Part shown: positions 1 through 64,000 of the stretch, piece after piece
Position numbering within the stretch: position 1 is the first letter of the stretch
How the letters are laid out: every line of letters starts with the position of its first letter
NCBI GenBank assembly: GCA_024280835.1
Contig: JAJRPJ010000008.1
Location: 271,730 to 335,729 of the forward strand
Source of the DNA: Candidatus Zixiibacteriota bacterium
GTDB taxonomy: Bacteria > Zixibacteria > MSB-5A5 > GN15 > JACZUZ01
Reading direction: 5' to 3'
DNA: 64,000 bases
Translations under genes and position numbers: made by a program
Notes under the pieces: model-generated
Seen by the model: the letters and a program-made list of their open reading frames with translations, nothing else
Databases searched by the model: none
What the model was told of the DNA's origin: nothing

Positions 1-1
1 A

Positions 2-2404
2 CTGACACTACCAGCAACAGACTTGGAGATTACACTAGGAAAGTATCTTGCGGTTTTGGGTGTTTATAGCGCGTCACTGGCGCTATCGCTCAGTCATGTG
101 CTGGTGCTGTCATGGTTGGGTGAGCCGGACTTCGGATTGATGTTTGGTAATTATTTTGGTTACTGGATGATTGGCGCGGCTTTGGTGGCGGTTGGGATGT
201 TGGCTTCGGCGCTCACTTCGAATGTGACAGTCTCGTTTATTTTGGGGGCTATTTTTTGCTCGCTGTTAGTATTTGTTGATTCACCGCAATTTGCATTTAG
301 TGAGACATTTGGCAAAGCCCTAGCGCCGTTAGGACTATTTCGTCACTTCAACGACTTCACTCGTGGTGTGATTAGTTTTTCGGGGTTAGTGTATTTTACC
401 TCGATTGCTTCATTGGCGATATATTTGAACATTGTGGTTTTGGGTCGTCGTCATTGGTTACGTGAGAAAACTTCGACGTTGAGTATGCAGAATCACTATG
501 CGTTTCGCACTGTGGCATTGGTGGTGATTGTCATTAGCGCAACTGCGATTGCTGGTTATTCGGCTCTGAGAATTGATGTCACATCAGAGGGATTGCATTC
601 GCTATCTGACACTACGGAAGAGTTGCTGGCGGCTTTGCCTGATGGCCAACCTGTGTTGATTCAGGCTTTTATTAGCCCTGAGGTTCCGCAGAATATGGTT
701 GAGACACGCGAGAATATTATTGGATTTTTGCGCGAAATTGACGCGCAAGCTGGCAATAATGTGCAGGTCATTATTCGAGAAACTGAGCCGTACACACAAA
801 ACGCTCAGGACGCCAGAGAGAAGTTTAGCATTTTACCTCGTGAGTTGATTCTCGGCGGCACGGCGCGGACGAATATTGAGAATGTGTTTATGGGAATTGC
901 TTTTACTTGCGGGTCGCGCGAAGATGTGATTCCGTTTTTTGAACGTGGGATGCCAGTTGAGTATGAGCTGACACGCAGTATTCAATCGGTGGCGCAAACT
1001 CGGCGCAAGAAAATAGGAGTTGTCACTACTGACGCCAAACTTTTGGGTGGATTTGATTTTCAGACTTTCAAGAGTAGTCCTTCCTGGCCGATTGTTAGCG
1101 AATTGCAAAAGCAGTATGAAGTGACACAAGTTGCGGTGACCGATTCAATCACTGAGACTTTTGATGGACTGCTTGTGGCCCTGCCTTCATCGCTGACACA
1201 ACCAGAGATGGACAATGTGATGGCCTATATCAGAACTGGGGCGCCGACTTTGATGTTGGTTGACCCGATGCCGACTTTTGATATGGGATTGGCTCCACTT
1301 CTGCCACGTAATGCAGGTGATAATCCATTTCAACAGAACAAACAAGCCAAGCGTGACCCTAAAGGTGACTCAAAATTGCTGTTGGCGGAGTTTGGTATTG
1401 AATGGAGTCCAGGGGATGTTTTTTGGGACGCTTACAATCCACATCCAGAGTTGGCGCAGTTACCACCTGAGTTGGTTTTTATTTCTCAGGGGAATGGCGC
1501 TGAGGCGGCGTTTAACGCGGAGGAGCCAGTTAGCTCTGGTTTGCAGGAATTGGTTTTGCTTTACCCTGGGATTTTGACAAAGTCTGGGACGATTGATGTT
1601 AACTTTACCCCACTTCTTTCTAGTGGGGCGACATCTGGAACGCTTGGATTTCAGGATTTAGTGCAAAGGAGTTTCTTCGGGCTTTCTTTGAATCGAGCGC
1701 CACGGCGAATTGGTGATCCGCTTTTTTATGTTCCCGCTGTGAGAGTCTCTGGTGACTTGCCGACTAAGAACTCCTCGGATGCTCAAGCGAAGGTGAATAT
1801 GATTGTCATTGCTGATTTGGATTTTGTTGGCGATCAGTTCTTTCAAATTCGCAATATGGGCAATAAGAACTTAGCTTTTGATAATATTCCATTTTTTCTG
1901 AACTGTATGGATGTATTGGTTGGTGACACATCATTTATTGCTCTACGTAAGAAGCGAGTGAAACATCGCACATTGACCACAGTCGAAACTCAGTCACGCA
2001 ATTATTATCAGACACGTATCTCCGAAGAAAGCAAAGCCGAGGAGTTGGCGGCTAATGAATTAGGCGCTGCGCAACAAAGATTGCGTGACAAAGTCGCTGA
2101 AGTGACTAGCCGCACTGATCTTGACGCACAGACAAAACAGATTATGGCGCAAAACTTGCAGGAAGTTGAGAACCGTCGCTTTGAGGTGATTAAGTCCAAG
2201 ATTGAATCAAAAAAGGAAGCGGATGTGGCTCACAGTAAAGAGACAATGGAGTTACAGATTCGCAGTATTCAAAGCCGAATCAAAACACTGGCGGTGGTCT
2301 TACCCCCGTTGCCAGCCCTTCTCTTTGGTATTTTTATCTTTATTCAACGCAGAAAGCGTGAACGAGAGAGTATGAGTGTCACCCGAACTCTGCGGAGAAA
2401 CTAA
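2..2404 (+). CDS. GldG-type ABC-2 permease fusion protein (5' end outside window)
   Basis: The frame is open to the window edge. N-terminal TM permease segment, then a GldG-like periplasmic region and a C-terminal TM (LPPLPALLFGIFIFIQRRKRERE). Confidence 0.75.
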   Translation: MTLPATDLEITLGKYLAVLGVYSASLALSLSHVLVLSWLGEPDFGLMFGNYFGYWMIGAALVAVGMLASALTSNVTVSFILGAIFCSLLVFVDSPQFAFSETFGKALAPLGLFRHFNDFTRGVISFSGLVYFTSIASLAIYLNIVVLGRRHWLREKTSTLSMQNHYAFRTVALVVIVISATAIAGYSALRIDVTSEGLHSLSDTTEELLAALPDGQPVLIQAFISPEVPQNMVETRENIIGFLREIDAQAGNNVQVIIRETEPYTQNAQDAREKFSILPRELILGGTARTNIENVFMGIAFTCGSREDVIPFFERGMPVEYELTRSIQSVAQTRRKKIGVVTTDAKLLGGFDFQTFKSSPSWPIVSELQKQYEVTQVAVTDSITETFDGLLVALPSSLTQPEMDNVMAYIRTGAPTLMLVDPMPTFDMGLAPLLPRNAGDNPFQQNKQAKRDPKGDSKLLLAEFGIEWSPGDVFWDAYNPHPELAQLPPELVFISQGNGAEAAFNAEEPVSSGLQELVLLYPGILTKSGTIDVNFTPLLSSGATSGTLGFQDLVQRSFFGLSLNRAPRRIGDPLFYVPAVRVSGDLPTKNSSDAQAKVNMIVIADLDFVGDQFFQIRNMGNKNLAFDNIPFFLNCMDVLVGDTSFIALRKKRVKHRTLTTVETQSRNYYQTRISEESKAEELAANELGAAQQRLRDKVAEVTSRTDLDAQTKQIMAQNLQEVENRRFEVIKSKIESKKEADVAHSKETMELQIRSIQSRIKTLAVVLPPLPALLFGIFIFIQRRKRERESMSVTRTLRRN

Positions 2405-2407
2405 ACT

Positions 2408-3808
2408 ATGAACAATTCAACTATAAGAAAAACCAGTATGAATGAAACAACCAAGACAATCAGTTTTGGCGCAGTGGCGCTTACTTTGGCGGCGCTGGCG
2501 TTTTATCTCTCTGGACCGCCAGTAACTCCTGATGCATTTCTTGATCAGGGAGAAGCGTTCTTTCCTGATTTTACCGACCCGAATATGGCCACGACTCTTG
2601 AAGTCATTGACTATGATGAAAACAGTGGCTCGGTGGTTCCTTTCAAAGTCACTTTTGTTGACGGTAAGTGGACGATTCCGTCACATCATGATTACCCAGC
2701 CGATGCGCAGGACAGGTTAGCAAAAACTGCTGCGGGTGTAATTGGAATTACTAAGGATGATTTTCGGACAGACAATGTTGCCGAACATGAAGGTTGCGGT
2801 GTTATAGATCCTCTGGATGAAACTTCATTGGCTCTAGGTGGACGCGGACAGCGAATCACATTGAAAAACTCAAGCGGAACAACACTAGCGGACTTTATTG
2901 TTGGCAAACAAGTTCCTAATCATGTTGGTTTTCGCTTTGTGCGTCTGCCTGGTGAGAAGCGGGTCTATGCGGCTCGAATGAATATCGATCTTTCGACATC
3001 TTTTCAGGATTGGATTAACCGCGACTTGATGGAACTGGCGCTTGATGAGATCGTTGCAGTTACTATTCAGGATTATTCGATTGATGAGCGTTCGGGTTCT
3101 ATCAACACTCGCGATAACATATCGCTTACTGTCGGTCAAGACGGCTGGCGCACCAAGAAGGTGCATAACGGCTATGTTGTTGATAGTTTGAAGATGAATA
3201 CCTTACTAACTGCGCTAGATTCACTTTCGATTGTGGGCGTCAGACGCAAACCTGCGGGACTCTCGGCTAGCCTAGGGCAATCTCAGGCATCGACCGAGAT
3301 GACCAATGATGATATTCGGTCATTGCAAAGTAAGGGCTATTTCATGACTCGTGACGGCTCACTTCGCTCCAATGAAGGTGAATTGCAAGCCTTTACAACA
3401 AGTGGTGTGACTTACTCGTTGCGATTCGGTGAAGTGCTCTATGGTAGCGGTGAAGAAATCACTTCGGGAACTTCTTCAAGTGACAATTCAAATAACAAGC
3501 AGAGCAGTGGGCCAGGCGAGAATCGTTATTTGTTTATCACTACTAACTTTGAAGAAAAGAATTATCCCGAGCCGATTACTCCACCGAATACTGACTTCAT
3601 TGGCAAATCCGACAGTTTGCTGACCGACAATGACTTGATTAACAAGGAGTTGGCCGATGTCTATGCCGACTGGCAACGTAAAGTCAATGCAGGACGATCA
3701 CGCTCAGCTACGCTGAATGCTCGATTTGCTGATTGGTATTATGTAATTTCCGCTGAGAGTTTCGATAAACTCCATATGAAGCGCAAGGACTTAGAGACGA
3801 AGCTCTAA
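2408..3808 (+). CDS. DUF4340 domain-containing protein
   Basis: ORF directly downstream of the GldG-like gene; N-terminal TM and DUF4340-like sequence (FRFVRLPGEKRVYAAR... DWINRDLMEL). Confidence 0.7.
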   Translation: MNNSTIRKTSMNETTKTISFGAVALTLAALAFYLSGPPVTPDAFLDQGEAFFPDFTDPNMATTLEVIDYDENSGSVVPFKVTFVDGKWTIPSHHDYPADAQDRLAKTAAGVIGITKDDFRTDNVAEHEGCGVIDPLDETSLALGGRGQRITLKNSSGTTLADFIVGKQVPNHVGFRFVRLPGEKRVYAARMNIDLSTSFQDWINRDLMELALDEIVAVTIQDYSIDERSGSINTRDNISLTVGQDGWRTKKVHNGYVVDSLKMNTLLTALDSLSIVGVRRKPAGLSASLGQSQASTEMTNDDIRSLQSKGYFMTRDGSLRSNEGELQAFTTSGVTYSLRFGEVLYGSGEEITSGTSSSDNSNNKQSSGPGENRYLFITTNFEEKNYPEPITPPNTDFIGKSDSLLTDNDLINKELADVYADWQRKVNAGRSRSATLNARFADWYYVISAESFDKLHMKRKDLETKL

Positions 3809-3818
3809 TCTCGCGTCA

Positions 3819-3860
3819 GGCGGTATTGAGTTTTGTGGTTCTTAGCGGTCCGCCGTATTT
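3819..3860 (+). terminator. possible Rho-independent terminator after DUF4340 gene
   Basis: GGCGG (3819-3823) pairs with CCGCC (3850-3854), followed by GTATTTTTTT; the loop is long. Confidence 0.35.
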
Positions 3861-4051
3861 TTTTGGCATGAAGTCAGTTATATTGTATATTGAATAAATT
3901 GAAACCCTTTGGGCAAGAATGCTGTCTTAGATAATGGTAGGTTGTTGTTTGATTATTCAATTTTGCAGGCTGTCCTTGTAGCGCCTCATGAACAACATAC
4001 GTGTGACAGATCTGAAGCAACTATTGTTCCTCTAACGATAAGAAAGTTAGT

Positions 4052-5335
4052 ATGAAGAAGATTTCACAAATTTTGCTGATTGCAGCCTTTGGCGTCTCGC
4101 TCATTGGCTGCTCAACTGTTAATTCCGCCCACGGCTCGGTCAAAGGCAATGTCACCAAGCGAATGCAATTTGTAGTGGACAATTTGGTTGACTCCTATAA
4201 TTCGCTCGACTCGACTGGTTACAGACGACATTTTGGTCCAGAACTGTTGGTTAGCACATCTCCGGGTTCTATCGGGGAAGTCTTCCGCGATTCGCATCGG
4301 GACTATGGCAAGATTGAGAAGTTCGACATTGACGCGTCCGACGATGGGCGGTCAGCGACCTTGACATTGTATATGGAGAGACTGACATTTGATGTTCGAT
4401 TACGCTTGGCTAGAAACGGCAAACTGACACAGTTTGACTGGCAAGCCAATAGAACATCTAGCGATAACTCATCGCAATCTAGTGTTCAAATAGATTATCA
4501 GAAATTCACAGAGAGGTTTGTTGCGGCGATTCGAGATAGCAACCTTGTTGATTTTTACGAGATTGTTTCGTTCGACGATGGCTCTGGTGAAGAACTCACT
4601 ATTGATGATGCAGCTGGTATGCTGGGACGTATTAGAGCCAGCGGTGAAATTACTAATGTCCTAGATTATGAAGTACTTGAAAGTGGGGAATTGTCTTTGC
4701 CGATAACTTTCAGCGATAGTGATGTCAACACGCTGGAATTCATTTTTGCTTTCTCTGAGACTGGAGAACTGTCTCAGATTAAACTAACAAATTATGCTCC
4801 AAAGGAATCAATCGGCAAAACGCTTGCCGATATTGGAGCTGACACAACTCTTACAGCTGATTTGCACTCTCTTTCTAAATTGCGCGATTTGTACAATGCT
4901 GATGAAGGCAAGGTCAGGTTCATAGCGCTACTGTCACCTACGTGACCAGGATGTCGACGGGGGTTCTCCGTCATCGCCGATGTCATGAAAGACATCCCAA
5001 GTGAAGATTTACGTATGTATGTTGTCTGGTTGCCGATACTTAGATCCGATGACAGATTCTCGGCGTATTTGCGTTCGCCGGAATATAAGGACGATAGAGT
5101 TAGTTACTTTTGGGACGACGACCAACTGACTGGAATCGAGTGGGCTGATGTTATCGATTACAATCAAGTCGCTTGGGATATTTATTTCCTTTATGGCAAG
5201 GATACGCCATGGGATGAGTCGCCTTCAAAACCAGATTATTGGATGCATCAACTTGGACAGTTGCAGGACAAAGCCCTATTTCTAAACGGTGATACCCTTG
5301 TTGAAGAGATAGAGAAACTACTTGCGAAGAATTGA
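4052..5335 (+). CDS. putative selenoprotein: lipoprotein with NTF2-like/DUF3887-like region and C-terminal thioredoxin-like domain, Sec encoded by in-frame TGA at 4943-4945
   Basis: ORFs 4052-4945 and 4985-5335 share a frame. Read-through gives ...KVRFIALLSPT-U-PGCRRGFSVIADVMKDIPSEDLRMYVVWLP..., placing the TGA at the first position of a UxxC redox motif. Lipobox SLIGC at the N-terminus. Confidence 0.82.
4943..4975 (+). promoter_or_regulatory. putative bacterial SECIS element
   Basis: Immediately 3' of the TGA: stem GACGG (4956-4960) / CCGTC (4968-4972), outer GAT (4950-4952) / ATC (4973-4975) with a 3-nt bulge. Apical loop GGGTTCT begins with G 16 nt after the TGA. Confidence 0.7.
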
Positions 5336-8300
5336 GAGTCTCTTGGCCTCATCTTTGAGGTCAAGTTTGTGTAGAGTATTCAACATTTGAACCACAGTAG
5401 AGCGTTTGATGAGTGTTTTTCGTTTTTCTTGCGCGTTGATAATTTTAGAGATTTCGCTTTTGACACGCTTGAGCTTTCCGCGATTGTGACTTTTGCTGTA
5501 GGTTTCGTAGAGTTCTAGGAGTGGTTCCAGGCGCCTTAGGTCACCGTGTCCATGGACATCACTGATCATGCGCTCAGCGCGATTGAGTAATTCGCTGGCT
5601 TCGCGGAGTTTGTTTTGACGTTTTAGGAACGAAGCTAGCTTGGTCAATGATTCGGCGACTTCCAGCGATACTGCTTCACCCATCGCCTCTGAACTTGTCA
5701 CCATCGCGTTGAACTCTCTTTCAGCGTCGCCAATTCTGCCTTGAGTTTCGTAGATTTTTCCTAAGCCAAAGTGCGCGAGAGCTCCTAAATTGCCCCATCT
5801 CCCATCCGCAAACACCACAGAGTCAAGCGCCATTCGGTATGCGTTATGGGCCAATACGATCTGATTTCTTCTTAAGAACAAATCCGCTAGGAGAACTTGT
5901 GCCTTCAATGAAGGATACGTAATAGTCTTGAAAATCGCAGAATTGTGGATCGGACTTGACGATTTGCTAAGATAATATCCGGCGGAATCTAATTCTTCTC
6001 GAAATTCAAACACCTTCCCTAACGCAAGAAAATACTCATGTAGAAAATGAGTACGATACGGAAATTGGACATCATCGACATCTGCACGTAGTTCCGCAAA
6101 CTTGCGAATACTGTCAAGATAGATATTACGTTCAATCGAATCATCGAATTCTGGAACGACAACGGAGTACTTTAGCGTATCTGGGCGATTAGACCCTGAT
6201 TTCTTGCTGATATTCGTGAAAGTAATTGTTCTTGTCGTACCCGAATCTATGCTCCTGATAATCGAGATAGGAAGTGGAATGTCGTCTGCGAGTGTATTCG
6301 TTAGTCCATGCGGTAGATCAGCGCGAATCAATTCACGTACACTTTCAAATACAGCCATAGAGCTATCGAACTCACCTAGATATCCTAATGCTTCACCCAG
6401 CCTTATGAGTATGATGGCAGTTAGAGCTGTATCAACTTCATCTCTGTGATTCAATCTTTGTGAAATAGACTCATAGCAAACTCTAGCGCTGTCATACATT
6501 TCAACTTCCATTAACACATCGGTAGAGCGTCGTATGAGCCGCGCGTAAATCAACATTGTATCCGTCGTCGATCTCAAAACATGACTCTTGGCATAACTCA
6601 GCGCAACCCGTACAGTCGAATCCACCCTTGCAAATTCATTCATTTCAAAGTACAGGGAGGCTTGGTATTCTTCTGCATTCAAGTAAAGGTCATGATGATT
6701 GAGACTATCCAATAAACCTTCTTCACGCATATTGCTAATGAGTCTTTGGGACTCCACATAATCGCCCCTTACTCTGGCTATGGGAATCATTACCGAGTAG
6801 ATATTCCCAATATCCCTGTGAACACCGACTTTATTCATTGGAGCTATCGAGATGGCTCGATTAGCAACTTCTAGTAATTCTTGATGATTTTGAAGGTGAT
6901 GATGGGCCGCTGTGAGGTGGATGAGTGTATTGAAGACCTCAGGACTATTCTTACCAAAGATTTCTTCTTGCCTTGGGAGTAGAGCAACCATCAAAGACTC
7001 AGCTAATTGATACTCACCGCTTGCGAAAACAGTCACCGCTACTTCGTATTGCGAGATAATTGACATTGAGTCATCTCGTACAGGATCAAGACTGGCGCTA
7101 GGCGCCAAGAATACACCTGCATTAATTTCTGCTTGGTGATATTGTTCATTGTGCCTTTGCATCATGATTAGATTTCTAAGGGCCACACTCGCTTCCGGGG
7201 TATCGCTACCACCACTTCTTATCGACACTTGATATGCGCTATCAGCAATTATGAGCATTGTGTCGAATTGATTGTTGAAGAATAGAAATTGGGACAACGC
7301 GATTAGAGCGCTTGACCTTTCAGAATCGTATTCATCGTGATGACTCTCAGAAATTGCTACTCGTTGACGCGCCACTTCTAGAGCTTGAGCAGTATCTCCA
7401 AAGCCCAACAGGTAAAACATTTTTGAGGTCAAGGCCATCATGAATGCCTCTGACTCTTTTCCAGACTCTATGGCAGTCTGTTCTAAGAAATTATCAGTCA
7501 TCAATAGAGATGAGTCATATATGCCAAGTATATTGTAATAACGAGCGAGACTTGAGAACGATTCAGCGTAATTCATTTTGGGAAACAGCGGCCATGTACT
7601 TAGGACTTCGATGACTTCGAATTGGATTTCGAGCGCGTCCCGCCAGCGACCTTGCTCTTCATAGGCCAGCGATAGCCAATTTAACGCTACTGGGTAGCCA
7701 CCGTCTGGCGACTCTGGGTAACTGCGAAATATCTCAACTGCCTCTTTGGCGTGTTTTCCCATGCGTTTTGGGAAACCAGATAAATAGTCGCTGACCGCCA
7801 GAGAAACTAAGGCGGCTCCAACTAGAAAACTTTCTTTGCCGTAGATTTCCTTTGTGGCTTGCAAGGCTTTCTCGTAATGGGTGTAGGCTTCCCCATATTT
7901 CTTTTGAGTCAAGTACGCCGACCCAATGGCGCTTTCGAGTGCGTCACGTCGCGGATGCACTCCGTTGAGTTTGTCTTCGATGATATTAGCCGCGCGCAGC
8001 AACAATACCAAAGAGCTGTCTGGTTGCGTTTCAAACTCTTCCGAGCCACCAAATTCAATCAGAGGGGTGATGAGGTTTGGGCTATCTTTTCCGAACACTA
8101 TTTCAGATAATCTAATCTCTTCTTTGAGCAGCGAGTATTGTTGCAGGAATTGACCTGCCTTGTAGTACTCCAGAGCAAAATATCCAAGGTATGAAATGTA
8201 TTTTTGACTTTCTGCCCCATACTCCTGCTCGACTACACTCAAACAAGCAGTGATTGCCGAATCAGCTGCGGCATACATTCCTGAATCCAGATAGGCGCTA

Positions 8301-9154
8301 GCGCCAAACATGCAATCTTCACCTCTAAGCAATTCCATGAATTGTTCATCGCTATTTGTAAGGTACAGTTCATTGTAGAGGGTGATGTATTTTTCGCGTT
8401 GCCCACTTTTATCATAGAGAGTTAGAAAATCAATTCTGACTCCAAGACGTTGTGCCGAATCAGATTCTCGCTCTGAGTAGAATTCCATTTCTCTGTGGAG
8501 GTTTTCCTCAGCTTTGGCCCATTCACCGCGGTCAAGATGAAGTCCATAGAGCGCAGAATAGAATTGCCCACGCATGCCACTGGCAATTCTGGAATTCAAA
8601 CTTATCTTCAGACCTTTGCGTAGATGTTTTTCGGCTTCACGATATGAACCCTCTCGTGTCAAAAGGGTTCCATAATATGCGAGAGCTGTCACATGCCAAT
8701 AATCCAGTTTCTTCTTGGCTTGCGAGAATATTTTGACTGATTTTGAAAGAAATGGGCGTGCGGAATCGTCTAGGTTTATGTAAAGGTATGCTTGGCCTAT
8801 CAGCGCTAATGTTCCAGCATAATCGGCAGATGTAGCGCCAAAGAGCATTGAGTCCAATGGCGCGCTTTGCAGATAATATTTCAGGGCTAGCCTAAATGAT
8901 CCAATCATCGTGTAGGAATACCCAATATTTCCTAACGACTGTGTCAATAACGAATCATGGAGTTCGGCCTTTTTTGCCAGTTTCAACGATTCCTGCAGTT
9001 TGGCGATGGCCGCTTCGATTTTGCCGCTATTCCGTAACGCCAGACCTGAATCCGATAGTAATCTCCATTGTTCAATATCAGTCGCGCTGGCCTGCGCTCT
9101 ATGTGGCGAAGAGAGGGTTAGCGCCAGAAATATGATTGCTAGGATTCTATTCAT
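5318..9154 (-). CDS. large secreted tetratricopeptide-repeat protein
   Basis: 1278 aa with N-terminal signal peptide (MNRILAIIFLALTLSSPHRAQASA) and many TPR-like helical repeats (e.g. GEAYTHYEKALQATKEIYG). Confidence 0.85.
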   Translation of the reverse strand: MNRILAIIFLALTLSSPHRAQASATDIEQWRLLSDSGLALRNSGKIEAAIAKLQESLKLAKKAELHDSLLTQSLGNIGYSYTMIGSFRLALKYYLQSAPLDSMLFGATSADYAGTLALIGQAYLYINLDDSARPFLSKSVKIFSQAKKKLDYWHVTALAYYGTLLTREGSYREAEKHLRKGLKISLNSRIASGMRGQFYSALYGLHLDRGEWAKAEENLHREMEFYSERESDSAQRLGVRIDFLTLYDKSGQREKYITLYNELYLTNSDEQFMELLRGEDCMFGASAYLDSGMYAAADSAITACLSVVEQEYGAESQKYISYLGYFALEYYKAGQFLQQYSLLKEEIRLSEIVFGKDSPNLITPLIEFGGSEEFETQPDSSLVLLLRAANIIEDKLNGVHPRRDALESAIGSAYLTQKKYGEAYTHYEKALQATKEIYGKESFLVGAALVSLAVSDYLSGFPKRMGKHAKEAVEIFRSYPESPDGGYPVALNWLSLAYEEQGRWRDALEIQFEVIEVLSTWPLFPKMNYAESFSSLARYYNILGIYDSSLLMTDNFLEQTAIESGKESEAFMMALTSKMFYLLGFGDTAQALEVARQRVAISESHHDEYDSERSSALIALSQFLFFNNQFDTMLIIADSAYQVSIRSGGSDTPEASVALRNLIMMQRHNEQYHQAEINAGVFLAPSASLDPVRDDSMSIISQYEVAVTVFASGEYQLAESLMVALLPRQEEIFGKNSPEVFNTLIHLTAAHHHLQNHQELLEVANRAISIAPMNKVGVHRDIGNIYSVMIPIARVRGDYVESQRLISNMREEGLLDSLNHHDLYLNAEEYQASLYFEMNEFARVDSTVRVALSYAKSHVLRSTTDTMLIYARLIRRSTDVLMEVEMYDSARVCYESISQRLNHRDEVDTALTAIILIRLGEALGYLGEFDSSMAVFESVRELIRADLPHGLTNTLADDIPLPISIIRSIDSGTTRTITFTNISKKSGSNRPDTLKYSVVVPEFDDSIERNIYLDSIRKFAELRADVDDVQFPYRTHFLHEYFLALGKVFEFREELDSAGYYLSKSSSPIHNSAIFKTITYPSLKAQVLLADLFLRRNQIVLAHNAYRMALDSVVFADGRWGNLGALAHFGLGKIYETQGRIGDAEREFNAMVTSSEAMGEAVSLEVAESLTKLASFLKRQNKLREASELLNRAERMISDVHGHGDLRRLEPLLELYETYSKSHNRGKLKRVKSEISKIINAQEKRKTLIKRSTVVQMLNTLHKLDLKDEAKRLSILRK

Positions 9155-9536
9155 TTGCTCCTCGCTAGTTTAGCAAACTTATTGAGAGGCCTAATTGCTG
9201 GCTTAGATTTATTGTCCTCTTTTGCAAAACGTCGCATATGACAACATACGCTTCTCAGCCGTGAATTGTCAACGCTAGGAGCAATGACTGCATCGACTAT
9301 AACGTACTGTTAAACAATGCTTTATCGTTGCTGGAAATGGCACAGATCGCTCCAATTAGAGTGAAACTTGGGATTGATTTGCGCTCTTGGGTTTCTTGGA
9401 GAAAGATATTACATTGTCTTTCTGTAGCGCTTGGGTAGGGTTTCTGGGCGTTATCTTTGGAGATAGATGTGAGTGTTGGATAACAAGAATAATTTCAGAT
9501 AGAATACATTACAAAAAGCATAACAATAAACATATT

Positions 9537-10478
9537 ATGAAGAACATATTGATAACTGGAGCGACGGGGCAGATTGGCACTGAGTTGACTATGGCGCTTC
9601 GCGAGCGCTATGGGGCTGACAATGTTATTGCATCGGGGTTGACGAATATCCCCGATGCGGTTATCCGTGCCGCTGGGCATTTTCATTTTATTGACTGCAC
9701 CAACAAAGCGCGAATCGCAGAGATTGTCAAGAGACATGATATCGACACTATCTACCATCTAGCGGCATTGCTATCTGCGGTCGCTGAAGACCATCCAAAT
9801 CTGGCCTGGGAAGTTAATGTCGGTGGGTTGTATAATGTGCTTGAAGTTGCTCGTGAGAATAATTGCGCAGTATTTACCCCAAGTTCGATTGGCGCATTTG
9901 GTCCTGAGACACCAACGGTGAACACACCGCAAGTGACTATTCAGCGTCCGACCTCGATGTATGGTGTCACTAAAGTCACGGGCGAATTACTCTGTGATTA
10001 TTATCACGCGAAACTGGGTGTTGATACACGTGGAGTGCGTTATCCTGGCATTATTTCTTACAAGGCTCCCCCAGGAGGAGGCACTACTGATTATGCTATT
10101 GCGATTTTCATTGCGGCTTTGAAAGAAAAGAAGTACACGTGCTATCTCAAAGCTGATACAAAGCTGGATATGATGTATATGCCTGATGCGCTCAAAGCGG
10201 CGATTGAAGTTATGGAAGCTGAGCCAAAGAGTTTGAAGCATCGCAATGCTTTTAATGTGACAGCTATGAGCGTTACGCCAGCTTTACTAGCCGAAGAGAT
10301 TCGTAAACATATCCCTGAATTTGAAATCACTTATGAGATTGACCCTGTTCGGCAGGAAATTGCAGATTCATGGCCAGATAAACTTGATGACACTTGCGCA
10401 CGTGATGAGTGGGGCTGGACGCCCAGCTATGATCTCAGTTCGATGACAGCCGATATGCTCAAGAATCTCTCAGAATGA
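9537..10478 (+). CDS. NAD-dependent epimerase-type L-threonine 3-dehydrogenase
   Basis: MKNILITGATGQIGTEL Rossmann start (the ORF-track start at 9387 is too far upstream), YGVTKVTGE motif; adjacent to kbl. Confidence 0.85.
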   Translation: MKNILITGATGQIGTELTMALRERYGADNVIASGLTNIPDAVIRAAGHFHFIDCTNKARIAEIVKRHDIDTIYHLAALLSAVAEDHPNLAWEVNVGGLYNVLEVARENNCAVFTPSSIGAFGPETPTVNTPQVTIQRPTSMYGVTKVTGELLCDYYHAKLGVDTRGVRYPGIISYKAPPGGGTTDYAIAIFIAALKEKKYTCYLKADTKLDMMYMPDALKAAIEVMEAEPKSLKHRNAFNVTAMSVTPALLAEEIRKHIPEFEITYEIDPVRQEIADSWPDKLDDTCARDEWGWTPSYDLSSMTADMLKNLSE

Positions 10479-10584
10479 TTTCAAGGGAAACAGAAACTGC
10501 CACTCACTTGTCATAGCTTGCTTATCATAGTTTCATTGTCACAAATAGAGCAATACGCCGCAGCGCTTAACGAAAGAAACAATA

Positions 10585-11841
10585 ATGTCAGTCACAAAAA
10601 CTCAACCAGCGTCACTGGATAAACTGGGCGCCGTTTTGCGTTCGGAAATAAATGAGATGCAAACCTCCGGAGCTGCCAAAGGCGCTGAGATGGTGATAAC
10701 CAAAGTTATTCCCGCCACAGGCGATAAGGGCCCTCGCTTTTTGATTGAAGGACATGGCGAGCAAGAGTTTCTGAAAATGAATTCCAATTCATATCTCGGA
10801 ATGTCATTGCGGAAGGATGTGATTGAGGCTGAGGAAAAGGCCACAGCTGAGTTTGGCACAGGCCCTGGTGCAGTGCGTTTTATCAGCGGTAGCTATAAAG
10901 CGCATCTGGATTTGGAGAGGAGACTCGCGGAGTTTCATGCTCGTCCCGCAGGGATGATTTTTAGTTCGGCTTATGTGGCTATAATGGGTGTGCTTTCGCC
11001 ACTAATTACCAAAGAGACAACTGTCATTAGTGATGCGCTCAATCATAATTGCATTATCAATGCTATGCGCCTCTCGCGACCGAAGGCCAAAGTTATATTT
11101 AAACATCTCGATATGGCTGGGTTCGAGGATTCTCTCAAAAACGCAATTGGCGCTTGCAAACGTGTTGTGGCTGTGACGGATGGAATATTTAGTATGCGTG
11201 GTGACTATGCGCCGCTCGATAAATTCGCTGAGATTTGCCGCAAATACTCTGATGAGTTTGAAGAGGGTGTGATTAGTGTTGTTGATGACTCGCACGGAGT
11301 CGGCGCTTTCGGCAAGACTGGTCGGGGAACTGAAGAGTACACCAACGCGCAAGGCATTGATGTTTTGATAGCCACACTCGGCAAGGCGCTCGGGGTCAAT
11401 GGCGGCTATGTGGTTTCTAGTGAAACTGTTATTGAATATTTGCGCGAAAAAGCTCCGATGTATATTTATTCGAATCCTATCACCGTTTCTGAGGCCTGCG
11501 CGGCGCATAAAGCGCTTGAGATTCTCGATAGCCCTGAAGGACTCAAATTGCTCGAAAAACTTCGCGCTTTGACCAAGCGCTTTGAACAAGGGTTGATTGA
11601 TCTGGGCTACGAAGTCATTGCAAGCGAACATCCTGTGGTGCCTTTGATGGTGCGTGACACTGAGCAGACAGCCCGATTGGTTGAGTTCCTTGTGGAAAAC
11701 GGTGTTCTGGGAACTGGACTTAATTTTCCAGTGGTTCCTAGTGGTGATGAAGAGATTCGCTTCCAAGTTTCCGCTGAGCATACTGAATATGACATTGACT
11801 ATGCGTTGGGTGTTTTGAAGCGTTTCAAAGAATCGAATTGA
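10585..11841 (+). CDS. kbl: 2-amino-3-ketobutyrate CoA ligase / alpha-oxoamine synthase family PLP enzyme
   Basis: Alpha-oxoamine synthase features: MNSNSYLG, DDSHGVGAFG, IATLGKALGVNGGYV (PLP Lys). Confidence 0.85.
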   Translation: MSVTKTQPASLDKLGAVLRSEINEMQTSGAAKGAEMVITKVIPATGDKGPRFLIEGHGEQEFLKMNSNSYLGMSLRKDVIEAEEKATAEFGTGPGAVRFISGSYKAHLDLERRLAEFHARPAGMIFSSAYVAIMGVLSPLITKETTVISDALNHNCIINAMRLSRPKAKVIFKHLDMAGFEDSLKNAIGACKRVVAVTDGIFSMRGDYAPLDKFAEICRKYSDEFEEGVISVVDDSHGVGAFGKTGRGTEEYTNAQGIDVLIATLGKALGVNGGYVVSSETVIEYLREKAPMYIYSNPITVSEACAAHKALEILDSPEGLKLLEKLRALTKRFEQGLIDLGYEVIASEHPVVPLMVRDTEQTARLVEFLVENGVLGTGLNFPVVPSGDEEIRFQVSAEHTEYDIDYALGVLKRFKESN

Positions 11842-11869
11842 ACCCAAGTAAATCTAAGAATCTGCCTAC

Positions 11870-11898
11870 TTGACACATCTGCTTGGCTGACATATATT
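11870..11898 (+). promoter_or_regulatory. sigma70-like promoter of arsR
   Basis: TTGACA (11870-11875), 17-bp spacer, TATATT (11893-11898), directly upstream of the arsR ATG at 11906. Confidence 0.65.
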
Positions 11899-11905
11899 TC
11901 GTCAT

Positions 11906-12331
11906 ATGGCGAACTATAGAAACATCCAAGGTAAGTCCAATTGGACAGTTGAACACTGCCTACTGACGTTAAAAGCTTTGGCTGATGAGAATCGACTACG
12001 GGCGTTGATTGCCTTGCGCTCCAGAGAACTATGCCAATGTCAGGTTGTCGAATTACTCGAATTGGCTCCCTCGACAGTTTCGAAACATCTCTCTTTGCTT
12101 AAGGCTGTGGGCTTGATTGAATCTCGCAAAGTCGGTCGCTGGATATATTTTCAGGCGGTTGTCACTGAGGACAATGAATTTCAAACCGAACTTGCAGAGC
12201 TTGTCGCTGCGCAAACGAAATCCAGTGAGTTGATTCGAGCTGACCGCAAACGGATTAAAGAAATCCTATGTATCGACCCAGAGTGTCTTTGTGAGACACA
12301 GCGGGCTAAGAGTGTAACGACGAAAAAATAG
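11906..12331 (+). CDS. arsR: ArsR/SmtB family metalloregulator
   Basis: wHTH with ELCQCQVVELLELAPSTVSKHLSLLKAVGLIESRKVGRWIYF; C-terminal Cys cluster CIDPECLC. Confidence 0.88.
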   Translation: MANYRNIQGKSNWTVEHCLLTLKALADENRLRALIALRSRELCQCQVVELLELAPSTVSKHLSLLKAVGLIESRKVGRWIYFQAVVTEDNEFQTELAELVAAQTKSSELIRADRKRIKEILCIDPECLCETQRAKSVTTKK

Positions 12332-12345
12332 AGTGACTAATAATT

Positions 12346-13416
12346 GTGAGTGGAACTACTAAGAAACATCTATCATTTCTAGATAGCTATTTGACTCTGT
12401 GGATTTTGTTGGCGATGGGTGGCGGCGTTCTGACTGGCCACTTGGCGCCTGAAATCTCTACGTTTTGGAATTCGTTAAGTTCGGGCAGTACGAATATTCC
12501 TATTGCTATTGGTTTGATAGTGATGATGTATCCACCTCTGGCGAAAGTGCGCTATGAGAGAATCGGAGAGGTGTTTCGTGACTATCGAATTCTGATTCTG
12601 AGCTTGGTGCAAAACTGGGTTATTGGACCGGCTCTAATGTTTGCTTTGGCAGTGATATTTTTGGGTGACTATCCAGAGTATATGATCGGTTTGATTTTGA
12701 TTGGTTTGGCGCGATGCATTGCTATGGTAATTGTTTGGAATGATCTGGCAGGGGGTGATCCTGAATACGCTGCGGGTCTGGTGGCTTTTAATTCTGTCTT
12801 TCAGGTTTTGTTTTTCTCGCTTTTTGCTTGGATTTTTATCACAAAATTACCGCCACTCTTTGGACTCTCTGGGGCCGAAGTTGATATTTCAATCGGTCAG
12901 ATTTCTGAGAGCGTCTTTATCTATTTGGGGGTTCCGTTTATCGCTGGTATTTTGACACGTTTGATATTGGTTCGCAAGAAGGGCGTGCAGTGGTATCAAG
13001 ACAAGTTTATTCCTAGAATCAGCCCTCTGACTTTGGTGGCCTTGCTCTTCACTATTTTTGTGATGTTCTCTTTGAAAGGTGAGCATATAGTTAGGATTCC
13101 AATGGATGTCGCGCGGATTGCTCTGCCCTTGTCTATATATTTTGTAGTTATGTTTCTGGGAAGTTTCTGGCTGAGCAAACGATTTGGAGCAGACTACAAA
13201 AAATCTGTCACTCTCAGCTTTACTGCGGCGTCAAACAATTTCGAATTGGCAATTGCTGTGGCGATTGCAGTTTTTGGAATTAATTCGGCTGTGGCTTTCA
13301 CAGCTGTTATCGGACCGTTAGTCGAAGTCCCTGTTCTGCTGGCTTTGGTTAATGTCGCGCTATTCTTCAAGAGACGATATTTCAAAGAAGACAATATCAA
13401 AGAAATTGTCACCTAG
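12346..13416 (+). CDS. acr3: ACR3-family arsenite efflux transporter
   Basis: Multi-TM protein with the [19 protein letters not shown] motif; adjacent to arsR. Confidence 0.9.
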
Positions 13417-13445
13417 CTCTGATAATCACTTCTTGAACATGATTC

Positions 13446-13491
13446 TATAAAAAAAACGAGCGTCACCCCAGCCCCCGCGGTGTGACGCTCG
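13446..13491 (-). terminator. Rho-independent terminator of ric/ytfE
   Basis: CGAGCGTCAC (13457-13466) / GTGACGCTCG (13482-13491), followed on the minus strand by a T8 tract. Confidence 0.85.
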
Positions 13492-13533
13492 CAAATTATT
13501 AGCGAGTTTAATTTAGTCAGTTTTCAAACTCTG

Positions 13534-14241
13534 TTATTTTGATTCCATCTCTTTGGCGCGCGAGAACAGGATATTGTTTTCGGCGCTGATATGTTGGTGG
13601 GTGTTGTCGACCATCTCTTTCAGACCCTGCAATAATGCGCGATGCTTATTACAACAATCATCACTAATTGCAAATCCATCGGTCAGAGCGCTCATGCGCT
13701 CAAGCGCATCACCTGCGACATCATGATCGGCTTCCATCACTTGTATTTTCATCGCGATTGGACCAGCAGAACCAAATGAGGATCCTGATTTTTCCATCTC
13801 AACAATTTCTGGAAAGAGGATGTTCTCCTCTTTCATCATATGCGCTTCAATTTCTACAACGAAATCCTGATGTACTTTCGCCAGCTCAACCAAACGGCTG
13901 TCACGTTCACCATGGCGTTCGGCGACTCTATCGGCTAGAGCTTGGAGACGAGGTAGTTCGCTTCTTAGATAGTTGTGGTGCTCTTTGAGGATATGTGCAA
14001 TCAAATCCGTCAACGAGAGTTCTGTTAGTTGATCCAGCTCTTTTCCAGCGGGGCGAGAATCTTCAGCGTCAATTTTCTTGATAGCTTCGTCGACTGTGAT
14101 ACCCTTTTTGTCACAAACGGAGGCCAATGATTTGCCGCCACCGCAACAGTAGTCAATTCCTAGTTTTTCAAATACGCGGGAGCGTGATGGGCGTTCGGCG
14201 ACAATTTCGGCGACTGTTGTTTCTGGTTGAATAGTTAGCAT
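13534..14241 (-). CDS. ric: iron-sulfur cluster repair di-iron protein (RIC/YtfE/ScdA)
   Basis: N-terminal DUF542-like GIDYCCGGGKSL and hemerythrin-like His residues (HHNYLRSELP, HMMKEENILFPE, HQHISAENNILF). Confidence 0.9.
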   Translation of the reverse strand: MLTIQPETTVAEIVAERPSRSRVFEKLGIDYCCGGGKSLASVCDKKGITVDEAIKKIDAEDSRPAGKELDQLTELSLTDLIAHILKEHHNYLRSELPRLQALADRVAERHGERDSRLVELAKVHQDFVVEIEAHMMKEENILFPEIVEMEKSGSSFGSAGPIAMKIQVMEADHDVAGDALERMSALTDGFAISDDCCNKHRALLQGLKEMVDNTHQHISAENNILFSRAKEMESK

Positions 14242-14305
14242 CTCTTTTCTCCAATCATCTGTGTAATCATCGTTTTGAGATCACACGCTTTAACAATGTT
14301 TTCTA

Positions 14306-14448
14306 GCCCTGCTTTCAGACTATGTATTCAAAATATGCTTCCAGACCACATTTCCAGACTATGCTTTCAGACTATGCTTTCAGACTATGCTTTCAGACTA
14401 TGCTTTCAGACTATGCTTTCAGACTATGCTTTCAGACTATGTTTCCAA
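14306..14448. repeat. 13-bp tandem repeat, ~11 units (6 perfect copies of ACTATGCTTTCAG)
   Basis: Perfect units 14358-14435; degenerate units 14306-14357 and 14436-14448. Confidence 0.95.
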
Positions 14449-14774
14449 GGCGCTTTCCGTTATCACCGACCAATACGGTCCAGTCTGCGCCCTTTATACT
14501 TTAGGAGAAAGCGTTATAGCTGAAGAAAGTCAAGCATTATTTCGGACAATTTTGTACTGAATACCGGCAGCCCCAGAGATGCCGCCGTAATATCCTGTCT
14601 TTCATACAGTTAACATATTGGAAATGACGAAATAAACTTTTGTGTAACGTATGTAATAAAGATAGATCAGGTTGAAAAGGTCGGTCCAAAAACGATTTCT
14701 GGCCGTGTTGGACTATGATGAAGCGCCGTGATTCACAAATCATAGTACGGAGTACAATGTGAATTCCCCTGTAA

Positions 14775-14819
14775 AAACAATTGGGCTTTCGACCCCAGAT
14801 ACCTGAAGCGAAAGCCCAA
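14775..14819 (-). terminator. Rho-independent terminator of peroxiredoxin gene
   Basis: 11-bp inverted repeat TTGGGCTTTCG (14781-14791) / CGAAAGCCCAA (14809-14819), with minus-strand TTGTTTTTAC after the stem. Confidence 0.8.
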
Positions 14820-14849
14820 CTGTGTGACTACTTATGATGAGAAAACGAA

Positions 14850-15458
14850 TTATGCTTTGGTCGCGAGATAGGACGCCACGCCATCGGCTGAGGCTTCCAT
14901 TGTATCTTCGCCCTCTTTCCAGTTTGCTGGACAAACTTCGCCGCCATGTGAATCTACAAAACGCAAGGCATCCAATGTGCGCAGGGCTTCATCGACACTG
15001 CGTCCAAGTGGTAGGTCATTGACCAACTGGTGACGAACGACACCGTCTTTGTCGATCAAGAACAAACCACGAAAAGCGACCGAAGCGCCTTCAAAAAAGA
15101 CTCCATAGTCATTCGAGATTTTCTGCGATAGATCAGAGACCATTGGATACTGGATTTGTCCGATACCGCCGTTATCCAGCGGAGTGTTTTTCCAGGCCAA
15201 ATGTGTGAAATGTGAATCGACTGAAACAGAGACGATTTCACAATCACGTTTTTTGAACTCTGCGAGTTTCTTGTCGAAGGCGACAATCTCGGTTGGGCAA
15301 ACAAAAGTGAAATCCAAGGGATAGAAAAACAGAATTACGTATTTGCCTTTTGTCTCTGAGAGAGTAAAATCTTCAAATTGATTGTCTGGCATTACAGTTT
15401 TTGCGGTAAAGTCAGGGGCTTTTTTTCCAACTAGACAGCTCATAATATTGCGCTCCAT
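14850..15458 (-). CDS. 2-Cys peroxiredoxin (AhpC/Prx1 type)
   Basis: FFYPLDFTFVCPTEIVAF peroxidatic motif and GEVCPANWKEG resolving Cys. Confidence 0.92.
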   Translation of the reverse strand: MERNIMSCLVGKKAPDFTAKTVMPDNQFEDFTLSETKGKYVILFFYPLDFTFVCPTEIVAFDKKLAEFKKRDCEIVSVSVDSHFTHLAWKNTPLDNGGIGQIQYPMVSDLSQKISNDYGVFFEGASVAFRGLFLIDKDGVVRHQLVNDLPLGRSVDEALRTLDALRFVDSHGGEVCPANWKEGEDTMEASADGVASYLATKA

Positions 15459-15674
15459 ACTCTTTGATTGTTATTGATTAAAGTGCTTCCTAGGCGTTAT
15501 CAAGATTGAGCAACCTAATAGCTACTCAATCCAGAAAATGAATTGCGCCCGCCTCAGAGCAAGAATGCGCTATCGTGAGGATTTCTGCAAGAGCCAGAGA
15601 TGTTTATTTGTAAAGATGTGACTTGGCTTGTTGGTGGACAGGTTGCGACCCGTAACTCATACATTAACAACAGC

Positions 15675-16295
15675 TTACTCTTGGCGCTGGATGAACTTGA
15701 GATCGGCCTCTGTGTCTACATCTATTTCACCAGCGGGAAAAGGGATACTGCTAACGGAGTTTTTGTATTTCTTGATGAGGACTCCTGCTCCGCGGTCTCC
15801 TTCAAGTTTCAATAACTCTGGAAACAACTTGCTATTGAACAAAGCTGGTATACCCAAACAATCGGCATAAGCGCTGGCGATAATCGGTGACTTGGTTGAG
15901 GCATATTTTTGCAGGATCTGGGTTATCAATTCTGCGGTCAAGAACGGTTGATCGCAAGTTAAGAATAGCGCCGAGTCGAATACTGTTGCAGTAAAGGAGA
16001 CTTGTTCATCTAGGCGTTTTAGTCCAACTGCAATTGACGAGCTGATTCCAGCGCTCCAGTTTTGATTGATGGCAATTTCCACATTATATGGCTGAAGGAG
16101 TTTTTGAAAGCGCTCAGCGCTTTTGCCGAGCACGACTATGATTTTTCTGAGAGGAGAATTGAGCGCTCTTTTTACAGTGCGCTCAAGCAAAGTTTCATCA
16201 GCGAACATCACTAACTGCTTTGGATGTCCGAGCCTTTTTGAAGCGCCTGCGGCTAGAATAATTGCTGCGGTTTTGTGTGTGGCATTTTGTTTCAC
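15675..16295 (-). CDS. MocA/MobA-like NTP transferase (molybdenum cofactor nucleotidyltransferase)
   Basis: AAIILAAGASKRLGHPKQL signature; beside XdhC and a Mo hydroxylase. Confidence 0.8.
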   Translation of the reverse strand: MKQNATHKTAAIILAAGASKRLGHPKQLVMFADETLLERTVKRALNSPLRKIIVVLGKSAERFQKLLQPYNVEIAINQNWSAGISSSIAVGLKRLDEQVSFTATVFDSALFLTCDQPFLTAELITQILQKYASTKSPIIASAYADCLGIPALFNSKLFPELLKLEGDRGAGVLIKKYKNSVSSIPFPAGEIDVDTEADLKFIQRQE

Positions 16296-16333
16296 AGAAG
16301 CGCCTCAATGAAAGGCCAAGAGATTCTTGAGCT

Positions 16334-17461
16334 TCAGGACATGTACTCGGTAAGTTCAGTGTCACGCCGATGCAGAGTTTTGACACCCTCGCGAAGTGGC
16401 TTGCCTAAGCGCCGATTTGCAACTGCGACGATTTCACAGATTATTGAAAGCGCTATTTCTTGGGGAGAGTCAGAGCCTATATCTAGTCCAACTGGGGCGT
16501 GCAATTTGTCCCAAACAACATCTGTCCAGTCGGGAAAGTTAGTTTCTAGCTCAGCGACGATACGCCCTATTCTTGAACGCGAGCCAAGAACACCGATATA
16601 TCTCGTACAGGAGGGTAGCGCCTTGCTGAGAAATTCAAACTCGAGAGAATCATTGTGAGTCAAGAGCACAACTGCATCTGGGCTGTGCGCGGCGGACGAG
16701 AATTCAGCAAGAGCATTTTTTGATTCGACGATAGTGACATCCCAATTGAGCTCTTCGCTAAGGATTTGTAGCGTGTTGGCAATTTCTCCAGAGCCGTAGA
16801 TGACTAGAGACTGTCGTGGTCTGTGAATAGTGATTAGAGCGTCACTATTGAGTTCTTTGCACTTCACAATTCTGGGACGGATGTCAGAGCATTCTGGTTG
16901 GGCGCCAATTATATCCAGTAAGGATTCAAGTGTGCTTTCATTCTGAATCGATTCAAAGACACAGTTTCCGTTTGATAGCAACATGCGTTGTGGGATACGG
17001 GAACTTTGTTCCTTGGAATTGTTCCAGAGTGTTATGCTCAGGCATTGGTCGTTATGTATTAAGGCGTTCTTGAGGTGATAGAGGTGTGATGATTCTCTGT
17101 CATCGGGAAGGCGCTCCAACAAGACGCGCACACTGCCTCCACACCCAAGGCCCAATCCAAACACATTATCAGAGATGTCCTTGGAGCCATAGGATAGCAT
17201 TTTTGAGCTAACATTTTCGAAGCTACTCTTTTTGAATAGCGACTGTGCATGGGAGCAGATGTCATCCTCCAAACATCCAGCGCTAATACTGCCGAACATT
17301 GTGCCATCTTCGGTCAGAGCTAATAGCGCTCCTGGACGATAGACATGCGAACCGGAGACCGAAAACAATGTCGCCAATACAATTGGCCGTTTTGGTTCGC
17401 TGAAGTAGCAATTGAAGATGTCGTGTAGGTTGCGCATGGATTCTTGACCTACCAATATCAA
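16334..17461 (-). CDS. XdhC/CoxI family Mo-hydroxylase maturation factor
   Basis: SVSGSHVYRPGALLALTEDGTMFGSISAGCLEDDI and C-terminal Rossmann YIGVLGSRSRIGRI; 4-nt overlap with the Mo-hydroxylase gene. Confidence 0.85.
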   Translation of the reverse strand: MILVGQESMRNLHDIFNCYFSEPKRPIVLATLFSVSGSHVYRPGALLALTEDGTMFGSISAGCLEDDICSHAQSLFKKSSFENVSSKMLSYGSKDISDNVFGLGLGCGGSVRVLLERLPDDRESSHLYHLKNALIHNDQCLSITLWNNSKEQSSRIPQRMLLSNGNCVFESIQNESTLESLLDIIGAQPECSDIRPRIVKCKELNSDALITIHRPRQSLVIYGSGEIANTLQILSEELNWDVTIVESKNALAEFSSAAHSPDAVVLLTHNDSLEFEFLSKALPSCTRYIGVLGSRSRIGRIVAELETNFPDWTDVVWDKLHAPVGLDIGSDSPQEIALSIICEIVAVANRRLGKPLREGVKTLHRRDTELTEYMS

Positions 17462-20187
17462 CGCGAGGCGCTGTTATTGGCTTTGATAGCGTTAAGAACT
17501 TTTTCTGCGGTTATTGGCAACGACATTACGCGGGCGCCGACTGCATCGTCAATGGCATTGGCAATCGCTCCCATCACTGGCAGAATACTACCTTCGCCAA
17601 CTTCTTTGGCGCCAAACGGTCCATTGGGATCGACGACATCGACGGTGGTTGAATGGATTCTTGGAATGTCGGCGATTGTCGGCAGGATGTAGTCATGGAA
17701 ATTGGGATTGCGCAAGTAGCCGTCTTTCTGCTCAACGCTTTCCATCAGGGTTTCACCGACTCCCATCACGATTGAGCCTTCGACTTGGCCATGGAAAGTA
17801 ATCGGATTGATAACTGTGCCTGAATCGTGAGCGGCGTAGACATCATCAACTGTCACAACACCAGTCTTGGGATCGACAGTTACTTCAGCGACCATCGCGC
17901 AAAAACTGTAGGCAGGTGAGGTTCCCACTGCCGCGCCTTTGTAGGCACCGCCAAGTTTTGGTGGATTGTAGGTTCCAATGCCGATTAGAGGTCCGCGCCT
18001 GCGGAAGTATTTTAAGGTCAATTCTGCGAATGACATTTCCGTTGTACCATCAGAAACAATGTTCCGCTTGAACTTTAACTCTGTTGCATCTGCAGAGACT
18101 TGCTCTTTCCAGAATTTTGTTAGGATACGTTTGATATCTTCACCTGCGTCGATGACAGCATTGCCGGCCATGAATGTCACGCGCGAAGAGTAGGAACCCA
18201 AGTCAGTAGGAGTGATTGCCGAGTCCGATGAGAAGATAGTGACACGTTCATAATCTATGCCAAGAGCTTCGGCGGCGATTTGCGAGAGTACTGTGTCGGA
18301 ACCTTGTCCTATTTCTGAGGCGCCGGTGTAGAGGAAGACACGTTCACCGTCTTCACCGACGCGAATATTGCAAGCCGAATGTGGAAAGTCTCCACGGATA
18401 ATTGGATAGCCTGCGCCAGAGACAAAACTTCCCAAACCGACACCAATACCTTTACCGAATGGCAACTTGCCGAATTTGCTTTCGAAGTTTGACATTTCGA
18501 CGGCCTCGTCGAGACAGTCTTCGAGCCCACAGCTTGTGACTTGGAGTTCGTTGATTGTCTTGTAGTTTTCATAGACAAGGTTCCGCCTGCGCAATTCGAT
18601 TGGTGAGATATCAAGCTCTTTGGCGGCCATATCCAAATGTGATTCGAGAGCGAAACGCGGTTGGGGGGTGCCATTGCCACGCATGGCGCCGCATGACGGT
18701 AAGTTTGTGCAGATTCGTTGGGCGTCGAATTTGAAGTTTGGTAGACGGTAGAGAATCGGAAGCAAGTTTCCAGAGTAGTATGACGTTATTATTCCGTAGC
18801 TGGTGTAAGCGCCGCCTTCAAGAGTGACCTCTTCGTGCGTGGCTAATAGTGAGCCGTCTTTGTTGAACGCAGATTTTAGGCGCACTGTTTGGGCGTGCCT
18901 ACCTCGCCCATGATGGAAAACTTGCTTACGGTCCATGGTCATCATCACGGGGCGTTTTAGTTTACGCGAAGCAATAACACTCAGAAATTCGAGCTTGGTG
19001 GTTTCGGCTTTGCCGCCAAAGCCGCCACCGAGAGCTGGGCGAATTACACGCAACTTACTTTGTGGGATATCGAGAACGCGCGCCAGTTGCACTTGCACTA
19101 GGTGCGGATTTTGATTGGCGGTCCAGACGTTTATGAGGTCGCCCTCCTCCATTGCCAGCGCCGCTTGCGGCTCTAAGAACGCCTGATGGATTTTTTGTCC
19201 TTGAAAAGTGTCTTCGCGAACATAGTGCGCGGATTTGAAGGCTGCTTCGACATCACCGAAGTTCTGATGTATATCAGTGTTGACATTGCCTTTGAACTCC
19301 TCATGCAATTCTGGCGCTGAATCGGCTCGCGCATCTGCGGCATTGAAGACACCTTGCAGAGGTTCATATTCAACGCGCACATTGTCGGCGGCGATTTCTG
19401 CTGTGCGTCTGTCTGTAGCGAAGACTGCGGCAACAGGCTCTCCGACGTGCCGAACAATATCCAATGGCAAAATTGTTTCGTCATACCGCGCAGGTGTCAC
19501 GCCATATTTGATTTGCGGAACATCTTTAGCGGTTAGCCCTAGTAAAACGTGCTCATCGGACAGCGCTTCGGTGAGATCAATGCTTTTTATGCGCGCATAC
19601 GGGTATGGGCTCTTGACTAATGCTCCATAGAGCATGTTAGGGAAATGGAAGTCGGCAGTGAAGCGCGCTTTGCCTGTGAGTTTGTCGAGAATGTCTTTGC
19701 GCATCACTGGTTGACCGACAACATCGTGCCTGTCGGAGCCTGATGTTTGATGTTCTTCGTTTTGTAGCGCGGCAATCATGCGCACATAGCCTGTGCAGCG
19801 GCAGATGGGACCAGACAGTGTCTCTTCAATTTTTTCGACAGATGGGTTCGCATCCTTGTCAATCAAGGCCGCTGAGCTAACAACTGCGCCCGATGCGCAA
19901 AAGCCACATTGGAAGGCGCCATGTTTTGCGAAGCGTTCGATGACTGGACTTTCGATACCTTCGACGGTTGTGATTTCACCGCCATCGACTTCGACTGCGA
20001 GAGTTAGGCAGCTATTAACTGTTTCACCGTCGAGTAAACATGTGCAGGCGCCACAGTCACCTGTGTCACATCCGCGTTTTGAGCCAGTTAAGTGTAATCT
20101 GTCTCTGAGTAAGTCAAGCACGGTTTCATTGACATCGACTATCAGATTGTGCTTTTGCTTATTGATGATGACTTTAATTTCAGGCAT
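17458..20187 (-). CDS. xanthine dehydrogenase family protein, fused 2Fe-2S and molybdopterin-binding subunits (HcrC-HcrA-like)
   Basis: N-terminus has CDTGDCGACTCLLDG and GFCASG...CRCTGY (two 2Fe-2S clusters); C-terminus has GGGFGGKAE, CGAMRGNGTPQPRFALE, GAKEVGEG. ATG at 20187 is preceded by AAGGAGG. Confidence 0.88.
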   Translation of the reverse strand: MPEIKVIINKQKHNLIVDVNETVLDLLRDRLHLTGSKRGCDTGDCGACTCLLDGETVNSCLTLAVEVDGGEITTVEGIESPVIERFAKHGAFQCGFCASGAVVSSAALIDKDANPSVEKIEETLSGPICRCTGYVRMIAALQNEEHQTSGSDRHDVVGQPVMRKDILDKLTGKARFTADFHFPNMLYGALVKSPYPYARIKSIDLTEALSDEHVLLGLTAKDVPQIKYGVTPARYDETILPLDIVRHVGEPVAAVFATDRRTAEIAADNVRVEYEPLQGVFNAADARADSAPELHEEFKGNVNTDIHQNFGDVEAAFKSAHYVREDTFQGQKIHQAFLEPQAALAMEEGDLINVWTANQNPHLVQVQLARVLDIPQSKLRVIRPALGGGFGGKAETTKLEFLSVIASRKLKRPVMMTMDRKQVFHHGRGRHAQTVRLKSAFNKDGSLLATHEEVTLEGGAYTSYGIITSYYSGNLLPILYRLPNFKFDAQRICTNLPSCGAMRGNGTPQPRFALESHLDMAAKELDISPIELRRRNLVYENYKTINELQVTSCGLEDCLDEAVEMSNFESKFGKLPFGKGIGVGLGSFVSGAGYPIIRGDFPHSACNIRVGEDGERVFLYTGASEIGQGSDTVLSQIAAEALGIDYERVTIFSSDSAITPTDLGSYSSRVTFMAGNAVIDAGEDIKRILTKFWKEQVSADATELKFKRNIVSDGTTEMSFAELTLKYFRRRGPLIGIGTYNPPKLGGAYKGAAVGTSPAYSFCAMVAEVTVDPKTGVVTVDDVYAAHDSGTVINPITFHGQVEGSIVMGVGETLMESVEQKDGYLRNPNFHDYILPTIADIPRIHSTTVDVVDPNGPFGAKEVGEGSILPVMGAIANAIDDAVGARVMSLPITAEKVLNAIKANNSASR

Positions 20188-21049
20188 CAGCGCCTCCTTG
20201 TAAACGAAGTAACGCTGTTTCACAGGCGCGAATCACACCGACCTGCGCCAGTTCGAGACGATACTCAGCGCTACCACGAATATCTGAAATTGGCGAGAGA
20301 TGTTCGACAACTTGCTTCGCTACACGCTCCCACTGCTCAGTGTTTGCCTTCTGGCCTTTAACCATGAGATCATTTGTTTCTAACAGTAGAGGTGTTCCCG
20401 AAGCTGCTGTTACTGCAATTTTGAGAGTTGCAATTGACTCACCGTCCATCTCCAAAGCGCAAGCGACACCCACAATGGCAATATTGACTACTTTGCGTGG
20501 TCCGAATTTGATGTATGAGGTTCCGCGATTCTTGGCTCGACAAGTGACACTAACCAATAGTTCATCATGTTTCAATTGAGTTTTCCGTGGGCCTGTGAAG
20601 AAATCTACCAACGGTATTTTGCGCTCACCGTTTGAGCCAGTTATGACCGCGACTGCGTCATTGACTAATAGAATCGGCGGGATGTCCGCACAGGCCGCCG
20701 CAGTGCAAAGATTGCCTCCGACTGTGGCGCGATTGCGAATTTGCTGATTGGCCATATTGCGAACCATATCGGTAAATCCTGGATTAGTAGCGCTTAATTC
20801 GGAGCGTTCGATTTGGGTGACAGTGACACCTGCGCCTAGCGCTACGGCATCTCCGTCAAACGAGATTTGTTTTAGTTCGCTGAGGCGCCTGAGTGAGACA
20901 AGAGATGCAGGCGCGGCGCGGCCTTCTTTCATCATCACTACCAAGTCTGTCCCACCAGCGAGCGGAACTGCCCCTGTGGTTTTCTTTAGAGCCGTCAGCG
21001 CTTCGGCCAGCGTTGCAGGAGCTGTGTATTCTAGTGGAGGTATATACAT
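20180..21049 (-). CDS. FAD-binding subunit of xanthine dehydrogenase family enzyme
   Basis: VPLAGGTDLVVMMKEG, IRNRATVGGNLCTAAACADIPP; overlaps the start of the fused subunit. Confidence 0.88.
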   Translation of the reverse strand: MYIPPLEYTAPATLAEALTALKKTTGAVPLAGGTDLVVMMKEGRAAPASLVSLRRLSELKQISFDGDAVALGAGVTVTQIERSELSATNPGFTDMVRNMANQQIRNRATVGGNLCTAAACADIPPILLVNDAVAVITGSNGERKIPLVDFFTGPRKTQLKHDELLVSVTCRAKNRGTSYIKFGPRKVVNIAIVGVACALEMDGESIATLKIAVTAASGTPLLLETNDLMVKGQKANTEQWERVAKQVVEHLSPISDIRGSAEYRLELAQVGVIRACETALLRLQGGADA

Positions 21050-21079
21050 AGTATCGTGGTTGCTTTTGTTTCTGCTATT

Positions 21080-22177
21080 CTACATTTCAATTATTGAACG
21101 CAGGCCTTTTCCTGCTCTCAGGAGATCAAAGGCGTCGTTGATTTTCTCAAGTCCAAATCTAGCTGTCACTAGGTCTGTGATTTTGATTTTCCCGAGACGG
21201 CAAAGTTCAATTAGTTTTGGATAGTCTACAGGACGGCAGCCCAGGGAGCCGACGATTTCCATTTCGCGATACATGATTCGCCCAGCGTTGAGTTTGATGT
21301 CAGCGCTGGTAAAACCAAGCACGACCAAACGTCCGCCTGTTCGTAGTGATTTGAAGGCAGTCTCTATTGTTACGGGGTTACCGATAGCTTCGATTGCGAC
21401 ATCGGCTCCGCCACCCGTTAACTTGCGGACTGTCTTGGGCCAATTCTCATCTTCTTGCGCATTGATAGTGACATCAGCTCCAAAATTTTTGGCCCACTCG
21501 AGTTTTTCATTTGAGATATCAACGGCAATCACCGAGCCGCCAACCGCGCAGGCAACTTGGACGACATTGATTCCTACTCCACCACAACCAAGGACGACAA
21601 CTGTGTCACCTGGTCTGACATTGGCGCGGTTTTTGACTGCATGAAATGGTGTCGAAACCGCATCGGCGATTATTGAACCTTCATTGAGTGGAATTTCATC
21701 TGGTAGATGAAAAGTATCTTTCGCTGGAGCGACAAGATATTCTGCATAGGCGCCGTCGACATTATTGCCGAACATGATATTGTTTTCGCAAATGTTTTCC
21801 CGGCCAGTTCGGCAGGCTTCACAGGCGCCACAGGTCAAGACGGCGGGTAGCAAGACTCGATCGCCTTCTTTGAATCCTGATGCGCCTTGTCCGACTCCTG
21901 CTACTATACCTGATGGTTCGTGACCGAGAATCAGTGGTGGTTTTTTGAATGTCGGCACACCATGATCGATATAGTGCATATCGGTGTGACAAACTCCACA
22001 AGCGGCAATCTTGATTAATAATTCACCTGAGCCTGGTTCTGGACGGGGAACTTCCTCAACGACCAACGGCTGGTTAGGGCCATAGAAAACGGCGGCTTTC
22101 ATGGTTGCTTTTCTTGTAGCGCTCTTGTGCGCTGTTTTTGTATTGGATTCGGAAGTTAAAGTTTTCTCTGACATCAT
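21080..22177 (-). CDS. zinc-dependent alcohol dehydrogenase, likely 6-hydroxycyclohex-1-ene-1-carbonyl-CoA dehydrogenase (Had/BzdX-like); start may be 22102
   Basis: [41 protein letters not shown]; position in the benzoyl-CoA cluster. Confidence 0.75.
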
Positions 22178-22220
22178 GACCTCTATATGCGAAATAGTAT
22201 TGTAAAATAGATTGCTATAG

Positions 22221-22508
22221 TTAATCTGTCCTGGCTCTGGTGAAAATCATCATTGTTTGATCTGTTTCGTTATCAAAACACAATGTGCAGCCATCGCAAT
22301 TCAAATCTTTCAAGGGCACTGTCTTGACCTCTAAACCTAGGAAGCCATAAGTCTCCAGCGCTTCTTTTAATCTATCTCCAGAGCATGAGAATTGCTGTTT
22401 CCAACCGTCCTCGCTTGGTGTCGTTGGATGACATGGCAGAGAGTTATCTCGAGCGCGTTCGGTCGCATGACTTTCGCCGTCGGCGTCTTGTTTTGGATCC
22501 GCAATCAC
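22221..22508 (-). CDS. small conserved-looking Cys-containing protein of unknown function
   Basis: GTG start just after the upstream ATPase-subunit stop; C-terminal [23 protein letters not shown]. Confidence 0.5.
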
Positions 22509-22522
22509 TGCTGCCTCACTAC

Positions 22523-23344
22523 TTAGATATTTGCCTCTAGCGCATGTTCTTCTGCTATTTTTTTTAGGCGCCTCTGACCCAAAATTGCAGCCCCGAAAGC
22601 AGTCACAAATTGAACTATTTCATCGGCTGGCACGTTGACCTTGACATCCACCTGCTTGTCGATCGACTCGGCCATCGCTTCGAAACGCAAGATGCCGCCG
22701 ATGAGTGTGAACTCGGGTTCGGCTTTGATACGTCTGAGCAATTGCAGGCAACGTTCAACAAGTGATGTTATAGCGCCGAGCATGATATCCGCTGGTGGTG
22801 TGCCTAATGAGAGATGGTTGATAACTTCTGATTCGGCAAAGACCGCGCAGACTCCCGAAATCGGAACTGGCTCGCGTGAGGTTGAAAGAAGAGGGCCGAT
22901 TTCTTCAGTAGCGAATCCCATATAGCGTGCGGTTTTTTCTAAGAATGCTCCAGTTCCTGCGGCGCATTTGTCGTTCAAGCGAAATGACGAGACTTTCGAA
23001 TTCTCATCGACGCGACTGGCTTTCATCGTTTGCCCACCAACATCCAGTACGCTGCGTGTGCCTGGAAACAAATATCCCGCTCCGCGAGCGCTAGCGGTTA
23101 GGTCGGTAACGTGCACGTCCTTAAAAGTAACTTGATGCCGTCCAATTCCTGTCGCGACAACATAGTTGACTTCTTCGCGCTTGATCCCCGCCTGTTGCAA
23201 ACAATGTTCAAGAGCGCTTGTGGCGACTTGGAGAAGTTTGAAACCAGTGGGTCTGAGTTCGCGCGCTAGGATTTCTCCTTGCTCATTGACTAGGACAACT
23301 TTGGTGTAAGTTGATCCGACATCTATTCCCGCAGTTATGCTCAT
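22523..23344 (-). CDS. bzdQ: benzoyl-CoA reductase ATPase/activator subunit (BzdQ/BcrA-BcrD family)
   Basis: BadF/BadG/BcrA ASKHA fold: [38 protein letters not shown]. Confidence 0.75.
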   Translation of the reverse strand: MSITAGIDVGSTYTKVVLVNEQGEILARELRPTGFKLLQVATSALEHCLQQAGIKREEVNYVVATGIGRHQVTFKDVHVTDLTASARGAGYLFPGTRSVLDVGGQTMKASRVDENSKVSSFRLNDKCAAGTGAFLEKTARYMGFATEEIGPLLSTSREPVPISGVCAVFAESEVINHLSLGTPPADIMLGAITSLVERCLQLLRRIKAEPEFTLIGGILRFEAMAESIDKQVDVKVNVPADEIVQFVTAFGAAILGQRRLKKIAEEHALEANI

Positions 23345-23362
23345 GGGCTAACTCTCATTTCG

Positions 23363-23394
23363 TCTATGTGACTCATAGTCTATGTAAGTCATAG
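23363..23394. repeat. 16-bp tandem duplication, each unit an inverted repeat (CTATGnnnnnCATAG)
   Basis: TCTATGTGACTCATAG (23363-23378) / TCTATGTAAGTCATAG (23379-23394), between the two ATPase-subunit genes. Confidence 0.85.
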
Positions 23395-23403
23395 TGATAT
23401 TGT

Positions 23404-24225
23404 CTAGGCCGATTTCTCAGCAGATTCTTGTGGACTGCGGCGACTCTCTAGAATATGGTCAAGAGCGAACAACGCCGCTCCTAGCGCGCCCATGTAATGG
23501 GAGTCGTCGCTAACATTAACCTTTAGTTCCAGCCTGTCTTCAAGCGCTTGCACCATGCCAGTATTCTTTGTGACACCGCCAGTGAATGTGACTTCGCTTT
23601 CAATTCCGACTCGGCGCAATAGGGCCGCTGAACGTGTGGCCATCGACTGGTGTACGCCCCAGAGAATGTCCTCGATTTTCTTGCCTTTCCCGAGCCAGGA
23701 AAGAACTTCGGATTCGGCGAAGACTGTGCAGGTTGTGCTTATACGCACTGGGTGTTTGTGACGGAGCGCCGTTGGGCCGAGTTGATCAAGCGGAATATCC
23801 AAAGCGGCGGCGGCGGCTCCCAAGAACCTGCCAGTACCTGCGGCGCATTTGTCGTTCATGCAAAAATCCAATATCTCGCCTGTTGGACTGACCCGAATCG
23901 CTTTGGTGTCTTGTCCGCCCATATCGACAACTGTGCGCGTATTGGGAAACATCTTCACCGCGCCTCGTCCGTGACAACTGATCTCTGTCACTTGGGCATT
24001 ACCGAATGTCACTCGGTAACGACCGTAGCCTGTTCCGATGACATATTCGATTTCCTGCTCGCTGAGTCCCGCATCTTCGCGGGCAGAGTTGAATGAGTTT
24101 TGCGCCGCCAAGACTACATTCGCGCCTGTGTCAATCAAGGCACGGCTAACGATTGTGCCTTCCTCGTTAACAATGACTGCTTTGGTTTGTGTTGAGCCGA
24201 CATCGACTCCCGCTGAATAGGCCAT
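23404..24225 (-). CDS. bzdP: benzoyl-CoA reductase ATPase/activator subunit (BzdP/BcrA-BcrD family)
   Basis: Starts [48 protein letters not shown]; 273 aa, as for its paralogue. Confidence 0.75.
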
Positions 24226-24256
24226 GTTCGTATTCCTTATTATCCGTCTTATCTTC

Positions 24257-25606
24257 TTAGGCTGATTGTGTGTGGCGCCTTCGTGAGGCCAACCCTTCGA
24301 AGAAGGCATCGACACGGTTTTTCATTTGCGCTTCGGAGACAACGCGTCTGTCCATCATATCTGACTCCAAAAACAGTGTTGCAATGTCATGTTTGTCGGT
24401 GAGATAGCGTCTACCATCGGCCAGACCAGTTGAAACTGTACGGCAACTTTTGATAGGATGATAGATGACACCATCGACAGAGTAGTCTTTGAGCATGCCT
24501 TCTATTGCGCGATCTTGATGGAACATGCTGTCCATGGCGTCACGCACGCTGACCAAAGTTCCTTCAGCGAGACTAGCGATTGGGTTTTTCAAGTCATATT
24601 CGAAACCACAATTGGCTCCACCTGAGGCGAACCATAAATATGTTGAGTGAATGAATGTGCCTCCCCAGTCGCTGAATAACTCGTTGAATCTGCGGAAGAT
24701 TGGGTAGCATGGCACACCGACAAACACTAAGCGATATTTTTCGTCGGTGATGGCGCCAATTCCGTGTTCGGCTTTGTATTCCATCTCTTTGACTAGTTCT
24801 TTGAAATATGTAGCGCCCGCTTCATCTCCACGGAAACCATTGGCGACACCAAGATAGATTGTGCCGTCGGTTAGCGCGTTGAAGAGTGAGGGTTTGTTTT
24901 TGTTTAGTTCGAGAATCCGTTTCCAACTGACACTGATGTCATTGGCATAGCCCATGATTTGGCGGAGTTTGTCGATGTCGAATTTCTTGCCAGTTACTTT
25001 TTCGCAGAGCTTGATTAGCTCATGGATCTGGGCTTCGACATAGCGTCTGTCATTTTCAAAGTGACCTGAACTGGTGTTGGCCATGTCATGGACATCACGT
25101 GAGCCAGGAACATCAATTGTGAATACTGGAATATCGTACATGCGCTCCCAGATTTCAGCCCATTTGACATATGTGTTGCAGGCATTAGTATAAACCGCTA
25201 GTGACGGTTTTGGGATTTTGCCCATAGGATGCTCACCGCCGCGCAACTGGACAGCAACATCGGCTTTGACATATCCGCAAATATCTGGCGAGTAGCCATA
25301 GTCCTCGGCTTCGCTGAGTAATTCATGCGAGACACGACGGACTGCGGTTTGCAGTGAATTGATTTCTGGGAAGACCACCGGCAAATCAAATGTCTTGAGG
25401 ATTTCGTTGAAACTACCCATGACGAAGACATAGGCCGATTGTCCACCTGATTCGGCGGTTTGGTTTAGCTCTTCAAACCATTGACGAAACAATTGTGCGC
25501 CGTCACGATTCCCACGTCCGACTATGCCGTCTATGGCTCCATCGACTTTGGCTTTGGCCCTGTCTTTGTCTCTGGCTTCCGTTGTACCGTCATTCTTATT
25601 TGTCAT
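24257..25606 (-). CDS. bzdO: benzoyl-CoA reductase catalytic subunit (BzdO/BcrB-like)
   Basis: 2-hydroxyacyl-CoA dehydratase D family; [30 protein letters not shown]; cluster Cys in [14 protein letters not shown] at 25606 preferred over TTG at 25642. Confidence 0.82.
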
Positions 25607-25638
25607 AATGTCTTGTTTCCTCTTGGGTTCAGCGCTAA

Positions 25639-26814
25639 TCAAGCAAAGAGAATGTTCTCAAGGAACGTCTCCACTTGCAAACCAATACCTTCAAATGACG
25701 TCATATTTTCTTCAAACTCACTGACGAAATATGGAATCCCTGCGTCATCGAGCGCGTGCGTATAGGCTACTTGTTCTTCGAGACCTGGTTCGCACATTTT
25801 TGCCGCAGCAACAATCACCGCTTCTGCGCGCGAATTGCGCACACGTTCCAGCAACATTTTCTCTTTGGGTTTCCTATTGTCGTGTTGCACAGGGCTATAT
25901 GACGAACGTTCAATATATGACTCGGAGAGATTCAAAACTGGGTCTCCTTGCGTTGGAACATCCTCAGTCATCCATCGCAAGCCAATTAGAAAGTCATCAT
26001 CAACGATATAGCATGACTGGCCGAGCATCCGCACCATATCCAGCGGTGGCTGCTCACAGAAAGCGCCCTCGAAGACGACACGGATTCTATCCTGCTGACG
26101 TCCTTCACGCTTTCGGATTTTCGGCAATATCCAGCGCATCAATTCATTGTGTTCTTCGCGTGGTAGTATTCCAGCTAGCGCCACCAAACAGTAGGCGTCC
26201 TCTGCGGAGATTAGCCAAGGTGTTTCACGTTTGATGTCATACAAATCACGAAGCAGTTCGCGGTTTTCATTGAAGACCTGGATGCTGTTACGAATATCGT
26301 CATCTGTTACTTTTGTCTTTGTAACTTCTGTAATCGTTTCTAGCAAGCGATTGTATTCGTCTTTCAAGTATTCAATGCTGTGGCCCGAATTTGGGTTTTG
26401 GGGTAGGTATAGAATCTGACACGGGTAGTCATGGTTGCGCCCCCAAATAGCAGCAAGGTTACGCGCAGCGTCACAAATTGGATGCGAAACGAACATATCC
26501 AGTTTGACATCTTTGTTGAGTGAAAGTTCTAGGGTCGTTTTGAGAATAGAGCAAAGGTATGATCCAAAATGCGAATCAGCATGCGAAGGATCTAGTGGAG
26601 CGCCACGCATTTTTAGCGGCAAGGCGCCAGCGGCATGGGCTAATTCTTCTGGGAAATAGACTTGGAAGTGCCCGATAACTTTTCCGCCTTGTTCACGCCA
26701 ACGCGCAACGGTCGGGAAGCTCGGGTCTTCGACTAACTCACGGCAGGCATAGAGCGCGTCGTCGAGGTCTTTGTTGCGCCACTCAGTAAAGACTGTTTTT
26801 GGGTCTGTTGACAT
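25639..26814 (-). CDS. bzdN: benzoyl-CoA reductase catalytic subunit (BzdN/BcrC-like)
   Basis: 2-hydroxyacyl-CoA dehydratase D family; PEELAHAAGALPLKMRGAPLD, SYLCSILKTTLEL. Confidence 0.82.
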   Translation of the reverse strand: MSTDPKTVFTEWRNKDLDDALYACRELVEDPSFPTVARWREQGGKVIGHFQVYFPEELAHAAGALPLKMRGAPLDPSHADSHFGSYLCSILKTTLELSLNKDVKLDMFVSHPICDAARNLAAIWGRNHDYPCQILYLPQNPNSGHSIEYLKDEYNRLLETITEVTKTKVTDDDIRNSIQVFNENRELLRDLYDIKRETPWLISAEDAYCLVALAGILPREEHNELMRWILPKIRKREGRQQDRIRVVFEGAFCEQPPLDMVRMLGQSCYIVDDDFLIGLRWMTEDVPTQGDPVLNLSESYIERSSYSPVQHDNRKPKEKMLLERVRNSRAEAVIVAAAKMCEPGLEEQVAYTHALDDAGIPYFVSEFEENMTSFEGIGLQVETFLENILFA

Positions 26815-26843
26815 ATATAGTGTAAATCCTTAGTTGAGATTCC

Positions 26844-27494
26844 TTAAGGTGTAGCGTTTACACCTCGCACATAAAGGTTCACCAAATGTTCAATAACGCT
26901 TTGTGAATCGTTTCGCTCGGTCGAGTCATACCACATGTGTACCCAGTTAAGCGAGCCGAACAAATACAGTGTGTTCAAACTTGTGATATGCTCATCTGTC
27001 GTTCCAAGTTCCGCGAGAACCGAACGCACGACATCGTAGTACTCTCGGCGCAATTGCAAGACACGCTTGTAGTATTCGCCGTTTAAAGAATCAAGTTCGT
27101 GGAAGCACACTTTTAGTTCTTGCGGATGGCTGAAGAAATATCCGAGATGATTTTCAACAACTATTCTCAGGCGCGCTTCGGGTTCTGTGATTCCTTGTAG
27201 AGCTGTTTGAGCCTTAGAGATTAGAGTCGTAAAGGTATTTCGCTGGAGGGCGAAAAGCATTTCTTCTTTGCTTTTGAAGTAATAATAAATTCCTGAAAGC
27301 CCAATGCTCCCCCGAGCAGCAACTTCACGAACAGACGCACCTTCAAAACCGCGCTCGGCGATCACTTCTGCGGCGGCAGTGAGAATATCACTTAGGCGGC
27401 GCTGAAATTTTGGACCAGGAGCCAATGTCTCAGGAATCGATGTATCGGCCTGTTCATTTGCTAGAGTGATTTTCTTGGCTTGCGTCATATTCAA
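26844..27494 (-). CDS. TetR/AcrR family transcriptional regulator
   Basis: ILTAAAEVIAERGFEGASVREVAARGSIGLSGIYYYFKSKEEML. Confidence 0.92.
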   Translation of the reverse strand: MNMTQAKKITLANEQADTSIPETLAPGPKFQRRLSDILTAAAEVIAERGFEGASVREVAARGSIGLSGIYYYFKSKEEMLFALQRNTFTTLISKAQTALQGITEPEARLRIVVENHLGYFFSHPQELKVCFHELDSLNGEYYKRVLQLRREYYDVVRSVLAELGTTDEHITSLNTLYLFGSLNWVHMWYDSTERNDSQSVIEHLVNLYVRGVNATP

Positions 27495-27510
27495 TTTGAC
27501 TTCTCTTCGT

Positions 27511-27536
27511 TAGAATAAATCGAACGTTCGTTCTAA
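27511..27536. promoter_or_regulatory. candidate TetR-family operator
   Basis: Perfect 10-bp palindrome CGAACGTTCG (27521-27530) flanked by TAGAA/TTCTA, just upstream of the tetR gene. Confidence 0.5.
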
Positions 27537-27777
27537 TTGTACTAAGACGGGAGCGTGGAGTAAAGGAGAAATTGACCGCTTAATGCAAAACTATCCTGCT
27601 ATACTGCCCGAAAACCAGAATAACGGAGGCGAATTGAGCCCTAAGTTACTATGTCACAATTTCGTGGATTATAGCGACCCATTAACTCTGGTAATACAAA
27701 TATTTCTTTGACTATTTTCGTAAATTGTACAACAATTGATGAATTATCAGCTTTGCTTGAGTGTTTTTGAGCTACGC

Positions 27778-28563
27778 TCAGCTATTTGTCCATTTGGGAG
27801 AGCGCTTTTCCATAAAGGCGGTTAGTCCTTCATGCGCATCAGTGGTTTTCATTAGGTCATTCAAGTAGAGATCTTCGACATCGCTCAGAGCTTCGGCGAA
27901 TCGCTGATTCAAGCCGTGCTTGAGAGCTTTTTTGGTCATGCGTAGAACAACACCAGAATTTTCTGTAAGACTTGTTATGAATTTGGCGCTTTGCTCTTTG
28001 AATGTCTCCACAGGGTAGACATGATTGATCACTCCTTGACGATACAGTTCTTCGGCTTTCCAGCTTTCTCCAGTCAGTAAGAACTCATATGATTTCACTA
28101 GAGGCATGATTTTTGGCATGCGTAGGGCCGCTATCGGAGGAAAGACACCGACTTTGATTTCAGGCTGGGCGAATTTTGCGCGCTCTGAAGCAAGTGTCAT
28201 ATCACAAAACAAAGCCAACTCACAACCACCGCCTAGCGCTGCGCCATGTGCTAGAGAAATTGTTGGAGCTTCGAACTTTTCAAGGAGATAAAACATGCGA
28301 TGGAAAGTGTTAATCATTTTCTCGGCAAGCTCATCTGTGTGCTCTGCGACATCAACTCCCGCTGAAAAGACTTTGCCTTCGGCGCGAATAACTAGCGCTT
28401 TCAAATCACTGCCTGAGTCTAGTGACTCAAGTGCAGAGTTGATCTCTTCCATCATGGCGATGTTGAGGACATTGTAGTCTGGTCTATTGAGTGTTAATTC
28501 AGCAACACCATCTTCGACTGTTAGCTCAATGCTTTCATATTTTGTTTCCACTGCTGTACTCAT
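27778..28563 (-). CDS. dch: enoyl-CoA hydratase family, likely cyclohexa-1,5-dienecarbonyl-CoA hydratase
   Basis: Crotonase fold: IRAEGKVFSAGVDVAEH, GAALGGGCELALFCD; cluster context. Confidence 0.78.
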   Translation of the reverse strand: MSTAVETKYESIELTVEDGVAELTLNRPDYNVLNIAMMEEINSALESLDSGSDLKALVIRAEGKVFSAGVDVAEHTDELAEKMINTFHRMFYLLEKFEAPTISLAHGAALGGGCELALFCDMTLASERAKFAQPEIKVGVFPPIAALRMPKIMPLVKSYEFLLTGESWKAEELYRQGVINHVYPVETFKEQSAKFITSLTENSGVVLRMTKKALKHGLNQRFAEALSDVEDLYLNDLMKTTDAHEGLTAFMEKRSPKWTNS

Positions 28564-28595
28564 GATTGTTCTTCCTCAGACCTTACTTAAGGGCA

Positions 28596-29360
28596 TTACA
28601 TATACTGTCCGCCATCGACTTTGATGACTTCGCCTGTGATATGTCTGGCGGCTTCGCTACAGAGGAACACAGCAACTTCGGCAATATCTTGCGGCGTACC
28701 TAAACGACCGAGGGCAGTCTCCCCCAGAGCTTTGGCCCGAATTTCTTCTGGTAAATCCGCCATCATATCAGTGAGAATCATGCCAGGGGCAATCACGTTG
28801 ACATTGATATTGCTGGCGCCTAATTCTTTCGCTACTGATTTCGAAAGTCCGATGATTCCCGCTTTGGAAGCTGCGTAGTTGGCCTGCCCGAACTTTCCGC
28901 GTAGGCCATTGATTGATGAGATATTGATTATTTTGCCTGACTTTTTCAGGCGCATAATCGGCGAGACGGCGCTAATGAGATTGAAACAGCCTTTAAGGTT
29001 GACCGCCATGACGGTGTCCCAGCTCTCCTCGCTCATTTTCCAAATCACGCCGTCCTTGGTGACACCCGCGCAATTGATGAGAATATCAATCTGACCAAAA
29101 GTTTCCTGCGCTTTGGTGACCATCTTTGCGACATCCGAATTTGACGAGACATCACATTCAATAGCCATAGCACGGCGCCCGAGTCTCTCAATAGAGCTAA
29201 CAAGCTCGGTCGCTTCACTTGAGTTTTGCAAATGATTGACTATTACATTGACGCCGTTTTCAGCTAGCGCCAATGAAATTGCCGCGCCGATACCTGTGGC
29301 GGCGCCAGTAACCAGAGCAACTTTGCCTTTGAGCATCTCAGATTTAAGCATCTTAGCCAA
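28596..29360 (-). CDS. SDR family oxidoreductase (FabG/BzdZ-like; likely 3-hydroxyacyl-CoA dehydrogenase)
   Basis: VTGAATGIGAAISLAL, INCAGVTKDG, SSINGLRG...YAASKAG, C-terminal DGGQYM. Confidence 0.85.
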   Translation of the reverse strand: MAKMLKSEMLKGKVALVTGAATGIGAAISLALAENGVNVIVNHLQNSSEATELVSSIERLGRRAMAIECDVSSNSDVAKMVTKAQETFGQIDILINCAGVTKDGVIWKMSEESWDTVMAVNLKGCFNLISAVSPIMRLKKSGKIINISSINGLRGKFGQANYAASKAGIIGLSKSVAKELGASNINVNVIAPGMILTDMMADLPEEIRAKALGETALGRLGTPQDIAEVAVFLCSEAARHITGEVIKVDGGQYM

Positions 29361-29363
29361 TGC

Positions 29364-30374
29364 TTAGGCGCCTTTCAAAGCCGAGCCGCACATGCCGCAG
29401 AACTGATGGACACTCGGTAATTGTGTCACACCGCATGACGGGCAGGTGTGCTTATAGACACCGTACTTGGATTCTGACGAACCGCCTTCAGCAGCGATTT
29501 TGCGCAGTCCCATGTAGTCGGCTTTGCGTTTTTCGACGAAAGCTTGCATGCCTTCGTTTGGTTCCCAGTCATTGAAATGTAGAGCCAACCAATCGCGGGC
29601 GTGGCCGATGGTGGCAAACCAGATTTGCTCTTTGAGATGATTGACTTGGGTTTTGGTGTAGCGCATACACTCAGGGAATTTGTTCAACATTTTTTCGGCC
29701 ATCGCATTGCAGGCCTCGTCGAGTTTTTCGCGCGGCACGACTTGGTTAACTAAACCCCATTCAAGCGCTTTGTCGGCTTTGATTTTTTCATTGAGAAAGA
29801 GAATCTCACGAGCGCGTCTGTCACCAACAAAAATCGGTAGCCATTGGGTGGCGCCACCGCAGGCGACTGAGCCGACACTGGTTCCTATTTGTCCGATGTA
29901 TGTGTCGTTGGCCATGATTGAAAGATCGCAGGCCATGTGCGATTCATTACCGCCACCGACGGCCATGCCATTGAGACGGCAGATAATTGGTTTGCCGCAT
30001 TTGAGCATGGCTTCGATGTACCCAGCGAAATAGCCCATGTATTTGTAGTAGTCACGCGGTTTTTGAGTGTAATACTCGGCGTATTCTTTGACATCGCCTC
30101 CTGTGCAAAAGGCTTTTTCGCCAGCGCCTGTGAAAATTATGACACCGACACTGTCATCCCAGGTGGCGTCAGTGAAAGCTGTCATTAGCTCGCGCAGACA
30201 AGGGGTGTTGTAGGCGTTGTAGGAATGCTCGCGATTGATTGTGATGCGCGCGATCCAGTTTTCTTTCTCATAGAGGATTTCTTTGAATCCATACTCTTCG
30301 GCGCTTTTCGCCTCAAACAAATTTTCCATCTTATCCTCAATATCCAGTTTTCGTTCTAATGTCTCAATAGCCAT
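29364..30374 (-). CDS. oah: 6-oxocyclohex-1-ene-1-carbonyl-CoA hydrolase (Oah/BamA/BzdY-like), with C-terminal zinc-ribbon-like tail
   Basis: Crotonase fold with ITINREHSYNAYNTPCLREL, GAGEKAFCTGGDVKEYAEYY, MAVGGGNESHMACDLS; tail CPSCGV...FCGMCG. Confidence 0.85.
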   Translation of the reverse strand: MAIETLERKLDIEDKMENLFEAKSAEEYGFKEILYEKENWIARITINREHSYNAYNTPCLRELMTAFTDATWDDSVGVIIFTGAGEKAFCTGGDVKEYAEYYTQKPRDYYKYMGYFAGYIEAMLKCGKPIICRLNGMAVGGGNESHMACDLSIMANDTYIGQIGTSVGSVACGGATQWLPIFVGDRRAREILFLNEKIKADKALEWGLVNQVVPREKLDEACNAMAEKMLNKFPECMRYTKTQVNHLKEQIWFATIGHARDWLALHFNDWEPNEGMQAFVEKRKADYMGLRKIAAEGGSSESKYGVYKHTCPSCGVTQLPSVHQFCGMCGSALKGA

Positions 30375-30553
30375 TTCAAACTCCTACAATTACGATTATC
30401 AAAGTTGGGTTGGACTTTTCGCGCCAATCCAATTCTAGAGTTGGCGCTTCCATTATCCAGTTTACGGAAAAACGACCCGATAATCCACTATTAGTTTGTG
30501 TTTTGCTATTTTCAGCGGGGATGTAACTGCGCAACTTGTTGTGTTCAGTGATG

Positions 30554-31105
30554 TTAGGAGTCACCGTAAGGCGCTGGTGATTCGGAAAAATCTTTGCTGG
30601 CTTCTATTCTAACTTTGAGCTCTGCGACAAACTCATCAATTTGCTCTTGGGGGATTCTGTCGTTGGGTAGGATTACTGCGTTTCCTTTACCGATGTATAT
30701 GTATGTTCTAATTCCATCGACAACTATCTTTCCAATTCTAAAGTAATAGTAGGTGGTTCGTCCCAACCTATTAACTTCAAGCAGCCCTTCCTCAAGGATC
30801 TCCAATGTATTTGGATCAGCAAACAAGTCGGTGAGGTTTTCTGCAATATGCTTCCGTAACTTCTTTCTATTTATATAATTACTAAGGACTGGAAAAAGTT
30901 GGTTTATCAATACAGCCACTGCGAGGCTAATGATAACACCGGAGATATCGCCCGCCATAAATTCTATTATCGACAAAATACAAAATCCAATAGGAAGCCA
31001 AATACGCAGTATGTTCAAGTTTTTTCTGTATGCTTTAGTTCTTACAATATGATACATGTTAAAAGCGACAATATCGTCTAACGCAAGTTGATAGGTTAGT
31101 TTCAT
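30554..31105 (-). CDS. YcxB-like membrane protein
   Basis: Two TM segments, then TYYYFRIGKIVVDGIRTYIYIGKGNAVILPNDRI. Confidence 0.6.
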   Translation of the reverse strand: MKLTYQLALDDIVAFNMYHIVRTKAYRKNLNILRIWLPIGFCILSIIEFMAGDISGVIISLAVAVLINQLFPVLSNYINRKKLRKHIAENLTDLFADPNTLEILEEGLLEVNRLGRTTYYYFRIGKIVVDGIRTYIYIGKGNAVILPNDRIPQEQIDEFVAELKVRIEASKDFSESPAPYGDS

Positions 31106-31566
31106 TTCACACTCTCTTCAGCATCTGAAACAAAACCAATAGTCAGCTTGGCGCGCCAGGCGCCGGCTACTGTGTTGCGGTTCCAGTCGACGGTTATGCC
31201 TGTTTGGTGTAGAGGGACACTGAGAGTGTCTTCTTGGCCTTTTTTGGGGAAATATTTGACAACTATATGTTCGGACAATGATGTGTCGGTTTTGACTTTT
31301 GTGTAATCATCGAAAATGGCGGCGGTGGCCCAGACATCTAGAATGACTTTGGCTGAATCGACAGTAGATTGCTCAAAAGGCCAAATTAGAAAGTCTTGCT
31401 CAGTTTTTCCTGTGGTGATATAGTCCAGCAATTGCCTAGTACGTATGACACAATCTTTTTGAACTAGATTGTGTTGATGTACGACATACATTTTCGCGAA
31501 GGTCAGGATGGTTACCCAAAATATCATACCAAAGAATAGTTTTTGGAAAGTTGATTTTGCTTGCAT
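31102..31566 (-). CDS. hypothetical single-TM protein
   Basis: 154-aa ORF with N-terminal TM, 4-nt overlap with the next gene. Confidence 0.6.
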   Translation of the reverse strand: MQAKSTFQKLFFGMIFWVTILTFAKMYVVHQHNLVQKDCVIRTRQLLDYITTGKTEQDFLIWPFEQSTVDSAKVILDVWATAAIFDDYTKVKTDTSLSEHIVVKYFPKKGQEDTLSVPLHQTGITVDWNRNTVAGAWRAKLTIGFVSDAEESVK

Positions 31567-31619
31567 GAGAATATCTAATCTTTCATTAGGTCAGGTTTTT
31601 CAAGAACAACGTTACTAGG

Positions 31620-32519
31620 TTAGCCTCGCAAAGTCCAATACCATGCTCGAAGAGTACCAGCGGCGCTAAGGCCAATCCGCCAGATGAATAGTGTCAGTTT
31701 GCTTAATATCCCATCTGTGGGCTGCCATTTTTTGAAGTATCTGTACAGCGCTCGATGTGATTCAAGAACCATTTTGGGCTTTTGTGGTTTTGTGGCGCTG
31801 CCAATAAAGTGCTCGACTACAGCTGTTGGGCAATAGAGATTGACATAGCCAGCAGCGAGAATCCTTCGTGACCAATCAACATCGTTGAAAAAGATCGGGA
31901 ATGATTCATCGAGAGCGCCGATTTCTTCAAGCAGTGAACGCCGAAACAACATCGCCGCGCCCATCGGTTGTTCGACAAACATTTCGCTCAGGTGATCAAA
32001 CCAACGCAGACGCCAACTCGCTATTTTTTGCGAATTGGCGAAGAGACGCGCAAGTCCTGTGAACTCATAGAAGACATTGCTATAAGTCGGCAACGAGCGA
32101 CATTCAGATTGTAAGTGTCCATCAAATCCAACAAACTTTGGTCCAACAATTCCAAGGCGCGGATCTGAACAGAGTTTATTGTAAAGAGTCACAAGTGACT
32201 CTGGTCTACTCCGTGTGTCCTGATTTAGCAAATAGAGATATTCACCACTGGCGACGGCCAGACCACGGTTACAGGTCGGCGCGAAACCGAGATTGGTTTC
32301 GTTGCGCAATAGCGTAATGTCTTTGAACTGACTTTCGATGACTTCAATTGAATTGTCCTTTGAGCCGTCGTCGATGCAAATGATTTCGGTTGCGCCACCT
32401 GTCGCCGCGGTAAACTTTTGGCAGGCGACTTGAGCTGACTCTAGGCAGTCGCTGATAAACAATTCGCCATTGTAGACAGGGATGACAATTGAGAGCGCAA
32501 TTTGTTTTGTGTCAGTCAT
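31620..32519 (-). CDS. glycosyltransferase family 2 (rhamnosyltransferase-like)
   Basis: LSIVIPVYNGELFISDCLES, CIDDGSKDNS, NQDTRSRPESL. Confidence 0.9.
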   Translation of the reverse strand: MTDTKQIALSIVIPVYNGELFISDCLESAQVACQKFTAATGGATEIICIDDGSKDNSIEVIESQFKDITLLRNETNLGFAPTCNRGLAVASGEYLYLLNQDTRSRPESLVTLYNKLCSDPRLGIVGPKFVGFDGHLQSECRSLPTYSNVFYEFTGLARLFANSQKIASWRLRWFDHLSEMFVEQPMGAAMLFRRSLLEEIGALDESFPIFFNDVDWSRRILAAGYVNLYCPTAVVEHFIGSATKPQKPKMVLESHRALYRYFKKWQPTDGILSKLTLFIWRIGLSAAGTLRAWYWTLRG

Positions 32520-32522
32520 TGA

Positions 32523-33800
32523 TTACGATCCCATGTTCATTTTGTCGAAGACTTGCGCAAAGCGTTTGGCCATCGTCTGCCAAGAATATTCCTTTTGGCG
32601 TGACTCTCGCAGCTCCAGTTGAGTACCGCTATCACGCAAAGGATTGTTTTGCGCTTTCTGTTCCAACAATTCGGCAATATAGTCCTGTAACAACTCTGGC
32701 TCACTTTGTGCAAATACATGCTCGCCTGCGCTTTTGGCCAGATTCGATAGTTCTGAGCCATGCGGCGCGATAACAATCAGCGGTTTGGCGCTCACCAGAC
32801 AATCGAAGATTTTGCTGGGAGTCACAAAAGACAGTTCTTGAGGGATTGTTACCAAGAGCGTATCAACGTCAGAGAGCGCTGCAATCGCTTGATGGCGCGG
32901 CATGTACCCCAGACATTCTAAAGCCTGCGATAAGTTTACAGCGGCGAAAGATTTGCGTAGCATTGGCTCATCCACAGCGCCGACAAAGCGGACTTGTACA
33001 GATTCGGCTTTCAGCTGTTGTTTATTGATGACCTCCGCCAAGGCGCTGACAAAACATGCGACAGTTTCTGCTGAATCAGTTGTCCCCAAATATCCAATGC
33101 GGAATATTTTATCAGTCGGTGTTTTTGAGCTATTGGCCGAGTTCCATAACTTTGAGGTCAACGGATCAACGCCATTGGGAATTATGGTCTGGGCGCCAGT
33201 GTATTTTCTGATGCTCTGATTAACTGCTGTCACATGCGTAGCTTGTTTGCCGAAGTCTTTCAGTAACTTCTGCGCTTGAACTATTTGTGATTCTCGCTCG
33301 TAAGCCACCTCAATTGGTTGTGTCACCCACATATCGCGATAGTCAGCCATCCAAGTGACATCACACTCCTGACACAAGCTCCTGCCAACTATATGCGCTG
33401 ACGGTGTTGGGGACGTCGTCATTATCAATTGAATGTTTTCGCGAGCAATGATTTCTTTTGCGGCGCGTATGGCAAACGGAACCCAGAGACGTTTGTAATC
33501 TGGCGTTATCCATTTTGTTAGATGCCCAGCTAGTGAAGGTGTCGGCGCTTTTCGACTACCGAGGCGCCACAGTATTCTTGATGGATCAAGTGATTCGGTT
33601 CTGGCGATATATCGTTCATCGCTGGCGTTCAGCAATGTTGTATCATAGGCTGGATAGACGATGTCTTTGACTGTCACTATATATGGGCGATAACCGAATT
33701 CTGGTAAATGGCGAAACAAGCCATAGGCTCGGGCAGAACCGGCCATGCCTATAGGCGGGAAGAAATAGCTGATAATCAGTATCGGTTTTGGTTTCGCCAT
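32523..33800 (-). CDS. GT-B glycosyltransferase (family 4-like)
   Basis: PILIISYFFPPIGMAGSARAYGLFRHLPEFGY N-terminus and TIIPNGVDP. Confidence 0.85.
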   Translation of the reverse strand: MAKPKPILIISYFFPPIGMAGSARAYGLFRHLPEFGYRPYIVTVKDIVYPAYDTTLLNASDERYIARTESLDPSRILWRLGSRKAPTPSLAGHLTKWITPDYKRLWVPFAIRAAKEIIARENIQLIMTTSPTPSAHIVGRSLCQECDVTWMADYRDMWVTQPIEVAYERESQIVQAQKLLKDFGKQATHVTAVNQSIRKYTGAQTIIPNGVDPLTSKLWNSANSSKTPTDKIFRIGYLGTTDSAETVACFVSALAEVINKQQLKAESVQVRFVGAVDEPMLRKSFAAVNLSQALECLGYMPRHQAIAALSDVDTLLVTIPQELSFVTPSKIFDCLVSAKPLIVIAPHGSELSNLAKSAGEHVFAQSEPELLQDYIAELLEQKAQNNPLRDSGTQLELRESRQKEYSWQTMAKRFAQVFDKMNMGS

Positions 33801-34916
33801 CTATTGACCGCTATACATTCCCGCTAGGACTTCGATAGTCGCGCTTATGTTATTCTCATAGATTCCGATTTGGGAAACGATGGAGCGGTGTGACTTGAGT
33901 AGCGTCAGTCGCTCACTGCTTTTTAGGGCGATAACGCTATTGATTATCTCCTGTGGCCTGGCGCCTGTACTTGATTCGTAGACTCTTTGGCTTATCCTTT
34001 CACCATAAAGTAAGTCGCTCAATCCAGCATGGCTCGCACAAACAGGAAACACTCCGACTGCCATCGCTTCGATTAGTGACACCGGTGAGGAATCCGATAC
34101 AGCGGCGCTTAAGAAGAAGTCATGCTGTTTTAGAAGAGCAACATACTCTCCCCTATCGCAGGGCTGATAAACAGTGATTGCATCACCGACGCCTAGGGAT
34201 TTTGCTCGCTCTAGAAACTTGTCGAATAATTCGCCAGTTGAATTGATTGTTAGAGTAGCCTGTTTTGACTTTAGCATTTGCGCGACACTTACCAATAGAT
34301 CTTCATTGTTATAAAGTTGGCGATGCGGTCTCGGAGCTAAGAGTTTCAACGGAGCGCTATTTCTTGCAGACAAAACCGTTGCAGGCGCTATGCGCTCGGC
34401 TTTGTCATTGAGAGTGTTATCAGTAGCAATATATTTCTGCTCGACACCCCAGAGGATTGTCTTGACTGGTGTCTCAGTTAGCGCTTCGGTCTTCTTACGT
34501 AGGAATGTAGAATCGGCAAACAGTACGTCTGCGCTCTCCAAGGCATACTGCACACGACGCCGATGCAAGTAGGATTTGTTCGGACTCACTAGTATATCTG
34601 AACCCCATAGAGTCAAAGCCCAAGTTGCGCCACAATCACCGAATCGTCGTCTGCAACGCGCCGCCATCACTCCATAGGCGCTGGCAAAATGCGAATTGAT
34701 AATATCAGGCTTGAACTCATCGATCAGTTTCTTGATTATCTTGATATGTGAGATGTATGAGACCGCTTCGCCATATTTTGAAGGCGGCAGTTGACAGTCC
34801 ACTAATGCGCTCGTCTGCAGTGACACAAGATAAACAGTGTGCCCTTGATTGCGTAATTCACCCACGTAACGCTCAGTATGCCAGGCAGCGGCATCGGCGA
34901 GGACAAGCAGTTTCAT
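33801..34916 (-). CDS. GT-B glycosyltransferase (family 4-like)
   Basis: WALTLWGSDILVSPNKSYLHRRR, SDSSPVSLIEAMAVGVFPVC. Confidence 0.82.
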   Translation of the reverse strand: MKLLVLADAAAWHTERYVGELRNQGHTVYLVSLQTSALVDCQLPPSKYGEAVSYISHIKIIKKLIDEFKPDIINSHFASAYGVMAARCRRRFGDCGATWALTLWGSDILVSPNKSYLHRRRVQYALESADVLFADSTFLRKKTEALTETPVKTILWGVEQKYIATDNTLNDKAERIAPATVLSARNSAPLKLLAPRPHRQLYNNEDLLVSVAQMLKSKQATLTINSTGELFDKFLERAKSLGVGDAITVYQPCDRGEYVALLKQHDFFLSAAVSDSSPVSLIEAMAVGVFPVCASHAGLSDLLYGERISQRVYESSTGARPQEIINSVIALKSSERLTLLKSHRSIVSQIGIYENNISATIEVLAGMYSGQ

Positions 34917-35896
34917 GAAAGCGCCCCCTTGCCTAAAACTCGCGCTAGGAATGAACGATAGATAAACACATTGTACTTGTAACTCTCGGCGCCAAACCGC
35001 GACTTGAATCGCTCAACGCCTGTGGCGCCTGCTGGTGTTGCACCTAGATTTACGAAAGATGCGCCACGTTCGCAGCTAATGCTGATGATCTTATCTAAGA
35101 GCACATAGGCGGGCTTGAGCTCTTTGGCGCTGCGGTCCATGTACGGCGCCCAACTAATGATAGTGTCATTTTTGTTGTCATTGTCGTTGTTGTCGTTGTC
35201 ATGCAGGGCGATGTGTGCGCCGATTATGCTCCCTTGACTTTCACAGAGGTACCAGATTATCCGCTCATCTGATTGTGACATCTTCAATAGACGCTCGTAT
35301 ATTTCCAGCGGATAAGTTCTAGTTCGTCCATAGCGCGCATGAGTTTGTTTGGCCAGTTCGTACGTTGCGCGCGCATCATCTGGGCTTTGGGCGCGGCGCA
35401 ATAGAGCGCCGTTGCGTTTACCTGAAGCGATGTGGCGTCTTACACTCTCGGGCAATTCAGGAAAGCCGGCGCTGATAGATATGCGTTGAGTTTCAATTTG
35501 CTTGACTGTCCAGCCAGATGGGATGTTGCTGGTAGTGAAGCTCTGATAGTAATCCACCCAATGTGCATACAGGCCAGTGACACTACTCAAAGCTTGAAAA
35601 ATATCATCGCGTATCTGGTTATCGATAGATTGCGTGTTCTCTGAAGTTAGAGCTAAAGCTGGGAGCCCATCGATTTGCGCTTGAGTCCGCGACAGCATTG
35701 ATGAACCAAAACGTAAGGCGCTGAATGCTATCTTTGTTTCTGATTTGCTTTGGAAGAGCATAGGCACACCACCAAGTGGTTCCCACAGTTGCAACCATTT
35801 CGGTGAGCCAAAGAGTGTCTTTTGCGAGAGCTCAGCGGCTTGCCCCTCGGTCAAACTCTGCAATGGAATGTTTTGAAATGTAATTTGTTGGGACAT
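34913..35896 (-). CDS. GNAT/FemAB-like acyltransferase
   Basis: RHIASGKRNGALLRRAQS, RIIWYLCESQGSIIGAHIALHD, GASFVNLGATPAGATGVERFKSRFGAE. Confidence 0.7.
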   Translation of the reverse strand: MSQQITFQNIPLQSLTEGQAAELSQKTLFGSPKWLQLWEPLGGVPMLFQSKSETKIAFSALRFGSSMLSRTQAQIDGLPALALTSENTQSIDNQIRDDIFQALSSVTGLYAHWVDYYQSFTTSNIPSGWTVKQIETQRISISAGFPELPESVRRHIASGKRNGALLRRAQSPDDARATYELAKQTHARYGRTRTYPLEIYERLLKMSQSDERIIWYLCESQGSIIGAHIALHDNDNNDNDNKNDTIISWAPYMDRSAKELKPAYVLLDKIISISCERGASFVNLGATPAGATGVERFKSRFGAESYKYNVFIYRSFLARVLGKGALS

Positions 35897-35914
35897 CTCG
35901 CAAGTCCAATGATT

Positions 35915-38254
35915 TTATTGATTGCGAATCAGCAGAACTTTTCCGATACCACTCTCACCGTCTGTATCGGAAAGCACAAACAAATAAACCCCAGACGCCA
36001 TTAGAGCGCCAGATTGATTGCGGCCATCCCATCCGGAATTGCTTCGTCCTACCCAAACCAGTTCACCGATTTCAGTGAAGATACGAGTTTCGACGACTCC
36101 TGAGAAGTTGAACCGCAAACGTTCTGTGCCAAAAGTTATCACAAATGGATTCGGAAAAGCTGTGACAGTTGCGATATCAAAATTGGCCTGTCCGAGATCT
36201 GGTTTCAGTCTCGAGAGTCCTGCGTCTGTGGCAATCCAAAGATAGTTATTTAGCTCATCAAAATCTAGAGCAGTGACATTGTTGGCGACTAGTCCAGAGT
36301 TTAGCTGTGTAAATATTTCGAATGAGTTTGTCCCCCTATCAAAACGACCGAGTCCAGTCGGAGTTGCGATCCAAACATTATCAAGCGGATCAAAAGCAAT
36401 GTCCGTCACTTCTGGTCCCAAGCCCAGAGGCAATATCACTGGAATAAACCTTTCAACACCAGCATCAAAGCGAGCCAAACCAAACCGATGCGCCGCCCAT
36501 GTGTCACCATGCGAATCTATGCGAACTTTGCTGACTTTATCTGACGGTAAACGAAAGCGAAAGTCACTGGCCCCTTCGAAATAGTGCGTCACACGATAGT
36601 CAGTAAGGTTGAACGGATCCGGACCTGTTTGCACAAAGTAGACACCCAGATTTTCAGAAGCGACAACCAAGAGTCCATCGGCGGCATCGACTGAGACGAC
36701 AAACTCGTCGTTGATACCTACTGAGGCGCCAATCGAAATCCATCGCGAAGGATTCAGTTGATCGACAATGCCAACTGGATTCAAATCGAAGGCGCGGAAA
36801 GTTGCCATGTATGTGTAACGTGAATCTGAGGCGATATCCAAAATGACAACAAAATTATTATTCCCCCCGTCGGTGTTACCTTTCAATGTGGAATTCAAGC
36901 TGTCATACTTTATTGCTCCAGATGAAGCCACGCGCCAAACACCATCTCCGAAAGTTCCTAACCACAGCGCGCCAAGACTGTCAGCCGACACCGAGACAGC
37001 GTCATTGGTAGGGCCTAGTTGCTCAGGGATCCAAGTGTCGTTACGGAGTCGCGCGAAGCCATCCGTTTGTAAAGCGACTATTACTTCCCCCAAAGGACTG
37101 ACTGTCACGTCGCGAATATTGGCTCCAGGAATTGTCTTGGTCTTCAATTTGGCAAAGTTCGCCCCGTTTGTGGAATACAATCCTGAGCTCCGTAAACCGA
37201 CAATTCGGTTTCCAGCGTTTGTTGCGCTGGCCATAATGTTTGCATTGGGCAACCCTAGATTGGAAAGCAAAGTCATTGTTGTTCCGTCGTAGAGATATTC
37301 ACCTCGATTTGTGTAGATGTGCAGTTCTGGAGACGGGAGGCCCAAGGAGGAATCAACACGTAGACGATAGACATTGGTTGGAATTGGTAGCGATAAGGCG
37401 GTCATTGATGTGTCAATCGCTGAGTATGAAAGTGTAAAGGCGCCTGTTGTTGTTCCAAGAATTACGGCGCCAGCAAATTGCGCTAGCGCTGTGGGGGTGG
37501 TGTTATTTAGTCCCAGCAAGTTGGCGCCAGAAAATGTTGTCCAATTAGCAAATGACTTTAATTGAATTGGATCACTTCTATCGGCGACAGCAAATCCATC
37601 TTGAGTCGCTACCCAAACGCTATCTATCGTTAGAATAACATCCTCGACCGCAGATCCATCGGAGAACGAACCAAATCGTTGATAACTATCCTGAATCTGT
37701 CCGCCGTCAGTCGTCTTAGAAAACAAAACCAAACCAAAATCAACGCCTATCCATAAATGACTATTATCATCTGCCAGCGCTTTCAATTGGATTAGATCAT
37801 TATCAAGAGTCAAAAATGGGTAGGTGACAAATTGCAGTGGCGTTTGTTGCGCGGCTTGACTCTTGACTAACCAGCCTCTGGTTGCCAGCCAAATATCATC
37901 ATTGACATCAACGAGAATGCGGCTCAAATCATTGCTGAGCAATCCATCGACGTTGGTAACAATGTTTGTCGACAAGTCTTGAGGGTTGATGATTACCAAA
38001 CCACCACTTGTAGCCACCCAAACTTCATTTTCGACATTCACTACATCTCTGACTGAATTGGGTGCCGCGAAAGTCTTCCAGTCACTTAGCTGTGAGGCTC
38101 GCAAGCTAGTGGAAGTCACGCCCATAATCGTGAGCAGGCAAAGTGTTGTTCTTTGCAATAGTATTCGTAGTGAGAATGCTCGACTGCCTCTTGCGTTTTT
38201 ATGGTTTCGTTTTGTTAACATAGATGATACGTATATACCTAATGGCTCATACAA
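35915..38254 (-). CDS. secreted two-component-regulator-type beta-propeller protein with FlgD/T9SS-like C-terminal domain
   Basis: Repeated propeller motifs (DVWLATRGWLVK, SLGALWLGTFGDGVWR, NVWIATPTGLGRFD) and C-terminal FPNPFVITF...GWDGRNQSGALMASGVYLFVL. Confidence 0.85.
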   Translation of the reverse strand: MYEPLGIYVSSMLTKRNHKNARGSRAFSLRILLQRTTLCLLTIMGVTSTSLRASQLSDWKTFAAPNSVRDVVNVENEVWVATSGGLVIINPQDLSTNIVTNVDGLLSNDLSRILVDVNDDIWLATRGWLVKSQAAQQTPLQFVTYPFLTLDNDLIQLKALADDNSHLWIGVDFGLVLFSKTTDGGQIQDSYQRFGSFSDGSAVEDVILTIDSVWVATQDGFAVADRSDPIQLKSFANWTTFSGANLLGLNNTTPTALAQFAGAVILGTTTGAFTLSYSAIDTSMTALSLPIPTNVYRLRVDSSLGLPSPELHIYTNRGEYLYDGTTMTLLSNLGLPNANIMASATNAGNRIVGLRSSGLYSTNGANFAKLKTKTIPGANIRDVTVSPLGEVIVALQTDGFARLRNDTWIPEQLGPTNDAVSVSADSLGALWLGTFGDGVWRVASSGAIKYDSLNSTLKGNTDGGNNNFVVILDIASDSRYTYMATFRAFDLNPVGIVDQLNPSRWISIGASVGINDEFVVSVDAADGLLVVASENLGVYFVQTGPDPFNLTDYRVTHYFEGASDFRFRLPSDKVSKVRIDSHGDTWAAHRFGLARFDAGVERFIPVILPLGLGPEVTDIAFDPLDNVWIATPTGLGRFDRGTNSFEIFTQLNSGLVANNVTALDFDELNNYLWIATDAGLSRLKPDLGQANFDIATVTAFPNPFVITFGTERLRFNFSGVVETRIFTEIGELVWVGRSNSGWDGRNQSGALMASGVYLFVLSDTDGESGIGKVLLIRNQ

Positions 38255-38281
38255 AAATGCACAGACAATAACCTATTCTCT

Positions 38282-39874
38282 TTAAGACAATTTAGAACGT
38301 GGCTCAAGATGTAGACCTAACCTTGCACTAAGTCCTAGTATGCTGAAAAACAGTCCCGCAACCAGTGTAAAAATGAAACATAATTTTGCCAAAACTGGGC
38401 CATGATAATAATACGGCGATTTATGGTAATGTTTATCAAGTTCCCCGACTAGCACACCCCTTGTATACCAAGGCAATCTGTTCTGCACTCGACCGTAGGG
38501 ATCAGCGATAAAAGTGAAGCCACTGTTGGCCGCGCGCGCTAACCAAGCGCGATTTTCAACTGCGCGCATGATGGCGATCCGTTCGTGCTGATATGGACCA
38601 GGAGATTTCTTGAACCATGTGTCATTGGTGATAGTTAGAATGAACTCCGCGCCTCGATGGAGCGCCTCGCGAACATATTCTGGATAGGCAACTTCAAAAC
38701 AAATCAGCGGAACATATTTCAAACTATCAAATTCCAGAACAACAATCGAATCTCCAGGACGAAAATCCGACCACCACTGTACGTCATAAGTCTTGATAAA
38801 TGTCAGATACTTTTCCAGAAAATCACGCCGCAAAAATGGGAATAGGTCCTGATAGGGCGCTTGCTCCGCAAAGGGGACTAGTTTTCGTTTGAGATACGGC
38901 TCTGAGAATTCACCATCGGCGCTTAGTTGCACTGCGGCATTGTAGTAACGTCTCCGCCCTTGATGGAAATCTGTGTGCATAGTTCCAATTAGGTTCGGCG
39001 CTCCGCTGGCGCGGGCGAGCTTGGTTTGTTCAAGGACATAGCGTCTGTCGTAGAGCATATATACTGGCGCTGATGTTTCGGGCCAGACAATCAATTGGGC
39101 CCCTTTTTCTCCTGCAACACCCGCCAGAGAATCATAGACTCGAAAAACTTCATCGCGGTTTTCTGCATTCCATTTTTCAGCCAAAGAAAAGTTCCCTTGC
39201 AACAATCCAATGCGAACCTCTGGCGGCTCGGTATAGGCAGGTATTTCTATCCAACCATATGCAAACGGCGCGGCAACCAAAGCCGCCGCCGCTAGAAAAT
39301 ACGTCATTCTTCTCTCGGCATACATTTTGGGTCGTAGACCAAAAGCTATCAGCACATTGACACTGACAATTACAAAAGAAACACCATGCGCCCCAGTTAA
39401 TGATGCCATTTGGATGAAGTACAAGTAGTATCCCTGTGTATATGACAAGTCTGTCCATGGGAAAGATAGTTCTCCAAGAGCGCGAAAATATTCCAACCCC
39501 ACCCAAAGTACAGGAAAAAGGACATAGGCCAAAGAGTTGTGACGGCGATGGATTGCCGCAACTAAGGCAAATATCAGTCCTGCATACAAAGAGAGAATAG
39601 CAATTGTCGCCAAGACTCCTGGTGGTGTCACAAAGCCTATCCAATACAGAGAGACTGTGCAGGCAGTAAAGGTAAACAAAAATCCAGAGCGAAGCGCTCC
39701 TCGCGGTCCCAGTGGCGCTATCAATACCAACGGCCTCGCCAGAGCAATCCATGCGAACCAACCAGTGTTGAGTGGAAAGTATGCGAAGGCGAGCACAATG
39801 CCCCAAAAAACCAACTCAAGACGGCGAGCGCGCACAGCCAAATCGATTGGCCAGAAGATATTTTTTATTCGCAT
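38282..39874 (-). CDS. lnt: apolipoprotein N-acyltransferase
   Basis: VWPETSAP, APYQDLFPFLRRD, ICFEVAYPEYVREALHRGAEFILTITNDTWFKKSPGPYQH. Confidence 0.93.
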   Translation of the reverse strand: MRIKNIFWPIDLAVRARRLELVFWGIVLAFAYFPLNTGWFAWIALARPLVLIAPLGPRGALRSGFLFTFTACTVSLYWIGFVTPPGVLATIAILSLYAGLIFALVAAIHRRHNSLAYVLFPVLWVGLEYFRALGELSFPWTDLSYTQGYYLYFIQMASLTGAHGVSFVIVSVNVLIAFGLRPKMYAERRMTYFLAAAALVAAPFAYGWIEIPAYTEPPEVRIGLLQGNFSLAEKWNAENRDEVFRVYDSLAGVAGEKGAQLIVWPETSAPVYMLYDRRYVLEQTKLARASGAPNLIGTMHTDFHQGRRRYYNAAVQLSADGEFSEPYLKRKLVPFAEQAPYQDLFPFLRRDFLEKYLTFIKTYDVQWWSDFRPGDSIVVLEFDSLKYVPLICFEVAYPEYVREALHRGAEFILTITNDTWFKKSPGPYQHERIAIMRAVENRAWLARAANSGFTFIADPYGRVQNRLPWYTRGVLVGELDKHYHKSPYYYHGPVLAKLCFIFTLVAGLFFSILGLSARLGLHLEPRSKLS

Positions 39875-39931
39875 ACTGTTTGTACTCGAGAAAAGCGCAA
39901 GAGATAGTCAGAAGCATTAGATATTGCTATT

Positions 39932-41527
39932 TCAATCAATAGTAATCTTTCCTGAAGTGGCGGAAGTGGCAAAAGTCTCGCCTGTCATTTCCGCAGGTTT
40001 CTCAATACCCAACAAGTCAAGTATTGTTGGCGCCAGATCAGCCAACACTCCCCCCTGCCTTGGGTTTTCAAAATACGCTTTGTTGGGACCGTAGAAAATC
40101 AACGGCACTAAGTTTGTCGTATGCGCAGTGAAAGGGCCTTTAGTAATTGGGTCGTACATTTGTTCGGCGTTGCCATGGTCAGCTGTTATCAGCGCATCAC
40201 CACCAACTTTATGCAACGCCTCTAGTGCAAGAGCCAATGAACTATCGACTGCTTCAACGGCTTTGATAGCGGCAGGTAGTGAACCAGTGTGACCTACCAT
40301 ATCACAATTGGCATAATTCAAAATTATGACATCATAGGTTTGCGAGGCAATTTTATCACATAATTTGGAAGTCACCTCAGCGATTGACATCTCTGGTTGC
40401 AAGTCGTATGTCGCAACTTTTGGTGACTGAATCAATTCTCTGTCTTCACCAGCAAATGGGGTTTCTGAGCCCCCGTTAAAAAAGAATGTCACATGCGGAT
40501 ACTTTTCGGTTTCGGCGATACGTAATTGCCGTAATCCATTGGCCGCGACTACTTCCCCCAAAATATTCTTATGTGTCCGTGGAGGATAGAGTACAGTAGC
40601 GGAGGTAAGTTCCGAATCATAATTAGTCATCGTCAATAAATCGACTCCCAAAGCTTTTGGCGAAGGAGCGCCTTTGAGTGAGACACCACTCAAGTAATAA
40701 CAAATCTGCCGCATTCTATCGGCTCGGAAGTTAAAACAAATAACTAAGTCACCAGCTTTGATTCGCGAGTCAGCGCCTTCGGTGACAATCAAAGGTTTGA
40801 GAAACTCATCGGATTCACCAGCGGCATAGCGCTTTTCGATAGAGGCAATTAAATCTGAGGTTTGTTCGCCTTCACCTTTGACTAGCGCATCATAACCGAG
40901 CTGCATTCTATCCCAGCGTTTATCTCGGTCCATGCCCCAATAGCGCCCTTGCACCGAAGCGATTTGTCCCAGACCGAACTCCTCAAAAAAACCATTGACT
41001 GTTTGGAGATAGTCGACGCTTGAATGTGGCGGGGTGTCACGTCCATCGGTGAAACAATGCAAATATAGTTCAGGAACTTTGTTCATCGCGGCCATACGCA
41101 CAAGAGCTTTGATATGATTCAACGAACTATGCACACAACCGTCACTAACCAAACCCAAGAGATGCACTGCGCGTTTGCGAGCTTTAACAGCGCTAAGCGC
41201 CGCGCAAAGTCGCGCATTGGAGAAAAAGCCGCCTTCGGCTATTTCTTTGTCAATCAAAGTAATGTCTTGATCAATAACACGACCAGCTCCGATATTCAAA
41301 TGCCCAACTTCGGAATTACCCATTTGTCCAGCGGGCAATCCAACTGACAAACCTGAACCATCAATTGGGATATTCGGGCAAGATTTGAACAGACGCTCAA
41401 GCGTCGGTTTGCGCGCGGCGCTGACTGCATTCATTAGAGAGTCAGCGCGAAGTCCAAAGCCATCAAGAATCGCCAATAGTACGACACTCGACTTGCGAGA
41501 GGGAGATTTTAGTTGTGACGATTTCAT
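39932..41527 (-). CDS. gpmI: 2,3-bisphosphoglycerate-independent phosphoglycerate mutase
   Basis: AILDGFGLR, GQMGNSEVGHLNIGAGRV, FTDGRDTPPHS, ITADHGNAEQM. Confidence 0.96.
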   Translation of the reverse strand: MKSSQLKSPSRKSSVVLLAILDGFGLRADSLMNAVSAARKPTLERLFKSCPNIPIDGSGLSVGLPAGQMGNSEVGHLNIGAGRVIDQDITLIDKEIAEGGFFSNARLCAALSAVKARKRAVHLLGLVSDGCVHSSLNHIKALVRMAAMNKVPELYLHCFTDGRDTPPHSSVDYLQTVNGFFEEFGLGQIASVQGRYWGMDRDKRWDRMQLGYDALVKGEGEQTSDLIASIEKRYAAGESDEFLKPLIVTEGADSRIKAGDLVICFNFRADRMRQICYYLSGVSLKGAPSPKALGVDLLTMTNYDSELTSATVLYPPRTHKNILGEVVAANGLRQLRIAETEKYPHVTFFFNGGSETPFAGEDRELIQSPKVATYDLQPEMSIAEVTSKLCDKIASQTYDVIILNYANCDMVGHTGSLPAAIKAVEAVDSSLALALEALHKVGGDALITADHGNAEQMYDPITKGPFTAHTTNLVPLIFYGPNKAYFENPRQGGVLADLAPTILDLLGIEKPAEMTGETFATSATSGKITID

Positions 41528-41563
41528 ATTTGTCTGAAGAGGATATCTCTAGAGCTATCTCTC

Positions 41564-42676
41564 CTAGAGAAACACCGCGCGAGTTTTCTTATCGTCGGAA
41601 TTTTTTATTTCCTCAGATGCTTCAACGATTGAACCGATATTAAAACTCTCGTGACCACAATCTTTGAGAACTACTTTGACTCGCTCTGCGTCTTTCGAAT
41701 CCACGGCCAAAATGAATCCGATCCCAAGATTGAATGCCTGACGCATGTCCTCATCTGTAATAGAACCGCAGCTTTGTATGAAATCGAAAATCGGTAGTGA
41801 CGGCCAATTATCAGGTTGCAACTGCGCCTGCAAGCCTTTGGGTATGATGCGACTAAGATTACCAGCGACACCACCACCTGTGATATGCGCCAGTCCATGA
41901 ATGCTTCCAGCAGGCAAATCTTTGAACAGCTTTTGCACTGGTTTCAAATAGGACGTGTGAACTTTCATCAAGGCTTCGGCAACGGTTTCGCCTAACTCTT
42001 CAATGTGTTCGTCGTGCTTGTGTCCAGCGACATCAAAAATTGCTTTGCGCGCTAGGGAAAACCCATTGGTATGCAGACCACAACTGGCGATACCTATTAG
42101 CGTGTCACCAGCTTTCACTGTTGAGCCATCAATTATTTCATCCTGCGAAACCACGCCCACAATGAAACCCGCCAGATCATATTCACCAGCGGAATAAAAG
42201 TCTGGCATCTCGGCGGTTTCGCCACCAATGAACGCCATGCCATGATTTTTGCAACCGCGACTGATACCACTGATTGTCGCCACAGCTATATCGGGCGACA
42301 AAGCTCCAGTGGCAAAATAATCCAAAAAGAACAATGGGCGAGCTCCCTGCACCAAAATGTCATTGACGCAGTGATTGACCAGATCTTCGCCAACTGTGTC
42401 ATGTTTACCAGTCATGAAGGCCAGCTTGAGCTTGGTTCCGACTCCATCGGCCGAAGAAACCAAGGCAGGACGGGACAGGCCACCAAAATCAGCGCTGAAC
42501 ATCGCTCCAAATGAGCCAATATCGCTGAGGGTTTGCGGAGTGAATGTACCACGCGCCATTTTCTTGATTCGCGAGACAACTTCTTCACCTGCGGAAATAT
42601 CCACGCCAGAATCGGCATAGTTCAAAGACTTGCTATTAGGTTTCTTATCGCTGGTGGAGTTTGGAGAATGGGACAC
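41564..42676 (-). CDS. purM: phosphoribosylformylglycinamidine cyclo-ligase
   Basis: NYADSGVDISAG, SADGVGTKLKLA, GGETAEMPDFYS, HITGGGVAGNLSRIIP. Confidence 0.96.
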   Translation of the reverse strand: MSHSPNSTSDKKPNSKSLNYADSGVDISAGEEVVSRIKKMARGTFTPQTLSDIGSFGAMFSADFGGLSRPALVSSADGVGTKLKLAFMTGKHDTVGEDLVNHCVNDILVQGARPLFFLDYFATGALSPDIAVATISGISRGCKNHGMAFIGGETAEMPDFYSAGEYDLAGFIVGVVSQDEIIDGSTVKAGDTLIGIASCGLHTNGFSLARKAIFDVAGHKHDEHIEELGETVAEALMKVHTSYLKPVQKLFKDLPAGSIHGLAHITGGGVAGNLSRIIPKGLQAQLQPDNWPSLPIFDFIQSCGSITDEDMRQAFNLGIGFILAVDSKDAERVKVVLKDCGHESFNIGSIVEASEEIKNSDDKKTRAVFL

Positions 42677-42856
42677 AATGCTTCCTATCTATTTGTTACG
42701 CTTTTGGGACCCATTTTCTTGGCCAATCTGAGTGCGAACGGGGTCTTTTCCTGAGGGCAAGGTATGAGGAAAAGTGAGTGTCTGTCAAGATATGGAGACT
42801 GGGGCAATTTCAAGAAAAGCTAGTTATTCTGGCGACGAATCGCGACGAGCGCTGAT

Positions 42857-44251
42857 TCAGGAGACATTAGTGGTAGGATGGCTAGATTTGCGTAATAATT
42901 CTGGAGTCACCGAAGAAATTACAAAGCGAAATTTGCCAGATTTATCGCGAGGAATTGAATCAACATACTCGATCTGAACATTGACTTTGGCCCCACAGTA
43001 TTCACCCAGAGTGTCCGCCATTTCAGTTTCGGCATTTATTAGTGGGAATTCCTTGTTCCTGACTATTAAGATTATGAACTGGTCGACGGCAGTCTGCCGT
43101 ATTTGCGCCTGCTTTATCCCTGGGTAGGCCGTAAAAAAGCTGGGAGTCATAGCTGTGCCAGAGATTATCCTCCCATTGGGAGAAACAATCAAATCCGTTG
43201 TACGACCTGCGATGTCACTGAGAAATAATCCTGACCGGCCATTGACTTCACCAGCGGTTAGCCTGCCAAAATCACCTGTCCGATAGCGAATAAATGGCAT
43301 CCCGACGTTGAGTAAATCGGTAATAATTAGTTCACCGAAGTTGGGATCATCGGGGCTCAAGGGCAGTATTTCTATTTTCACCGACCCAGAAACAACCCGA
43401 AGGAATTTGGAGTTTTCACATTGGTCAGCCACAATTCCAAACTCCCGCGAAGCATAACGGTCAAAAACTGGCGCCCGAAACACGGATTCAATATTCTTGC
43501 GGGCGCTTGTGGTCAAAGCTTCTGCGGTTACGATTACTTTTTCGGGAGCTGGGATTTCTAGGTCATTTTCACGAATTGCCGTGGCCAACAGATCCAACAT
43601 CACCGGATAGCCATAGAGAATGCGTGGGGTGTGACTCCTCAACTCTTTTACAAACCAAATCGTCTGCTCATCTGATAACAGCGCTGCATTGAGGATAATC
43701 TTACGATCAACCAAGAGGTTCAATAAGCGATAGCGCCAAGAATAATTCTGCGGTAAATCCTGCCTGGCTCCCCAAACTAGCGCATGCCACTCACCCGCCT
43801 CCCAGCCAAGCGCCATATTGGCAACAGCTTGTAACCCCCAACGAGCGCAATAGGTCAAGCGGTCGCGGTAGAAAATCATAGGGTGCGAAGTCGATCCGCC
43901 AGTCATTGTTTTGAGGATTTCACTCTCTGGCAAAGTTGAATTGAGCATGTCTTCGGTACTTACTTGAATAATGTCTTTGTCCAAAAGTGGGATTTCCGCC
44001 AAGATATCTGGCGAATCAAGCCGAGAAGCTACTCCAGTGGAATCAAATAACTCTCGATAGTAGCGAGTGTTCTGATAGGCGCTTTGGAGGATATTTGCGA
44101 GACGTTTCCGCTCAAGTCTTTGAATCTCGTCATGCGACAATGACATGACTCCCTGCCAATGGGCGATTTGGCCATTAATTTCGCCAAAGCCTTTCCAGCT
44201 GTTGTACATGGGTCCGAAATAATTTCGGCTGAGGTAATTCATTAATTTCAT
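42857..44251 (-). CDS. PaaK/CapK-like adenylate-forming enzyme
   Basis: RYYRELFDSTG, MTGGSTSHPMIFYRDR, YASREFGIVADQCE, FIRYRTGDFGRL. Confidence 0.85.
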   Translation of the reverse strand: MKLMNYLSRNYFGPMYNSWKGFGEINGQIAHWQGVMSLSHDEIQRLERKRLANILQSAYQNTRYYRELFDSTGVASRLDSPDILAEIPLLDKDIIQVSTEDMLNSTLPESEILKTMTGGSTSHPMIFYRDRLTYCARWGLQAVANMALGWEAGEWHALVWGARQDLPQNYSWRYRLLNLLVDRKIILNAALLSDEQTIWFVKELRSHTPRILYGYPVMLDLLATAIRENDLEIPAPEKVIVTAEALTTSARKNIESVFRAPVFDRYASREFGIVADQCENSKFLRVVSGSVKIEILPLSPDDPNFGELIITDLLNVGMPFIRYRTGDFGRLTAGEVNGRSGLFLSDIAGRTTDLIVSPNGRIISGTAMTPSFFTAYPGIKQAQIRQTAVDQFIILIVRNKEFPLINAETEMADTLGEYCGAKVNVQIEYVDSIPRDKSGKFRFVISSVTPELLRKSSHPTTNVS

Positions 44252-44284
44252 AGATATTGATCGCCAGTTAAGAGAGCTCTACCA

Positions 44285-45319
44285 TCAAGTTCGTATTCGC
44301 ATCTCTTGCAGAACATGGAGAAACGCTTCATCGGGCTCGCAAACAACATGCACCTCTTCGGCGGTCACAGGATGCGTAAATTGCAATTCACGCGCGTGCA
44401 GCGCCTGCCGTGGGAAATGTTTCAGCAAACCATCACCAAAAAGTCTATCAGGGCCGAAGAGGCCTTTATGCCAACTTTCACGTCCACCATATTCTGGATC
44501 GCCAAAAACTGGATGCCCCAGATGTGAGAGGTGGACACGAATCTGGTGAGTGCGTCCAGTTTCTAGCTCTAATTCAAGATAGTCATGACTGCGGAAACGT
44601 TCAAGCAGTTTATAGTGCGTCACAGCTCGCCTAGCGCCTTTGGAATCTTCGGCGACCACAGCCATTTTTCTTCGATCCTTGGTTGAGCGGGCTATCGCTA
44701 AATCGATTTCTTTCTCTTGCTCAATCATATGACCGCAAATTATCGCACGATAGCGACGTTTCAAAGATCGTTCACCTATCATCTCCTGAAGCGCCAAGTG
44801 GGTCTTTTCAGTCTTGGCTACAACGAGCAAACCGCCAGTATTCTTGTCGAGACGATGCACAATTCCAGCGCGTTCCCTGCCGTTCATTTCACTGAGGATC
44901 CGGGTATACGATAGAAGCGCATTGACCAAAGTCCCCGAGGTCGCCCCTGGCGCAGGATGTGTCACCATCCCAACTGGTTTGTTGACTACAAGTAAATGTT
45001 CATCCTCATAAGCGATATCCAGTGGGATATCCTCTGGCTCAGCGCTGATGGTTATCACTTCTGGAAGTGTGATTTTTATTTTTTCACCACCAGCGACCTT
45101 GAATCTGGCCACGCAAACGACACCATCGACTGAGACTTGCTCTGATTTTAAAGCTCTTTGAATCTGTGAGCGACTAGTGTTGATTTCAGCGCAATCGGCG
45201 AGGAACTTATCTATGCGCAGAGGTTCATCGAGTATTGGCACTTCAACGGAAATGCAATTGGCAATAATATTCCCAGTTTCCGTATCGGCTTGATTGTCGG
45301 TATCGCTATTATCGTTCAT
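44285..45319 (-). CDS. rluD: 23S rRNA pseudouridine synthase RluD family
   Basis: S4 domain and AGIVHRLDKNTGGLLVVAKT, ELETGRTHQIRVHLSHLGHPVFGDPEYGG. Confidence 0.94.
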   Translation of the reverse strand: MNDNSDTDNQADTETGNIIANCISVEVPILDEPLRIDKFLADCAEINTSRSQIQRALKSEQVSVDGVVCVARFKVAGGEKIKITLPEVITISAEPEDIPLDIAYEDEHLLVVNKPVGMVTHPAPGATSGTLVNALLSYTRILSEMNGRERAGIVHRLDKNTGGLLVVAKTEKTHLALQEMIGERSLKRRYRAIICGHMIEQEKEIDLAIARSTKDRRKMAVVAEDSKGARRAVTHYKLLERFRSHDYLELELETGRTHQIRVHLSHLGHPVFGDPEYGGRESWHKGLFGPDRLFGDGLLKHFPRQALHARELQFTHPVTAEEVHVVCEPDEAFLHVLQEMRIRT

Positions 45320-45378
45320 AATGAATTGCTCCCATTTGATTTGTATGGAGAGCTTGGATGATACAATTCTCCATATCT

Positions 45379-45414
45379 ACAATGTATGTAGAAAGAACAA
45401 TCTATGTAGAAAAA
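45379..45414. repeat. 18-bp tandem duplication (2 copies, 2 mismatches)
   Basis: ACAATGTATGTAGAAAGA / ACAATCTATGTAGAAAAA upstream of rluD. Confidence 0.85.
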
Positions 45415-45438
45415 GGGTTGTTCTCAATCAATTCGCTA

Positions 45439-46158
45439 TCAAATTTTGCGGTCTATTTCGCGACGCATTTGGGAGACAGCCTGCTCGATACCAACAATTA
45501 CCGCACGATTAATCAGCGACCTGCCAACTGTTACCTGTTGAACAATATCAATTTCGGCGCATTGCGCAACATTCTTGTAAGTCAAACCTGAGCCGCAATA
45601 TATTCCTAGGCCAAGTTTGTGAGCAGAAGTGCAATTGCGAGCGATATCATCAAGTTCTGCCTCAGCCTCGGCAACTGAGCTAGCGCGCGAATAGCCCGAG
45701 GTTGAAAATTCAACAAAATCGGCTCGACAGCGTGCGGCGTTTTTGACCGATTCGGCATCTGGGAGGATATGATGCGCACAAACTACTCCAGCGCCGCGCA
45801 AACGCTCACTTGCTTCTGAGATGGCCTCGAAATCCTGATAGTCTAATGGCTCCTTGCCAGAGGGATCCACTTGGTTTTCAGCGATAAAAGTTACCATCCA
45901 AGGCCGGACTTCCAAAGCCACTGTCATTAAGTCATCATCAAGTGGCATTTCAACGATCAAGCGCGTCTTAACCACTTCTTTGAGCACATAAACATCACGG
46001 TCACGTATGAACCTGCGCGATGGGTGCAGTGTCACAGTAATCGCATCAGCCCCGCCAAGTTCGGCGAGCACCGCCGCCTGAGCGGGGTCGGGATCACGAG
46101 AACGTTTTCCCTCGCGAAGCCAGGTCAAAGAATCAAGTTTAACAGCAAGAAGAGGCAT
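45439..46158 (-). CDS. pdxJ: pyridoxine 5'-phosphate synthase
   Basis: AVLAELGGADAITVTLHPSRRFIRDRDV, GLGIYCGSGLTYKNV, VGRSLINRAVIVGI. Confidence 0.94.
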   Translation of the reverse strand: MPLLAVKLDSLTWLREGKRSRDPDPAQAAVLAELGGADAITVTLHPSRRFIRDRDVYVLKEVVKTRLIVEMPLDDDLMTVALEVRPWMVTFIAENQVDPSGKEPLDYQDFEAISEASERLRGAGVVCAHHILPDAESVKNAARCRADFVEFSTSGYSRASSVAEAEAELDDIARNCTSAHKLGLGIYCGSGLTYKNVAQCAEIDIVQQVTVGRSLINRAVIVGIEQAVSQMRREIDRKI

Positions 46159-46277
46159 GGTATTTATTTCCGCACAAGTTTAAGGCTTCAAGATTGTTAG
46201 CCAGCGCCCACTGGTCACAAAGAATAAGGAACAGCTAGCGCTCCTTACCTATATTGCGAATAATCCCTAGTATTTGC

Positions 46278-46309
46278 AACGTTGAATCCACAAGAACGTT
46301 GAATCCACA
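46278..46309. repeat. 15-bp direct repeat with 17-bp period (AACGTTGAATCCACA x2)
   Basis: Exact copies at 46278-46292 and 46295-46309. Confidence 0.9.
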
Positions 46310-46378
46310 TCATCGGTTAACAAATCGAATGTAAGGTCTTGATGTTCAATTAGCTTAGCGCCTAAATAACGAATCAAC

Positions 46379-46407
46379 TTGACGTGGACTGCTCTTGTCT
46401 ATATATT
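46379..46407 (+). promoter_or_regulatory. sigma70-like promoter of methyltransferase gene
   Basis: TTGACG (46379-46384), 17-bp spacer, TATATT (46402-46407). Confidence 0.55.
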
Positions 46408-46505
46408 CCATCGTTCGACAAACAAAGTCAAACAGAGTCAACACGTGAAGTCAAACTCTAACAATCAAACCCCAACGTCACAATTTCAAAAGGAAGTAAA
46501 CAGAG

Positions 46506-47372
46506 ATGGCCACAGAGCAACGAACTTTTGATCCTATAAACTATAAAAAAACTACACATCAGCAATGGGAATCCGCCGCTGGCGCTTGGCACAAATGGGG
46601 ACCATTGCTCAATAGCTGGCTTGGACCTGCGACCGAGACAATGCTCGATATGGCTGGCATTGTTGAGGGTAGTCGGGTTCTGGATGTGGCTGCTGGCGCT
46701 GGTGAACAATCTATTACAATTGGTCAGCGTGTCGGTCCAGGTGGACATGTCCTAGCCACAGATTTATCACCAACAATTCTTCAGTTCGCCGCGCAGTCAG
46801 CAAAAGAAGCGAAATTGGAAAACATTGAGACTCGTGTACTCGATGGTGAGAACTTGACCGAGCTTGATGGAGGATCATTCGACGCAGTTATTTCACGAGT
46901 CGGAATGATCTATTTCCCTGACCAGCAAAAGGCGCTGAAGGGCATGATGCACACTCTCAAAGAAGGTGGCAAAATAGCCGCTATGGTGTACTCAACTGCC
47001 GAAAAAAACGCATTCTTTTCGATTCCTGTTTCAATTATCAGACGCAATGCGAACCTTCCTGCGCCTCTGCCGCAACAACCCGGACCGTTTAGTCTCGGTG
47101 GTGATGGAGTTCTGGAAGCCGCTTTTCAAAAAGCTGGGTTGAAGAACATTGACGTGCAAGTGATTGATGCTCCCTTGCGAGTTAAATCTGTTACCGAATG
47201 TATTGATTTCGAAAAAGAGTCATTTGGGGCGCTGCATCAAATGATGTCTGGTTTATCCGAAAGCCAACAAGGCGACACGTGGGAAGAAATTGAACGCGAG
47301 TTACGTAAGTTTGAATCCGATGGTGGATTTGAAGGCCCTTGCGAACTTGTAGTCGCCTCGGGTGTCAAGTAG
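46506..47372 (+). CDS. class I SAM-dependent methyltransferase
   Basis: VLDVAAGAGEQSITIGQRVGPGGHVLATDLSP and post-I motifs. Confidence 0.9.
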   Translation: MATEQRTFDPINYKKTTHQQWESAAGAWHKWGPLLNSWLGPATETMLDMAGIVEGSRVLDVAAGAGEQSITIGQRVGPGGHVLATDLSPTILQFAAQSAKEAKLENIETRVLDGENLTELDGGSFDAVISRVGMIYFPDQQKALKGMMHTLKEGGKIAAMVYSTAEKNAFFSIPVSIIRRNANLPAPLPQQPGPFSLGGDGVLEAAFQKAGLKNIDVQVIDAPLRVKSVTECIDFEKESFGALHQMMSGLSESQQGDTWEEIERELRKFESDGGFEGPCELVVASGVK

Positions 47373-47413
47373 CGCTAGATACTAACAAATATATTGTTAG
47401 GTAGAAACTATTG

Positions 47414-47446
47414 AGGTTGATGCAAGTGATTGCATCAACCTTTTTG
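47414..47446 (+). terminator. Rho-independent terminator of methyltransferase gene
   Basis: 12-bp stem AGGTTGATGCAA / TTGCATCAACCT with GTGA tetraloop and T tract. Confidence 0.92.
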
Positions 47447-47463
47447 GTTTGAGTCATTTTGTC

Positions 47464-48291
47464 TTAAGCGCAATTTGTATCAAGAGCACTTAGTAGCTTA
47501 ACGAAATCATTGATACTCAATTGCTCGGCGCGGATTCTTTCGTCGAACCCCAGGGCTTTGAGCATGGCAGTAACTTCTATGCGCGAGTATTTGTATTTAC
47601 CCATGAGGTTATTGACTAGTGTCTTGCGCCTTGAACCAAAAGCATTGCGCACGAGTTTTTCAAACTCGTCTGCGGAGTCTTCAGCGAACTCAGGATAGTC
47701 CTCTTCTGTGATACGCGGTGTCAAAGTGAAGACAGATGAATGCACTTTCGGGGGAGGTGTGAACCTCTCTGGCGCCAAATCAAAACCAGGCTCAACATTG
47801 AAACGTAATTGAGTCTGTATCGCTAGCGGTGACCAATCTTTGCTGTTGGGACTTGAGCACAATCTGCGGGCCACCTCACGTTGCAACATATAAACAACTT
47901 TCCCAATACTAGAGCGCTGGGAGAGTGTCCATTGCATTATCGGAGCGCTGATATTGTAGGGCAGGTTACCGACTACATACGCATCTTTTGCAATCTCAGA
48001 TAAGTCAACAGTGACAATATCCTGCTGAATAAAACGTAGGTTGTCTGCGCTGGCGAATTGTTTTTCTAGTGACGCAAGTAAGTCACGATCAAACTCGATG
48101 GCGATAATCTCTGAGGCGGGATACATGGCGACCAGCTCCACTGTCAACGCCCCGCCGCCTGGGCCAATTTCGATAATTGTTTTGGGGTCTTCACCTGTTT
48201 CATCTCGCAATAGCCCAGCAATTCGTCTTGCATCGGCAGGGAAACGTAGCAGGTGCTGTCCGAATCTTTTTTTGGCGCGAAAGTCGTTCAT
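47464..48291 (-). CDS. rsmA: 16S rRNA (adenine1518/1519-N6)-dimethyltransferase
   Basis: KKRFGQHLLRFP, IEIGPGGGALTVEL, VGNLPYNISAPI, FTPPPKVHSSVF. Confidence 0.95.
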   Translation of the reverse strand: MNDFRAKKRFGQHLLRFPADARRIAGLLRDETGEDPKTIIEIGPGGGALTVELVAMYPASEIIAIEFDRDLLASLEKQFASADNLRFIQQDIVTVDLSEIAKDAYVVGNLPYNISAPIMQWTLSQRSSIGKVVYMLQREVARRLCSSPNSKDWSPLAIQTQLRFNVEPGFDLAPERFTPPPKVHSSVFTLTPRITEEDYPEFAEDSADEFEKLVRNAFGSRRKTLVNNLMGKYKYSRIEVTAMLKALGFDERIRAEQLSINDFVKLLSALDTNCA

Positions 48292-48313
48292 CAGATTATC
48301 TTAACCAAGAGTC

Positions 48314-49087
48314 TCAACCGAATGTTTCTACCAAACGATAGAACTTATTTGTCGTCAAATCTGTTTGACGCTCGACTTCTTGTGGAGTTAGCTCCTTGAG
48401 TTCGGCGACTTTTTGGCAGACAAAGCGGACATGCGCAGGTTCATTGACTTTGCCGCGATGTGGTGTTGGAGTTAGATACGGCGAATCTGTTTCGAGCATC
48501 ATTGATTGTAGCGGCGCGAATTTGGCGACGTCGGCCATCGTGGCGTTCTTATAGGTCACTACTCCACCCACTGAAATTATCCAACCCAAATCAAATATCT
48601 TGCGCGCGGCTTCAATGTCTTCAGAGAAACAATGAAACACTACGCTTGAAAGTTTGGAGCTAAAGTCGGACATGATCTCAAAAGCGTCCGTGAAAGATTC
48701 GCGAACATGAATCACGACAGGTGTGTCATTCTCCGCAGCTATTTCTAATTGCTCGCGAAAAACACGTTTCTGAATATCACGCGGCGACAGATCGCGATAA
48801 TAGTCCAAACCAATTTCACCGAGAGCGACAACTTTTGGATTTTGTAACAAATCGCGTATCTCTGTTTTTGTTTTGCTATCAAACTCCGTAGCTGAATGTG
48901 GATGCACACCAGCTGTCGCATAGATTTCTGGATATTTATCAGCTAAAGCCAGCGAGGCGTGGGAAGTTGGTAGGTCGGTTCCAATATTGACCATAGTGGA
49001 AATATTGGCCTCGCGGGCTCGTGTGATGACGTCCTCGAGAATACCAGCATACTGACGGGATTCGAGATGGCAATGACTATCTATCAT
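48314..49087 (-). CDS. tatD: TatD family DNase
   Basis: MIDSHCHLES, GEIGLDYYRD, FHCFSED, LETDSPYLTP. Confidence 0.94.
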   Translation of the reverse strand: MIDSHCHLESRQYAGILEDVITRAREANISTMVNIGTDLPTSHASLALADKYPEIYATAGVHPHSATEFDSKTKTEIRDLLQNPKVVALGEIGLDYYRDLSPRDIQKRVFREQLEIAAENDTPVVIHVRESFTDAFEIMSDFSSKLSSVVFHCFSEDIEAARKIFDLGWIISVGGVVTYKNATMADVAKFAPLQSMMLETDSPYLTPTPHRGKVNEPAHVRFVCQKVAELKELTPQEVERQTDLTTNKFYRLVETFG

Positions 49088-49095
49088 ATCAAGAA

Positions 49096-49125
49096 GAGTT
49101 TCTTAAGGAGGAGTTTCTTCAGGGT
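49096..49125. repeat. 15-bp tandem duplication directly upstream of tatD
   Basis: GAGTTTCTTAAGGAG (49096-49110) then GAGTTTCTTCAGGGT (49111-49125). Confidence 0.8.
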
Positions 49126-49173
49126 GACATTTCTTGAAACTGGAATTGCTAAGGTGTAATTGGTAGTAAAACC

Positions 49174-51099
49174 CTATCCAACCGAAGCGCCAACCGGAAT
49201 CTCTCCAGTGGGAGAGACAAGTGTCAGCTTCTTACCTTTTTTAGCAGCCAATAACATGCCTTGTGATTCAATACCGCGAATCTTCGCTGGTTTGAGATTG
49301 GTCACAACAATAATTTGTTTGCCGACAAGTTCTTCGGCGCTATAGAACTCAGCTACACCTGCGATTATCTGGCGCTTTTCTTTTCCAAGAGAAATCTGCA
49401 GTTTCAGAAGTTTGTCCGCTCCTTCAACTTTCTCGGCGCTGAGAATTTCGGCGACTTTCAATTTGACCTTGCCGAAATCACTGATATCTATTAGCCCATC
49501 ATCAGAGACTTTCCCCGCTTCGGCCTTCTTCATCCCTGATGGTTCAAATGCTTCTTGAATGCGAGGGAACAATGGCTCAGATAGTCTCACTGGCGCACCT
49601 GGTTTCAGACAGAAAAACTCTCTAGCTGAATCAAGGTTCAGTGAATCGGAACCCTCTCCCAGAACCTCGCGCAGTTCAATCATCTTGGACGGTAGCACAG
49701 GATATAACAAAATCGAAACAACACGCAGGACCTCACAACAAATATACAAGACTCCACCAGCTTCAGCGAGTCGGTCTTCTTTGATGGCTTTCCATGGCGC
49801 TGAATGGTCAAAGAACTGATTGGCTTTTTTGATCAGCGCTTGGGCAACTTCTATGGCTCCTTGAATGCGAAAGTGTTTTATCTCGCCGTAAGCTCTATCG
49901 GCTGCGTCCTCGGCTAGTTCCAACAGGTCTTGCGTGCTCGCAAGACCTTTATGCGGCCCAGGGAGTTTGCTATCAAACTGGCGCTCAATCATTTTCACTA
50001 CTCGTGAGAGCAAGTTGCCAAGTTCGTTTGCCAAATCGCTATTGTACTTTTCGGTGAAGCGCGCAACTTGAATATCGCCATCAACACCGAATGGGTATTG
50101 AGTTAGTAGCAAATAACGACTGGCATCGGTTCCATAGTGACTAACCAATTCGTTGGGATCAATTTGATTTCCCAAAGTTTTGGACATCTTTTGCCCGTCG
50201 ACAGTGAAGAACCCATGCAAAAAGATCTTCTCTGGTAATTTCTCACCAATCGCCAGCAACATCGCCGGCCAAAACAAACAGTGGAATTTGAGAATATCCT
50301 TGGCCATCAAATGCACTGTCTCGGCGTCACGCCACCACTTTTGAAACAGTTGCTCATCAGCGCCATAACCAATTGCGGATATATAATTAGAAAGAGCATC
50401 CACCCAAACATAAGCTGATTGTTTTGGGTCAAAAGGCACTGGGATTCCCCAGCTAACTTTTTCGCGTGAAATCGAAAAGTCCGGTGGACATTGCTCAATC
50501 AGTCCCAAAACTTCTTTACGGCGCTCAATCGGCAATATCAGTAACTCTTCTGTTTCAACTAATCGTTTTATCTCAGGGAGATAAGCGCTCAGGCGGAAAA
50601 ACCAATTGTTTTCAGAAACCAATTTTGGTTTGGTTTTGTGATAAGGACAAACACCGTCTTCGAGTTCTTTTTCAGTTAGGTATTTTTCGCAACCGATGCA
50701 ATAGAGCCCTTCATATTGCGAAGCATAGATAACATCCTCACCATCTGGCGTCTTGGCTGCTTTTAGTTTGGTCAGTATTTTTGTGACGGCCTCCAGATGA
50801 CGCGGATCGGTTGTGCGAATGAAATCATTCTCTTCAATTCCGAGCGTCTTCCAAGTGTCTTTGAAATGTACGACAATACTATCGCAAAACGCCTGTGGCT
50901 CCATGCCCGCCGCTTCGGCGGCTTCGGAGATCTTAGCCCCATGCTCATCACTGCCAGTTAGAAAAAATGCTTCTCGTCCGGCCAAACGATGAAAGCGCGC
51001 CAAAGTATCGGCGGCGACTGTTGTATATGAATGACCGATATGCGGACGGTCATTGACATAGTATATCGGTGTGGTGATGTATATAGGCCGATTCGGCAT
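49174..51099 (-). CDS. metG: methionyl-tRNA synthetase with C-terminal tRNA-binding domain
   Basis: TTPIYYVNDRPHIGHSYT, KMSKTLGNQIDP, C-terminal KLKVAEILSAEKVEGADKLLKLQI. Confidence 0.97.
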   Translation of the reverse strand: MPNRPIYITTPIYYVNDRPHIGHSYTTVAADTLARFHRLAGREAFFLTGSDEHGAKISEAAEAAGMEPQAFCDSIVVHFKDTWKTLGIEENDFIRTTDPRHLEAVTKILTKLKAAKTPDGEDVIYASQYEGLYCIGCEKYLTEKELEDGVCPYHKTKPKLVSENNWFFRLSAYLPEIKRLVETEELLILPIERRKEVLGLIEQCPPDFSISREKVSWGIPVPFDPKQSAYVWVDALSNYISAIGYGADEQLFQKWWRDAETVHLMAKDILKFHCLFWPAMLLAIGEKLPEKIFLHGFFTVDGQKMSKTLGNQIDPNELVSHYGTDASRYLLLTQYPFGVDGDIQVARFTEKYNSDLANELGNLLSRVVKMIERQFDSKLPGPHKGLASTQDLLELAEDAADRAYGEIKHFRIQGAIEVAQALIKKANQFFDHSAPWKAIKEDRLAEAGGVLYICCEVLRVVSILLYPVLPSKMIELREVLGEGSDSLNLDSAREFFCLKPGAPVRLSEPLFPRIQEAFEPSGMKKAEAGKVSDDGLIDISDFGKVKLKVAEILSAEKVEGADKLLKLQISLGKEKRQIIAGVAEFYSAEELVGKQIIVVTNLKPAKIRGIESQGMLLAAKKGKKLTLVSPTGEIPVGASVG

Positions 51100-51181
51100 G
51101 CTTCCTCTTTTCTGCTTTCCCTGCGTCGCTGAACTCTCTCAACAAAATGAGACTTCAACAGAACTATCTTCTAGACCAAGC

Positions 51182-52186
51182 CTAATTGCTCGGCGAAGGA
51201 TTCTCTTGACTACTTGCCGAACTGGGGGCAGGAATAATCACTGGACCCTTGGCTTGATCACCCTCGGGCTGACTGTCCTTAATTATACCTGTTGCTGACT
51301 TGCTGTCGTTTTTGCTATCGCTGTGGCCCTTATTCGCGCTGTTGGCGTTACTACTACTTTGAGAGCTACTACTTTGAGCGTTATTGCGTGGCGCTCTGCG
51401 AATTTGATCTGGTCCGACTCGATGACGTGTGCCATCTTCGAAACGCACTATAGCTTCTTCGGCAAGAACGTCAACTCGCTCAACCACACCTTGGCCAACT
51501 GGAGTTTCCACACGCGAGCCACGACCAGGGAACATCTTTTTGATATCCAAGTATTGCTTCTTCTCGAAACTCAAACAGCAACGTAGTTTCCCACAGAGAC
51601 CAGTAAGCTTAGACATGTTCATTTGTAGGTCCTGATCACGAGCATCTTGTGTGGCGATTTGAATACTCTTCATATTTGCGCGTCGACAACAAACTTCGCC
51701 ACCGCACATACCACAATCACCAAAACGACGACTTTCGTCACGTGGACTGATTTGCCTCATTTCAATCCAAGTATGAAAATGCCCAGCTAACTCTTTGACC
51801 ATCGCGCGAAAATCAACTCGTCCATCAGCGGTATAGAAGAAAGTCATTTTTGTGCCGTCGAATTGGATTTCCACATCCGAGAGCTTCATGGTCAAACCCA
51901 GTCGCTTGGCAACTACCCGCGCCTGAGCTTTGGCGGCAATTTCTCTTGGCCGAAAATCTTTATGCTTTTGGAGTTCAACGTCAGTTGCGCTACGAAGAAT
52001 TTTGCGCGGAGCGCCTTTTTGGCGAGGCGGCTTGTCTTTGTTCCAGCGATGCAGAACAAAGCCAAGATTTTCACCATTGTCGGTCTCTGTGATAACCGCG
52101 ACATTTCGGGCTAATTTATGATGATAAGTATTGGTGCAATACTCTCGCCGATGACCTTTGTATTCAATTAGAAAAAGCTCTGCCAT
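51182..52186 (-). CDS. ricT: PSP1 domain protein (RicT-like) with low-complexity C-terminal tail
   Basis: RFGDCGMCGGEVCCRRANMKSIQIA...NMSKLTGLCGKLRCCLSFE. Confidence 0.88.
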   Translation of the reverse strand: MAELFLIEYKGHRREYCTNTYHHKLARNVAVITETDNGENLGFVLHRWNKDKPPRQKGAPRKILRSATDVELQKHKDFRPREIAAKAQARVVAKRLGLTMKLSDVEIQFDGTKMTFFYTADGRVDFRAMVKELAGHFHTWIEMRQISPRDESRRFGDCGMCGGEVCCRRANMKSIQIATQDARDQDLQMNMSKLTGLCGKLRCCLSFEKKQYLDIKKMFPGRGSRVETPVGQGVVERVDVLAEEAIVRFEDGTRHRVGPDQIRRAPRNNAQSSSSQSSSNANSANKGHSDSKNDSKSATGIIKDSQPEGDQAKGPVIIPAPSSASSQENPSPSN

Positions 52187-52393
52187 TATATATTTGTATC
52201 CAAAATTAGGTCTCAGTTATTCGCGCCAAAACCAAGAAAAGTGTAAACCACGCGGCGCGACTTTTTTGCAAGGTACAGCCCCAGAAGGGTGTAGGTCAAC
52301 CTTGATTACAGGAGAGTTTTGTGCTATTCAACGCCAATATTGAAGACCTACTAATCTTGCAATATGATTGTCGCTGCAACTATCGCGGTATTA

Positions 52394-53107
52394 TCACTTT
52401 CCTACATAGGCGCCGTTGAAGTAAAATGGAGCAACAGCATTACAGTTTACACTCGCGATGACCTCAATGTCCCCCTCAAATCCGCACTCAATCAATTCTT
52501 TGCCTGAGGAGCAATCTTTAAGTCTGGCGCTAATCTCCGACTTGTGATGTTGAAAAACCACCTCGGCGGTTTCTGCTTCAGGGGAGCGATTCCCTTTAAG
52601 GTACGAGATAACTGCTCCGGCCCCAAGAAGATCTTCATAGGCAGGCCGAAGACTAGAGTCATCTTTCCAGCGTTCGCCAGAGGCAATTACCGAGATTCTA
52701 TTTCCAAACGACTGCGCCGCCTGTGCGACGGCTTGACAATTGCGAAGACATCCAGCGAGAGTCGGTGTTTTTCCAGTAGCGAGCGTTAGTGTCGAACCGT
52801 TCGGTGATGGGAGAACTATGCGACTTCCGCTTCGCAGAGTCATCAACGAAACAGGGGACAGTGAGTATTGACTCTCACCTCTCCCTCCTGCCAAAACAGC
52901 GTTTACAGATTTTGCGTATTCCAGCGGAGATTCATCATTCCATCTATACGGAAAAACGGTGGCGCCTCTGGATGTTGCAACAGTGACAGCCGTAGAAAAT
53001 GACATCACATCTACAATAATAATCGCGTCACTGACAGGCGCTAGCTGTAAAACACCCTTCTCGCCCCACTCACAACGAATATCAAATTCTGACTGGTCGA
53101 ATAGCAT
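52394..53107 (-). CDS. comB: 2-phosphosulfolactate phosphatase (ComB family)
   Basis: IIIVDVMSFSTAVTVATSRGATVFPY, PSPNGSTL, ISVIASGERW. Confidence 0.88.
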   Translation of the reverse strand: MLFDQSEFDIRCEWGEKGVLQLAPVSDAIIIVDVMSFSTAVTVATSRGATVFPYRWNDESPLEYAKSVNAVLAGGRGESQYSLSPVSLMTLRSGSRIVLPSPNGSTLTLATGKTPTLAGCLRNCQAVAQAAQSFGNRISVIASGERWKDDSSLRPAYEDLLGAGAVISYLKGNRSPEAETAEVVFQHHKSEISARLKDCSSGKELIECGFEGDIEVIASVNCNAVAPFYFNGAYVGK

Positions 53108-53131
53108 TGTTTCTTTTGTGTTAGAATTGTA

Positions 53132-54292
53132 CTAGTTCATGGAAACAGCATGAATCGCCACGCTCAAATCGGTTAGAGCCAATTGGGCGTTGACATGCTG
53201 ACGTAAGTTGATTCTGGAAGTCGTAAACTTATCAAAAAGGGCATACAAAGCTGGTCCGATTTGAATCACCGAGGAGAGCTTCTGCATGTCTCCGAGCAAA
53301 TCCACATTGGCGACTTTTTCAGATAGTCCCTGATTTATCAAGACCAAATCACGGAGATAATTCTCCCAGAGAGTCAATAGTGTTTCCACTGCGGAGCGAT
53401 TACGCAAATCGACGCTATTACTCAGAACTTGCAAGGCTCCTGGGCCGCTTTCAAGAAATATTGCTTTGAGTGTCAGCCAACCCACCTCGCGAGAGATTTT
53501 CTTGTCTTCCTCGGGAGTTTCCATCTCTTTGACAATCTCCAAAGCCCGCCCCGGTGAACCTTCCGCCAAACGAGCGACAACTCCCGCGCGAGAATCGCTC
53601 AAACCGACACTGTCCTGTAGGTACTGACTAACACTCTGGACACTCAAAGCTGGAAACCGCAAACGCTGACAACGCGAAAGAGCTGTCTCGACGACAGCTT
53701 CGGGGCGAGCGCTAATGAGCGCGAACAAGGTATTCTCTGGTGGCTCTTCTATCATACGTAGCAGTGAATCCACCGCCTGAGGTAACATCTTGTCGACTTC
53801 ATTGAAAACCACCACTCGATAGGCGCCGGGGTTCGGTTTGCGAGAGAGTTTACTTTTTATCGCTCGCGCCCTGTCAATCGAGATTCCACTGACACCTGGC
53901 CAGCGGACGGCATTGAGTGGGTTTTCTTTTTTTGTATTGAGATATGAGGTATTGAACTCGATTTGCTCTTTGGCCTTTTTGGTTGTCGGAGTCGGAAAAA
54001 CCATATGCAAATCTGGAAATGTGCCAGCAAAAACCTGACGGCAGGTCGGGCATTCGCCGCAATACCCACCAAAAACAGTTCGAGTCTTTAGGTTGAGAGT
54101 CTCGCGGTTTTTGCAATTGAGATAGGCGGTCAGAGAAAGAGCGCCGAGCCATTTGCCAACACCAGCAGGACCAAAAAACAATAATGCACTGCCTAAACGA
54201 CTATTGTCGATTGCATTGACCAATGCCCTATCTGGGAAAGAATCAATCAGCAGATTGGATTCGTTTTGATATGGTAACTGAGGCTCTGGCAT
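53132..54292 (-). CDS. holB: DNA polymerase III delta' subunit
   Basis: ALLFFGPAGVGKWLGALSL, CGECPTCRQV, ISIDRARAIKSKLSRKPN...KMLPQAVDSLLRMIEEPPENTLF. Confidence 0.9.
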   Translation of the reverse strand: MPEPQLPYQNESNLLIDSFPDRALVNAIDNSRLGSALLFFGPAGVGKWLGALSLTAYLNCKNRETLNLKTRTVFGGYCGECPTCRQVFAGTFPDLHMVFPTPTTKKAKEQIEFNTSYLNTKKENPLNAVRWPGVSGISIDRARAIKSKLSRKPNPGAYRVVVFNEVDKMLPQAVDSLLRMIEEPPENTLFALISARPEAVVETALSRCQRLRFPALSVQSVSQYLQDSVGLSDSRAGVVARLAEGSPGRALEIVKEMETPEEDKKISREVGWLTLKAIFLESGPGALQVLSNSVDLRNRSAVETLLTLWENYLRDLVLINQGLSEKVANVDLLGDMQKLSSVIQIGPALYALFDKFTTSRINLRQHVNAQLALTDLSVAIHAVSMN

Positions 54293-54296
54293 ATTT

Positions 54297-54324
54297 TTTA
54301 TAGAACATAGTCTTTATAGAACAT
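54297..54324. repeat. 12-bp direct repeat with 16-bp period at holB start
   Basis: TTTATAGAACAT at 54297-54308 and 54313-54324. Confidence 0.85.
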
Positions 54325-54446
54325 TTTTCTTACAGGAAATAAAACGTGGTTGCCGTCTTATATTTCCTAAGATACTTCGTAATGTCCAGTATGACAAACC
54401 CACAGATCAGAAACGCGATAATCAATTCAGATACACAATAAAGAGA

Positions 54447-55709
54447 TTAGTGCAATTGCGTGAAATCCAGCCAACTGATGGGATCAACTGACTCTTTGCC
54501 TTTGCGGATTTCGAATTTCACTAGCCCAGTGGCTGTCACTCCCACTGCTGTGCGCACACTTATAACTTGATCGAGGACAACTTTGATGCGCTCTAGGCCG
54601 CCATAGGTGGTATAGAATCCGTCGTCATGGGCAATTATCACAAATTTTCCATAACCTCGTAAAGAGCCGATATAGGCTATCACACCTTCGGCCACGGCAC
54701 GCACATTGTAGTTTTGCCCACCTTGAATTTCGACCCCTGGAGAGAAGGTCTTCAGATTGGTTACACCATCGGTCTTCCAGCCGAATCCAGTGACAATGCG
54801 GCCTTGAAGCGGTGGTTTGAGTCTTCCTTTTTGGGCGACAAACAGACCAGTGTAACTCGCTTCGGGGCTACTACGCCGTGCTGTATTTTTTTCGCGCTCA
54901 CGCGCTTCAAGCCGAGCCACGAGGCTATTCATGTGCTTGGCCTCTTCGCTCAAATTCAGCAAACGGTCTGCGGCGGTTTCTTTGTCCTTGCGAACTTTTC
55001 CAAGTTTGCTTTTGGACAAATCCCGTTCAGATTTGCGCATACTGGCGCGGGCGGTATTCTTCTTTCTTAAGCTCTCTACTTCGCGCTCAGATTTGCTGAC
55101 TGAGCTAAGATTTGACTGGGCGCTCTTGGCCTGACTGGCAGAGACACCGACTTCATCCAAGCGTAAGGCTCCGATGGCGCTAAAATATGTAGTTTGCCAA
55201 ACAGGAAAACCAGATGGCGAACTCTCGATTTGGCCCAGTGGATTGGACGACCCCAATGAATTGACTTGATCTTGCGAAGCCAAACCTTGCGGAGTTCCAG
55301 AAATATCAAACTCGCTCAAATAGAACGCTTGAATATCACGTTGAAACCTATCGTGCTTTGAAGTCATCAACACTCGGCTGGCCTGCAATTTCGCTTTGGC
55401 GGCAGATTTGTTCTTTCTAAGTCGCCCTAATTTCGCATTGACTTTTTTGATGACATCACGATCCAAAGCTATACGCTCATCGAGATCTTTTAGCTTATTG
55501 AGCAATTTTGATTCATTGTTTCGCAGAGAATCCAGACGCTTTTCAGTTTGATCCAACTCCACCCGAATTTTTGAAAGTTCGGTCTTCTTAGCTTTGACAT
55601 TCTTGCTGGAAGACTGCGCGCCAACAGTTGAACCTAGAGCCGTCACTATCAGCGTCAGAGACAATATTAGCCAGTTATGAACTTTCCTTTTGGGTTTGGA
55701 GACATTCAT
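54447..55709 (-). CDS. envC: murein hydrolase activator EnvC-like (coiled coil + M23/LytM domain)
   Basis: Signal peptide, long coiled coil, then GRIVTGFGWKTDGVTNLKTFSPGVEIQGG...VIIAHDDGFYTTYGGLERIKV. Confidence 0.88.
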   Translation of the reverse strand: MNVSKPKRKVHNWLILSLTLIVTALGSTVGAQSSSKNVKAKKTELSKIRVELDQTEKRLDSLRNNESKLLNKLKDLDERIALDRDVIKKVNAKLGRLRKNKSAAKAKLQASRVLMTSKHDRFQRDIQAFYLSEFDISGTPQGLASQDQVNSLGSSNPLGQIESSPSGFPVWQTTYFSAIGALRLDEVGVSASQAKSAQSNLSSVSKSEREVESLRKKNTARASMRKSERDLSKSKLGKVRKDKETAADRLLNLSEEAKHMNSLVARLEAREREKNTARRSSPEASYTGLFVAQKGRLKPPLQGRIVTGFGWKTDGVTNLKTFSPGVEIQGGQNYNVRAVAEGVIAYIGSLRGYGKFVIIAHDDGFYTTYGGLERIKVVLDQVISVRTAVGVTATGLVKFEIRKGKESVDPISWLDFTQLH

Positions 55710-55734
55710 ACTTCTTTGTTAGTCCTGCAAAAAA

Positions 55735-56595
55735 TCATTTCGAGGAAACACGCGACCCGCTGACTGCGAAAAGCGCTCCTATCAATCCAACAATAGTTGA
55801 CGCAAGAATCATTAGTCCCATTTCTTCATAACTTGGTAATGATGACTCGACATTGACTAGGCGCCATTTGTTTTGCGCGATGAGTATCACGCCCCAACTA
55901 AACGCCGCCGAGAGTGCAGTTAGTGTCACTCCTTCAACGATATATGGCAGACCCAAAAACCAAGAGCCTGCGCCCAGCAAACGCATTTGCCGGAAATGCC
56001 CAGTTTTGGCGCGAATCACAAGACCAACTAACAAGGCCGCATTGAGTGAAACTCCCGCAAAAATACCTAACATCACAAACCACAAAATACGTCCAGCGCG
56101 ATCACGGTTCTCGGTCGCTGATTGTATCCATTGCCGATTGTAACTGACTTGTGTTACGCCTGTCCAACTGGAGAAACGTCCATTGAGTTCTGATAAAAAC
56201 TCCACTGAAGGACTGCCCCGCTCAAAATGAATCTGAATTGAACGTGGCAGAGGGTTGATGGTGTCACTAATCAGGAAATCGGCGCCCAATTTTTCGGCTA
56301 GTCTCGCGCGGGCTTTGTCTTTATCGAGCGCAATGACTTTGGCGATGCCTGTCCCTGCTTGTATCTCCTGCGCGTGGGCCAAAAAGTCAGCCTCAGAAAC
56401 AGAGTCAATAAAGAAAACCTCCATTGTCAATTCGGAGAAAAGGTCGTCATAGTAATTCTCAATGACATGTGAACCAATCCAAACCATATTGAAGAGCGTG
56501 AACAACAATGTGGAGACAAACAATGATCCCAAATGCGCCAAAGGCGAACGCCGTAAATTGCGCCCAAACTCCGACAAAAAATATCCTCCACTCAT
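55735..56595 (-). CDS. ftsX: cell division protein FtsX
   Basis: Four-TM FtsX topology; LTMEVFFIDSVSEADFLAHAQEIQAGTGIAKVIALDKDKARARLAEKLG. Confidence 0.88.
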   Translation of the reverse strand: MSGGYFLSEFGRNLRRSPLAHLGSLFVSTLLFTLFNMVWIGSHVIENYYDDLFSELTMEVFFIDSVSEADFLAHAQEIQAGTGIAKVIALDKDKARARLAEKLGADFLISDTINPLPRSIQIHFERGSPSVEFLSELNGRFSSWTGVTQVSYNRQWIQSATENRDRAGRILWFVMLGIFAGVSLNAALLVGLVIRAKTGHFRQMRLLGAGSWFLGLPYIVEGVTLTALSAAFSWGVILIAQNKWRLVNVESSLPSYEEMGLMILASTIVGLIGALFAVSGSRVSSK

Positions 56596-56674
56596 AACTA
56601 TACGCGTCCTCTTAGATGTCTTTTATTTGGTATAACACTTCAAATTACTTTTTGTAAATCAAGATTCCGAGACA

Positions 56675-57472
56675 TTACTCGGAAACATTCTTCCCAAAAG
56701 CGCCTCTATCGAAACCACTACTGTCGACTTCCTTTTCAGGAGCGCCCTCTCTTGGAGTTGAATCACTCTTTGGGACTTCTACTTTGGAAGCGCCGCTTTG
56801 AAATGCCCCACTTTGGAAAGCCCCTGTGTATTCATGAAAAAACAAGGCAGTCGAGCCAGTGATTGTTAGTCGTTTGAAATATTCGACAATTACGGCGCTC
56901 CAACGTGAATCGAGTCCGCTAAGCGGCGCTTCAAGAATCAGCAATTCGGGATCATGAGTTAGTGCACGAGCAATCAAAGTAACTCGCCGTTCAGTCGAAC
57001 CTAGTTGTGCGACTGGCTCATCAAGTAAAGCCTCAAGATGTAAAGCCTCACTAATCCTTTCTATTCGCAACTGGGTTTGCTTGCGTCCCAAATTGCGCAC
57101 CATGCAGGGCAAAGCTAGGTTTTGGGCAACATTCAAATCTGATATCAAGTCGAATTCACCGCCGACAACGCCCAGCCTGCGGCGAAGCTTTAGAATTTCA
57201 CGTTTGCTGATTGAACCGAGGTCATGGCCTAGGACAGTCACGGCTCCGCGAGGAGGTCTCTTCCGGCCAACCAAATAGCGGAGCAACACAGCCACTGTTC
57301 TGGCGCTCAAGGAATTGACAGTAGTTAATGTCCCAATGGCAATAGAAATCCCTTTCGGCTGTGCGCCTCCTGATGCTCCAGCCGAGCGTTGCTCTTCTTC
57401 AGTTGAACTGAGTTCGCGCAGAAAATCAGGGCTAATTTCGATTATTGTTTGGGATTCTGAGGTATTTTCCAT
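56675..57472 (-). CDS. ftsE: FtsE-like ABC ATPase homologue with degenerate nucleotide-binding motifs
   Basis: ABC-type fold (RRRLGVVGGEFDLISDLNVAQNLALP, LLILEAPLSGLDS) upstream of ftsX. The Walker A position reads VNSLSART. Confidence 0.75.
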   Translation of the reverse strand: MENTSESQTIIEISPDFLRELSSTEEEQRSAGASGGAQPKGISIAIGTLTTVNSLSARTVAVLLRYLVGRKRPPRGAVTVLGHDLGSISKREILKLRRRLGVVGGEFDLISDLNVAQNLALPCMVRNLGRKQTQLRIERISEALHLEALLDEPVAQLGSTERRVTLIARALTHDPELLILEAPLSGLDSRWSAVIVEYFKRLTITGSTALFFHEYTGAFQSGAFQSGASKVEVPKSDSTPREGAPEKEVDSSGFDRGAFGKNVSE

Positions 57473-57894
57473 CGTTTGTTTCTTTTAGTCTTCTTCAGCT
57501 AATTTCTTGGGCTTGGCGCTTTGCTCAAGCTCTCTAAAACCAACAACCAGCAGTATCGTAAGTTGGCGCTGTTCAATGTTTGAACTTTTGGCGCAAAAAT
57601 GATATGCTTCACCATTGGTTGATAGCTAATTATCGAATCTTATCAAGCAATCAACTATCATATGTACAATCTAAGTCATTCTCTGGTTGTATAAGAGATA
57701 ATACTTTCCTGACCAACTTATGTCTCTAAACTCAGCAGTCAGGCCGATAACTGTAACACAGAACGGAATCTACGACCAAGAACAATAATTGTTTTGAAAG
57801 CATTCTCTGAAACAAACATCCATAAGTAAAAAACCGAACCCACTGACTAAGACGATGACTCCCACGGCTAGCCGTCTCGGAGCCATTAACCTAA

Positions 57895-59031
57895 TTGCGT
57901 CTGTGGGCGCAACAATTAAGAGAAACCCTAGCGCCAGCTAAAGGCAAGTCAAAAATGAATAGAGAGCAATCTTACCGAAGCCCAAGACTATTTTCTAAGT
58001 TATTGTCTGAATCAAATCTAAGCGCAAGCGCCATATTGGGCGCGGTTTTCAGTGGATTTATCATCTGTGCTACTTTGCTATCAAACAATGTTCAAGCCCA
58101 ATACGAAAAATCAGACTGGCGCGAACTGACAACAAATTCAGATGTCGAGTTCACTGGCGCTTCGATATTTTCGCTAGCCACCACATTATTCGTCGATGAT
58201 CAGGGCTTTTTGTGGGATACTTGGGATACAGCTATGACGCTGAAGCCACATTACTTGGATGTCATAAATTCGAAGCGTGAGCCTTTGAAGTCGGTGCGCT
58301 TCACTGATGTGGCCTATAATACCGATTCGAGCGGATTCATCTGCGGCGAACAGGGAGTTCTCCTGCAAACCAAAGATTGGGGTCGCAATTGGAAACAAAG
58401 ATATTTCAAGAATCTCGATTTACTATATTTTTATGATATACACTTCATCAACCGCAATCAGGGTGTTCTGATCGGCGTCTCAGGGAGTGATTCTCTACGT
58501 TTTAAGGGAATAATCTACCGCACTGATGATGGCGGTGACACTTGGACCGAAGTGACAGGCGTGCAAGGCATGGGCTTTTCACGAGTTAGCTATAACTTCG
58601 AAAGCAAGCAACTGGTCATCACCGCTATCGGTTCGATTCTGATATCAGATGACAAGGGTAAGACCTGGCAAACGGTAGTTTTGCCAGAAGGAGATTTGGT
58701 TCGCGCGACAGATATCAATGGTGATTATGGAATCGCGGTGGGTATGAATGGCCGTCTTTTGCTTTCGGAAGATGGCGGCCAAAAGTGGAAAGACGCTAAG
58801 TCGCCGACAGAGTCTAATCTGTTGAACATATCTCGGTATGCCATAGGCTATTGGTATATTGTCGGCGAAGAAGGCGAAGTTTGGAAAACAGTTGATTTTG
58901 GCAAGACCTGGACAGATATGCGAATCAATAAAAAGATTAAGCTCAACGGAGTCAAGCGAATGGGTCCAAGGTTGGTTGTTTGGGGAGACGACGGAACAAT
59001 TATGGTTCGCGGACTCGGCGGCAGAAAATAA
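57895..59031 (+). CDS. YCF48/Hcf136-like secreted beta-propeller protein (start may be 57955)
   Basis: Repeated GKTW/GGDTW motifs: DWGRNWKQRYF, DDGGDTWTEVTG, DDKGKTWQTVVLP, EDGGQKWKDAKSP, DFGKTWTDMRI. Confidence 0.85.
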   Translation: MRLWAQQLRETLAPAKGKSKMNREQSYRSPRLFSKLLSESNLSASAILGAVFSGFIICATLLSNNVQAQYEKSDWRELTTNSDVEFTGASIFSLATTLFVDDQGFLWDTWDTAMTLKPHYLDVINSKREPLKSVRFTDVAYNTDSSGFICGEQGVLLQTKDWGRNWKQRYFKNLDLLYFYDIHFINRNQGVLIGVSGSDSLRFKGIIYRTDDGGDTWTEVTGVQGMGFSRVSYNFESKQLVITAIGSILISDDKGKTWQTVVLPEGDLVRATDINGDYGIAVGMNGRLLLSEDGGQKWKDAKSPTESNLLNISRYAIGYWYIVGEEGEVWKTVDFGKTWTDMRINKKIKLNGVKRMGPRLVVWGDDGTIMVRGLGGRK

Positions 59032-59207
59032 TCAGAGGAAACTTACCCTCAAATTAGCATAAGCGCCTACTTTGCCCCCCATTCCTCGGGGGGGGGCTAT
59101 TAGCAACCCGAAACTCATAGCGCCTATACTGCGGACGGCGGTGCAGACTATTGTCTGTAGCAGTGAATTATCTCTTGGGCGACTTCCAAGATTCAAAGAG
59201 ATAATAA

Positions 59208-60701
59208 TTAGTTCTTCATTGAGGACAAGAAAGCGTCGTTGGTCTTGGATTTTTTCATACGGTCACGTAGGAACTCCATTGCCTCAATCGGGTTCATCTC
59301 GGAGAGGAACTTTCTCAATATCCAGATTTTCTGTAAATTATCAGGAGTTAACAGAAGTTCTTCTTTTCGGGTAGAACTACGGTTGATATCAATCGCAGGA
59401 TAAATACGGCGATCACCGAGACGTCTATCGAGCACCAATTCCATATTACCAGTTCCTTTGAACTCTTCAAAGATAACTTCATCCATACGTGAGCCTGTTT
59501 CAATCAAAGCGGTGGCGATGATAGTCAATGAACCACCGTTTTCGACATTACGCGCAGCGCCGAAGAATCTCTTAGGTCTGTGAAGCGCATTTGAATCAAC
59601 ACCACCTGAGAGAATTTTGCCTGAATGAGGCACAACCGAGTTGTGCGCTCTGGCCAAACGAGTCAATGAATCCAGCAAAATCACAACATCATGACCATGC
59701 TCCACCAAACGTTTGGCTTTGGCTGTTACCATATCGGCAACTTGCACATGACGCTCGGCGGGCTCATCGAAGGTTGATGAAATAACTTCTCCGATGACTG
59801 TCTTTTTCATATCTGTGACTTCTTCAGGACGCTCATCTATCAAAAGAACAATCAATTTGACATCGGGATGATTTGTCGAAATCGCATTGGCAATTTGCTG
59901 TAGAATAATTGTCTTACCAGCTTTTGGCGGTGAAGTAATCAAACCACGCTGACCACGTCCAATCGGGCAGAGCAAATCCATGATTCTACCAGTCAATTCC
60001 CCTGGCTCAGTTTCTAGAGCGAAGGCATGGTCGGCATAAAGCGGAGTCAAGTTATCAAAGTGAATCTTATGCTTGGAGATTTCTGGTTCTTGATAGTTGA
60101 TTGATTCAATTTTCAGGAGTGCAAAATAGCGTTCGGAATCTTTCGGTGGACGAACCTGCCCTGCAACAGTGTCACCTGTGCTTAAGTCAAAGCGTTTGAT
60201 TTGTGATGGCGAGACATAAATATCATCTGGGCCGGGCAAGTAGTTGTAATTCGGTGAACGCAGGAACCCGTAACCCTCATCAAGAATCTCAAGCGCTCCT
60301 TCAGCGTAGAGCATCCCAGATTGCGTAGTATGCGCTTCCATAATTTTAAATATCAGCTCCGACTTTCTCAAACCAGAGACCCCAGGAATCCCAAGACTCT
60401 CGGCCGTCTTAAGCAATTCCGCTATCGTTTTCGCTTTTAAGTCCACTGCTTCTGTGTTTGCCATCTTACCGTTCCCTGGAGTGGCGCTTTTTGGCGCCGC
60501 GTTTTGTTGAGGTCGTGGGCCACGCTTGGCTTCCGAGCCACTGCCCGACCTATTATTACTATTGTTGCGGTTCGTTCGCGATGAGCTGTTTCTTGTCTTT
60601 GATGACGAACCAGAGTTCTGATCTTTTGTTCTAACTGCCATTTTGGTATTCTTTTCTATGAGCGCTGTCTGTGTTGTCGCGCGAGTTGTGTAATCTTGCA
60701 A
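59208..60701 (-). CDS. rho: transcription termination factor Rho with low-complexity N-terminal extension
   Basis: [52 protein letters not shown]. Confidence 0.97.
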
Positions 60702-60801
60702 TTCTCAAATATTAGCATTTGCAAAACCAATTCAATTTTTCTGTGATTAGTCTGTATTACTTGTTTCTTCTGGGGTGTGAAACGCCTTCATGAGGTCGCT
60801 A

Positions 60802-61224
60802 TTAGCCGGAGGCCTCACCAAACTGCAGGCCTTGCCCATCCTCTTCACTTGAATCATCAAATGGAACTTCGGGAGCATCACCCCATAATTTCTCCAATGA
60901 ATAAAACTCACGAACTGGTTCTAAGAAGATATGCGCAACTACATCAAAGTAGTCAAGCAAAATCCAGCGCCCTTCCTGCATACCTTCTTTGACAGTAGCT
61001 TGAACGCCCTCTCTCGATAATTCATCGGAAATAAAGGACCCTATCGCATTTACGTGCATCGTTGCATCACCTGAGATAATGACAAAATAGTCTGTCACAC
61101 TCGATATTCCCTGTAAATCCAAGATCTTGATCTTGAAACCCTTCTTGGAAAGAGCTATTTCGGCGATGCGTATCGCCAAATCCTGTGCTTTTGTATTCAA
61201 ATCAATTCTCTCACAAGACATCAA
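60802..61224 (-). CDS. rsfS: ribosomal silencing factor RsfS
   Basis: DYFVIISGDATMHVNAIGSFI, EGMQEGRWILLDYFDVVAHIFLEPVREFYSLEKLWGDAPEV. Confidence 0.94.
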   Translation of the reverse strand: MMSCERIDLNTKAQDLAIRIAEIALSKKGFKIKILDLQGISSVTDYFVIISGDATMHVNAIGSFISDELSREGVQATVKEGMQEGRWILLDYFDVVAHIFLEPVREFYSLEKLWGDAPEVPFDDSSEEDGQGLQFGEASG

Positions 61225-61520
61225 TGTCTTTATGCCGCATCCTAATTCTTCGCTCTAGCAAATCTGGGGTTACGTGAATTCAGTCTTGCCAATAGTATTC
61301 CCGAATCCTCTTTCAAAGAGAACTAACGATTTCTACTGGCCGACCAAATTATCCTGTAAAGGAAAATTGCAACTGGGATTGCTACTTCTTGAGAAACGCC
61401 GCGATTATCTGTAAAAAGCTATGCTCGCGAAAACCATACTCTCGAATCCATATTCTTTGAAGATATGAAGCGCTAAACCGTAGAGCGCCTTGGGAGGCTT
61501 GAATACCGATTGGTGGGGTT

Positions 61521-62129
61521 TTACTTCAGGAACTTGTCCCGATAATCCTTCCCGACCACCAGTGTTACCTGGATTGAACGGTAGTTGTCCTCTAAGGGCG
61601 CGTAGATAATATCGTCACGATACAAACCAAGCTGGTCTGCCAGCAATTTTGTGTCTTCAACACGTTGGGTGCGAGAGATGAGAAATGACTTCTCGATGTC
61701 GTACACGGTGAAATTGTCAACATTGACGATGGAGACCTCCAAAGGAAGCCTGACACGAGACTTAAGCGCCTCAGCGACTTTGTTGGCTGAGCCACGTTCC
61801 CCACAACCATTGAGAATCTGCACACGCAGAGTCACTTCGGGAACGGGACGAGTCTTGCTGACACCTGTTGATACTTTTGCTGCGAAACTAGCGGCGTAAA
61901 CTACTGCCAACGCAAACCCGATGACAATCATCGTTTCCAGAGCGCGGGACACCAGTCCTGACGATACACGTTTTCTTGACGCTGTGAGATTCCCCTTTCG
62001 CGGTTTTCTTACCATAGACGCAGAGTGAGTGTATGCGCCCAACTTTAGCAACTTAAAAATCAAATTATCTGTACAAATCTTCTTTGAAACGTTCTTCTTA
62101 CTTAAAAAAACTATCCGCTGGGCAAACAT
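61521..62129 (-). CDS. LytR C-terminal domain protein
   Basis: One TM, then VTLRVQILNGCGERGSANKVAEALK...VTLVVGKDYR. Confidence 0.8.
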   Translation of the reverse strand: MFAQRIVFLSKKNVSKKICTDNLIFKLLKLGAYTHSASMVRKPRKGNLTASRKRVSSGLVSRALETMIVIGFALAVVYAASFAAKVSTGVSKTRPVPEVTLRVQILNGCGERGSANKVAEALKSRVRLPLEVSIVNVDNFTVYDIEKSFLISRTQRVEDTKLLADQLGLYRDDIIYAPLEDNYRSIQVTLVVGKDYRDKFLK

Positions 62130-62207
62130 ACGACACTTGCAAAACGAGCTTTGTTGTATTGTGTTTTGGAAAAATCGTTACCGAAAAATAACGGCCAACA
62201 ATTCAAA

Positions 62208-62235
62208 GAGAATGAGATGTTGAGAATGAGATGTT
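62208..62235. repeat. 14-bp perfect tandem duplication
   Basis: GAGAATGAGATGTT at 62208-62221 and 62222-62235. Confidence 0.95.
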
Positions 62236-62394
62236 AATCTGGGATTGTTCTCGAAAGTCAACGAGCAACCAACGAAACCGTCACTAGTAATATCTAATAC
62301 TTCTATCACCAATTTGGTCTGGGATTTTGAACATCCAACGCGTGTTATTTAACACACTAAAACCTACTTACAACAATAATTCCCCTGCTAAGTA

Positions 62395-62997
62395 TTAATA
62401 CCCACCTTGACCATAGGCGCTGCCGAAGCCGTTTCCGTATCCACCGAAACCACCGAAACTACTATATGGACTCAAATATGCCTGTCGTCCGTAACGTGAT
62501 CTTGAAGAATATGGACTCTTGCGAACATCGATTCTCAAGCGAAATTTATTACTGGGATGGTAGTCCAATGAAAATGCTGGAAAAAGCTCGCCACCAGAAT
62601 TAATCGCCCCACCAGTCAGATTATGCGCTAAACCCATCGCAAACTGCATTGAGAGTTTTGAGGAAAACTCATAGGTCAATGCGCCTGAGTACATGCCGAA
62701 TCCAGATGAACCAAATGAGTTCGATCCAAACGACATGCTATAACTTTGAGACCACTTTAATCTAGAGAGATCAATCAATGAAAACGGTTTGACCGCTGGC
62801 TCAACAGAGACAGCATTCCGATTATGAATCTCATTAAGAGCAATCCTATCGATACCGTTACTGAGACCCTGATCAACTACACCATCATTGCTAGCAGCGG
62901 TAGTCTGCGCATTGGCTATTGGAGAGAAAGCCAATAGGACACCAGCGCCGAGGACTATTGCGGCTTTGCGGATATTCTTGTTAACGTAGTTCTTCAT
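62395..62997 (-). CDS. secreted protein with Ser/Gly/Tyr-rich C-terminal tail
   Basis: Signal peptide (LAFSPIANAQ), beta-strand-rich middle, tail SSFGGFGGYGNGFGSAYGQGGY. Confidence 0.65.
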   Translation of the reverse strand: MKNYVNKNIRKAAIVLGAGVLLAFSPIANAQTTAASNDGVVDQGLSNGIDRIALNEIHNRNAVSVEPAVKPFSLIDLSRLKWSQSYSMSFGSNSFGSSGFGMYSGALTYEFSSKLSMQFAMGLAHNLTGGAINSGGELFPAFSLDYHPSNKFRLRIDVRKSPYSSRSRYGRQAYLSPYSSFGGFGGYGNGFGSAYGQGGY

Positions 62998-63266
62998 GAT
63001 CTCTGTAATACTATGGAGGTTTTGATGTTATGTCAAATGATTTGTTTGCTCGGCCCACCAACTGATTCTGAGAATTACCATATAAATGGCGCTACTTTGG
63101 TGATCTTCGCTACTTCATTCAATATATCGGCCAGCTTCCCCGTCCTATTTACTCTAACACCGCAACTATAGCAAAAGTTGCCTAAAAACTACATTTTCCG
63201 ATACGCACCCTAAGGCACTGCTGGACAGCATGTTAGAAGTGGCGGCAAATAGCCGAAAAGGTGGAT

Positions 63267-64000
63267 TTAGCTAAACAAGCTCTCAAGCTCTTTCAATTGT
63301 TCAATTGAGTTGATTCCTCGAACTTCGTCGGGGTTTTCGGCAACACAAATAGAGCAGTTTTTGCCAGCTTGATTGAGAATTGCAATAACGTCGGTTAAAT
63401 AGTACTCACCTTGTGAATTTTCCGTCGTTACCGAATCGAGAGCCGAGAATAGCTCCCTGGAGTCAAAGGTGAATATTCCACTATTGATTTCGTTTATTTT
63501 GAGAATCTCTTCCGAGGCGTCTTTATGCTCGACAATCTCAAGTAAGCGCGAGCTATCTCCATCTCGAACTGTTCGGCCGTAACCTGAGGCATCCGCAAAG
63601 ACAGCGCTCAAACAAGTCGCTGAAGCTTTGACTGACTCATGTTGAGCAAATAAAGCGTTCAAGGTATTCTCAGAGATAAACGGCACATCACCAGCGGTGA
63701 CCACTACAGTACCCGAGAAATCAGCCAAAGCATCTTTGGTCATCATCACCGCATGCCCTGTGCCTTTTTGCTCTCTTTGCCAGCAGAACTCAAGTTTTAG
63801 ATCAGTAAATGTCTCTTGCAAATGATCACGAACATCGTCGCCCTGATGACCGATGACAATCACGATTCTTCCAGCCCCTGCGGCTTGCAGAGCAGAAACA
63901 ACATGGTCGATGATTGGCTTGCCAGCGATTTCGTGCAAGACTTTGGCGCGCTCGGATTTCATGCGGGTGCCTTTGCCGGCGGCTAAGACAATTGCGGCAC
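63267..64000 (-). CDS. GlmU-like NTP transferase / UDP-GlcNAc pyrophosphorylase domain (5' end outside window)
   Basis: The reading frame runs to the window edge: AAIVLAAGKGTRMKSERAKVLHEIAGKPIIDHVV; no left-handed beta-helix domain before the stop. Confidence 0.85.
   Translation of the reverse strand, partial: AAIVLAAGKGTRMKSERAKVLHEIAGKPIIDHVVSALQAAGAGRIVIVIGHQGDDVRDHLQETFTDLKLEFCWQREQKGTGHAVMMTKDALADFSGTVVVTAGDVPFISENTLNALFAQHESVKASATCLSAVFADASGYGRTVRDGDSSRLLEIVEHKDASEEILKINEINSGIFTFDSRELFSALDSVTTENSQGEYYLTDVIAILNQAGKNCSICVAENPDEVRGINSIEQLKELESLFS

Follow-up and report, generated by a model that had tools for sequence, protein, structure and literature searches.

A probable lipoprotein selenoprotein with a UxxC thioredoxin-like domain, found in three bacterial phyla and associated with mer-type genes in many relatives

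The window, a stretch of 64,000 nucleotides from Candidatus Zixiibacteriota, contains a reading frame of 428 codons (427 residues and a stop) on the forward strand, which is preceded by one gene of the ABC_transp_aux/DUF7088 type and one of the DUF4340 type and has a TPR protein opposite it. The frame opens with ATG and ends at a TGA (5333-5335), and its sole internal stop is another TGA, at codon 298. The list of open reading frames splits it into two pieces, 4052-4945 (297 aa) and 4985-5335 (116 aa), the second of which has its first ATG 3' of the redox motif. Sequence and translation thus confirm what an earlier note on this DNA had claimed, i.e., that both pieces share one frame interrupted by this TGA only, that the downstream part has no start of its own covering the redox motif, and that gene callers would split or truncate the gene. 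The context of codon 298 is RFIALLSPT-U-PGC-RRGFSVI, in which the TGA opens a UxxC motif (U298-P-G-C301), precisely where the note had put a selenocysteine (Sec). The only Cys codons in frame are number 20, within the lipobox LIGC, and number 301, the partner in UxxC. The stop-free tail after the TGA extends over 129 codons, with a chance of ca. 0.001 at this base composition. Among the 25 TGA candidates of the window (both strands, flanks of at least 40 and at least 60 open codons), this one is outstanding (309/129 open codons), and none of the others is comparable. The features are collected in Table 1.

Table 1. Features of the putative selenoprotein gene (window positions) and of the Sec machinery in the same genome (contig positions).
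Feature	Position	Strand	Evidence or remark
Putative selenoprotein gene	4052..5335	+	read through TGA at codon 298
Lipobox LIGC	4100..4111	+	lipidated Cys20 (predicted), codon at 4109-4111; sequence, Cys inventory
NTF2/DUF3887-like repeat 1 (residues 31-133)	4142..4450	+	AlphaFold2, Foldseek, DUF3887 in homologues
NTF2/DUF3887-like repeat 2 (residues 144-247)	4481..4792	+	AlphaFold2, Foldseek, DUF3887 in homologues
Thioredoxin-like domain (residues 258-425)	4823..5326	+	domain model, Foldseek
Putative Sec-UGA codon (residue 298)	4943..4945	+	TGA kept in 26 members, TGC/TGT in 3
Cys301, putative resolving Cys of UxxC	4952..4954	+	conserved columns, Cys inventory
Putative bSECIS hairpin, core GACGGGG-GUU-CUCCGUC	4956..4972	+	recoding energy, covariation, PMC13188914 constraints
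selA	C12:483807-485150		499.5 bits, over curated cut-off
selB	C12:485216-487153		directly after selA; 287 bits, over curated cut-off
tRNA-Sec (selC)	C12:471566-471658		65.7 bits; ARAGORN anticodon TCA (UCA)
selD	C8:144518-145438		387.3 bits, over curated cut-off

By inspection of the translation, the protein starts with a signal peptide and lipobox (MKKISQILLIAAFGVSLIGC-S), in agreement with the lipoprotein suggested before. The AlphaFold2 model of the whole protein (14 sequences, mean pLDDT 80) has a disordered signal/linker (residues 1-30) followed by two alpha+beta repeats and a thioredoxin fold. Foldseek neighbours of this model were tandem NTF2-like proteins (MonBI, Lsd19), a cystatin-like protein and thioredoxins. 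Pfam DUF3887 (PF13026) matched 8 of 14 members, with a best E of 1.3e-7, but not the window protein itself, which gave no match to Pfam or NCBIfam when searched alone; the NTF2/cystatin-like folds found by Foldseek lend support to the NTF2/DUF3887-like N-terminal half proposed in the note. The redox domain modeled alone (25 sequences) reached a pLDDT of 95.4 and a pTM of 0.91, with a strand at 25-31, UxxC at 35-38 and a helix at 36-51, so that Sec would start the active-site helix. Its Foldseek neighbours were ResA, CcmG, DsbE, SdbA and glutathione peroxidases, while the Pfam and NCBIfam models (Redoxin, AhpC-TSA, Thioredoxin) had no significant match to this domain in 25 members and a PDB sequence search gave nothing significant. 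Many members from Eremiobacterota are a thioredoxin domain alone behind a lipobox, and the NTF2-like front is therefore typical of the window's phylum. In a genome of the same genus (G075), a truncated copy (L031/L077) sits at the corresponding position behind the DUF4340 gene and consists only of the lipoprotein signal and the first NTF2-like repeat, then TAA or TAG, the Sec domain being absent.

The joined protein had matches in 13 of the 133 genomes of the window's phylum, where ten loci besides the window have TGA at exactly codon 298. A contig search added TGA members from Armatimonadetes and Eremiobacterota, and with profile searches of both phyla the total rose to 26, distributed over the window's own phylum, Eremiobacterota/Vulcanimicrobiota and Armatimonadota. 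Across the homologues from these three phyla, codon 298 is TGA in 26 (window included), Cys in three, Ser in one and Thr in one. The earlier expectation of Cys or Sec at this position holds with the last two as exceptions. Over the redox domain, TGA members share 27-56% identity with the window, and the sequence is conserved on both sides of the codon. Conserved signatures of the family are YWD, AWD[VI]Y and P-x-[FY]WMHQ. The three Cys homologues (L045, L046 and L047, Eremiobacterota) have TGC or TGT and align one to one. The Ser homologue (L032, genome G128) reads SPTSASS, with Ser replacing both Sec and Cys, and the Thr homologue (L083) retains the partner Cys. Because the Cys clade branches from within Sec lineages in the tree and two changes suffice for the four non-Sec rows included, Sec looks to be the ancestral state of the family, with later losses to Cys, Ser and Thr. 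No relative was found in the plasmid collection searched. One selenoprotein gene (L065 5278-6557, G034) is split over two frames near the middle, by a frameshift or an assembly error.

All four genes that the note had singled out for checking, selA, selB, selC and selD, are present over curated cut-offs in the genome of the window (G000, 3.31 Mb, 96% complete). The selD gene (L011) is a putative selenoprotein gene too, with an in-frame TGA in the active-site motif ACAGUASK. In the window's phylum, 128 of 133 genomes have a selA match (117 over the cut-off). Among the five without one is G128 (100% complete), the genome with the Ser homologue, which also has no selB over the cut-off; judging from the sequence, Sec is lost there where the machinery is lost. 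As for the genomes with the Cys form, G244 and G249 have no selB over the cut-off, and in G186 Cys is used although selB is retained. In G134, the TGA form occurs with neither a selA match nor a selB over the cut-off; this MAG is probably incomplete, since selB is present in G240, which carries a close homologue. In another genome, a selA gene contains a single in-frame TGA (G060:C64:9741-11075).

A candidate bSECIS hairpin follows the TGA. Its core has an energy of -10.0 kcal/mol, and only a fraction of 0.005 of 1000 synonymous recodings was equally stable; synonymous recodings were chosen as the control because the stretch is coding, which makes them the better one. The mean z against such recodings was -2.0 over 19 Sec members versus 0.0 over four non-Sec members. 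Pairing is found in 81% of cells among the 16 members aligned, versus 58% in shuffles, and there are 20 two-sided compensatory cells versus 8.9 +/- 2.1 (0/500 shuffles), a number that falls to 4-12 when the partner is slid. The hairpin of L039 (CUUCAC-GGAGCAA-GUGAAG) has different letters in the same pairing register. Published constraints for bSECIS elements are a loop of 3-9 nt, a stem of 4-16 bp, G in the first two loop positions, a distance of 16-37 nt from the UGA and an MFE <= -7.5 (PMC13188914). The window hairpin agrees with them (GUU loop, stem of at least 7 bp, spacing 17, -13.6 kcal/mol), as do 25 of the 26 Sec members versus 12.5 expected, and so do all five non-Sec members. These constraints alone are too permissive to discriminate, and hence the recoding energy test and covariation were used instead. 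A search of the hairpin against Rfam gave no match.

The window gene has no mer neighbors within the window, and a search of its genome for the DF family gave no match. At 13 of ca. 24 informative loci, from two phyla, the redox domain has MerT-like or DF-family genes within ca. 4 kb, mostly together with a MerR/ArsR regulator. In G036, a MerR-family regulator comes first, then a MerT/MerTP-like transporter, a DF-family protein (NF049942, 103 bits, over the cut-off) and the selenoprotein, with abutting frames, and G033, G034 and G035 have this gene set plus one further ORF. In Eremiobacterota, a MerT-like and/or DF-family neighbor is found in G134, G240, G150, G135, G162, G186, G244, G249 and G250; the Cys form of G249 is the in-frame continuation of a MerT-like segment. 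Several MerT matches fall below curated cut-offs. The ca. 11 other loci have no MerT-like/DF neighbor, among them the window copy, its sister G075, G010, G008, G126, G128, G151 and G267. G073, from the window's own family, has a mer-type neighborhood too; its contig holds the first repeat only, and it is outside the 13. Chance co-location with DF is very unlikely, since 20 of the 133 genomes of the window's phylum have this family, although loci within each phylum are related and not independent. In four Armatimonadota members (L080, L081, L082 and L087), the redox domain is prolonged by a C-terminal extension containing an LLTxxGC motif, whose resemblance to the start of the DF family suggests a fusion of the redox domain and its DF partner. 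The window also has an ArsR-family regulator with an ACR3-like arsenite efflux transporter, recognized by eye, behind it (11906-13416), 6.5 kb downstream of the selenoprotein gene.

Taken as a whole, the locus is best explained as a gene for a membrane-anchored lipoprotein selenoprotein (probability ca. 0.95), the UGA being almost certainly decoded as Sec by SelB and tRNA-Sec, aided by the hairpin. The protein would be exported and lipidated on Cys20, and the two NTF2/DUF3887-like domains may serve to hold the C-terminal thioredoxin fold or to position it. The attacking selenolate would be Sec298, at the N terminus of the first active-site helix, and the resolving thiol Cys301. The reaction would take place outside the cytoplasm, as thiol/disulfide (or peroxide or Hg-thiolate) exchange, and we consider an extracytoplasmic UxxC oxidoreductase likely.

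A less likely possibility is that the Sec/Cys pair chiefly binds or transfers soft metals such as Hg(II), in the manner of MerP, instead of exchanging disulfides. MerP and MerT act through pairs of cysteines, and the affinity of selenolates for Hg(II) exceeds that of thiolates. The 13 mer-linked loci, the abutting frames in G036 and the in-frame MerT-like segment in G249 point in this direction. However, the window copy and seven others lack mer-type neighbors, several MerT matches are below cut-off, the full thioredoxin fold of the ResA/TlpA kind is unlike the small ferredoxin-like fold of MerP, and a neighborhood is not a mechanism. A selenoperoxidase, similar to glutathione peroxidase or peroxiredoxin and reducing peroxides with Sec298, seems unlikely. 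Sec is favorable to peroxidase chemistry and glutathione peroxidases appear among the Foldseek neighbors of the redox domain, but ResA and CcmG rank better there, the UxxC spacing is that of TlpA/ResA/Trx-like proteins, and a first look at the conserved columns shows no evident catalytic tetrad of glutathione peroxidases.

That the UGA is a genuine stop, leaving a 297-residue NTF2-like lipoprotein and a separate or decayed ORF of 116 residues (a pseudogene), is highly improbable. Standard gene calling does yield exactly two ORFs, and the sister species G075 keeps the first repeat and ends there. Nevertheless, in 26 members the codon is TGA and never TAA or TAG, it is Cys in three, the downstream peptide is conserved over three phyla, including the residues right behind the codon, Eremiobacterota have the domain on its own as a Sec or Cys lipoprotein, and the genome has the full Sec machinery; we rejected this explanation on these grounds. 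Reassignment of TGA (e.g., to Trp) or a sequencing error, for which we found no supporting evidence, can practically be dismissed, since the gene itself ends in TGA, seven TGG codons encode Trp and homologues show Cys and not Trp, while TGA is common to 26 loci from many genomes, which makes a sequencing error (TGC or TGT in the reads, the refutation that the note had foreseen) impossible.

Returning to the lipoprotein selenoprotein, the mer linkage in relatives makes the handling of Hg(II) or soft metals a serious candidate for the family, and we see about even odds of a role in mercury/soft-metal defense for the family and a doubtful one for the window copy. A tentative picture would be a new selenoprotein family in Hg/soft-metal defense, in which an extracytoplasmic thioredoxin-fold selenol might replace MerP beside the MerT-like transporter and the DF protein, receiving or releasing Hg(II), with window-type copies perhaps recruited to other redox tasks of the envelope. 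Selenoproteins implicated in Hg and As resistance are listed in a published catalogue (PMC13188914).

As a kind, UxxC thioredoxin-like selenoproteins are well known. Those catalogued (Trx, TlpA/redoxin-like, DsbG-like; PMC13188914, PMC9312934) share with the window family the thioredoxin fold, Sec for the first Cys of CxxC, a bSECIS directly 3' of the UGA and Cys homologues. In contrast, the window family has no NCBIfam/Pfam model for its redox domain, a tandem NTF2/DUF3887-like lipoprotein front, its own YWD, AWD[VI]Y and P-x-[FY]WMHQ signatures, and a mer-gene neighborhood in relatives. One catalogue entry, “Redoxin family protein” (PF08534, MBA3499694.1 / HEU0032618.1; PMC9312934, PMC13188914), shares the UxxC motif, and one member here has a sub-threshold Redoxin match (E 0.023); judged by name and motif, this entry might be the same domain. 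The Rcas_1661 family thioredoxin-like (seleno)lipoprotein (NF041057) is also thioredoxin-like, a lipoprotein and Sec/Cys, but it is not a match, with one of 25 members reaching E 0.051. The TlpA/ResA/CcmG oxidoreductases are alike in fold (Foldseek probability 1.00, TM ca. 0.5-0.67), membrane anchoring and extracytoplasmic redox site, whereas identity is 10-19% and the window protein has Sec for Cys, a different C-terminal half and the NTF2-like front. The libraries and open-access literature searched, the latter also for the motif SPTU and for selenoproteins with mer genes, contained neither the window family nor its domain order or mer neighborhood.

Standard gene calling would split or truncate the Sec form wherever present, and split gene calls probably explain the missing redox-domain model in family libraries. 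The 26 Sec, three Cys and two degenerate forms are enough for a model rescuing the family. The recurring MerT-like/DF/MerR/ArsR neighborhood makes a bacterial link between selenium and mercury directly testable, and gives a hint of function for the DF family, published so far as a hypothetical protein only (PMC12013277). The paper that named it reports no TGA-containing homologue in other organisms (PMC12013277). In the window's phylum, DF-family (NF049942) matches with one in-frame TGA were seen at G125:C21:40190-40465 and G085:C86:38956-39048.
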